From: a bacterium
GTDB taxonomy: Bacteria > Patescibacteriota > Dojkabacteria > B142 > OLB20
Direction of reading: 5' to 3'
Assembly (NCBI GenBank): GCA_029567095.1
Contig: JAKQLP010000058.1
Location: 1-38,976 of the forward strand
Length of the DNA: 38,976 nt
Position 1 is the first letter of the stretch. Every line of letters starts with the position of its first letter. Both the position numbers and the translations under genes were made by a program. The notes under the pieces are model-generated. The model did no database searches. It had not been told where the DNA came from and worked only from the letters and a program-made list of their open reading frames with translations. Shown piece after piece: positions 1 to 38,976 of the stretch.

Positions 1-309
1 AATCAATGGATTTTCTAATCCTGCTGCAGTAGAAACACCAGCTGTTAAAAGGCCCGATACTCCACCTACTTTTGTAGCAATAGGAAATCTATTAAAGAAA
101 TTTGTAGCAGATAGAATTCTACCAGCTACATATATTAAAGCAGCCTCACCCCCAACTATGGCTGCATCTTTGAAATTAACAGCAGCTTCATTAACGAAAT
201 GATCTATACCAGCAGAAGCACCAGCTCCTCCAATAAAAGTTAACATAACAGGAGGTATGTGGTTCCTCACTTGTTCCCTTATACCAGGTTGTTGATTACT
301 TCCAGCCAT
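1..309 (-). CDS. Hypothetical Gly/Ala-rich protein, 3' end outside the window
   Basis: An open frame starts at ATG 309-307 and runs off the left edge, giving about 103 residues without a stop. The protein begins MAGSNQQPGIREQV and then becomes rich in Gly, Ala and Val, with hydrophobic stretches such as VMLTFIGGAGASAG and AAIVGGEAALIYVAG. These could be membrane segments or small-residue helices. I do not recognise a family. The start is supported by a TATAAT-type box on the same strand at 341-336. The gene points the same way as the glycosyltransferase genes upstream of it but has its own candidate promoter. Function is unknown. Confidence 0.6.
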   Translation of the reverse strand, partial: MAGSNQQPGIREQVRNHIPPVMLTFIGGAGASAGIDHFVNEAAVNFKDAAIVGGEAALIYVAGRILSATNFFNRFPIATKVGGVSGLLTAGVSTAAGLENPLI

Positions 310-335
310 TACAATTACTTGAAAACTATGTAGTG

Positions 336-341
336 ATTATA
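336..341 (-). promoter_or_regulatory. -10 box for the left-edge gene
   Basis: Read on the minus strand this is TATAAT, 26 bases before the ATG at 309, in the 59-base gap (310-368) between the left-edge gene and the GT2 stop. I see no convincing -35 element. The gap holds nothing else that I can identify. Confidence 0.5.
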
Positions 342-368
342 TCATTTGGAAGAACTTAGAGGCAATAA

Positions 369-2066
369 CTAGTCTTTTTTCTTAGTGAGATAATATTCTA
401 AATATTTACCGAATAACAATCTTGTATGAGCTTCAAATCCAGGTATCGTAACCATAAAGATACTAGTAATTGGCTGCACAATCCATTCAAGCAATAATAG
501 GATTCTTCTTTTAAATGTCATTTTCCCTGGGATAGTGGGTTTCATTAAAGAGTCAACTATTATCATCAAGACAAAGAATAAAAGAGTAATTTGAATAATA
601 AAGGAGGAAACGATTGGCAAATTGAAGCCAACAACGGTATTAGCAAATCTAGGATTAATTAAAAGCGGTATATTACCTCCTAAAGATACTAAGAGAGCCA
701 ATCCCACTCCAGAAATATGATCAAATACAATATGCCCACTAATATACAATGATCGTAATGTAGCCTTACCAGTTAGTACTGATTTGATCATGTTTTTAAT
801 GATCCAACCATCATCCGAAATACCCCAAGACCATCTTCTCTCCTGGAAATAGTTATTCTTGATTGTGTCAATTGAACCCTCCCCTTCGGCAGCATCGGAC
901 ATTATCTTTTGAAATAGAGGGACTGTAGCTACCTTGGCTGGAAATTTAAATAAAGCCTTACAGAAGGTATGGAAATCTTCAGGCACAATATCAGGAGACC
1001 AGAATCCAATCTCTTTTATTAACCAGAAGGAAGTAGTGTATGTTGAAAATGGAACAAGCTTATCAGTTCTTATTAACCTCCCGACATTATATATAGTGGA
1101 CATTGAATTTTTTACCCTAGCAAAGAAAGGCAATCTCCAGATATTGGCATATAGTTGAACAGCTCCAGTATAAAATTTATAAATACTATCTTGGTCAAAA
1201 ATGTAGTAATAAGTTAAATTGGCAAAATAGTCGGAGGGTAATTGGGAGTCAGCATCACAGCTTGTTATAGTAACTAATTTTGGATCCCAATTTAATTCGT
1301 TAATTAATCTATTAAGCTCTTTGCTGGCAAAAGCCATATTAGAAGATTTACCTATCAGGTCCCCTTCTTGCATCTCATGTTCTGTTATCCAAATATGCTC
1401 AAAATATTCAGAATATTTCTGCTTTAACAAATGTGATTTTTCAATTCCTTCGGGATCTCTAGCTTCAGCAGCTAATACAACTGATATCTTATGAGTAGGA
1501 TAATTAAGATTTTTTAATCTTTTGATTGTATCTTCAAGTACAGTTAATGGCTCCTTCCAATGGGGGATGATAACGATATGTCTTAACTCCTTCCAATCTA
1601 TACTTGGAGGATTATTCATTACTTCACTGAGTCTATTTTGCTCTGATTTAATAAACCCTAGAGATTTCCTTTTAGCAAATAGGAAAAGAATTCTATGCCA
1701 GATCTTTTCAAAAGAATCGGGGTAGTATCTGCTCTTTTTAATTAATTGCTCTGAATATTTACTACTCTTAACATCATTATATCTAACTTCAAGTAGATCA
1801 AATGCTTTTTGAGGATCATCAAGTTCTTCAAGTCGTCTAAGCCTATTAATTGAATCATTGCTTCTAAGTTGTAAATAACTAAGAAAGATAAATAGAGTTA
1901 ATGAGATTGATTTATAAAGGAAGTAGACATTAAAAAAGATAACGATATTTGCAGTGAATTCAGGAAATAGAAAACCTCCCCAAAAGGGCATGGTTATTAA
2001 AGTCCAGGAAATAATGGGTGGTACTCTTTCCAGAATTAGATCAATTTTACTTTTTTGTGGCTTCAT
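369..2066 (-). CDS. Membrane-bound family 2 glycosyltransferase
   Basis: 565 residues. Two hydrophobic segments lie at about residues 18-65. A cytoplasmic GT2 domain covers about 160-430, with the nucleotide-sugar-binding Asp region DADS (271-274), the acidic motif EDFH (363-366) and the QxxRW-type motif QERRW (408-412). Several more membrane segments occupy about 440-545. This layout is that of processive or lipid-linked GT2 enzymes that build envelope polysaccharide at the inner membrane. The sugar and acceptor cannot be read from sequence. Its start overlaps the stop of the upstream double GT4 gene by 4 bases (ATGA), so the two are probably translationally coupled and act in the same glycan pathway. 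The stop is TAG. Confidence 0.85.
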   Translation of the reverse strand: MKPQKSKIDLILERVPPIISWTLITMPFWGGFLFPEFTANIVIFFNVYFLYKSISLTLFIFLSYLQLRSNDSINRLRRLEELDDPQKAFDLLEVRYNDVKSSKYSEQLIKKSRYYPDSFEKIWHRILFLFAKRKSLGFIKSEQNRLSEVMNNPPSIDWKELRHIVIIPHWKEPLTVLEDTIKRLKNLNYPTHKISVVLAAEARDPEGIEKSHLLKQKYSEYFEHIWITEHEMQEGDLIGKSSNMAFASKELNRLINELNWDPKLVTITSCDADSQLPSDYFANLTYYYIFDQDSIYKFYTGAVQLYANIWRLPFFARVKNSMSTIYNVGRLIRTDKLVPFSTYTTSFWLIKEIGFWSPDIVPEDFHTFCKALFKFPAKVATVPLFQKIMSDAAEGEGSIDTIKNNYFQERRWSWGISDDGWIIKNMIKSVLTGKATLRSLYISGHIVFDHISGVGLALLVSLGGNIPLLINPRFANTVVGFNLPIVSSFIIQITLLFFVLMIIVDSLMKPTIPGKMTFKRRILLLLEWIVQPITSIFMVTIPGFEAHTRLLFGKYLEYYLTKKKD

Positions 2067-4429
2067 TTCAAAAGATCACGTAATATTCCTCTATATGTAT
2101 CATATACACTTGTAATGGAGAATTCGAGTGCCTTCTTCTGATTATTAAATTTCATCTGCTTTAATAATTGTTTATCTGAAATTAATGTATCGAGTCTGGA
2201 ACATAGATCTACTGTATCTTGAAAATCATATAAATAACCATTTTCTTCATCCTTAATTAAATATTCTCCTCCCTCAGTTCTCGTGGAAACAATTGCATTG
2301 TTTAGTTTCATTGCTTCCACAATGCTAATTCCAAAAGCCTCCCAGGAACTAGGAAGCACATAGATGTTAGATAAGTTTAATACAGTTTTAATCGCATTGT
2401 CTGACGGAGAAATTAATACAGTGATATATTTATCAGCCTTGGCATCACTAATTAAATTTCGTATTTCCTCAAGATAATTCCCCTCATTCCCCATAGCTAT
2501 AAGATGAAGGTTTTTATATTTAGCTTTTAATTCTATAGCGCATTTAATTAGATCCTGGAGCCCTTTATACTTCTCATACCTTCCAATAAAAGAAATTATG
2601 AATTTCCTCTCAGGTTTAATTTGTTCAATTAGATCTTTGTCTTCAGTAAACTTATCGTAATCATCAGCAATAGCATTAGGAACCAATACTATCTTATCTT
2701 TGGAGATCCCATATTCTTTATGGATCCAATTTGCTTGAGATGGATTTACAGCAATGACTTTGGAATAAAGTGAGTTTAGATAAATTCTTTGAATAAAAGT
2801 AAATACTGATTTTAGGATTTTCTTAGCTAAAGAATACTGACCGTGGGCCATAAAAGGCCCATGGGGAGTATTGACAATCTTAAGACGGGGATTGATGATT
2901 TTTTTTATTATTAATAGAAAATCATGCCATAGAAAACCGAATCCATGTACATGAATAATATCAGCCTTATGTTTTATAAAAGGCCAGAAAAGACTGGGAT
3001 AGAAACCAAGGTAATAGGACTTATTAATCTTATTGAATCTATTAATTTCTAATCCATTGTAAATCTCTTTAGAAGATAATTCCTTATTATTAGAATTCGA
3101 TGTAAAGATCTTCACATTATTTCCTGCTTCAGCTTCTTTCAAAGCCAGCATTAAAGCATTCTGTTCTGCTCCTCCTTTTATGGGATGAAAATTTGTAATT
3201 AAATAAGAGATATCGTGCTTAGGGATGTTATTAATTGTCTGATTAAGTAGCTTGAGAGTTTCTTGAGCACATTTTGTCCAAGAGTATGAATCAGCAACTT
3301 GAGTAGCTTTTTTAATTAGATCTTTCCTAAGTTTCTCATCTTCTAATACTTGTAACATCGCCTCACTTATTTTTTCAGTATTTTTCGGATCAACAAAATA
3401 GGCAGCTTCTTGAAGGATTTCAGGATAGCAACTTCTACGAGAGGCAATCACGGGTATTTTTGCTGCCATGCCTTCTAGAACCGCAAACCCAAATCCTTCA
3501 TATTCAGATAAATGAATCAAGGCTTCAGCATTATTAAGAATTATTGGTAAATGTATATCATCAACCTCCCCGGTAAATATTAAAGAGTGTTTTAATTTCA
3601 AATCTTCAGATAAAGCTAACAGTTCTCTTGCTTGAGGAGTTAATGGTTTTACTTTGTTATCCCAACCGATCTTAAAATCCTTGCCTACAATAACTAATTT
3701 CAGATCAGGAAATCTTTTAATAATATTCTTATAGGCATGTAGAATTGCAGGAACATTCTTATTGGATTCCAAACCGCCATAATTTAAGATATAGGGCTTG
3801 GATACTTTATATAGTAAGAGGATCCTCCTGATCTCTCTGGTATCCTGATCAATATTCTCATGTCTGAATGAATCTTTTATACCTAAATAAACTCGATGGA
3901 CTTTAGATTCATCAAATCCTCCTTTATTAATTAGTTCCCTCTTTGAAAAGTCTGAGTTAGTAAAAACAATATCAGCTTTTTGAGCTTGTTTTAAATTTCT
4001 TTTATAGAATCGTCCTTTAAGAAAATTTAATATACCTGATCTGGCAGAGTATTTACCACTAACAAGAGGTATCACATCATGCATCATTACTGCAGTTTTT
4101 ACTTTTCCGATGGGAAGACCTCTTTCAAAGTGTGGTGCGAAATAGATATCAAGATTGGCTTTTAATATTTTAGGTTTATAGAAAAGATTAAAGAAGAAGG
4201 GGTTTAGGGGATTTGACGGTCTAGCTTTACCTAAACTAACAAAAGTAATATTAGTATCCTTTTTAACCTCTAAAAGTTTTAAATTTGAATTAAAGTCATC
4301 AAAACCAAAAAGAACATATGAATTTGATTTGTCCTCTAGTAGTTTGGAAATCAAACATTTTCCATAGGTCCCAATACCCCTTCGTGAGTATTGATCCTTT
4401 AGAAAAGTTATATCTATACCAATTACCAT
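2063..4429 (-). CDS. Tandem two-domain GT4-family glycosyltransferase
   Basis: 788 residues made of two complete GT-B fold glycosyltransferases of the GT4 type. Module 1 is about residues 1-400, starting MVIGIDITFL, with the nucleotide-sugar site motif EGFGFAVLE (311-319). Module 2 is about 405-788, starting after HDISYLITNFHPIKGGAEQN, with the equivalent motif EAFGISIVE (697-705). Both E-x7-E motifs are intact, so both halves look catalytically able. GT4 enzymes are retaining transferases that use nucleotide sugars. A fused pair probably adds two successive sugars to one glycan or lipid carrier. The downstream GT2 gene overlaps by 4 bases. There is no signal peptide, so the enzyme is cytoplasmic or peripheral. 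Substrates are unknown. Confidence 0.85.
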   Translation of the reverse strand: MVIGIDITFLKDQYSRRGIGTYGKCLISKLLEDKSNSYVLFGFDDFNSNLKLLEVKKDTNITFVSLGKARPSNPLNPFFFNLFYKPKILKANLDIYFAPHFERGLPIGKVKTAVMMHDVIPLVSGKYSARSGILNFLKGRFYKRNLKQAQKADIVFTNSDFSKRELINKGGFDESKVHRVYLGIKDSFRHENIDQDTREIRRILLLYKVSKPYILNYGGLESNKNVPAILHAYKNIIKRFPDLKLVIVGKDFKIGWDNKVKPLTPQARELLALSEDLKLKHSLIFTGEVDDIHLPIILNNAEALIHLSEYEGFGFAVLEGMAAKIPVIASRRSCYPEILQEAAYFVDPKNTEKISEAMLQVLEDEKLRKDLIKKATQVADSYSWTKCAQETLKLLNQTINNIPKHDISYLITNFHPIKGGAEQNALMLALKEAEAGNNVKIFTSNSNNKELSSKEIYNGLEINRFNKINKSYYLGFYPSLFWPFIKHKADIIHVHGFGFLWHDFLLIIKKIINPRLKIVNTPHGPFMAHGQYSLAKKILKSVFTFIQRIYLNSLYSKVIAVNPSQANWIHKEYGISKDKIVLVPNAIADDYDKFTEDKDLIEQIKPERKFIISFIGRYEKYKGLQDLIKCAIELKAKYKNLHLIAMGNEGNYLEEIRNLISDAKADKYITVLISPSDNAIKTVLNLSNIYVLPSSWEAFGISIVEAMKLNNAIVSTRTEGGEYLIKDEENGYLYDFQDTVDLCSRLDTLISDKQLLKQMKFNNQKKALEFSITSVYDTYRGILRDLLK

Positions 4430-4461
4430 ATTGTTTTGTAGATGATGCTAATTGTATTACT

Positions 4462-5310
4462 TTAATAGCTTAATAGGCAATAGTTATTAAGCTGGTACAT
4501 ATATTCAGTGAGTGTTAAATTATGCTCATAAAGATAAGTAGCTAATGGTGTACCCACATATCTATAATGCCAGGGCTCAAAATTGTAGCCAGTAATGGAT
4601 TCTTTCCCCTTGGGATAGGACATGGTAAATCCGTATAAATGAGCATTTGTTATTAAATAATTATACAGCTTGGTTGAAGTATAGGTTGGAAGCAATTTGT
4701 AATTATTCTCACTACTAACAATGTCAATCGTTGTTCCCAGATGATGCTCACTTCCACCAACTGGAGCAGCAAAGGTCTCACCTTTAACTTTTCCCACTGC
4801 TCTCACCCAATAATTATAGGCATCTTGTTGGGTAGCAAAGTCTCTATATCCAGAATTTATTCTAATCCGAATGCCTTTTTGTGATATCTCTTTATGCATT
4901 TGTGAAAGCGCTAAGGCTGACTTTTCTCTCAACATAATTGTCCCATCAGTAGGAATTCCGTATTGTGATAAAGGGACCAAATCACTTGGAACGTAATTAT
5001 CTTGTAATTTAACTTGTTTATTAATTATCAAGTCTAATTCTTCTTCATCAGGAACTTCAATTTGGGGATCTGGGAAGGTACAACTCAAGACTGATTGTAT
5101 GAAAGGTTCATAGGATATTTGCTCATTATCAGTTGAAATCAAACCCTTACTTAATGATATTTTTTCATAAACACCAAAGTTTTTCTGGAAATTATTCTTA
5201 ATCTCAGGGATTAAAAGAAAGGAAAATAAAATCAAACTTAGTCCTATTACAAGACTTGAAATCAATAGAAGTTTTAATGGGAATCCATTCACTCTCATGT
5301 TATTAATCAT
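4462..5310 (-). CDS. VanY-type D-alanyl-D-alanine carboxypeptidase (peptidase M15B)
   Basis: 282 residues. An N-terminal membrane anchor (about 11-35) is followed by an extracytoplasmic domain. Zinc-site motifs of the M15B family are visible: GYRD (154-157), SEHHLGTTID (187-196, the SxHxxGxxxD signature) and EPWHYRY (245-251). Such enzymes remove the terminal D-Ala from peptidoglycan stem peptides outside the membrane, so this implies a real peptidoglycan wall. The gene lies 32 bases upstream of the double glycosyltransferase and reads the same way. The ATG at 5310 is the first in frame; a second Met at residue 5 is possible. It is divergent from recX across a 54-base gap. Confidence 0.88.
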   Translation of the reverse strand: MINNMRVNGFPLKLLLISSLVIGLSLILFSFLLIPEIKNNFQKNFGVYEKISLSKGLISTDNEQISYEPFIQSVLSCTFPDPQIEVPDEEELDLIINKQVKLQDNYVPSDLVPLSQYGIPTDGTIMLREKSALALSQMHKEISQKGIRIRINSGYRDFATQQDAYNYWVRAVGKVKGETFAAPVGGSEHHLGTTIDIVSSENNYKLLPTYTSTKLYNYLITNAHLYGFTMSYPKGKESITGYNFEPWHYRYVGTPLATYLYEHNLTLTEYMYQLNNYCLLSY

Positions 5311-5353
5311 AACCTTAATCTTTGATATTGTTAATAGTAGAAGATGGCAATGA

Positions 5354-5359
5354 TATAAT
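5354..5359 (+). promoter_or_regulatory. -10 box for recX, leaderless spacing
   Basis: A perfect TATAAT ends 5 bases before the recX ATG at 5365. With the usual 6-8 base distance from the -10 box, transcription would start at or next to the A of the start codon. No Shine-Dalgarno sequence is present. Confidence 0.6.
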
Positions 5360-5364
5360 CTTGT

Positions 5365-5979
5365 ATGGTAATTGAACGGATAATAAAAAGTAGGGATAAA
5401 GTTAAATTGATCCTAAGCGATAATACCTCATATAGAATTAGTGAATCAACGCTAGCTAAATATTTACTTTTTCAAGGCAAAGAAATTGACAAAGTTCATT
5501 TACTTGAGTTAATTGAGGATGATTTACAAGGTGATATCATCTCTGCTTCTATAGAACTAATTTCCAGACGTCCCAGAAGTATTTATGAAATAAAAACATA
5601 TATTAGGAATAAATATAAAGATCAACTGTTACCTGATTTCGAAACTAAGATAATATCTTATCTCATTGAAAAAGGGTATTTAGATGATGATGCCTTTTGT
5701 AAATGGTGGATCGATAATAGGAATAGTTTTCGACCTAAAAGCTCAATGGAACTTAATAAAGAACTTAGTGATCATGGGATTGATCCTGACACCATTAGAG
5801 CTAGTCTAAATAAATATTATGATTCTGATATCGAAAAGGAATTATTAAGATCTTTATTAAAAAAGAAATTTAATTTAGAAAATATCTCAAATCTTCCCAT
5901 AAAGGAGAAGCAACGTATTATTTCGTATTTTCTAAGAAAAGGTTATAATTACGACCTTATTAAAGAGGAATTAACCTAA
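5365..5979 (+). CDS. recX: Regulatory protein RecX
   Basis: 204 residues. The RecX three-helix repeats are recognisable from about residue 60. They include SRRPRSIYEIKTYI, then the repeat containing YLIEKGYLDDDAFCKWWIDN, and a last repeat near SYFLRKGYNYDLIKEEL. RecX binds RecA filaments and limits strand exchange. recA is not in this window, but recO is. The N-terminal 55 residues (VIERIIKSRDKVKLILSDN) form the small beta-rich extension seen in many RecX proteins. The gene is divergent from the VanY gene and has its own leaderless-type promoter. The XRE regulator follows after 2 bases, so the two are probably co-transcribed. Confidence 0.85.
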   Translation: MVIERIIKSRDKVKLILSDNTSYRISESTLAKYLLFQGKEIDKVHLLELIEDDLQGDIISASIELISRRPRSIYEIKTYIRNKYKDQLLPDFETKIISYLIEKGYLDDDAFCKWWIDNRNSFRPKSSMELNKELSDHGIDPDTIRASLNKYYDSDIEKELLRSLLKKKFNLENISNLPIKEKQRIISYFLRKGYNYDLIKEELT

Positions 5980-5981
5980 TT

Positions 5982-6287
5982 ATGACCCTAGCTCAAAGAC
6001 TAAAAACAGCGAGGATAAATTCCAGACTGTCACAGATCCAATTGGCAGAAAGGATTGGAGTATCAGATAAAACGATTTCCGGATATGAATCTGGCAGAAT
6101 AGAACCACCTCTATCTAAATTGAAATCAATTTCAAAGATGTTGAATGTATCCATTAATTATTTAATAGGTAATGACTCTGCTCCACAGAATATTAATCAA
6201 AAATTAAATTCCCTTGAGGCTCATTTAAAGCAGATTAGTAGTGAAATTAAGAAAATTAGGATAGAAACAAGCAGAATTGATAAATAA
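5982..6287 (+). CDS. XRE-family helix-turn-helix regulator
   Basis: 101 residues. A Cro/C1-type DNA-binding domain covers about residues 3-62, with the helix-turn-helix reading LAERIGVSDKTISGYESGR. A predicted coiled-coil tail of about 30 residues (LNSLEAHLKQISSEIKKIR) probably mediates dimerisation. It starts 2 bases after the recX stop and no ribosome-binding site stands out. Target genes are unknown. A role in controlling its own operon or a stress response would be a guess. The short length and absence of a sensor domain fit a simple autoregulator. Confidence 0.85.
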   Translation: MTLAQRLKTARINSRLSQIQLAERIGVSDKTISGYESGRIEPPLSKLKSISKMLNVSINYLIGNDSAPQNINQKLNSLEAHLKQISSEIKKIRIETSRIDK

Positions 6288-6337
6288 TAATTGTCTAATA
6301 AGTTATTTGATGGTAAAATCATCAAGTCAGTATTCAT

Positions 6338-6343
6338 TATGAT
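6338..6343 (+). promoter_or_regulatory. -10 box for rplS, leaderless spacing
   Basis: TATGAT ends 6 bases before the rplS ATG at 6350. Transcription would therefore begin at about the start codon. No convincing -35 element or Shine-Dalgarno sequence is present. Confidence 0.5.
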
Positions 6344-6349
6344 AGAACC

Positions 6350-6760
6350 ATGAACTATAAAGAAATTGAAACAAACGAAAAGAAATTCATTAAAGATCTT
6401 CCAGAATTCAATGTTGGAGATACTATTGCTGTCAGCACCATTGTTAGAGAAGGAGATAAGAAAAGAACTCAGCTTTTTAAAGGTTTAGTGATTGCAATAA
6501 AAGGCAGCGGCATCAGAAAAACATTTACAATCAGAAAGATTAGTAATGGTGTAGGAGTTGAAAAAATCATACCCTTAAATACCCCCAATATCAGTAAGGT
6601 CAAAGTTATCAAAAGAGGTAATGTTAGAAAAAGCAAGCTCTATTATATGAGAAATAGAATTGGTAAAAAGGCCTTAAAGGTAAAAGAAGGTGTTTTTGTA
6701 CCTGCAACTGAGACTAAGGTTGAAGAAGTTGTAGATGCAGAACAAGAGGCAACAGAATAA
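6350..6760 (+). CDS. rplS: 50S ribosomal protein L19
   Basis: 136 residues. The L19 family is clear from PEFNVGDTIAVSTIVREGDK, the stretch KGLVIAIKGSGIRKTFTIRK and the terminal signature KLYYMRNRIGKKALKVKE. L19 sits at the 30S-50S interface. The protein carries an acidic C-terminal extension of about 20 residues (ATETKVEEVVDAEQEATE) beyond the usual end near residue 115. rnhB overlaps its 3' end by 26 bases. rplS next to rnhB is a common bacterial arrangement and supports both calls. Confidence 0.96.
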   Translation: MNYKEIETNEKKFIKDLPEFNVGDTIAVSTIVREGDKKRTQLFKGLVIAIKGSGIRKTFTIRKISNGVGVEKIIPLNTPNISKVKVIKRGNVRKSKLYYMRNRIGKKALKVKEGVFVPATETKVEEVVDAEQEATE

Positions 6761-7370
6761 TCCCACTACAAAGCTAGAAAATTCCTTATTAGAATCAGGT
6801 TTCAAAAGAATCATTGGTATCGATGAGGCTGGACGAGGTTCCTGGGCAGGCCCAATTGCTTTTGCTGCTTATTCATATGATCTTCAAGATAGTGTTAACA
6901 CAAATATAAAAGATTCTAAATTACTAAGTGCCTCAAAAAGAGAGGGTTTATTATCAAAACTCCCGACCTCAAGATATGAATACGTTTTTATTGATAATGA
7001 CTCAATAGATAAAGAAGGGTTGTCTACTGCTATATATATTGGAATTCAGCAATTAATTTCCAAGTTTGATCCAATTAGCTCAATTTTTTTAATAGACGGT
7101 AACTATAAACTCGATTTAGATGTGCAATATAGGAGTTTAATCAAAGGAGATAGACTTCATTATTCAATTTCTTGTGCTTCAATTGTTGCTAAGGTCTATA
7201 GAGACAGATTAATGGCTGAAATAGCTAAAGAGTTCCCTCAATATAAATTTGATATAAACAAGGGCTATGGGACAAAGGCTCATTATGAATCATTACTTAG
7301 GTATGGACCCTGTAGGTTACATAGAGCATCATTCAAACCAGTAAAGGAAATAATAGAAAAAAACTGTTAA
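6735..7370 (+). CDS. rnhB: Ribonuclease HII
   Basis: 211 residues. RNase HII cleaves RNA in RNA-DNA hybrids and starts removal of single ribonucleotides from DNA. Family motifs are the first acidic pair in GIDEAGRGSWAGP, then KDSKLLSASKRE, the Asp in FLIDGNYKL, and SCASIVAKVYRDRLM. The chosen ATG lies inside rplS. It gives about 27 residues before GIDEAGRG and no better in-frame Met follows before that motif. The large volume of ribonucleotide reductase genes in the same window is a thematic but not a physical link. Confidence 0.93.
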   Translation: MQNKRQQNNPTTKLENSLLESGFKRIIGIDEAGRGSWAGPIAFAAYSYDLQDSVNTNIKDSKLLSASKREGLLSKLPTSRYEYVFIDNDSIDKEGLSTAIYIGIQQLISKFDPISSIFLIDGNYKLDLDVQYRSLIKGDRLHYSISCASIVAKVYRDRLMAEIAKEFPQYKFDINKGYGTKAHYESLLRYGPCRLHRASFKPVKEIIEKNC

Positions 7371-7397
7371 AGACTACCCAAATCCATTGGAAATAGA

Positions 7398-7403
7398 TAT
7401 AAT
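7398..7403 (+). promoter_or_regulatory. -10 box for tRNA-Lys
   Basis: A perfect TATAAT lies 16 bases before the 5' end of the tRNA at 7420, in the 49-base gap after rnhB. The -35 region is weak. Confidence 0.5.
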
Positions 7404-7419
7404 TGCACCGTATATCACT

Positions 7420-7494
7420 GGGTCGGTAGCTCAATGGTAGAGCAGCGGCCTTTTAAGCCGGTGGTTGCGGGTTCGAGTCCCGCCCGACTCACCA
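7420..7494 (+). tRNA. tRNA-Lys (UUU)
   Basis: The acceptor arms are GGGTCGG (7420-7426) and CCGACTC (7484-7490), with one G-U pair. The D arm is GCTC/GAGC. The anticodon loop CTTTTAA (7450-7456) has anticodon TTT at 7452-7454. The T arm is GCGGG-TTCGAGT-CCCGC (7467-7483). The discriminator is A7491 and CCA is encoded at 7492-7494. The outermost anticodon-stem position is a G-G mismatch. It stands alone between rnhB and the transporter gene. Confidence 0.95.
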
Positions 7495-7552
7495 GTTGAT
7501 ACTCTTCACTTCGTCTTGGAAATATTCCATAATAGGACATAGTTCATTTACT

Positions 7553-8800
7553 ATGATATTTAATAGATTCAAATTTTCAGGTTCACCAGCTAAATACAGG
7601 ATCCTATCCTTTCTGATCCCTCTTTTCTTTTTCTATATGAATGAGAATATGATCTCATTATTATTCCCTTTGGTTTCAGAAAGGATAGTCAATAGTGCAC
7701 TTCTTATTGGAGCAATAATATCCGGAACCACTATTATCTCCATATTATGTGATTTTATTTTCCCCCAAATCCTAAAAGCGTCAAATTGGAAACAACAGTT
7801 TGTTATTGGGATCCTAATTGCAATTCTCTTAAACACCACACTTTACCACTCATTAAATACTTCAGATGTTTACCTGCTTATACTCTCAGGACTACTTTGG
7901 AGCCTCTATTATGAATTCTGCGCTTTTGCAGTAAATAACTTTTTAGCAGTATCTGAAAAGGGCAATAATTTTAGTTACGATTGGGGCTTAATCTCTGTTG
8001 TTTACAATATTACTAGTATTATTGGGCCCATACTCGCCAGTTTTATCGCCAATGATTTCTTCGTGTTCTTACTGGGATTTGAACTTATGGCTTTAATTGG
8101 CATTGTATTTCTGGGCCTTATCTCTCCTAAGGCTGAAGAAGAAGTTCATAAAAGTAAGTTAAAACAAACAATTGATCTGATGAAAGAATTAAAGATCTGG
8201 GAACTTTTGATACCCAAAGTTTTACCTCTGTTTGTATTCTCAATAGTAATTGGGATGATCGATTCATTTTATTGGACAATAGGAGCCCTTTTTGCAGAAG
8301 ATCTATTTCAAAGAGAAGATCTTACTTTTGTGCCAATAGTGATCTATTCAATTCCTTTTATCTTTGGGGGATTAATTATTGCTAAGATCAATTTGAAAAA
8401 ATACAAAAAAAAGATATCGCAATTAATGCTTTTTATAGCAGGATTAGTTATGAGCATATTCTTTTTTATTGATCATAATAGTATAGGCTCGATTCTCTTG
8501 ATAATAATCTCGAGTCTATTCCTAGCTTTGGCAGGTCCTTTAAATGATGCTGCTTACTCTAATCTCTTACAAAGACTTGGTAAAAATATGGAGCATCTAG
8601 TTGGGATCAAGAAAATGAGCTATTCAATAGCATATCTAATTGGACCTGTATTTGCTGGGTTTTTAGGACAATTTTTCGGATATGGAATGAGTTTCGGAGT
8701 TTTAGGAATAATTGCAATCATTGTTTCCTTAACACTAATTTTAACAACCCCAAGAAAACTTATCCTGCCTCAACAAGAAATTGTTACTATTACAAAATGA
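7553..8800 (+). CDS. MFS-like multi-pass membrane transporter
   Basis: 415 residues, almost entirely hydrophobic helices (about 11-12), in the pattern of a major facilitator. The first helices start at RILSFLIPLFFFYMNEN, and a short charged central loop lies near SPKAEEEVHKSKLKQTIDLM. The second half follows, with a conserved-looking loop KINLKKYKKKISQ. The substrate cannot be inferred. I start it at the ATG at 7553. The frame stays open upstream to a TTG at 7496, but that lies 2 bases from the tRNA and would add a polar tail not typical of the family. The stop TGA shares the palindrome TGATCA with the convergent cyclophilin gene. Confidence 0.75.
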   Translation: MIFNRFKFSGSPAKYRILSFLIPLFFFYMNENMISLLFPLVSERIVNSALLIGAIISGTTIISILCDFIFPQILKASNWKQQFVIGILIAILLNTTLYHSLNTSDVYLLILSGLLWSLYYEFCAFAVNNFLAVSEKGNNFSYDWGLISVVYNITSIIGPILASFIANDFFVFLLGFELMALIGIVFLGLISPKAEEEVHKSKLKQTIDLMKELKIWELLIPKVLPLFVFSIVIGMIDSFYWTIGALFAEDLFQREDLTFVPIVIYSIPFIFGGLIIAKINLKKYKKKISQLMLFIAGLVMSIFFFIDHNSIGSILLIIISSLFLALAGPLNDAAYSNLLQRLGKNMEHLVGIKKMSYSIAYLIGPVFAGFLGQFFGYGMSFGVLGIIAIIVSLTLILTTPRKLILPQQEIVTITK

Positions 8801-9373
8801 TCAAGGGATATATACTTTGATCATTGATACGTCCTCTAAGGGTCTATCATTTTCATCCCTTTCAACATTGGCAATTGCCTCTACTATTTCATAGCCTTTA
8901 GTAACTTTACCAAACACAGGGTGCTTTGTATCAAGGAAATTATTATCTTCAACATTTATGAAGAATTGACTGCCTCCTGTATTAGGCCCAGCATTGGCCA
9001 TGGAAATGGTTCCTTTTAAGTTTTTATTGCTTTTTGTGAACTCATCAGCAATCTTATATCCCGGACCTCCCATGCCTGTCCCAGTAGGATCTCCTCCTTG
9101 TATCATGAATCCAGGAATAACTCTATGGAAAATAACACCATCATAGAAGCCTTGTTTAACTAACTTAACAAAATTTCCACCTGTTAGAGGCATAGTGCTT
9201 GTATAGATCTGCAATTCAATCTTGCCCATGCTGGTTTCCATTATTACTGTTGTATCAGTTGCAATAGTATTGTCTGTATTATTATCTGTTGTGCTCATGT
9301 TTGAGGGTTGATTAAAAAATATAGGTAATAGTAATAGGGCGATAATTAGAAATGGGGTGGTCTTTTTATTCAT
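8801..9373 (-). CDS. Secreted cyclophilin-type peptidyl-prolyl isomerase
   Basis: 190 residues. An N-terminal hydrophobic signal or anchor (about 7-22, PFLIIALLLLPIFF) is followed by a Thr/Asn/Asp-rich linker. A compact cyclophilin domain follows from about residue 43. Motifs include FHRVIPGFMIQGGDPTGTG, with the catalytic Arg in FHR, then GTISMANAGPNTGGSQFFI and the HPVFGKVTKGYEIV strand. Cyclophilins isomerise X-Pro bonds, and an exported one would assist folding of envelope proteins. It is the last gene of the long minus-strand chain and its start overlaps the DUF3179 gene by 8 bases. It may help fold the exported sortase, Fn3 and DUF3179 proteins encoded just upstream. Confidence 0.92.
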   Translation of the reverse strand: MNKKTTPFLIIALLLLPIFFNQPSNMSTTDNNTDNTIATDTTVIMETSMGKIELQIYTSTMPLTGGNFVKLVKQGFYDGVIFHRVIPGFMIQGGDPTGTGMGGPGYKIADEFTKSNKNLKGTISMANAGPNTGGSQFFINVEDNNFLDTKHPVFGKVTKGYEIVEAIANVERDENDRPLEDVSMIKVYIP

Positions 9374-10421
9374 TGCTTAATGGATCAATAGTTTTAGGAT
9401 AATTATCATACCAAACAAACCAATAGATTGGGAAGATTGGGTAAGATTTTGAACTTTGATCGATTAATTGAACTTGATTACCAAGTTTATTTAATGTAAA
9501 GATTTGACCGGAGACATTGAATTCAAAGGAGCCATCTGTTTTTAGATCAGTATGAAAGGGGACTTCATTGATTAAAAAGGCCCAAATCAGCTTTTTTGCT
9601 TCATATTCATTACTATAGAACTCAACATCTTCGATGACTTTATTATTACTCCTATACTCCTCAAATGGCTTAGAAGCATAATCTAATCTAAACCCTGTAT
9701 CATAATTCATATATTGAGCATCAGGGTAGGAAATCAACGCTTTAGATAAAGTGGAGATCTCAATTGTAGTAATAGGCTCTAGGTAAGCCCCAATGAGAGA
9801 TCCCACTAAAACATTGCCATCTAATTGTGACCAGAGTGATTCAGTTTTAGAATCAAATAAAAGGTCTACATTTTTATACAATAACCCTGACACACCAAAT
9901 ATTAATTCTTTACCATTCACTTCCCTTAAATAGACTGCATAATGTTCTGAAAGAGGAGAGTATGTAATCAGAAGTGGAGTAGTCCCGTACATATCGTTTA
10001 CGGCGATATGTTTTTCCAGGATTTGTCTTGGATAGACTCTTACTATTTCATTGTATTTAACTATTAGAACAGGATCATCAATTGGAGTACAAATTGAAAT
10101 ATCTTCTCCTTCACTGAATCTGGGATTTTCAACTGCAGGTATTTCATTTTTGGATAATGATGTCTGGAAAAGTTCTGTCTCGACATTAATAACACTTAAT
10201 TGCCTTACCGTTTTTAAGGTAGAAGTATCTAGTGTCAATACTTCTTCAGCTGGGGTCATAGCGCATAGAAAGGTATTATCTGTAGTTTTTCTGCTACCTT
10301 GATTTACAAAGGTAATTGCAAAAAAACCAATGGCCATAAAAAAGAATATGAGACTTATCTGCTCAAAATTCTTAGCCATCCGCTTATAACTGTTATTTAT
10401 TACCTGAAGAATATTAGCCAT
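9366..10421 (-). CDS. Membrane-anchored DUF3179 protein
   Basis: 351 residues. One membrane segment lies near residues 24-40, and the rest is extracytoplasmic. The DUF3179 family is recognised from PIDDPVLIVKYNEIVRVYPRQILEKH, with its PLLITYSPLS strand, GVSGLLYKNVDLLFDSKTES and LWSQLDGNVLVG motifs. The family's biochemical role is not established. The position where many members carry a Cys (YCPLC-like) reads TYSPLS here, so a metal or redox role through that Cys seems unlikely. It abuts the sortase gene with no gap and overlaps the cyclophilin gene, so all are probably co-transcribed and act at the cell surface. Confidence 0.75.
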   Translation of the reverse strand: MANILQVINNSYKRMAKNFEQISLIFFFMAIGFFAITFVNQGSRKTTDNTFLCAMTPAEEVLTLDTSTLKTVRQLSVINVETELFQTSLSKNEIPAVENPRFSEGEDISICTPIDDPVLIVKYNEIVRVYPRQILEKHIAVNDMYGTTPLLITYSPLSEHYAVYLREVNGKELIFGVSGLLYKNVDLLFDSKTESLWSQLDGNVLVGSLIGAYLEPITTIEISTLSKALISYPDAQYMNYDTGFRLDYASKPFEEYRSNNKVIEDVEFYSNEYEAKKLIWAFLINEVPFHTDLKTDGSFEFNVSGQIFTLNKLGNQVQLIDQSSKSYPIFPIYWFVWYDNYPKTIDPLSNE

Positions 10422-11084
10422 TTAGATTGAAACACTATCAATGAGTATAGCATCTACCAGTGTTCTTGAGTTTAAAGAGCCAGTGGGAGGGCCACAGTAT
10501 TGCATTCTAACCATGGATACAGGTGAAGCTCCTGTATAAAAACCTGTGGCTTCCGGTGAGACAACCTTAATAGCAGAAACTTCATAGGTATATTTCTTGC
10601 CTTGATAATAAATGATAACCTCATCATTTATATTCAATCTATCCATATATGTGAACCAGGCATTTTCATTTAAAGCATTTTGAGGATTGGATACTGCATG
10701 AGAGAAAAGATAAGTTATTCCGATCTGATCCGGATACGATGTGAATTTACCATGAGATATACCAGACTCCCAGGATTTCACATAAACATCTTGATAGCGA
10801 GGATCAACATCTTTAATGATCTTTTTAAACAGCTTTATTTTATCAATTCGCAAGTAGAATTGATTAGGATCTATTGTTGATTCATTGTATTCATCAAATT
10901 TCTTTTCTGCACGGCCTGTTGATATATCTGCTGTTGAGTAGTTCAGATAATCATAGTTCTCTTTAGAGGGAATGAAAGTATTGTAGAGATCTAATGCGTT
11001 AGAGCTATAGAAAAAGATATTTATACTGAAGTACAAAGCAACAGATATGGAAATGAATAGGGCAATTTTTAACAATGTTCTCAT
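10422..11084 (-). CDS. Sortase-family transpeptidase
   Basis: 220 residues. An N-terminal membrane anchor (about 5-28) is followed by an extracytoplasmic sortase domain. The catalytic triad is visible as His129 (LFSHAV), Cys197 (MQYCGPP) and Arg207 (LNSRTLVDA). Sortases cleave a sorting signal and join the protein to wall or pilin acceptors. The Gly-Pro-Pro after the Cys differs from classical class A sequences (TLxTC), so the class is unclear. The start is ATG 11084-11082; the frame also has a TTG two codons earlier. I see no LPxTG-type substrate in the window. It abuts the Fn3 and DUF3179 genes. Confidence 0.85.
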   Translation of the reverse strand: MRTLLKIALFISISVALYFSINIFFYSSNALDLYNTFIPSKENYDYLNYSTADISTGRAEKKFDEYNESTIDPNQFYLRIDKIKLFKKIIKDVDPRYQDVYVKSWESGISHGKFTSYPDQIGITYLFSHAVSNPQNALNENAWFTYMDRLNINDEVIIYYQGKKYTYEVSAIKVVSPEATGFYTGASPVSMVRMQYCGPPTGSLNSRTLVDAILIDSVSI

Positions 11085-11090
11085 TTGCAA

Positions 11091-11828
11091 TTATCTGCCT
11101 TCTACACCTGGTATTAAATCCAGTCCAGGCTCAGCTAAATATATATTGGGAATTTGTTTTTCCAAAGCCAGATCAAGTGTAAATCTCTTTTCAATTACTT
11201 CAGAATCAGAGCTTGTATAAACTTTAACCAAGACATCACAGTAAGTATTATGATTAAAGGAATTGCCATTATTATCCCTTAAATTAGCTAGATTAATTTT
11301 GTATCCACCATTCTCATTGATAATACTAACTGTTTGAGCTGAATTGATCCCATTATGAATAAGAGTTAAGTAAACAAGGCCTCCATTTTGGGGAGTATAG
11401 CCATCCATTGAAAAGACTTGTCCTATTAGCCAATGATTATCCTGATTTAAAGTGTCAGGATAAGTGTTAGTTGAGTAAGTCTGTGTGAAAAGGTTGCCAT
11501 TACTTAGGAGTTGAAATTCGTAATTTGAATTTGGATCAAGATTAACAATATTCAATTCATGATATTTCGTATCCTCTGGTTCAGTGTAGGGCTCCAAAGA
11601 TCCAGATAATCTTAGCATTCCAGTAGTTGGTTTTTCTGTATACCAACTCACTTTAAAGCTTTCTCCGTTTATATTGGAGATCACAACGTTTTGGGGCTCA
11701 TCACTAAGAAAAGCTTCAATTGTAAAATCCAGATTACCATTCTTTAATATATATACAGTTAAGGGAAGGGAGATCGCTACAAGAGCTAAGCTAAAAAAAT
11801 TGAAAAGTTTTTGGAATCTTGTTTGCAT
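11091..11828 (-). CDS. Membrane-anchored fibronectin type III-like surface protein
   Basis: 245 residues. One N-terminal membrane segment (about 8-28) is followed by an Fn3-like beta domain at about 45-120. Its typical strands read NVVISNINGESFKVSWYTEK and HELNIVNLDPNSNYEFQLLS. A second beta-rich domain at about 125-230 resembles a carboxypeptidase-regulatory or similar Ig-like fold (VYLTLIHNGINSAQTVSII). The protein is probably displayed outside the membrane for adhesion or scaffolding. It sits directly upstream of the sortase gene in the same transcript but has no obvious sorting signal at its C-terminus (IYLAEPGLDLIPGVEGR). Function is inferred from fold only. Confidence 0.7.
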   Translation of the reverse strand: MQTRFQKLFNFFSLALVAISLPLTVYILKNGNLDFTIEAFLSDEPQNVVISNINGESFKVSWYTEKPTTGMLRLSGSLEPYTEPEDTKYHELNIVNLDPNSNYEFQLLSNGNLFTQTYSTNTYPDTLNQDNHWLIGQVFSMDGYTPQNGGLVYLTLIHNGINSAQTVSIINENGGYKINLANLRDNNGNSFNHNTYCDVLVKVYTSSDSEVIEKRFTLDLALEKQIPNIYLAEPGLDLIPGVEGR

Positions 11829-11834
11829 AATAAA

Positions 11835-12611
11835 TTATGGTAAGAATATTTTTTTTAAATGATCCGGGAAAGCACTGACTTCCTCGGGAAAGATTGATGT
11901 TATTTCGTAAATCAAAGCCAACGGATCTGGGAACAACTTCTTATCCTTTAATGATTTTATTAAGCTATCCTTACCATTATCATTCAGATCATTAATGATC
12001 GTTTCAGTCTTTTTATCGATCCCTTCCCAATCATTTAAAGTAAGATCAGTAAAAGGGCCCCAATTTTTCAAATTACGATAAACCTCTTTTAGCTCTAATT
12101 CTAATCCCATATTTGAGTTATCAAAGACAAGATTATGTTTTTGATTGATTGTATCAGTATTAAAATATTCAACGCCCCACAGCTGTTTATATTGCTTTTC
12201 AAGAACTTTATCTCTCTCATCTAGAAATTCCATCTCCAGTTTTGATGCCATTCTTTCTTTTCTGGTATTTAAAGGAGGTGATAGAAATATTGAAAAGACT
12301 TTTGGGTGTTTACCAATCCTAAAGGCTGTAATATCACTATCTAGAATTAAATTGCTTTCATTTAAAAGTTTGAAATCAGAAAATTGATCAATGGTTTTAC
12401 CGACAATCTCTTCAATATATTCATCAAATTGAGGTCTATTTATACCTTTATCACTAAAACCCATCTTAGTGCCTAAAAAGCGATAAATACTGCCAATATA
12501 TATACATTCTCTTTCAAATACATTAGCTAGTATTAAAGCAAGAGTAGTTGCACCACTGCCGGGCCAACCACTTATTGAAAAATTTATTTTTTTAATACTA
12601 TCTTGATCCAT
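11835..12611 (-). CDS. Cytidylate-kinase-like P-loop kinase
   Basis: 258 residues. The P-loop GWPGSGATT at about residues 16-24 opens a nucleotide-kinase fold. IYRFLGTKMGF follows the pattern of the NMP-binding region, and the arginine-containing LID-like segment is RKERMASKLEMEFLDERDK. It most resembles the bacterial cytidylate kinase-like family (CMP/dCMP or AMP as acceptor). A C-terminal half of about 110 residues has no family I recognise and may bind a partner. The likely start is ATG 12611-12609; a TTG lies just before. It overlaps recO by 14 bases. A dCTP-supply role next to ribonucleotide reductase genes would make sense but is inference. Confidence 0.6.
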   Translation of the reverse strand: MDQDSIKKINFSISGWPGSGATTLALILANVFERECIYIGSIYRFLGTKMGFSDKGINRPQFDEYIEEIVGKTIDQFSDFKLLNESNLILDSDITAFRIGKHPKVFSIFLSPPLNTRKERMASKLEMEFLDERDKVLEKQYKQLWGVEYFNTDTINQKHNLVFDNSNMGLELELKEVYRNLKNWGPFTDLTLNDWEGIDKKTETIINDLNDNGKDSLIKSLKDKKLFPDPLALIYEITSIFPEEVSAFPDHLKKIFLP

Positions 12612-13362
12612 CAAGGTTCAACATATTAAAAGAAATGATTTTCTTTTCTAAAATATTTTGCAGCCAAGTATTTTGAATACTTAATAGTAATTTCCATTCA
12701 TCATTACCTAAAGCAATCCCTTGAATATCTTGAGCTGTTATTTTTAATAAATATTTCTGCACCTTCAATATATTATCCTTTATGAGAAAAGTATTATCAA
12801 GCTCATCCATATGTTGCTCACACATATATCCTACACCTTCAGAAGTGATTGCCCTCCTTTTTTCATTGGCAAGTAATTTTCTGGAACATAGTGCACATTC
12901 ATCAAGTGGCGGTGTATAACCAAAACTATTAAGAACAAGGAGTTGATAATAGGCAAGGGCAGGGGGTATTAAATCAATATTTGAGTCAAGTAATTGAATA
13001 ACATCCACCGTCTCATTAAAAAAGGAAGACAGAGGCATTTCAGGCTGAATAAATAAACTTATCAGCTCCAGAAGATATAGAAGGAGGGGGATACCTCTAA
13101 TTGAGCTTTTAAGATTGCTAAGATCATCAATAAGCTTAACTTCCAGTAGTAGATCGATGTCGCTTTTACCTTTATAGTAGCTGATCTGGATGATATTTCC
13201 TCCATCTAGACTGGGCGCCAATTTACTTAAACTTTTTCCTGCACCTTTGACATTGAGAGTTAATTTGCCTCGCTCAGGGCTAAACATGAATAGAAGTTTG
13301 TTAGCATCTTTAGCCTGCTTTAAATTCAATACAATTCCGATATCATTTAGATTCCTTTGCAT
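12598..13362 (-). CDS. recO: DNA repair protein RecO
   Basis: 254 residues. The N-terminal OB-fold domain (about 1-80) contains DIGIVLNLKQAKDANKLLFMFSPERGKL. A helical domain follows, with a Zn-binding cysteine set at about 156-185 (CALCSRKL, then EGVGYMCEQH). RecO anneals single strands and loads RecA together with RecR at gaps. Length is normal for the family. It overlaps the upstream nucleotidyltransferase by 20 bases and the downstream kinase by 14. Together with RecX, SSB, MutS and Mfd it shows that the cell keeps a reasonable repair set. Confidence 0.9.
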   Translation of the reverse strand: MQRNLNDIGIVLNLKQAKDANKLLFMFSPERGKLTLNVKGAGKSLSKLAPSLDGGNIIQISYYKGKSDIDLLLEVKLIDDLSNLKSSIRGIPLLLYLLELISLFIQPEMPLSSFFNETVDVIQLLDSNIDLIPPALAYYQLLVLNSFGYTPPLDECALCSRKLLANEKRRAITSEGVGYMCEQHMDELDNTFLIKDNILKVQKYLLKITAQDIQGIALGNDEWKLLLSIQNTWLQNILEKKIISFNMLNLDGSR

Positions 13363-13819
13363 CTTTTTTAATGCGCTCTATTATGGAAGTAGTTGATACT
13401 TCATTATACTGTTTTAATTCAACAAGCTTAAAACCATTATTACGCGCTATCTCCATTTTATTATCTAATCCAGGATCTTTAGGTGTGACAAACAGATTAA
13501 CTAGATTGATCTTCCCGACAAAATCCCTTATTTCTTCCCAAGAGTTTTCCCATGGTAATAGATAATCAATATAGCTTATTGCACTAAGGATTGTTAACCG
13601 GTCCTGCAATGAATAAATAGGCCGATCACTTCCTTTTCTTGCAGCAATTGCTATGTCGTCTAAGACAATAACTAATAGGGGTATTTGTGGAGAGTGTGCT
13701 TTGGCTTGTTTAAGAAAGTCAATATGACCAGCATGAACAAGATCAAATGATCCAGTCACTAAATTAACCTCCTGATTCTTGAACAGAACCAAAGCCTCAT
13801 CTCTTTTTATTATCCGCAT
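13343..13819 (-). CDS. Cytidylyltransferase-like nucleotidyltransferase (RfaE C-terminal type)
   Basis: 158 residues from the preferred ATG at 13819-13817 (MRIIKRDEALVLF); the frame is open 11 codons further upstream. The nucleotidyltransferase signature GSFDLVHAGHIDFLKQA carries the HxGH motif. A second motif region appears at ARKGSDRPIYSLQDRLTIL, and STTSIIERI closes the fold as in RfaE/HldE C-terminal domains. These enzymes join a nucleotide to a phosphorylated sugar or polyol, such as ADP-heptose, CDP-glycerol or FAD-type reactions. The exact substrate is unclear. It overlaps the stop of the double RNR gene by 10 bases. The envelope glycosyltransferases elsewhere in the window could use its product. 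Confidence 0.75.
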   Translation of the reverse strand: MRIIKRDEALVLFKNQEVNLVTGSFDLVHAGHIDFLKQAKAHSPQIPLLVIVLDDIAIAARKGSDRPIYSLQDRLTILSAISYIDYLLPWENSWEEIRDFVGKINLVNLFVTPKDPGLDNKMEIARNNGFKLVELKQYNEVSTTSIIERIKKDAKESK

Positions 13820-16800
13820 TTTGAATAACCACAGGACCGGCAAAGTATACAACCCTCTGCATATTCTAGATCACTTCCACATTCTGGACATTCGAACAAA
13901 TCTCCAAATTCATTGGTCTTTGAATATTTGTCCTTAGATTCATCCTTAACTTCTTCAACAATAGGCATAACTTCCTCAACAATAACAGGTTCTTTACTTA
14001 ACTCAGGCTTAGGCTCATTTTTAGGACCTTCGGGTAATAGTTTGATTTGCTGTTCTACTAGTTCTAAGTGTTTTTTTAAGATCTTGGCAACAGCATCAGG
14101 TACTGAGTAGACGATCATACCTTTGTTCAAAGTCGGGGTAGATGTTCTTATGCCTTGTAATTGTTTAACTATCATTATGGGCATTATGCCTGAGCGCAGG
14201 GACATGGAGATAAGTCTACCGAGTGCTTCAGTATATCCAGCTGAAAAACTTCCACTTTTGCCTAAATTTAAAAAAACTTCAAAAATCCCTTTATCATCTG
14301 AATTAATGGTGACATAAAGATCTCCCTGCTCGGTTTTTACCTCATAGGTCTTACCACTTGTGAATTCACCTCTATGTCTGGGCTCCAGTGTGTTACGAGG
14401 CATAGCGATGCTAACTTGTTCCTCTTTTTTCTTTACATCTTTGGCAGTACCTACCTGTAAGGCCGGATCCTTGCTACCATCTCTAAATATTGTAATTCCT
14501 TTGCATTTGAGATCATATGCAAGAGTATAGATCCTCGCAATATCCTGCCAAGTAGCAGTATTAGGAAGATTTATCGTTTTACTAACAGCGCTATCGATAT
14601 ATTTTTGGAAAGCAGCTTGAATCCGAACGTGATCTTCAGGATCTATCTCATGGGTAGTTTGGAACACATCAACGATAGATGTGGGGATTTTAAAATCAGA
14701 TGCTAATTCATTTAAATGCTTTCCTGCTGAAATATTATGCAAGAACTTATCATTGTAAAAGCCATAAGATTTACTTACTTGCTCGATCAAGGGATCGATC
14801 ACCTCCTGATCAGCTCCACCCATACTGTTCTTCCTTCTATAGCCCAAAGCAAAAATAGGTTCAATTCCTGGATTACAATTGGCAACTATAGAAATTGTTC
14901 CAGTTGGCGCAATAGTTGTAACTCTGGTATTTCTCATGAACTTCTTGCCCTGAGTTGCCCAAGTTGACTTTTTAAATTCTGGGAAATTACCTTTTTCCTT
15001 ACCCAACTCTTCAGAAGCTTCGTGAGCCTTTTTCTGAATGAATTTCATAACTTCTTCAGCTACAATGATCGACTCCTCGCTTCCATAGCGAATACCCAAT
15101 TTAATTAGCAGATCAGCAAATCCCATTATGCCTACACCAACATTTCTAGTTCTTTTGGTCATATCTTCAATCTCTTTTATAGGGTAATGGTTTATTTCAA
15201 TAATATCATCTAGAAAGCGAACTGCTACTTTAGTAATCTTAGCCATTTCCTCCCAATCAATACTATTCAATCTCGCGCTTACTTCCTTGCTCATTAATTC
15301 AGGATCTGCAATTAAAGGAAATCCTTTAACGAATTTACTTAAATTAATATGTCCAAGATTGCAGGTCTCAAAGGGAATCAATGGCTGTTCACCGCAAGGA
15401 TTTGTGGCATCCATTGTGCCAAGAGCAGGTGTAGTGTTTCCTTTCTCAGCAGTATCCAGAAAATACATCCCAGGATCACCACTGGTCCAGGCATGTTTTG
15501 CTATCTTCTCAAATAATTCTCTTGCTTTTACCGTCTTGTAGACATGCCCATCATGAGGGTCGATCAGATCCCAATCATTATCGGCTTTGACAGCTTTCAT
15601 AAATCTATCAGTAGCACCAACTGAGATATTGTAATGAGTTATAGAGGTTAGATCATCTTTAGAATTAATGAATTCTTCAATATTTGGGTGATCAGCATTT
15701 AAAATTGCCATAGATCCTAATCCTCTCCCACCTCTTCCTCTAATAGTATCCTGAGCCCGATTATACATTTTTAGATACTCTACAGGACCTGCGGCAAATT
15801 CTCCTGTTGTGCTCACTTTAGAAAAAGAAGACCTGATTTTACTGAAATTAAAACCAGTACCCACACCTCTTCTTAGACATTGAATATTCCAATTTAGACT
15901 TTGGAATATGGAATCAATAGAATCATTAATGGGAAGCACTAGACATTTTGAAAGTATAGTATCCTTACCCATACCCGCCCAGATCAAAGTACCACCGCAA
16001 TAAAATTGGCCGTTGTTCATTGCTTGAAAAAAGATCTCGGAATATTTCTCTCTTTCTTCAGCTTTTTCAGCACTGGCAATATATGCTGCAATTCTACGCC
16101 ATAGTTCTTCAGGCGTTTCCACAACTTTACCATTATCAGATTTATTCAAAGCTCTTTTAGCTAACACTTCCAGAGCATTAGGAGTCAATTCATGTTTGAT
16201 TACCATATTTTCGTCATTTTTTTCAGGTTTGGATTCGATATTTTTTAATACTTGATCAGTTTTAGAACCATCTCGATAAATAGTGATGCCCTTGCATCCG
16301 TTTTCCCAAGCTTGAATATAGGCACTGTAAACATCACTGATCTCACTGTTTTGAGATAGATTAATGGTCTTACTTACAGCAGCGTCAACGCTTTTTTGAG
16401 CAGCAGCTTGCATTTTTACATGCCATACTGGGTCGATCTGATGAGTTGTTACGAATATTTTATATGCTTGTTCAGGTAAACCTTTTATTCCATCTAACGA
16501 CCCTTTATTCTTAGCAATTTTCTGCATCACTTCATCACTATAGAAACCATGTTTTTTAGCGAATTGTTCGAATTGTTTATCAATATACAGCAGGTCTTGT
16601 TTATTGACCTTACCCTCATCCTGATAAAAGCTTGATCTTTTATATACTAAGGAGAATATCGGCTCAATTCCACTACTCACATCAGCAACCAAACTAATCG
16701 TTCCTGTAGGAGCAATTGAGGTCATAGTAGCATTCCTGACCTTTAATCCTTTTTTATCCCAGATACTGCCTTTAAATCCTGGAAATACACCACGCTCCTT

Positions 16801-18060
16801 GGCAAGTTCGATCGACTCTTTTATTGATTCGTCCTCAATAAACTTCATGATCTTAGCCATCAATTTAACTGCGTCCTCGCTATCATAAGCTATTCCTAAT
16901 TTAAAAAGCATTGAACCAAAACCCATAACACCTAACCCTAATTTCCTAGTGCTTCTCACTTCATCATTGATCTTTTGAAGAGGGAACCTACTAAGATCGA
17001 TCATATTCTCAAGCAGATGGATCCCTTTCCTAATAGATTCAGATAATAGCTCCCAATCCAATTCCACTTTATTATTCACCTCCCTAACATGAGAGGGTAA
17101 TACTACAGAGCCCAGATTACATGATTCATATGCTCGCAAAGGCTCTTCACCACAAGGATTAGTGGCTTCTATTATTCCAAGTTCCGGTGTAGGATTGGCT
17201 TTCTGAGCCGTGTCTAAGAAAAATAGACCAGGATCAGCTGATTCCCAGGCTAGTTTACATATTTCATTGAATATCTTTCTAGCCGATAATGTTTTAACAA
17301 CTTCTTTAGTACGGGGATTAATTAGATCATAATCTTCATCATTTCTGACCTTGTTCATAAAGTCATCTGTTATTCCTACGCTGATATTAAAATTCCTGAT
17401 TGTCTTATCTTGTTTTTTAAGATTGATAAATTCAATGATATCCGGATGATTTACATTAAGTATGGCCATATTGCCGCCACCTCTTTTTTTACCTTGTAGT
17501 ATCTGATCAAATGCCTGGGAGAAAGTCTTAATAAAGTGAATAGGACCGGCAGCAACGTTGGGAGTACCACCTACTGAATCTCCTTTGGGCCTAATTGCTG
17601 AAAAATTAAAACCAGTACCGCCATTGTTCTTCTGAACAAGTGCGGCTTCTTTCATGACTTGAAAGATCGATTCCAAACTGTCCTCGATAGGCAAGACAAA
17701 ACATGAAGAAAGCTGTCCCGTCCCGTCAATGTTATTTCCTGCCTCATAAAGTACTCTGGAGCCTGGTAAAAAACGATTAGCAGCCATGACGTTATAGAAT
17801 TCCTTAGCAAGTTTCAAAACAGCTTTTGTTTTTCTAGGAAGCGCGCCTTTAACATATTTAGCATCAATGGCAGCTATTGTTGAGGCTACCCTCCAGAACA
17901 TCTGTTTAGGAGTTTCGATCACATTAGAATTTTCATCTTTAAGCAGATGCCTTTTCTTCATGATCTCCAAGGAATTTCCAGAAAAATTGGGCTCAATCAG
18001 TTCTGAGGGTATATCCTTAAGTTCTATTAAATTATCATTTCTATTATTCATTGCTGCCAT
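13810..18060 (-). CDS. nrdJ: Fused two-module class II (B12-dependent) ribonucleotide reductase
   Basis: 1416 residues, against about 700-850 for most NrdJ proteins, because two full catalytic barrels are joined. Module 1 (about 30-605) has C120, then N301-P-C303-G-E305 with partner C314, and the APTGT loop at 450-454. Module 2 (about 625-1200) has C706, N887-P-C889-G-E891 with C900, and APTGT at 1051-1055. The middle Cys of each set is the expected thiyl-radical site and the outer pair the redox cysteines. A TSCPD-type domain (about 1235-1335) follows, then an acidic linker, then a Cys-rich tail from C1391 (CPEC, CILC, CRSC, SKCG). The enzyme makes deoxyribonucleotides in the cytoplasm using adenosylcobalamin. 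It starts 17 bases after a third RNR module gene. Confidence 0.93.
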   Translation of the reverse strand: MAAMNNRNDNLIELKDIPSELIEPNFSGNSLEIMKKRHLLKDENSNVIETPKQMFWRVASTIAAIDAKYVKGALPRKTKAVLKLAKEFYNVMAANRFLPGSRVLYEAGNNIDGTGQLSSCFVLPIEDSLESIFQVMKEAALVQKNNGGTGFNFSAIRPKGDSVGGTPNVAAGPIHFIKTFSQAFDQILQGKKRGGGNMAILNVNHPDIIEFINLKKQDKTIRNFNISVGITDDFMNKVRNDEDYDLINPRTKEVVKTLSARKIFNEICKLAWESADPGLFFLDTAQKANPTPELGIIEATNPCGEEPLRAYESCNLGSVVLPSHVREVNNKVELDWELLSESIRKGIHLLENMIDLSRFPLQKINDEVRSTRKLGLGVMGFGSMLFKLGIAYDSEDAVKLMAKIMKFIEDESIKESIELAKERGVFPGFKGSIWDKKGLKVRNATMTSIAPTGTISLVADVSSGIEPIFSLVYKRSSFYQDEGKVNKQDLLYIDKQFEQFAKKHGFYSDEVMQKIAKNKGSLDGIKGLPEQAYKIFVTTHQIDPVWHVKMQAAAQKSVDAAVSKTINLSQNSEISDVYSAYIQAWENGCKGITIYRDGSKTDQVLKNIESKPEKNDENMVIKHELTPNALEVLAKRALNKSDNGKVVETPEELWRRIAAYIASAEKAEEREKYSEIFFQAMNNGQFYCGGTLIWAGMGKDTILSKCLVLPINDSIDSIFQSLNWNIQCLRRGVGTGFNFSKIRSSFSKVSTTGEFAAGPVEYLKMYNRAQDTIRGRGGRGLGSMAILNADHPNIEEFINSKDDLTSITHYNISVGATDRFMKAVKADNDWDLIDPHDGHVYKTVKARELFEKIAKHAWTSGDPGMYFLDTAEKGNTTPALGTMDATNPCGEQPLIPFETCNLGHINLSKFVKGFPLIADPELMSKEVSARLNSIDWEEMAKITKVAVRFLDDIIEINHYPIKEIEDMTKRTRNVGVGIMGFADLLIKLGIRYGSEESIIVAEEVMKFIQKKAHEASEELGKEKGNFPEFKKSTWATQGKKFMRNTRVTTIAPTGTISIVANCNPGIEPIFALGYRRKNSMGGADQEVIDPLIEQVSKSYGFYNDKFLHNISAGKHLNELASDFKIPTSIVDVFQTTHEIDPEDHVRIQAAFQKYIDSAVSKTINLPNTATWQDIARIYTLAYDLKCKGITIFRDGSKDPALQVGTAKDVKKKEEQVSIAMPRNTLEPRHRGEFTSGKTYEVKTEQGDLYVTINSDDKGIFEVFLNLGKSGSFSAGYTEALGRLISMSLRSGIMPIMIVKQLQGIRTSTPTLNKGMIVYSVPDAVAKILKKHLELVEQQIKLLPEGPKNEPKPELSKEPVIVEEVMPIVEEVKDESKDKYSKTNEFGDLFECPECGSDLEYAEGCILCRSCGYSKCG

Positions 18061-18077
18061 GCTAATAGTTTTAAAAA

Positions 18078-19856
18078 TTATTTATTTAAATTTAATACTT
18101 GCTGATCTCTGCTTTTATCACGATATATGGTCATTCCTTTAAGTTTAAGATCGCTTGCTAAAAAGAATGCTTTTTTAATATCGTTTTTGGTAGCAGATTC
18201 AGGGAAATTAATAGTTTTACTTACTGCATTATCAGTATGCTTTTGAAAAGCTGCCTGAGCTTTAATATGCCAGGAAGGATCAATATCAAATGCAGTTACA
18301 AATACTTTTTTAATCCTAGCTGGAATTTGTTTTATGCCTGCTAAAGTTCCTTTGGCAACTATTTCCTTCATTGTTTGCTTATCGTAAAGCCATTCATCCT
18401 TTAGTTTTTTCTCAAGATATTTATTTACATAAACAAGCTCTGTATCACCCATAGTTTCCATATTCTTTCTGCTATAACCTAGAGCAAAGAAAGGCTCAAT
18501 ACCTCCATTACAATCAGCTAAGAGAGAAGTTGTGCCATTGGGAGCTATAGTTGTAACAGTTGCATTACGCATATGCTTGTATCCTTTAGCTTGCCAAAGT
18601 GACCCCTTAAAATTTCCAAAGTCACCTCGCTCGCGTCCTAATTTCTGAGATTCATCATGTGAAATCTCTCTAATGAATTTCATAATCTTCTCAGCTAAAG
18701 CTAAAGCTTCATCACTGTTATAGGGGATCTCTAAAAGATAAAGAAGATCGGCCCAGCCCATTACACCTAAGCCAATTTTACGATTCCCGTATTTAACTAT
18801 TTGTTCGATTTGAGGCAATAAATGCCTGGTTATTGTAACTGTATTATCTAAAAATCTAGTGGCTATTCGCACCACAAATTCCATTCTCTTCCAATCTATC
18901 TTATTTGCTGGATCAGTCTTATCATTCAATTTGGTATCGATCACAAACTTATTTAGTACGATAGAACCTAAATTGCAAGCTTCATATGGAAGCAAAGGCT
19001 GCTCGCCGCATTGATTTGTGGCTGTCATTCTACCGACATTAAGCGTGGGATTGTGGCGATTTATCTCATCAATAAATATGAATCCAGGTTCTCCACTTTT
19101 ATAGATACTATTAACAATGAGATCCAATAATTCATTAGGATTTACCTTCTTGTATATCTTTCCATCATGAGTCAGTGGGAAAAATGTATCTTCCTTTAGT
19201 GCTTTAATGAATTGATCTGTAATAGCAACAGAAATATTAAAATTAGTGAGTTGTGAATAATCATGCTTGGCAGTAATGAATTTTTCAATATCAGGATGAC
19301 CAATGTTTAATATTCCCATATGCCCAGCATGACGAACAGCACCTCGATTCATAATGACTTCGGATGAAAAGTCATAGAGCCTCATGAAAGAAATTGGTCC
19401 ACTTGCTTCTCTGCCAGTTGATTTAACAACAGACCCCTCAGGTCTTACTTCACTGAAATCATATCCAACACCAGCCCCCCTCCTATGAAGAATTACTGTT
19501 TGAGCAAGAGTCCCATAGATAGATTCCAAACTATCTTTGATGGGCATAACATAACAGGCAGCAACAACATCTTCCTTACCCCGATCAAGTAAAGGCATAC
19601 CTGATAGGAATTCCAGATTAGCTTGTATCTCATAGAAATCGCTTTGAATTTTAGCCAATTTCTTCTCATCAGGAACTTTATATCCTTTCTTTTTATCCGA
19701 GAGATCTGTTTCTGCTTTAATCATGAACTTAGAAATTCTTTCAAACATCTGCTGTGGAGTTTCCACTGGCTCTCCTTTTTTATCGACTTTTAAATAGCGT
19801 TTAGAAGCTATGATAAGAGCGTTTTTACTGAAATTGGGGACGATTTTAGAGCTCAT
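18078..19856 (-). CDS. Single-module class II ribonucleotide reductase
   Basis: 592 residues forming one NrdJ-like catalytic module, without TSCPD domain or Cys-rich tail. The N-terminal VETPQQMFERI segment resembles the starts of both modules of the neighbouring fused protein. Active-site residues are C101 (AACYVMP), N281-Q-C283-G-E285 and C294 (EACNLGS). The usual Pro of NPCGE is Gln and the PTG loop reads PNG (IAPNGTTS), so it is the most diverged of the three modules, yet all radical and redox cysteines remain. It ends with LKGMTIYRDKSRDQ, the same place where the other modules end. It may pair with the fused protein or work alone with another reductant. It sits 5 bases after nrdR and 17 before the fused gene. 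Confidence 0.9.
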   Translation of the reverse strand: MSSKIVPNFSKNALIIASKRYLKVDKKGEPVETPQQMFERISKFMIKAETDLSDKKKGYKVPDEKKLAKIQSDFYEIQANLEFLSGMPLLDRGKEDVVAACYVMPIKDSLESIYGTLAQTVILHRRGAGVGYDFSEVRPEGSVVKSTGREASGPISFMRLYDFSSEVIMNRGAVRHAGHMGILNIGHPDIEKFITAKHDYSQLTNFNISVAITDQFIKALKEDTFFPLTHDGKIYKKVNPNELLDLIVNSIYKSGEPGFIFIDEINRHNPTLNVGRMTATNQCGEQPLLPYEACNLGSIVLNKFVIDTKLNDKTDPANKIDWKRMEFVVRIATRFLDNTVTITRHLLPQIEQIVKYGNRKIGLGVMGWADLLYLLEIPYNSDEALALAEKIMKFIREISHDESQKLGRERGDFGNFKGSLWQAKGYKHMRNATVTTIAPNGTTSLLADCNGGIEPFFALGYSRKNMETMGDTELVYVNKYLEKKLKDEWLYDKQTMKEIVAKGTLAGIKQIPARIKKVFVTAFDIDPSWHIKAQAAFQKHTDNAVSKTINFPESATKNDIKKAFFLASDLKLKGMTIYRDKSRDQQVLNLNK

Positions 19857-19861
19857 AATTA

Positions 19862-20311
19862 TTAATTTTCTAAATTAGTTAAGGCTGATTTAAAATCAGC
19901 CAAATTATTAAAATCTTTATATACTGATGCAAACAAAAGATAACCGATCTTATCGATTTTAAGTAGCCCTTTTAAAACCATATCTCCGATCTGGGTGCTT
20001 TTAACATAATTACTTTTACCGTTTAACAGTTTTAATTCTATTTCACTAACTAATTCATCAATTGTTTCATCAGCTATCCTTCGCTTCTTAACTGCTGTAA
20101 GAATTCCCTTTTTAAGCTTATCTCTGTCAAATTCTTCAACCTTGCCGCTTCTTTTAACAACATACAAAGATAGAGTCTCGATCCTTTCGTAAGTAGTGAA
20201 TCGTTTCTTGCATTTAAGACATTCTCTTCTACGCCTAGTTACAGGCTTATTACAGCTATCACGCTTATCAACAACCTTGGTATGTTGGTTATGACAAAAA
20301 GGACAATTCAT
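19862..20311 (-). CDS. nrdR: Transcriptional repressor NrdR
   Basis: 149 residues. The canonical start MNCPFCHNQ is chosen (ATG 20311-20309); a TTG two codons upstream would add two residues and overlap a putative operator. The N-terminal zinc ribbon has CPFC and CLKC with the basic stretch VTRRRRECLKCKKRFTTYERIE. An ATP-cone follows at about 47-137 (YVVKRSGKVEEFDRDKLKKG). NrdR binds paired 16-bp boxes and represses ribonucleotide reductase genes when its ATP-cone holds dATP. It is the first gene of the RNR operon, and two box-like sites lie immediately upstream, so autoregulation of the whole operon is likely. Confidence 0.95.
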   Translation of the reverse strand: MNCPFCHNQHTKVVDKRDSCNKPVTRRRRECLKCKKRFTTYERIETLSLYVVKRSGKVEEFDRDKLKKGILTAVKKRRIADETIDELVSEIELKLLNGKSNYVKSTQIGDMVLKGLLKIDKIGYLLFASVYKDFNNLADFKSALTNLEN

Positions 20312-20314
20312 ATA

Positions 20315-20330
20315 CAATCAGTGGTATTGT
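20315..20330 (-). promoter_or_regulatory. NrdR-box-like site 2 (proximal)
   Basis: Read on the minus strand: ACAATACCACTGATTG. It matches the distal box at 12 of 16 positions. It fits the general NrdR consensus only weakly on its own (about 7 of 16). It ends 3 bases before the nrdR ATG and covers the predicted transcription start. Confidence 0.5.
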
Positions 20331-20336
20331 TTGCCT

Positions 20337-20365
20337 AAAGTAACAACAACTAGTTGTAGTGTCAA
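20337..20365 (-). promoter_or_regulatory. Promoter of the nrdR-RNR operon
   Basis: On the minus strand a perfect TTGACA (20365-20360) is followed after exactly 17 bases by TACTTT (20342-20337), a weak -10. Transcription would start near 20330, giving a leader of about 19 bases without an evident Shine-Dalgarno site. The distal NrdR box occupies the spacer, as expected for a repressible promoter. Confidence 0.55.
20347..20362 (-). promoter_or_regulatory. NrdR-box-like site 1 (distal)
   Basis: Read on the minus strand: ACACTACAACTAGTTG. It matches the published NrdR consensus (acaCwAtATaTwGwgt) at about 11 of 16 positions, with a perfect ACACTA half-site. It overlaps the perfect 12-bp palindrome ACAACTAGTTGT (20346-20357 region). 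It lies exactly 32 bp from the proximal box, the spacing typical of paired NrdR boxes. Confidence 0.6.
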
Positions 20366-20550
20366 ATAATATTAATATATTATCTAGATTAATTATTAAC
20401 TCTTTTGAATTATTAATTTATTCAACATCGATCCAAAATTTACTTTAAAGTCTTGAAGTGATTTTGTTCTTCTGCACTATGTTTATTATTGGTAATTTCA
20501 AATATATGTTTATACCTGATATACTTAGGCTACTAGCTTGAATTTATACT

Positions 20551-21972
20551 ATGAACAACTGGGTACATATTATTGGAATAGCTGGAGTAACAACAGCGGG
20601 TCTGGCTTATGCATTTAAAGAAAAGGGTTATGAAGTAACCGGATCAGATAAAGGTTTTTATCCTCCTGTAAGTGATTTTTTAAAAAAATACGATATAAAT
20701 ATCCAGCCAGGATTTAAAAAAGAAAGACTAACCATAGATGCCAGACATCCTGATCTTGTGATCTTTCAAGGAACAAAATCCACAAAGAATAATGAAGAGA
20801 TCATAGCTGCTAAGAGTCTTGGACTTAAGTTAACTACTTATCCTGGTGTATTAGCAGAACAAATAATTAAGAAAGATAGATCTATTGTTGTTACTGGAAG
20901 CTTTGGAAAGACAACAACTACAGCCCTTTTAACATCAATTTTCTCTAAAGCTCAGATCAATCACTCCTATATGTATGGAGCCTTTGATAATAATTTAAAT
21001 CCGAATGTAAAATTTGCAGATCCACAAACAGAGTATTCAATCGTAGAAGGAGATGAGTATCTGGATTCTTTAGAGAATCGAGTCTCTAAATTCTTTTCCT
21101 ATAATCCTCAATATTTAATAATCACTGGCTTGCAATGGGATCATCAGGATCTTTTCCCGACTTTTGAATCCTATCTTGAAGATTTCAAGAAATTAGTGGA
21201 AATGGTGCCTCAAAATGGTCTAATCATAGCTAATGGAGATGATGCTAACATTAGAAACATTTTACAAACTACTAAGGCTCGTATCATATATTGTTCAACT
21301 GATCTTAATTCTCAGGCGGATTGGTATTTAATCAATGATTCTCGACCCCAAAGAGTATTAATGAAGAAAAAGGATAATCAGGAGATTGAAATGATCCCTT
21401 ATGATCGCGCCATGCTTGGTAAATATAACGATAAGAATATCCTTTATGCAGCCGCCTTGTCCTATGAATTAAATGTAAGCAAAGAAGCTATTCAAAAAGG
21501 GATCGCCACATTTCAGGGCTTAAAAAGAAGATTGGAAATAAGATGGCAGAATGAGTCTAATTTAGTAATAGACGATTTCGGATCAACTCCGCCTAAATTG
21601 AAAACAGCTTTAAATGAATTGAGAGAAGAATTCCCGCATAAGCAAATCTATGCCATTATCGATCCGGCAGCAGGAAGTAGAAGTATGAAGGCTTTGAACG
21701 AATTTAAAAATCATATCCCTAAAGAAGTAAAAGTAATACTTCCAAAATTTTCGATCTTACCCAAATCAAATGAGGCTAGATATAGTGAAGTAGAGTTGCA
21801 GGAATTGATTAATGAGGAAGGTATAGACTGTCGGATAATGGACTCTGATGAGGATCTTATAAACGAATTAAACAATAAATTGCTTAATCAAAAAGACATT
21901 CTAGTAGTATTTCTGGGAAGTCATTCATTTAGGGGTATGATAACAAAACTTGTAGATTCATTAACTAAGTGA
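20551..21972 (+). CDS. Mur ligase of the MurC/Mpl type
   Basis: 473 residues. The N-terminal Rossmann domain begins VHIIGIAGVTTAGLAYAF, resembling the UDP-MurNAc-binding domain of MurC and Mpl. The ATP-binding P-loop is GSFGKTTTT (116-124), and the central domain has EGDEYLDS and TGLQWDHQDLFPT. The C-terminal domain has RRLEIRWQNESNLVIDDFGSTP. These enzymes attach L-Ala (MurC) or a recycled tripeptide (Mpl) to UDP-MurNAc. The P-loop Ser-Phe replaces the usual Thr-His (GTHGKTTT), so I leave the exact reaction open. It is divergent from nrdR across 233 bases and its stop shares one base with the next start. A TATACT at 20520-20525 could be its -10 box. Confidence 0.82.
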   Translation: MNNWVHIIGIAGVTTAGLAYAFKEKGYEVTGSDKGFYPPVSDFLKKYDINIQPGFKKERLTIDARHPDLVIFQGTKSTKNNEEIIAAKSLGLKLTTYPGVLAEQIIKKDRSIVVTGSFGKTTTTALLTSIFSKAQINHSYMYGAFDNNLNPNVKFADPQTEYSIVEGDEYLDSLENRVSKFFSYNPQYLIITGLQWDHQDLFPTFESYLEDFKKLVEMVPQNGLIIANGDDANIRNILQTTKARIIYCSTDLNSQADWYLINDSRPQRVLMKKKDNQEIEMIPYDRAMLGKYNDKNILYAAALSYELNVSKEAIQKGIATFQGLKRRLEIRWQNESNLVIDDFGSTPPKLKTALNELREEFPHKQIYAIIDPAAGSRSMKALNEFKNHIPKEVKVILPKFSILPKSNEARYSEVELQELINEEGIDCRIMDSDEDLINELNNKLLNQKDILVVFLGSHSFRGMITKLVDSLTK

Positions 21973-22352
21973 TGAAAAAGATTGAGTTCAAATCTACAAA
22001 ATCAATATTATTAAAAAATGATTTTATAGACCGTTTAACAAGTCGCGGTAAATATATTCGCACAGAGCATCAAGACTATGGAATTAGATTGTCAGTCAGA
22101 TTAGGTGATAGAAATCACAAAGCTTTATACATGCGTCTTGCTAAAGATCTTCCTCGTAACATTGTGGAAAAAGCAGCTCAATTCGCTATAGATTATCCTG
22201 AAGCCCAAAACAATGGTAATAAAGGTAAGATCTTCATGTGGAAGCTAAAAGGACTATGTTTGGAGAAGAATATTAAGATACCTGCTGTAAAAAGGAAGAT
22301 CACTAAAAAGAAGCAAATCAAATTAATCCAAAAAGAAATGATCTTTAAATGA
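21972..22352 (+). CDS. Small basic conserved-looking protein of unknown function
   Basis: 126 residues from the ATG at 21972, which shares its A with the TGA of the Mur ligase (TGATG); a GTG one codon earlier is less likely. The protein is basic. The central region KALYMRLAKDLPRNIVEKAA, followed by a segment ending GKIFMWKLKGL, looks like a compact helical domain. The C-terminus is lysine-rich (PAVKRKITKKKQIKLIQKE), suggesting nucleic acid or membrane-surface binding. There is no signal peptide or membrane segment. I recognise no named family. Overlaps on both sides (1 base with the Mur gene, 4 with the GT2 gene) place it firmly in an envelope-related operon. Confidence 0.75.
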   Translation: MKKIEFKSTKSILLKNDFIDRLTSRGKYIRTEHQDYGIRLSVRLGDRNHKALYMRLAKDLPRNIVEKAAQFAIDYPEAQNNGNKGKIFMWKLKGLCLEKNIKIPAVKRKITKKKQIKLIQKEMIFK

Positions 22353-23305
22353 ATAAACCTATTCTATCAATCATACTAACCGCAGCATATGAGCCAAAGA
22401 CTATTGGTAAGGCTATCAGGAACTTGATATTAACTAGCAAAGCGTTCCTAAAAAATGATTTTGAACTTATTACTGTAATACCAGATCAGGATACAATTGA
22501 TGCTGCCAGAAATATTGTGAAGAACGAATTTAGAAAGGTTAATTGGATAAATATTATTGACCCTCATAAAGGTAAGCCCAATGCTTTAAATATGGCATTC
22601 AAAATAGCTAAGGGACAATACCTATTACTTTCAGATGGAGACGTACATGTTTCTAAGGACTGTTTGCCTGCTATGTTTGATCATTTTAAAGATAAAAAGG
22701 TAGGGGCAGTAACAGGAAGGCCTGTTTCTGCCGATCCCAGAGAAAAATATTGGGGGTATCTATCGCATTTACTAGCAGATGGCGCTCATCATAAAAGGAT
22801 GGTTACAATGACTAAAAATCCTCAAGGTCATTCTTTAAAATTTGTATCTCAAAAACCAAACTTCTTTGTCCTTTCTGGATATTTATCCTTAATTAGGAAT
22901 TTAAAATTTAATATTCCTAATGATTGTTTAGTTGATGATGCTTATCTGTCATATATAATTCATAACAAAGGATATTATTTAACCTATGAGCCTAATGCTA
23001 AAGTCTATGTTAAGTATCCTGCCACTTTAAAAGACTGGTTCGATCAAAAAGCGAGATCGGTAGGAGGATATATGCAATTATGGGATTATGGTGTAGTGAG
23101 TCAAAATACTAAGGTGCGCAATTTCTATAAAGAATTGGAATACTTTTGGTTCCCGCTCAAATACGCAAAAAATATTAAAGAATTAATCTGGTCTTTAACG
23201 CTATACTTCTTAAGAGCTTATCTTTGGTTAAGGATTCTTATTGAACAAAAGATCTTAAAAAAGGATTTCTATAAAACCTGGGTAAGAATTGAAAGTACTA
23301 AATAG
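22349..23305 (+). CDS. Family 2 glycosyltransferase
   Basis: 318 residues. The GT-A fold starts directly at the N-terminus (ILSIILTAAYEPKTIGKAIR). The metal-binding motif is SDGDV (95-99). An acceptor-side region reads DDAYLSYIIHNKGY, and KARSVGGYMQLW stands at the place of the usual QxxRW-like motif. A hydrophobic helix near the C-terminus (about 285-305, LYFLRAYLWLRILIE) probably sits on the membrane. It transfers a sugar from a nucleotide donor to a lipid or polymer acceptor, neither of which can be identified here. It overlaps the upstream small gene by 4 bases and ends 37 bases before lysS, which has its own promoter. Confidence 0.85.
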   Translation: MNKPILSIILTAAYEPKTIGKAIRNLILTSKAFLKNDFELITVIPDQDTIDAARNIVKNEFRKVNWINIIDPHKGKPNALNMAFKIAKGQYLLLSDGDVHVSKDCLPAMFDHFKDKKVGAVTGRPVSADPREKYWGYLSHLLADGAHHKRMVTMTKNPQGHSLKFVSQKPNFFVLSGYLSLIRNLKFNIPNDCLVDDAYLSYIIHNKGYYLTYEPNAKVYVKYPATLKDWFDQKARSVGGYMQLWDYGVVSQNTKVRNFYKELEYFWFPLKYAKNIKELIWSLTLYFLRAYLWLRILIEQKILKKDFYKTWVRIESTK

Positions 23306-23328
23306 CTGATTATTCCAGTATTTTTTTG

Positions 23329-23334
23329 TATAAT
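23329..23334 (+). promoter_or_regulatory. -10 box for lysS, leaderless spacing
   Basis: A perfect TATAAT follows a run of seven T and ends 8 bases before the lysS ATG at 23343. This predicts a start of transcription at or within 2 bases of the ATG. Confidence 0.6.
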
Positions 23335-23342
23335 CACTCATT

Positions 23343-25307
23343 ATGGAAACACAAGAACAAAAAAGCAATTTAGCACAATTAAGAGATGTGAGGCTGGAAA
23401 AAATTCAGTCCTTAAGAAAGATGGGCATAGATCCATATCCTGCCATAGCTAAAAAGGACGTAGACATTAAAAAAGTATTGGAATCCTTCAGCGAATTTGA
23501 GAATAAGACCATTAAACTAGCTGGTAGATTAATGTCCCTAAGAGAACATGGCCAGCTTGTTTTTGGCCATATTGCTGATCAAAGTGCCAAGATCCAGCTA
23601 TATATCAGAAATGACACCATTAATTCATATAATAAAGAGAGGCAGAATCTTGGCTTTAGCGAATTGAACCTGCTTGATGTTGGTGATTTTGTGAATGTTG
23701 AAGGGACTATTACAAAAACAAAAACAGGAGAGATCTCCGTCCTTGTTAAGGACTTATGGTTGATTTCTAAAGCTTTAAGGCCACTTCCAGATAAATGGAA
23801 GAGTATCACTGATAAAGAGACACGCTATAGAAGAAGGTATCTGGATCTGACCATGAATCAGGAAACAAAAGAACTATTTGTTCGGAAGGCAAAATTTTTT
23901 GAAGCTGCTCGGGATTTCCTAACCAGTAGAGGTTTTATGGAAGTTGAGACTCCGGTATTAGAGTATAAAACAGGAGGAGCTGATGCCAGACCATTTATTA
24001 CTCATCATAACGATCTGGGCATTGATCTATATATGCGCATCTCAACAGAACTTTATCAAAAAAGACTAATAGGCGGAGGCTATGAAAAGATCTTTACCTT
24101 AGGACCTAATTTTAGAAATGAAGGGGTAGATGATGAGCATTTGCAGGAATATCAGCAGATAGAGTGGTATTGGGCCTATGCCGACTATAAAGATAATATG
24201 CAGCTAACTAAAGATCTATTCATTTATCTAGCCCAACAAGTATATGGCAGAACAGTTTTTGAAACCAGAGGACATAAATTTGATCTGGCTAAAGATTGGA
24301 AGGAGATTGATTATGCAAAGATCATCAAGAGCAGATTAGGAATTAATATCTTTAAAGATTCCGAGTTGAAAATGCTTCGTGTTATTGAAAAAGCTGGAAT
24401 TCACTTAAAGGGTAAATTAAACAGGAACAGATTGATTGATAATTTATGGAAGATAATTAGAAAGACAATACCTGGACCTGCCTTCCTTATTAATGAGCCT
24501 AAATTCATGTCTCCCTTGGCCAAATCTTTACCAGATAATCCCGAACTAACTCAGAGATTCCACATTATTATTGCTGGAAGTGAACTTGGTAATGGCTATA
24601 GTGAAATTAATGATCCTGTAGATCAATTAGACAGATTTCTGGAACAAGAGGAAGCCAGGCTTGAAGGAGATGATGAATCTCAAATGCTGGATATTGATTT
24701 TGTGGAGATGCTTGAATATGGGATGCCCCCAACCTCAGGCTTTGGAATGAGCGAAAGAGTATTTTGGTATTTGGAAGATATTTCTGGCAGGGAAGGTACA
24801 TTCTTCCCATTAATGAGACAAGAATTGGAAAACTCCACCAAACAAATTTATGGTGATATTTTAAGACCTGATAAGATCAAAGTAAGGCATCAGGATAAAA
24901 GCCGTAAAATGGTATTAGTACTAAATAAGGAATTAAAGGGCTGGGAACTCACAAATACTATTGGTCATTTGAGTGCCTATCTAGGCAGTAGAGTAGGGGA
25001 GAATATCACCAGCAGACCTACCTTTACAACTCAAGATGGAAAGGAATTGCCTGCTAATTCTCAATATCCCATAATCACGCTTGCTGCTAAATCCTCCCAG
25101 CTAATTGATCTGATGGATAAGTTAAATAAAGAATCCTTGCAATTCTTAATATATGTTGATGAGATGATCAAATTCTCAGATGATGTCCAACTAGCTAAGA
25201 TGATCTCCCAAAAAGAACTAGACAAATTAAATATTCTAGGTATTGGGATATTTGGAGAGAATGACAAGATCAATATCTTAACCAAGAAATTCTCATTATG
25301 GAAATAA
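23343..25307 (+). CDS. lysS: Lysyl-tRNA synthetase (class II) fused to a DUF2000-like domain
   Basis: 654 residues, about 150 longer than usual LysS. The OB-fold anticodon-binding domain covers about 50-145 (IKLAGRLMSLREHGQLVFGHI). The class II core covers about 165-510: motif 1 near FLTSRGFMEVETPVL, motif 2 FRNEGVDDEHLQEYQQIEWY (257-276), and motif 3 GFGMSERVFW (466-475), where Glu-Arg stands for the common Asp-Arg. Residues about 520-654 form an extra domain (KMVLVLNKELKGWELTNTIG, ending TKKFSLWK). It resembles DUF2000, a peptidyl-tRNA-hydrolase-2-like fold. It charges tRNA-Lys; the tail's role is unknown. Its 3' end overlaps the HD gene by 10 bases. Confidence 0.93.
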   Translation: METQEQKSNLAQLRDVRLEKIQSLRKMGIDPYPAIAKKDVDIKKVLESFSEFENKTIKLAGRLMSLREHGQLVFGHIADQSAKIQLYIRNDTINSYNKERQNLGFSELNLLDVGDFVNVEGTITKTKTGEISVLVKDLWLISKALRPLPDKWKSITDKETRYRRRYLDLTMNQETKELFVRKAKFFEAARDFLTSRGFMEVETPVLEYKTGGADARPFITHHNDLGIDLYMRISTELYQKRLIGGGYEKIFTLGPNFRNEGVDDEHLQEYQQIEWYWAYADYKDNMQLTKDLFIYLAQQVYGRTVFETRGHKFDLAKDWKEIDYAKIIKSRLGINIFKDSELKMLRVIEKAGIHLKGKLNRNRLIDNLWKIIRKTIPGPAFLINEPKFMSPLAKSLPDNPELTQRFHIIIAGSELGNGYSEINDPVDQLDRFLEQEEARLEGDDESQMLDIDFVEMLEYGMPPTSGFGMSERVFWYLEDISGREGTFFPLMRQELENSTKQIYGDILRPDKIKVRHQDKSRKMVLVLNKELKGWELTNTIGHLSAYLGSRVGENITSRPTFTTQDGKELPANSQYPIITLAAKSSQLIDLMDKLNKESLQFLIYVDEMIKFSDDVQLAKMISQKELDKLNILGIGIFGENDKINILTKKFSLWK

Positions 25308-25834
25308 TACCAACACCACAGGAGGCTGAAACTAAATTAATAGAATATATCAAAGAACCATATCTGCAATTACATAGCAGAATGGTTGCTAAAGCCATGA
25401 AAGCTTATGCAAATAAGTACAATGAAGATGAAAACCTATGGTATGTAACAGGTTTGCTTCATGATCTTGATTATGAGCAATTCCCGAATGAGCATCCTTC
25501 AAGATCATTAGAATGGTTTTCAAAATGGGGTTACGATCATAGATTGATACATGCCGTTGCAGCCCATGCGATCTCAATGCCCAGGGTTAAACCTGAATCA
25601 AATATGGCCAAATCTTTAATCGCTATTGATGAATTAGCTGGTTTGCTTTATGCCTATTCACTAATGAGACCTGATGGATTTAAGGGTATGGAGGCAAAAT
25701 CAGCACTAAAGAAATTCAAAGATAAAGCTTTCGCAGCCAAGATAGATAGAGAAGAGATTAAATATGGGGTAAATGAACTAGGCATTGATCTAAAAGAACA
25801 TATTTCTAATTTAATTACTATCTACAATGAATAA
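25298..25834 (+). CDS. HD-domain phosphohydrolase
   Basis: 178 residues. A single HD domain is evident: His in LHSRMV, the HD pair in GLLHDLDYEQFP, the following His in NEHPSRSLEW, then AVAAHAISMPR and the Asp in AIDELAGLLY. The arrangement is that of small metal-dependent phosphohydrolases acting on nucleotides or similar phosphate esters. The substrate is unknown. It starts inside lysS, so translation is probably coupled to that of the synthetase. This small HD protein type often appears as a stand-alone housekeeping gene. Downstream, its frame continues open after the TAA into a decayed gene. Confidence 0.82.
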   Translation: MEIIPTPQEAETKLIEYIKEPYLQLHSRMVAKAMKAYANKYNEDENLWYVTGLLHDLDYEQFPNEHPSRSLEWFSKWGYDHRLIHAVAAHAISMPRVKPESNMAKSLIAIDELAGLLYAYSLMRPDGFKGMEAKSALKKFKDKAFAAKIDREEIKYGVNELGIDLKEHISNLITIYNE

Positions 25835-26353
25835 TCCAGTTCCTCCTTTTGTGTCCCTGGCCCATTCGAGACCCCTGTTGCTCCTTTCATTCCTGAATTT
25901 ATGCAAGCATTAACTGCAGGCTCTCCTGAATTACCTGAACAAGAGGTACCGGAAGAATTAAGAAGAATGGGATTTAGGATATTAGCTCCGGGGACCTTTG
26001 TTGATTTGCATACTTGGAATTGAATAGTTGATGGTAATCAAAATCCAATTAACCCCAACCCTTTAAAACTTCAAGATCAATTACCTGTGATGAATCATAT
26101 CGTTACTTTAGAAAATGGCAGACAATTAGTTGAACCAACAACTTTAGGGCTGGCTCTATTATCTATCGGCGTAGATTCCCACCAAGGTTTAAGCCTTGAT
26201 AAAAGAGTTGAGACAATGTCTTTGCTGGAACAATTGGCAGTGGCATTTCCAGAGATTGCACAAAATCTAAGGAATTTAGATCCAGCTAAATTCGATACCA
26301 GGAATTTATTAATGGATGTAAGACCTGCGATAAACCCTGGGTTGTTAAAATAA
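25827..26353 (+). pseudogene. Broken gene of unknown function (2-bp insertion plus in-frame TGA)
   Basis: An ATG at 25827 opens a frame reading MNNPVPPFV and then goes out of phase at GTGT (25851-25854). Removing one GT would join it to the frame reading PGPFETPVAPFIPEFMQAL, which continues to THTWN-like sequence ending at TGA 26021-26023. Exactly the same phase resumes after the TGA (IVDGNQNPINPNPLKLQ) and runs to the stop at 26353. Repaired, this is about 174 residues, Pro-rich at the start. The last part alone would make an 88-residue ORF from GTG 26087. I see no known domain. A TGG-to-TGA change and a GT duplication would explain both lesions. Sequencing or assembly error cannot be excluded. 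Confidence 0.55.
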
Positions 26354-26375
26354 AAGGGCAGTTATTTACCCATTG

Positions 26376-26687
26376 CTATTTCAATAATCTCCATCTATTA
26401 GCATAGATCACCATATTAGCCTTTGCTTCACCTTCATTACTTAGATAAGCATTAACTGATGGTTTTCCATCAACTAGCACAAGATCTCCTTTATCGATCT
26501 TCTCCACTTTCTCAATACTTTTATTGAAGATCAAAACATTGTAGAAACAAGGCTTAGACTCCTCATTAGTTCTTGAATAATCATTTACTGCCAGGGAAAA
26601 TCTAGCATACTTCTTTCCCTCTTTGCTTTCCAGTATCTCAGCAGGCTTTGTTGCTCTGCCTAATACTAATAATTGTTGCATATTCAT
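26376..26687 (-). CDS. ssb: Short single-stranded DNA-binding protein (OB fold)
   Basis: 103 residues from ATG 26687-26685 (MNMQQLLVLGRATKPAEI). Typical SSB OB-fold strands follow: GKKYARFSLAVNDY, then CFYNVLIFNKSIEKVEKIDKGDLVLVDGKPSVNAYLSNEG. The usual acidic, disordered tail with the terminal DDxPF motif is missing; the protein ends WRLLK soon after the OB fold. It may be a paralogue or a minimal SSB that cannot recruit partners through the tail. A TTG three codons upstream is in frame but the ATG is preferred. It has its own candidate -10 box and is not overlapped by the neighbouring ATE-like gene. Confidence 0.75.
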   Translation of the reverse strand: MNMQQLLVLGRATKPAEILESKEGKKYARFSLAVNDYSRTNEESKPCFYNVLIFNKSIEKVEKIDKGDLVLVDGKPSVNAYLSNEGEAKANMVIYANRWRLLK

Positions 26688-26706
26688 ATATGACAATCAT
26701 TAAAAA

Positions 26707-26712
26707 ATTATA
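26707..26712 (-). promoter_or_regulatory. -10 box for ssb
   Basis: On the minus strand this reads TATAAT, 19 bases before the ssb ATG at 26687. It sits in the 47-base gap after the ATE-like gene, separating ssb from the mutS operon. The -35 region is weak. Confidence 0.45.
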
Positions 26713-26734
26713 GGGGAAGTATAAATTGAAGAAC

Positions 26735-27394
26735 TTAACTATTACTTAAAATCTCCTTAGCTTTTTCAAGATCTTTAACCCAAATTTGACCATCAAACCA
26801 TTCCAGTCCATTAAATTGCAATTTGTAAACATCCGAAGGTCTGGAAAGAGTTCCTAAATATACAAATTGTAAGCCTTGCTCTTGAGCATAAAGGATTGAT
26901 CTAAGCATCATAGCCATACCCAGATTATTTGGATAAGTTAAATAATCATAGAAAGGATAAGCGTAATGAAGCAATGCATGATTCATATAAGCTATAGTGT
27001 AGCCAATATTCTCTGAATTAAGCGAGAATCTAAATAGAGAATTGAAATTAGATGCTTTATCTGCAGTGAGCAGCTGCTTTATTTTAGCTGCACTAAATGA
27101 AATATCTTTAAATTTATTGGTATAGAAATCTTTCCCAAGTTTATGGATCCGCCAATCATAATCAATTAGTGGAAGCTTAACAACCTCTAGTTCTAATTCG
27201 GGCATTTTCTTTAATATTCTTCTATTCTCACTTGTAAGTGAAAAATCAATTAGTTTGATTCGAAGAGAGCGGGATTGATACATGTTGCCCTTACTCTTTC
27301 TTGTGAAGAGATATCCCTTATCATAATGTAGGGAAATATCGGTCTCTGATGCCTCTTCAAGGGTTGTTTCTCCCCAATTTAGATATTTACTCAT
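26735..27394 (-). CDS. GNAT-fold aminoacyl-tRNA-protein transferase-like (ATE/Bpt C-terminal type)
   Basis: 219 residues from ATG 27394-27392 (MSKYLNWGETTLEE); a TTG three codons earlier is less likely. The sequence follows the ATE/Bpt C-terminal pattern: QSRSLRIKLIDFSLTSENRR, a central strand IGYTIAYMNHALLHYAYPFY, NNLGMAMMLRSILYAQEQGL and YLGTLSRPSDVYKLQFNG. Those enzymes transfer an amino acid from aminoacyl-tRNA to protein N-termini, marking them for breakdown. The Cys-rich ATE N-terminal domain is not seen, so this may be a different acyltransferase with the same fold. It overlaps the DUF167 gene by 8 bases and is the last gene of the mutS operon. Confidence 0.6.
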   Translation of the reverse strand: MSKYLNWGETTLEEASETDISLHYDKGYLFTRKSKGNMYQSRSLRIKLIDFSLTSENRRILKKMPELELEVVKLPLIDYDWRIHKLGKDFYTNKFKDISFSAAKIKQLLTADKASNFNSLFRFSLNSENIGYTIAYMNHALLHYAYPFYDYLTYPNNLGMAMMLRSILYAQEQGLQFVYLGTLSRPSDVYKLQFNGLEWFDGQIWVKDLEKAKEILSNS

Positions 27395-27626
27395 ATATAC
27401 CAATTAATTTATTCTTACTGCTTAATCCTTTTAATATTTTAACCTGAGATTGATTTACTTTAAAATAGCCCGCTACTAATTGCAAGAGTTCCAAATTTGC
27501 TTTGTTCTTTTCAGCTATAGAATGGATTTGGGCATAATAGGTTACTTCTGATAATTTTACAAATGAAGAAGTTTTAGATCTTGGTTTTACTTTTACTTCA
27601 ATTGTTAAAGATGGCTTCTTTGACAT
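27387..27626 (-). CDS. DUF167 (YggU-type) protein
   Basis: 79 residues from ATG 27626-27624 (MSKKPSLTIEVKVKPRSKTS). The DUF167 fold is recognised from KVKPRSK, AEKNKANLELLQLVAGYF and the ending VKILKGLSSKNKLIGIY. The family is widespread and small and its molecular role is not settled. The open frame extends upstream into mfd to about 27701, but the family starts at the chosen Met. It overlaps the 3' end of mfd by 29 bases and the ATE-like gene by 8, so it is co-expressed with mutS and mfd. Confidence 0.85.
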   Translation of the reverse strand: MSKKPSLTIEVKVKPRSKTSSFVKLSEVTYYAQIHSIAEKNKANLELLQLVAGYFKVNQSQVKILKGLSSKNKLIGIYE

Positions 27627-30153
27627 TATTTTTCTGTCTTTCAATCTCTTCAGCAAGCAGCTGCATATATAGGCCATAGCCCATATATTTGATATGCCCA
27701 TGCTGTGCTTTACCTAATAAATTCCCAGCCCCCCTGATCTCCAAGTCCTTGCTGGCTAATTTAAATCCTGATCCGAGTTCACTGGTTTCTAATATAGCTT
27801 TTAATCTTTTTACATATTTTTGTTCCACTGCCTTAGCTGGATCTTCAATTTCTGTTTGGGGCTTAAAATCAAGATCCCCTTTAAAGAAGAGATAGGCATA
27901 AGCTTGCCTATTACTTCTACCCACACGCCCTCTTAATTGATAGAGCTGACCCAAACCAAAATTTTGTGCTTGTTCAATAATAATGGTGTTCACATTAGGC
28001 ATATCTATTCCATTTTCAATAATAGTAGTGCAGATAAGGACATCATATTGTTGATTATAGAAGTCAGTAATCCTTTTAGATAGTGTATTCACATCTAACT
28101 GCCCGTGAGCGATAACGAATTTAATCTTAGGCATTAAAGCCTGCAGCTTAGCATATACTGATTCTATTGTTTCGACCCTGTTGTGAAGATAATAGATCTG
28201 ACCTCCCCGTTGTACCTCATAGTCGATTGCGTTAACGACCTTTGACCAATTCATTGGCTCCACCTTGGTTTTAATTGACAATCTATTACTGGGAGGAGTG
28301 GAAATTAAAGAGATCTCCTGAATAGAGGAGAGAGCCATACTCAGTGTTCTTGGTATTGGAGTAGCACTCATACTAAGTATATGAATATTACTAGATATAC
28401 CTTTAATTCTTTCTTTTTGTTTTACTCCAAATTTCTGTTCTTCATCGATTACCAATAATCCTAAATTCTTAAATACTACATCAGATGAAAGAAGCCTGTG
28501 CGTGCCAATAACTATATCGATCTTACCCTGTTCCAATTCATTAATAACTTTTGTATTGTCATATTTATTAAGTCTGGACAAAGAAGCAATGTTAAATGGT
28601 GTGTTTTTGAATCTTTCCTTGAAAACTTTTTCATGCTGAGCGGCTAAGACTGTTGTGGGACAAAGAACTGCCACCTGCATTCCAGCTCTTGCTACTTGAA
28701 ATGATGCTCTTATAGCGATTTCAGTCTTACCAAATCCAACATCGCCCACAATTAATCTATTCATTGGCTTATCCAGCATTAAATCTGAGAGCACTTCTAA
28801 TTCCGATCTTTTTTGATCTTTGGTCTCCTCATATTGGAATTCATCACAAAATGCTTCATACTCATCATCTTTACTAACTGCAATTTTGGGGGCCTCTGCT
28901 AATTCTCTTCGGGCATATAGACTAACTAATTCTTTTGCGATCTTCTTAATATCAGCTTTGACCTTTCGATTGTAATTAGACCATTCAGCTTTACCTAAGC
29001 TTGTTAGTTGTGGTGCTAAACCATCTTGAGCAATATACTTGGTGATCTTACCGATCTGGGTCAAAGGAACATAGAGCTCGTCTGATCCAGCATACTGAAT
29101 AAGGATATAGTCTTCTTTAACTATACTAATAGTATATTCACCAAAACCTAATGGGATTCTTTGTTCGAATTCTTCCTGCTTTATTCCTTTATATATTCCA
29201 ATACCATGATCTTCATGAACGATATAATCACCGATGCCGATCTCTCCTTCAAGATCAGCTAACATTTGTCTTGCTTTACTGGAACTTAAGCTTTTAGTGA
29301 CCTTACTTAAAAAGATGGTTCCAAATAACTCCCTGTCACTTAGATAGAAGATCTTTTGATTAGCCGATTCTATCCCTGTATCTAAACCCTCAAGTGGCTC
29401 CTGTACCAAATTTTGGAATTTTTCAGGTATAGCGCTTTTATTATTAGTAAATAGCAGGATCTTATAATCTTTTTCTATCCTCTTATCAATTTCAATTCCT
29501 AATAGATCAAATCTTTGGAAGAAAAGTTGAGGATAGGTATAATCAAATTCAACAGCGTTGTTATTACTTGTTTGTAATTCTCCTGAAAATAATAAAGCCT
29601 GTTTAATAAAGTTATCTTTATCAACACCTAGTATCTTAATATTTTGATACTCTGTTTTCTCACTTAGTTTTGATAGATCAGATATAACCAGTTCTTCTAA
29701 TTTAGTGAATTTTTGGTGATAGATCTCATCAAATAAATAAATCGAATCTAAAGTTTCTCCAAAGAAGCTTGACCTTATCGGGTGGGCATATCCTAAAGGC
29801 CAAAAACTGATCACATCTCCACTTATGCTGAATTGACCGGGTTCTAGTACTTTTAGAACTCTATTAAAGCCATGATTTTTTAATAATATGCTTAAACTGG
29901 AAAATGATAGATCTTTTATAGAAACTATCATCATGGTATTAATCAACTTACGGATTTCTAAAGAATCTCTAGTGATCAAAACCAGAGATCTATCAAGATC
30001 ATAAACAAGACTCAATCCTAGATTCTCTTGTAAAGAAAAGGGAATACCTTGGATCTGAGTGGTAGTAAATATCAGATGATCGGATGCGCTAGCTAAAATC
30101 CTAGATAGTTTTTCGTATGCAGGATTGTTTTTGAAAATATCAATTGCCTTCAT
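27598..30153 (-). CDS. mfd: Transcription-repair coupling factor, C-terminally shortened
   Basis: 851 residues, against about 1150 in E. coli. A reduced UvrB-like N-terminal part (about 1-240) includes GQFSISGDVISFWPLGYAHP. The RNA-polymerase-interacting CarD-like domain is at about 305-375 (GDYIVHEDHGIGIYKG). The helicase core follows: Walker A GDVGFGKT (470-477), DEEQKFG, SATPIPRTLSMAL and GRVGRSNRQAYAY. The protein ends shortly after GNLLGKAQHGHIKYMGYGLY, so the C-terminal TRCF domain that restrains E. coli Mfd is absent. Mfd pushes stalled RNA polymerase off damage and recruits UvrA. Its start overlaps mutS by 14 bases. The frame ends cleanly with no sign of a frameshift. Confidence 0.92.
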   Translation of the reverse strand: MKAIDIFKNNPAYEKLSRILASASDHLIFTTTQIQGIPFSLQENLGLSLVYDLDRSLVLITRDSLEIRKLINTMMIVSIKDLSFSSLSILLKNHGFNRVLKVLEPGQFSISGDVISFWPLGYAHPIRSSFFGETLDSIYLFDEIYHQKFTKLEELVISDLSKLSEKTEYQNIKILGVDKDNFIKQALLFSGELQTSNNNAVEFDYTYPQLFFQRFDLLGIEIDKRIEKDYKILLFTNNKSAIPEKFQNLVQEPLEGLDTGIESANQKIFYLSDRELFGTIFLSKVTKSLSSSKARQMLADLEGEIGIGDYIVHEDHGIGIYKGIKQEEFEQRIPLGFGEYTISIVKEDYILIQYAGSDELYVPLTQIGKITKYIAQDGLAPQLTSLGKAEWSNYNRKVKADIKKIAKELVSLYARRELAEAPKIAVSKDDEYEAFCDEFQYEETKDQKRSELEVLSDLMLDKPMNRLIVGDVGFGKTEIAIRASFQVARAGMQVAVLCPTTVLAAQHEKVFKERFKNTPFNIASLSRLNKYDNTKVINELEQGKIDIVIGTHRLLSSDVVFKNLGLLVIDEEQKFGVKQKERIKGISSNIHILSMSATPIPRTLSMALSSIQEISLISTPPSNRLSIKTKVEPMNWSKVVNAIDYEVQRGGQIYYLHNRVETIESVYAKLQALMPKIKFVIAHGQLDVNTLSKRITDFYNQQYDVLICTTIIENGIDMPNVNTIIIEQAQNFGLGQLYQLRGRVGRSNRQAYAYLFFKGDLDFKPQTEIEDPAKAVEQKYVKRLKAILETSELGSGFKLASKDLEIRGAGNLLGKAQHGHIKYMGYGLYMQLLAEEIERQKNNVKEAIFNN

Positions 30154-32761
30154 TACTGAGCTTCTTTTTGATCTCCTGTAATTTATTTAATGCCTCTAAA
30201 GGGGATAAGGTATTGATATCAAGTTCATTTAGTTCATTTAAAATAGGATTTTGCAAAGTAGCTGGCTCCACATTAAATCCTAATTGAGTATCTATAAGCT
30301 TATGCTTCTCAATAAATGACTTGATCGATTTTTTATGTAGTTCATCAAGAATTTGATTGGCTCTTTTAATGGTTTTAGGAGGGATACCAGCTAATTTAGC
30401 AACATGTATCCCAAAACTTTTATCAATACCACCTTTTTCAATTTTATGCATGAATGATACTTCATCTTTTGTTTCCAAAACACTTACTTTAAAATTTTTA
30501 ATCATAGGATGCAGATCTTCTAGAAGTAACAGATCATGATAATGAGTAGCAAATAGACATTTGGCCTTAATATCTTTGACTATTTGTTCAATTATGGCCC
30601 AAGCTAAAGCCATGCCATCATATGTACTTGTTCCTCTGCCGACTTCATCCAGGATCAATAGGGAATTCTTAGTAGCATTATTCAATATATTAGCTGTCTC
30701 CAACATTTCCACCATGAAGGTAGATTCGCCTCCAGCCAGATCATCGGAGGCTCCTACTCTTGTGAATATTCGATCCACTATGCTTATCTTAGCATCAGAT
30801 GCAGGGATAAATGAGCCAATCTGAGCCATTAGATAGATCAAGGCCACTTGTCTAATATATGTTGATTTACCAGACATATTTGGACCAGTGAGGAGTATCA
30901 ATTCTTGAGTACCTGGCTTAAAAGAAATATCATTGGGAATGAAATCGTCTTTTAAAAAGCTCTCTACAACTGGATGTCTTCCGTTAATGATATAGCTTTG
31001 CTCACCAGGATCTTCTAGAGATGGTTTAATATAATTTCTGAGCTTGGCGATCTTTGCGAAATTCACAAAGAGGTCAATGTGAGAGATAAACGATGCTAAT
31101 TGCATAACATCATTGAAATAGCGCAAGACATTTTCTCTAATGGTTTCAAATAGTTGATATTCTCTTTGGGCAATAAGTTCTGAGCTGTTTAAGATTTTTT
31201 CTTCCCAGACCTTTAATTCCTCTGTAATATATCTTTCAGCATTAACCAGAGTTTGTTTACGGATATAGTGGGCTGGTACTTTATTAAGATTAGATTTTGA
31301 AACTTCAATATAATAACCGAAGACCTTATTGAATCTTACCTTTAATGAGGAAATCCCTGTCTGTTTGATCTCTTTCTCTTCTAATTGTTTTAAAAATACT
31401 TTACCACTATCTGCTGTCTGTCTAATCTCATCTAGATCTTTATCAAAACCTTCTCTGATCATATCCCCTTGAGTTATGGTCAAAGCAGGATCATCTTTTA
31501 TGGCTTTAGAAATATACTCAACTAATTCAGAGTTTAAGGAAGAGCTTATATTTGTAGGTATATTATTATCAAGAGATTTAACTACTTCAGCAATACCTTT
31601 CAGATCAAGTATCTTTAAAGACGCACTAACCGAATTTGCTAAAAATTGCAGATCTCTTGCATTAGCGCTCTTTCCAGAAAGTCTTATCAGGATCCTTTCC
31701 AGATCAGAGATATTGGTTAATAATTCTCCTGTTTCATTTGCTAATTGTTCGTTTTTAAAGAACTGTTCTACACAGAAATATCTTTTTTCAATTAGATCTT
31801 TTCTTATCAAAGGATGGAGTATCCAATTACGAAGTAGCCTTTTACCCATTGCAGTTTGAGCTTGATCTAACACTCCATAAAGAGTTTTGGAAATATCATT
31901 TCCTCTTAAAGGATAAATGAGTTCCAAGCTTCTAATAGTTGAATCATCAAGATACATAAGATCATCACTTTGGATCCTTTTTAATTGCTTCAATTTGGGT
32001 GTAGTACCCTTACGATTGTTCTTAACATACTCTAATAATTTCCCTGCTGCTATTAATGAAGGTTCCAGATCATCAAGCCCGAATGATTTGAAACTAGCCG
32101 CTTGGAAATATTCTAGTAGGTCATTTTTCAATTCATTAGGAAAATATTCCCTATCATCAAATTTGATGAAATTATATGAAGGGAAATCGTTTTTCAAATT
32201 TGATAACAGGCTTGAGGGCACTATTATTTCTTTAGGATCGACCCTAAACAGGTCTAGTACCAGATTTGCAGGTAGAGATTGGTTAACATGCTTTAATAGA
32301 TAATCAGATACTAAGAATTCTCCCGTGGTTATATCTGAGTATGCTAATCCCCAATACTGATGACCTTTGATACGCGAAAGATATATAGAGGCGATGTAGT
32401 TATTCCTATCAGGGTCCATCTCATTCTCATCAATAATTGTTCCTGCAGTTATAACTTTTGTTACATCTCTTTCCACTAATTGCCCCGGGACGGGTTCTTC
32501 CAATTGATCAGCAATAGCCACTTTATAGCCCGCTTTAATTAGCTTTGGAAGATAATTTTTAAGTGCATGATGCGGTATACCAGCCATAGGGACTCTATTA
32601 CTTCCTTCACCTCTTCCTGTTAAGGTTAAACCTAAAACCTTTGAGAGCAATTGAGCATCCTCAGAAAAACCCTCATAAAAATCACCTAATCTAAACAGCA
32701 GTATTGAATCCGAATATTTCTTTTTCAGAGCAAGATATTGCTCCTGCATTGGGGTAGCCAT
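30140..32761 (-). CDS. mutS: DNA mismatch repair protein MutS
   Basis: 873 residues, full length. The mismatch-binding Phe-x-Glu is in GDFYEGF (F28, E30). Connector, lever and clamp domains follow, with FNKVFGYYIEVSKSNLNKVP near 478-497. The ATPase has Walker A TGPNMSGKST (625-634), the STFMVEMLET signature (680-689) and Walker B DEVGRGTSTYDG (705-716). MutS recognises mispairs and starts repair. No mutL is in the window. It is the first gene of a four-gene chain (mutS, mfd, DUF167, ATE-like) linked by overlaps. It is divergent from tRNA-Leu(UAG) over 72 bases. Confidence 0.96.
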   Translation of the reverse strand: MATPMQEQYLALKKKYSDSILLFRLGDFYEGFSEDAQLLSKVLGLTLTGRGEGSNRVPMAGIPHHALKNYLPKLIKAGYKVAIADQLEEPVPGQLVERDVTKVITAGTIIDENEMDPDRNNYIASIYLSRIKGHQYWGLAYSDITTGEFLVSDYLLKHVNQSLPANLVLDLFRVDPKEIIVPSSLLSNLKNDFPSYNFIKFDDREYFPNELKNDLLEYFQAASFKSFGLDDLEPSLIAAGKLLEYVKNNRKGTTPKLKQLKRIQSDDLMYLDDSTIRSLELIYPLRGNDISKTLYGVLDQAQTAMGKRLLRNWILHPLIRKDLIEKRYFCVEQFFKNEQLANETGELLTNISDLERILIRLSGKSANARDLQFLANSVSASLKILDLKGIAEVVKSLDNNIPTNISSSLNSELVEYISKAIKDDPALTITQGDMIREGFDKDLDEIRQTADSGKVFLKQLEEKEIKQTGISSLKVRFNKVFGYYIEVSKSNLNKVPAHYIRKQTLVNAERYITEELKVWEEKILNSSELIAQREYQLFETIRENVLRYFNDVMQLASFISHIDLFVNFAKIAKLRNYIKPSLEDPGEQSYIINGRHPVVESFLKDDFIPNDISFKPGTQELILLTGPNMSGKSTYIRQVALIYLMAQIGSFIPASDAKISIVDRIFTRVGASDDLAGGESTFMVEMLETANILNNATKNSLLILDEVGRGTSTYDGMALAWAIIEQIVKDIKAKCLFATHYHDLLLLEDLHPMIKNFKVSVLETKDEVSFMHKIEKGGIDKSFGIHVAKLAGIPPKTIKRANQILDELHKKSIKSFIEKHKLIDTQLGFNVEPATLQNPILNELNELDINTLSPLEALNKLQEIKKKLSNEGN

Positions 32762-32802
32762 AAATATATGCTAGTAGCCTTTAATAATATTGCTAATTTT
32801 AC

Positions 32803-32808
32803 TATAAT
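32803..32808 (+). promoter_or_regulatory. -10 box for tRNA-Leu(UAG)
   Basis: TATAAT lies 25 bases upstream of the tRNA 5' end at 32834, in the 72-base divergent gap with mutS. No clear -35 element is seen. Confidence 0.4.
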
Positions 32809-32833
32809 TATGACGTTCTTTCTAATAAAATAC

Positions 32834-32916
32834 GCCGAGGTGGTGAAATGGTAGACACGCTAGACTTAGGATCTAGTGGGAGAAATCCTGTGCAGGTTCA
32901 AGTCCTGTCCTCGGCA
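32834..32916 (+). tRNA. tRNA-Leu (UAG)
   Basis: Acceptor arms GCCGAGG (32834-32840) and CCTCGGC (32909-32915) pair perfectly, with discriminator A32916. The anticodon stem CTAGA/TCTAG encloses loop CTTAGGA, with anticodon TAG at 32867-32869. A long variable arm (GGGAGAAATCC region) fits a class II tRNA. CCA is not encoded. Confidence 0.95.
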
Positions 32917-32918
32917 TA

Positions 32919-34022
32919 TCAATTCTCCCAAGTAGGATCATAACAATCAAAATCACAAAGTGAGAGCGAACTTAGTGTTGAAAGATTAATAACTATAGCA
33001 GCCCCATTACTTCTATCGAATGCTACATATCTGCTATTAGGTGATATTGCTATCTGCTTTAAATTTAAAAAATTGTAATCTTTTAGATCCAATACTTGAG
33101 TATTGATCAAGGTTCCTTCTACGTATTTATACAATCTGCCAAAATAGGAAAAATAATATTGTGTATTAGCAAGACTGGACTGTAATGGTGTTAATTTATC
33201 TCCGGTTGTAATATCAATATTAAAGCTTAATAATCTGGTTTGAACCATAGAATCAGGGTTCAAAGCAGATAGACCAATGGAATTAAAGAATATCAATCTG
33301 TGAGGAGGTAGCCAATTAAGGTAATTGAAAGCCACTTCATCATCCAGATCAAATAACTCCATATATTGGATCTTATTTGTATCAAGATTAAATAGATACA
33401 GCCTTTCCAGCCTTCTATTTTCCCTTGCTAATACCCATTGTAAATCAGGAGATATGGCAATTAGATCAGATGCTTCCGGGAAATTTATTGTGAAAGTCTC
33501 ACCATTATTGAAATTTGGAGCTGTGTATTTAATATAGCCTTGATTATTAACAATTACAAAAGTTTGTTCATCACTCCAGAAATTGTCTTTTATCTCTCCA
33601 CTTATCTTAGTAGACCTAATATTTTGTGATTGAGCCATATTTCTGAAGTAGAGATATCCATCATTAGCTTTAAAAGCAAGATATTCGTTAGTGCTATTAA
33701 ATCCAAAAAGAATATCGTAATCGATGCTCTCGTCAATACTAATATTCTCCCTGGTATAGGAATTAAAGCGATATAGTGAATTTGAAGCGATATAGAATAA
33801 TTTCGAATCTTCATTCACAGTAATTGAGGGAGTTAAAGTTACGGGAACACCAGTTAGGCTTACTGTTGGTGTTGGAGTATTTTTTAAAGCGTCGGGATTA
33901 GGTTTAGATTGATTAAAGAAAGCCACAGCTAGAATTAATAAAGCTAGTAGTCCAAATAACAAGAAGCCAATGGCTATATATATAAGCTTTTTATTCCGGG
34001 CATAACTTCCTGATGGATCCAT
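32919..34022 (-). CDS. Membrane-anchored beta-propeller-like surface protein
   Basis: 367 residues. A single membrane helix (about 12-37, LIYIAIGFLLFGLLALLILA) is followed by a Pro/Thr-rich linker (TPTPTVSLTGVPVTLTP). The large extracytoplasmic part consists of repeated short beta strands, with repeats such as DLIAISPDLQWVLARENRR and QIAISPNSRYVAFDRSNG. These are the TolB/WD40-like propeller pattern. The C-terminus has a Cys pair (LCDFDCYDPTWEN) that could form a disulfide. Function is unknown; binding of glycans or proteins is plausible. Its stop codon lies 2 bases from the 3' end of tRNA-Leu(UAG), in convergent orientation. Confidence 0.7.
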   Translation of the reverse strand: MDPSGSYARNKKLIYIAIGFLLFGLLALLILAVAFFNQSKPNPDALKNTPTPTVSLTGVPVTLTPSITVNEDSKLFYIASNSLYRFNSYTRENISIDESIDYDILFGFNSTNEYLAFKANDGYLYFRNMAQSQNIRSTKISGEIKDNFWSDEQTFVIVNNQGYIKYTAPNFNNGETFTINFPEASDLIAISPDLQWVLARENRRLERLYLFNLDTNKIQYMELFDLDDEVAFNYLNWLPPHRLIFFNSIGLSALNPDSMVQTRLLSFNIDITTGDKLTPLQSSLANTQYYFSYFGRLYKYVEGTLINTQVLDLKDYNFLNLKQIAISPNSRYVAFDRSNGAAIVINLSTLSSLSLCDFDCYDPTWEN

Positions 34023-34083
34023 TTTAAAGACAATAATATTAATAATAGCTTATTAGAAAATTATTAAAACCTCAAATATTTGA

Positions 34084-34089
34084 TATAAT
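34084..34089 (+). promoter_or_regulatory. -10 box for tRNA-Leu(CAG)
   Basis: TATAAT ends 11 bases before the tRNA 5' end at 34101, a normal promoter distance for a tRNA gene. The upstream -35 region is not distinct. Confidence 0.5.
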
Positions 34090-34100
34090 AAACGAAATTA

Positions 34101-34184
34101 GCCCTGGTGCTGAAACAGGTAGACAGGCACGCTTCAGGAGCGTGTGTCAGAAATGACGTGGGAGTTCGATTCTCCCCCAGGGTA
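34101..34184 (+). tRNA. tRNA-Leu (CAG)
   Basis: Acceptor arms GCCCTGG (34101-34107) and CCAGGGT (34177-34183) pair with a terminal G-U, followed by discriminator A34184. The anticodon stem CACGC/GCGTG encloses loop TTCAGGA, with anticodon CAG at 34135-34137. A long variable arm (TGTCAGAAATGACG) marks a class II tRNA. CCA is not encoded. Confidence 0.95.
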
Positions 34185-34247
34185 TTTCTTCATCCAATAA
34201 GCTTCTGATATATATCTAAGATATAGACCAAGCAGCTCTTAATAAGG

Positions 34248-34253
34248 TATAAT
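34248..34253 (+). promoter_or_regulatory. -10 box for corA
   Basis: TATAAT lies 22 bases before the corA ATG at 34276, giving a predicted leader of about 15 bases. No strong Shine-Dalgarno site is seen. Confidence 0.5.
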
Positions 34254-34275
34254 AACAAGGCTCAGATTAAACACC

Positions 34276-35196
34276 ATGAAAAATATCTATTACAAAACAA
34301 TTGGAACAACTAAATTAAGCAAAATTAATAAATTTGCTAAAGGATGCTGGATAGATATTCAAAATCCCTTAAAAGCAGATCTTGATCTTATTCAGGAAAA
34401 ATTCGGCATCGAAAGCGAAATTATTGAGGATATCCTTGATACCAATGAGATTCCCAAGGTTGAAAAGATTGATGAGAATTTGATGGTGATATTAAAGATG
34501 CCTATTGTTAAGAATAATAGATCAGAGCTCGTTAATTTCACAGTAATTATTTCCCCAGCAGCTATTATTACTATCAGTCTTGATAGCAACCCCACTATTG
34601 ATAGGGTCATTAAATCAAGTTCCAACATTTTTACTTCTCAAAGATCCAAACTATTTATTAAATTGCTTCAAGAATTAGCAATTTTGTATCTAAAAGATAT
34701 CGAGAGAATTAGAAGGGAAATTGAGCTTCAAAAGAAAAGGATTGAGAAATTGAATGATAAACAGGTAAAGGAATTAATTCTTCATGAAGAAGCGCTTAAT
34801 AGCTATAACTTAGCATTGCAACCCACAAAATATATTATTAATAAGATATTAAAAGGGAAGTTCCTCTCAATATATTCCAGCGACGAAGAAATGCTCAATG
34901 ATATGTATGAAGATTTTAATCAGGCGGCAGAATTATGCTTATTGAATCTTAAAAGCATTGTAACTCTTAGAGATTCCTACAAAATCCTTATCGATCTATC
35001 ATTGAATAAAACAATTAGATTTTTGACCTCGATAACAATCATTCTTACTATTCCTACTATAATATCAAGCATATTTGGGATGAATGTAGAATTCTCATTC
35101 CTAAATGGAGCTGGATCATTCGATTCAATTATGCAATTAATACTATTATCAATAGTATTTACTACTGGGTTCTTCTACTATAAGAAGTGGCTATAA
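34276..35196 (+). CDS. corA: CorA-family magnesium/divalent cation channel
   Basis: 306 residues. A cytoplasmic alpha/beta domain (about 1-120) and long helices (about 120-240) precede two C-terminal membrane helices (about 248-268 and 284-302). The selectivity motif GMN is at 268-270 (IFGMNVEF), and a short positive tail (YYKKWL) ends the protein. CorA pentamers import Mg2+ and related ions. The loop between helices reads VEFSFLNGAGSFDS and lacks the more usual acidic MPEL-type sequence. It stands as a single-gene unit after tRNA-Leu(CAG) with its own promoter. Confidence 0.9.
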   Translation: MKNIYYKTIGTTKLSKINKFAKGCWIDIQNPLKADLDLIQEKFGIESEIIEDILDTNEIPKVEKIDENLMVILKMPIVKNNRSELVNFTVIISPAAIITISLDSNPTIDRVIKSSSNIFTSQRSKLFIKLLQELAILYLKDIERIRREIELQKKRIEKLNDKQVKELILHEEALNSYNLALQPTKYIINKILKGKFLSIYSSDEEMLNDMYEDFNQAAELCLLNLKSIVTLRDSYKILIDLSLNKTIRFLTSITIILTIPTIISSIFGMNVEFSFLNGAGSFDSIMQLILLSIVFTTGFFYYKKWL

Positions 35197-35236
35197 TCCT
35201 CAAATAATTATCTGGTGAATATATATATTATCGTGA

Positions 35237-35242
35237 TATAAT
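35237..35242 (+). promoter_or_regulatory. -10 box for the orphan gene at 35249, leaderless spacing
   Basis: A perfect TATAAT ends 6 bases before the ATG at 35249, again predicting transcription from the start codon itself. Confidence 0.6.
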
Positions 35243-35248
35243 GCATCT

Positions 35249-35929
35249 ATGTTCCTACCAGAAAGTCAACAATTAGATAGATTTACTAAACACTCGACCA
35301 TATTTGAGTTAAATACTGGAGATCTGGTTCTTTTAGAACCTGTCCCTCAAGATAAGGTCGAAACAGATTTCCAAAGAAGGCATGAGCCCCATGCTGTTAA
35401 ATATTGGGAGGTAAGAAAAAGAGTGATGGAAATTGCTGAAGATATTCCATTTGGTGCTCAAATTTCTCAGGATCATCTTAATAGACTTGGCCAAATTGAT
35501 ATAGCCTGTATTGAAAATAGTGCGTTAAATACGAATTCCTTCAAATTTAGAAGTCGTGATAGATTGCCTATTGGATCAGTAACATTTCCAGGTAAATCCG
35601 CCTTTGTAGACCCTACTAGGTTCTTAAATACCGACTTCTGCAATTTGCCACCGAATTTAGTCAGACTTCAAATCGAAAGACTTAGGCAATCTCTTTTCGG
35701 AGTAGAATATGATAGAAGAGACAATCTATATATTGCCCCAATTCAAAAGTTTTGGGAATATGGATTCACTGCTTTCTGGTCTCCGATCCAAACCAATCCA
35801 TTGCATGTTCGCCTGGTACACGAATCAGCACTAGATGATGATCCTCGCTTTGTTGATGATACGCCCTGGAAGCAGTTCTTACCTGAAATATTCCAGAAAG
35901 TACCCAAAACAGATTTCTTGGAAGTCTAA
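35249..35929 (+). CDS. Orphan soluble protein of unknown function
   Basis: 226 residues with no signal peptide or membrane segment. It begins MFLPESQQLDRFTKHSTIF. The middle contains FKFRSRDRLPIGSVTFPGKS and then LNTDFCNLPPNLVRLQIERL. The end has several Asp-rich turns (ESALDDDPRFVDDTPWKQF). The mixed alpha/beta composition and regular codon use suggest a real folded protein. I recognise no family. A good -10 box just upstream supports the start and active expression. It converges with the frameshifted gene at 35933, leaving only 3 bases between the stops. Confidence 0.65.
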   Translation: MFLPESQQLDRFTKHSTIFELNTGDLVLLEPVPQDKVETDFQRRHEPHAVKYWEVRKRVMEIAEDIPFGAQISQDHLNRLGQIDIACIENSALNTNSFKFRSRDRLPIGSVTFPGKSAFVDPTRFLNTDFCNLPPNLVRLQIERLRQSLFGVEYDRRDNLYIAPIQKFWEYGFTAFWSPIQTNPLHVRLVHESALDDDPRFVDDTPWKQFLPEIFQKVPKTDFLEV

Positions 35930-35932
35930 TAT

Positions 35933-36381
35933 TTACTCAATATACAATCCCTCAACTAACCATTCATTGTTTTCAAATCTATAGTAGAAAGACATCTCAT
36001 AATCTCCAACTTGAGCCACATATGTTGCTATAGTTTCATCCAGATTTGTTTCAGATGAGATTGAATATCCCTTTGTCATTAGGGTTATAATGTTATTGCC
36101 CTTTAGATCAGAGCAATTGAATGAGGAAGGGAAGGCTTCTGCTAGAAAATCCTGAGTTTCCTCTAAAGTTGTTACATCCTTGAAATCCTGATTGAAGATC
36201 TCATTGTATGTTGTTTGTGTAAGATCTCCTTTTTGATCACATAATCGATAGGCCATTTCTTGAACCGGCTCGGTGGCAGCTACTGCCTGGTTAGCGACCA
36301 GAAAACCTCCGCCTAGGACGACAACGCAACAACATAGTAGTAATAGTCCTACAATTAAAATAATGGAAATACCTTTTTCAT
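35933..36381 (-). pseudogene. Small membrane-anchored protein with a one-base frameshift near its start
   Basis: An intact frame of 107 residues starts at ATG 36256, but the same frame is open upstream through a clear membrane segment (GISIILIVGLLLLCCCVVVL). It has no standard start codon before the stop at 36385-36383. One base out of phase lies ATG 36381-36379 followed by five A (36378-36374). A sixth A would give MKKGISIILIVGLLLLCCC in frame with the rest. The repaired protein has about 149 residues, with an N-terminal membrane helix and a polar, NTF2-like-sized domain ending in NNEWLVEGLYIE. The cause is either a homopolymer error, a real frameshift, or slippage on the A run. Confidence 0.6.
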
Positions 36382-36591
36382 TCTAGAAAAATAAGAAATA
36401 ATATAAATGATAAGGGAAATGAAAAATTAATGGAAGAAAATGTATTTTCAAATCAATCTATTTGAATTTATATCGGAGCGACAGGACGCGTTACGAACTT
36501 TTTACCAAAGTTTTGGAGTTTGTTTCCGAACTTCAAAATCGTTGGAAATTCCTTGCATATTACTCCGATTTTAATTTAAGCTTGTAATATT
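36382..36591. other. Non-coding stretch with several inverted repeats
   Basis: About 210 bases with no credible gene. It holds three pairings. TTCAAAT/ATTTGAA is at 36447-36453 and 36460-36466. The outer arms ATCGGAG/CTCCGAT are at 36472-36478 and 36563-36569. An inner 10-bp stem TTTTGGAGTT/AACTTCAAAA is at 36511-36520 and 36529-36538, with one G-U pair. CGAACTT also occurs twice (36494-36500 and 36527-36533). The patch at 36472-36495 is richer in G and C than its surroundings. It could be a structured RNA, a remnant of a mobile element, or a terminator region. Confidence 0.4.
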
Positions 36592-36738
36592 ATGATGTAT
36601 AAAAGAGGAAAAGGAAAGCGAATCTATAGGAATAGTGAGTTTGGAAACTTTGGGTGTATTGGGTGGGTTTTGTTTTTACCTTTCTACCTGATCTCCTATA
36701 TTGCCCTTGCAGTGTACAAAAAGCTTATTAAGAATTAA
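36592..36738 (+). CDS. Candidate 48-residue single-pass membrane protein
   Basis: ATG at 36592 (a second ATG follows directly) opens 48 codons ending at TAA 36736-36738. The first 15 residues are strongly basic (MMYKRGKGKRIYRN). A membrane helix follows (CIGWVLFLPFYLISYIALAV) and a basic tail (YKKLIKN). This charge pattern is what a small inner-membrane peptide would show, whereas random AT-rich frames seldom do. Its 3' end overlaps the convergent zinc-ribbon gene by 11 bases. No ribosome-binding site is seen; TAATAT lies just before the ATG. The family is unknown. Confidence 0.4.
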   Translation: MMYKRGKGKRIYRNSEFGNFGCIGWVLFLPFYLISYIALAVYKKLIKN

Positions 36739-37819
36739 CTCTTTTGAGTAAATCATGCAGATCTTCTTCTCTTTCATAACCTTTTAATCGACCTGTAAGG
36801 TATCCTAAACGATTAGTAATCCCTTCAGACATTAATCTCCAATTAGTATCCTCAAGAACGGATTTAATAGCTTTTTGAAGCTTGTGTATACTGTCATACT
36901 CAGACCTTAAGGAGTCAGATTCTTGAACCGAAAACTTTACTGTCAGAAATTTATCAATTTCAGGCTTATCCAACGAAAAACGGATATATTTCAATCGCTC
37001 TAACGCCTTACTCAACAAAGATTCTACTTCTAAGATAGAAATCTTTCTAATACTCTTTACCTTTTGCCAAACTGGATCTGTTGCTTTTACTTGCTCTTCA
37101 GAACGATGATTCAGATAATCTTTTGTTCGATTTGTATGAATAATATATTCTTCACCTGCTTTAGATGTTAAACAGTATTTTTCACGATATTCTTCAAGCA
37201 ATTTCTTGTTGTTAAATTCTTCTTTCTCGTATTTTGATGTATCTATTTTAAGATCTAACTCGTAACTATCTTTGTAATCACACTTCGTACAATTGGTTAG
37301 AATAGAAATAACAGTACCTTTTTTGGTTTTGTTCGATGTTAGTTTTGATTTACATTTAGGACAGTTTTTACTATCTGATTCGTACTCCTCGCCATTCTCG
37401 TATAATCCCTTTCTAGCCTTACAATTTGGACATTCAAAAAGAAAAAGCACCCTTAATGGCTGTTCAAAGAAATCAACTAATTCTTTATCTATCAAATTCA
37501 TTACTTTATAACACTCAGCACATAAAACAGGTGAGGGGTCTAAAGCCTTATTGAAGTAATCCTCTTTGTTCTGATCTTCGGCAATCCATTTATCAATAGT
37601 TTCTCTTCGAGTTCTATATCTCTCTCCTGCTTTACAGTAGTTAATCATTTCAGCAAAGTGACCTTTTATAGAAGCAACTGTATTAGTAGGCATCAAGTGT
37701 TGATTTGGAAGGGGGACATCAGTTTCAGGCTTTAATGTTTGTAAACATAGTTGTATTGTGTAGAGGTCGTATCTGTCTTCGTAGTAACCTTTTTCTCGAA
37801 CAAAAAAATGATTTACCAT
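36728..37819 (-). CDS. Zinc-ribbon protein of unknown function
   Basis: 363 residues. Four CxxC knuckles stand in the first half: C100/C103 (CAEC), C130/C133 (CPNC), C153/C156 (CPKC) and C177/C180 (CTKC). They probably make two zinc ribbons. The C-terminal half (about 235-360) is helical and charged (KSIRKISILEVESLLSKALE). No membrane segment or known enzymatic motif is seen. Zinc ribbons often bind nucleic acid or proteins. It overlaps the KTSC-like gene by 7 bases and belongs to the same operon as the nuclease-like gene. I cannot name the family. Confidence 0.7.
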   Translation of the reverse strand: MVNHFFVREKGYYEDRYDLYTIQLCLQTLKPETDVPLPNQHLMPTNTVASIKGHFAEMINYCKAGERYRTRRETIDKWIAEDQNKEDYFNKALDPSPVLCAECYKVMNLIDKELVDFFEQPLRVLFLFECPNCKARKGLYENGEEYESDSKNCPKCKSKLTSNKTKKGTVISILTNCTKCDYKDSYELDLKIDTSKYEKEEFNNKKLLEEYREKYCLTSKAGEEYIIHTNRTKDYLNHRSEEQVKATDPVWQKVKSIRKISILEVESLLSKALERLKYIRFSLDKPEIDKFLTVKFSVQESDSLRSEYDSIHKLQKAIKSVLEDTNWRLMSEGITNRLGYLTGRLKGYEREEDLHDLLKRVNS

Positions 37820-38046
37820 TTTTCAGAATGTTTAGGTTTATAGGTAGAAACATATGAATTTAACCCATGTCCTACATCAGCAAGATTTTTCATTTGGTCT
37901 ACTGCACTTCTTCCAGCACTTAAATAGGTATACTTATAAAACCTATTTTTACCCTCCTTAAATTCAATTATTATGTAATCATCTCCATACTCATATCCTG
38001 ACACACCAGAATCTCCACCATTATTTGCGTAACCCTGCATATACAT
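37813..38046 (-). CDS. KTSC-like small protein
   Basis: 77 residues. The core YEYGDDYIIIEFKEGKNRFY, followed by KYTY and the helix DQMKNLADVGHGLNSYVS, resembles the KTSC domain, a small beta-rich domain found in phage, plasmid and accessory proteins. Its biochemical role is not known. Two Met codons lie at the start (MYMQGY). It lies 12 bases after the nuclease-like gene and overlaps the zinc-ribbon gene by 7 bases, so the three genes form one unit. Confidence 0.65.
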   Translation of the reverse strand: MYMQGYANNGGDSGVSGYEYGDDYIIIEFKEGKNRFYKYTYLSAGRSAVDQMKNLADVGHGLNSYVSTYKPKHSEKW

Positions 38047-38058
38047 TTATATAATAAG

Positions 38059-38937
38059 TTAAATATTTGAACTAATTTCAGTTTCAATTACTTTGAATTT
38101 CTCTTTTATTCCTTCTGCAGAATAAAAGTCTAGCAAATCTTTTTCATTCAATTTTCCATCAACTAAAAATTTCTGAAGATATAATTGGTCGAATTCCATT
38201 TGCAAAAGTCCTTTTTCTAATTGCTTTAATATTTCAACATTCGTTTGAATATTACTTTCAACTAACGATCTTATAGACATGAAAGTATCAATATCTTTGA
38301 TTATTCTCTTTAAGATTAGAGTCAATGTTTTTCCATCGAATTCGATTTCTTTTGCTTTTAATACAATATCTCTGGCTAAATTGTAAGCGATGACGAGGTT
38401 CGAATAATTACCTTTTTGTGAATCAACAATAACGATAAATCCTATACCATCAATAAATCCAACGCTATCTGTAAACTTCAGTATAGAATTGTCACATAAT
38501 GAAACATCAAACACAATGATACCAACCTTAGAACCCCTGTTTGCTTTTGCTTCAATAATTTGACTCCAAGCTGTATCTTGTTTTTTAGTAAAGACATCTT
38601 TATCCTCAATGTCACCAAGTCGCATAGATTTATCAAACTTAATCTCTAAAGCAATCTTTTTATCTTCTGCTCCATCTACATAGCAAATTATGTCTCCCGA
38701 TTTATTCTTTGGTAATAAACCTTCTGAAGTACCAGTTAATTCGGCTTTATCCTTTAGTTTCTTATCTTTGAAGTATGTATTTAGAAACTCAGCAACATCT
38801 TCTTCTGCTAACATACCTTTAACTGTTGTTTTAAAGAAGATCTCTTTCTTCATATCAAAAAGCATTTTGAGGCTCTCAAGCTCTGTACCTAATTCATTTT
38901 GAGTTTTTGATAAAAATGCTGAAAGTCTATCTTCCAT
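38059..38937 (-). CDS. PD-(D/E)XK nuclease-like protein
   Basis: 292 residues. A coiled-coil-like N-terminus (about 1-35) precedes a nuclease-like core: E46 or E50 in KGMLAEEDVAEFL, D82 in NKSGDIICYVDG, and E98-x-K100 in IALEIKFD. A possible Gln/Trp helix follows (KKQDTAWSQIIEAKA). The Asp, ExK spacing of 15 residues is typical of restriction-type PD-(D/E)XK enzymes. The C-terminal 110 residues are helical. It may cut or process DNA, or be an inactive relative. No methylase is visible, but the window ends 39 bases further. It is the first gene of the right-edge operon. Confidence 0.6.
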   Translation of the reverse strand: MEDRLSAFLSKTQNELGTELESLKMLFDMKKEIFFKTTVKGMLAEEDVAEFLNTYFKDKKLKDKAELTGTSEGLLPKNKSGDIICYVDGAEDKKIALEIKFDKSMRLGDIEDKDVFTKKQDTAWSQIIEAKANRGSKVGIIVFDVSLCDNSILKFTDSVGFIDGIGFIVIVDSQKGNYSNLVIAYNLARDIVLKAKEIEFDGKTLTLILKRIIKDIDTFMSIRSLVESNIQTNVEILKQLEKGLLQMEFDQLYLQKFLVDGKLNEKDLLDFYSAEGIKEKFKVIETEISSNI

Positions 38938-38976
38938 TAATGCGAGTACACCAATGTATAAGGCTTTGTGAAATTT

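Follow-up and report, generated by a model that had tools for sequence, protein, structure and literature searches.

The DNA analysed here (the window, 38,976 nt) is contig C49 of a draft genome (G000) of 1.04 Mb in 143 contigs that is 95% complete, the nearest named relatives of which are Candidatus Dojkabacteria / WS6. On its minus strand nrdR is followed by the gene for a 592-aa class II ribonucleotide reductase (RNR) chain and then by that for a 1416-aa chain of the same class, with intergenic gaps of 5 and 17 nt respectively. We call the 592-aa chain module A, and the N- and C-terminal halves of the 1416-aa chain modules B and C. Both open frames lie where the preliminary description of this DNA had placed them on the minus strand, and neither contains an internal stop. 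The features of the locus are as follows.

19862..20317, minus strand: nrdR, RNR transcriptional repressor (zinc ribbon and ATP-cone; Pfam PF22811 and PF03477)
18078..19856, minus strand: module A, 592-aa class II RNR chain (Pfam; A-clade in the trees; AlphaFold)
19317..19376, minus strand: module A loop 2, residues 161-180, ..EVIMNRGAVRHAGHM
13810..18060, minus strand: fused chain B-C, 1416 aa (single stop-free frame; fusion recurs in nine relatives)
16243..18003, minus strand: module B, residues 20-606, NPCGE, without a cysteine-rich domain (Pfam; B-clade)
17470..17523, minus strand: module B loop 2, residues 180-197, FSQAFDQILQGKKRGGGN
16204..16242, minus strand: B-C linker, predicted disordered (AlphaFold model; a Ham1-like domain at the equivalent site in another lineage)
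14458..16203, minus strand: module C, residues 620-1201, NPCGE (Pfam; C-clade)
15712..15765, minus strand: module C loop 2, residues 766-783, YNRAQDTIRGRGGRGLGS
14065..14346, minus strand: TSCPD (IscU-like) domain, residues 1239-1332 (Pfam PF12637, E 2e-20)
13813..13899, minus strand: C-terminal cysteine-rich zinc-finger domain (CRD; six cysteines, nearly invariant among relatives)

By Pfam each chain has the all-alpha and barrel domains of RNR, the 1416-aa chain twice over, and PF02867 matches each of A, B and C; no ATP-cone is matched in either A or B-C. The best NCBIfam matches of the two chains include the B12-dependent NrdJ_Z and PRK08665. The gene nrdR is the first of the presumed operon, and this gene order is repeated in relatives. 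A scan for NrdR boxes gave strong matches only in three related genomes (G002, G005 and G095) and none upstream of the operon in the window, so that it is the gene order that points to its control by NrdR. In other genomes NUDIX and dCTP-deaminase-like genes lie between A and B-C, or beside A, fitting a nucleotide-pool operon.

The B-C fusion and the kinship of its modules

The three modules are 39-42% identical to each other in pairwise comparison, and no direct DNA repeat of at least 24 bp is shared among them. Module A together with a fused B-C is present in nine other assemblies, among whose named members are WS6 OLB20, WS6 OLB21 and several Dojkabacteria MAGs. Four of these (G001, G002, G003 and G005) belong to the same family as the window, G006 and G007 to two more, and G011, G018 and G024 to a fourth. 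In a tenth, likely case (G095) B and C are apparently fused across an assembly gap. The recurrence, the divergence of the modules and the lack of a repeat together show that the fusion is genuine, and not an assembly join of two copies as the preliminary description had considered. Viral copies of the fusion were also sought and rejected, as each of 80 viral loci has one single-module RNR frame.

Other Patescibacteria carry adjacent A, B and C genes that are not fused (G123 and G070), and in two further genomes (G090, a WWE3 genome, and G196) separate adjacent A and B genes are accompanied by additional NrdJ paralogues. A, B and C each form a clade of their own in an IQ-TREE phylogeny (SH-aLRT 97, 98 and 99 as bipartitions), with B and C as sisters, and a FastTree phylogeny of 141 modules agrees on these clades. 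Since each clade in the IQ-TREE phylogeny mixes fused and unfused members, it was not the fusion that gave rise to the three module types.

Individual relatives depart from this pattern in detail. In WS6 OLB21 (G003, locus L036) the CRD is encoded out of frame, after position 9786, reflecting an error or a lesion. The C module of G070 (L134) contains an in-frame TAA that is either a sequencing error or a real lesion. The B module of G006 (L049) clusters, at a support of 100, with B modules from the family that bears the Ham1-like domain, whereas A and C of the same genome cluster with the family of the window; it is possible, judging by these groupings, that one module has been swapped within the fused gene.

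The AlphaFold model of A has a pLDDT of 86.6 and a pTM of 0.90, with a TM score of 0.86 to T. maritima NrdJ (1xje), and that of B-C has a pLDDT of 77.5 with well-folded modules. A Foldseek search returned 1xje as the best PDB match for both (TM score of a module of the B-C model 0.82 by target length). Thus a module lacking its substrate or cobalamin pocket, a case raised in the preliminary description, was not encountered; A and B-C both fold like the T. maritima enzyme. The same description had suggested that the fused pair could act as a built-in pseudo-dimer, on which the model does not decide; the pTM of B-C is just 0.53, the linker has a pLDDT of ~30 and the mutual placement of the two modules is not predicted. 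In one Dojkabacteria family, the fourth mentioned above, a Ham1-like domain (inosine-triphosphate pyrophosphatase family) of ~190 aa is located between B and C in the fused chains (L053-L055; e.g. L042:1694-6508, residues 601-787), and from its sequence might possibly place a nucleotide-cleaning domain inside the RNR chain. Since one lineage has room for an entire additional domain in the linker, a tether fits the fusion better than a rigid arrangement, and the B-C fusion looks like a tether.

Active sites, loop 2 and the single cysteine-rich tail

The catalytic residues identified in the preliminary description (C101, C283 and C294 in A, C120, C303 and C314 in B, and C706, C889 and C900 in C) are all correctly numbered; in each set the outer two are the beta-A/beta-F redox cysteines and the middle one is the thiyl cysteine. 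The asparagine and glutamate of the N-x-C-x-E motif are residues 281 and 285 in A, 301 and 305 in B, and 887 and 891 in C. In T. maritima numbering C134, D141, R171, N320, C322, E324 and C333 are conserved in all 43 of the A, B and C modules sampled. The specificity site retains its D141/R171 pair and a basic residue equivalent to K158, i.e. D108/R138/R125 in A, D127/R157/K144 in B and D713/R743/R730 in C. The finger loop is NPCGE in B and C and NQCGE in A, where NPCxE is usual (PMC9669993). The side chain of S91 is absent in A and C and usually kept in B. Codons compared within two pairs of related genomes indicate strong constraint on A, B, C and the tail, all of which have very few amino-acid replacements against synonymous change that is close to saturation; for L048/L051 the Nei-Gojobori dN/dS does not exceed 0.02 in A or B, synonymous sites being otherwise saturated. 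Conservation in the sequences therefore supports three catalytically intact class II modules. The description of all three as complete holds for the catalytic barrel, but the TSCPD domain and the six-cysteine tail occur once, on C.

Loop 2 differs between the modules. At the position of T. maritima Q203 glutamine is found in all 16 B modules and in none of the 15 A or 12 C modules; the residue is R, E, I or N in A, and G, T or D in C. The substrate-latch arginine (R207) is present in all 43. Within the window B has Q189 and R193 at these positions, A has R171 and the latch R175 in a loop that is one residue longer than usual, and C has G775 and the latch R779. The loops of A (NRGxxRHAGHM in Dojkabacteria) and of C (GRGGR[GQ][LM]GSM) are conserved within their own clades, which argues against simple decay. 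In no case were A and C seen without the glutamine-bearing B, save in G004, whose contig ends inside A.

In T. maritima NrdJ Q203 points to CDP or UDP with dATP bound (PMC3267527). Replacement of the equivalent residue in the E. coli enzyme (Q294A) led to loss of CDP and UDP reduction with retention of activity on ADP and GDP, and the R298A variant was inactive (PMC4728125). The loop 2 glutamine is probably missing from some RNRs (PMC4728125), and is thus not a firm defining feature of the dimeric type of NrdJ. Alignment shows that NPCSE-type class II and class I enzymes that are apparently the sole PF02867 RNR in several related drafts lack it, so that its loss need not abolish reduction of pyrimidines. 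It also tells against a split of specificity that the losses of glutamine correspond to few evolutionary events. The divergence of loop 2 suggests a division in which B would be capable of acting on pyrimidines while A and C would be biased towards purines; on sequence grounds, and taken alone, we regard this as possible, at rather less than an even chance. The preliminary description had offered the third module as an enzyme of different specificity. Loop 2 lends that idea some backing, and the split itself is what we infer from it.

The CRD and TSCPD domains are found solely on C. The chain of A stops three residues past QVLN, and B passes directly into the linker; both end after the barrel, so neither has a CRD. 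The six cysteines of the domain (C1391, C1394, C1404, C1407, C1410 and C1415) are nearly invariant in relatives, and their spacing is +3,+10,+3,+3,+5, compared with +3,+10,+3,+3,+6 in the NrdJd of S. nassauensis (PMC5704485). The proposal for the latter protein is a zinc site made of four cysteines, with the pair matching C1404/C1415 relaying electrons (PMC5704485). A CRD added separately did not restore activity in S. nassauensis (PMC5704485), so that sharing of a CRD would need true contact between subunits. A CRD encoded by a separate gene does not occur in the window, where it is part of C, and was found only in one relative (L136:1986-2222), where a stand-alone protein of 78 aa, with the class II CRD motif at its end, is encoded directly upstream of an unfused B; this small protein matched no Pfam family. 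The single CRD, the divergence of loop 2 and the unfused sets in other genomes were all absent from the preliminary description.

A further type of NrdJ in CPR genomes (L041:2010-4211, L132:1-1795, L133:10184-12250, L141, L143 and L146) usually lies near another NrdJ. In L041 and L133 an N-terminal ATP-cone was observed for this type; its phosphate-binding loop reads PPSS instead of APTG, and the latch arginine is replaced by tyrosine. Its activity is questionable. Paired adjacent anaerobic NrdD genes of ~620 and ~720 aa, both with MCCR, occur in other families of the same class (L254, L255, L256 and L257 in G410, G412, G012 and G413), with a third NrdD elsewhere in G410 and G412; these pairs show that class III RNR has multiplied in parallel. 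A 1341-aa frame in G410 that might have been a class III double-module fusion is really two frames parted by a stop. In DPANN-type archaea (L079:8668-10683, L090:8608-10674 and L091:8668-10686) there is a tandem NrdJ pair in which the second copy has DPCGD for NPCGE, and in two of the three cases (L090 and L091) also lacks both redox cysteines. To judge by these substitutions the second copy resembles a pseudoenzyme that partners an active class II RNR, and NrdJ partners with a regulatory role therefore probably exist.

A proposed hetero-oligomeric enzyme and its alternatives

Searches of G000 found neither NrdD nor NrdB (PF00268), so we reject a sharing of the work with other classes of RNR, and A and B-C are probably the only RNR of the cell. 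An adenosyltransferase that forms AdoCbl (PduO- or CobO-type) is present in 10 of 10 relatives that have the system, one of them only partly assembled, and adenosyltransferase genes adjoin the unfused arrays of L132 and L133; none was found in G000, a draft that is 95% complete. On such circumstantial grounds A, B and C are predicted to use adenosylcobalamin.

We lean somewhat towards a hetero-oligomeric class II RNR with three paralogous modules, one shared CRD and divided specificity, that is probably the sole RNR of the cell. It would be an AdoCbl-dependent enzyme expressed from one nrdR-A-BC operon, in which A is separate and B and C form one chain. With AdoCbl each module would form a thiyl radical of its own and reduce nucleotides. 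Because the CRD is on C alone, we propose that it would re-reduce the oxidized active-site disulfides of all three modules within the hetero-oligomer. By analogy with the published cross-talk of CRDs, which is the mechanism that we envisage for re-reduction of A and B, the single CRD of C may serve both. The fusion would hold B close to this CRD, and A would join B-C in a hetero-oligomer via the usual NrdJ dimer or tetramer contacts. B, having kept the loop 2 glutamine, would recognize CDP and UDP, while A and C, where it is replaced, would favour ADP and GDP. The full arrangement, in which the choice of substrate is split over dedicated modules of one hetero-oligomer (pyrimidine for B, purine for A and C) with one CRD for all, is put forward tentatively, and is on balance rather doubtful.

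The modules could instead be three independent isoenzymes, i.e. homo-oligomers that each reduce all four substrates, the fusion being incidental. The catalytic and effector residues are all intact in each module, and RNRs lacking glutamine at the Q203 position are apparently the sole RNR of other genomes. A and B would then be re-reduced by a small thiol, by thioredoxin working on the active site itself or by an unknown partner; NrdJ proteins without a CRD occur in many lineages, and the S. nassauensis NrdJd without its CRD is active with DTT (PMC5704485). However, NrdJd without a CRD has been encountered solely in company with a gene for a CRD-bearing one (PMC5704485). The three-module set is moreover kept together across many genomes, and loop 2 differs between the modules while being conserved within each. 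We therefore consider independent isoenzymes unlikely.

It is still less probable that one module, most likely B, is the main catalyst, with A and C retaining catalytic residues and serving chiefly as allosteric or structural partners. The unusual NQCGE finger loop of A, its atypical loops and the missing S91 side chain in A and C would agree with such a role, for which the DPANN-type pairs with a degenerate second NrdJ provide a parallel. Yet unlike those degenerate archaeal copies, all sampled A and C modules have invariant radical, redox and latch residues. Lastly, the 143-contig state of the draft could bring to mind an assembly or duplication artefact as the source of the 1416-aa frame, but this is effectively ruled out by the fusion in independent assemblies of at least four families, the mere 42% identity of the modules and the absence of a DNA repeat.

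Comparison with known ribonucleotide reductases

RNR is the standard example of a single active site that is switched among four substrates by effectors. The A, B and C set would allow a direct test of whether specificity can be hard-wired in each module, and of whether neighbouring modules of a working enzyme are served by one CRD. The set shows, too, that extremely reduced genomes can enlarge a core enzyme, and need not shrink it.

The preliminary description knew of no system with this layout, and we likewise found none in open-access papers (subscription journals lay outside the scope), nor any fused, tandem or CPR class II RNR there. The words 'fusion', 'tandem' and 'Patescibacteria' are absent from two recent family-wide RNR surveys (PMC9669993 and PMC9531940).

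The nearest precedent for a pseudo-dimer is the NrdJm of Lactobacillus leichmannii, where one chain has its own effector-site surface. NrdJm mimics the interface by an insertion in loop 1 of one module, whereas the modules of the window keep dimer-type helices instead; Pfam does not match the insertion domain (PF21995) in either window chain. The domain was detected in another protein of L136.

Among described enzymes the split NrdJa/NrdJb and certain NrdJd pairs come closest. As in the split NrdJa/NrdJb of Pseudomonas aeruginosa, a CRD is not present on every catalytic chain, so that in both systems reduction would have to cross between chains. In NrdJa/NrdJb one catalytic chain is parted from its CRD, while here the CRD is on one of three catalytic modules. 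The paired NrdJd proteins of some Frankia and Alphaproteobacteria are similarly paralogous chains with a CRD on one of them (PMC5704485), but they are two unfused chains of subclass NrdJd, for which neither fusion, nor a third copy, nor divergence of loop 2 is described (PMC5704485).

The modules share with T. maritima NrdJ (1xje, 3o0q) the fold, the catalytic residues, D141/R171 and the basic residue at K158, together with the architecture of loop 2 and a C-terminal TSCPD domain with a zinc finger. In the T. maritima enzyme each chain has one module and its own CRD, in contrast to the three paralogous modules found here, two of which are fused, with one CRD and with the loop 2 glutamine lost from A and C.
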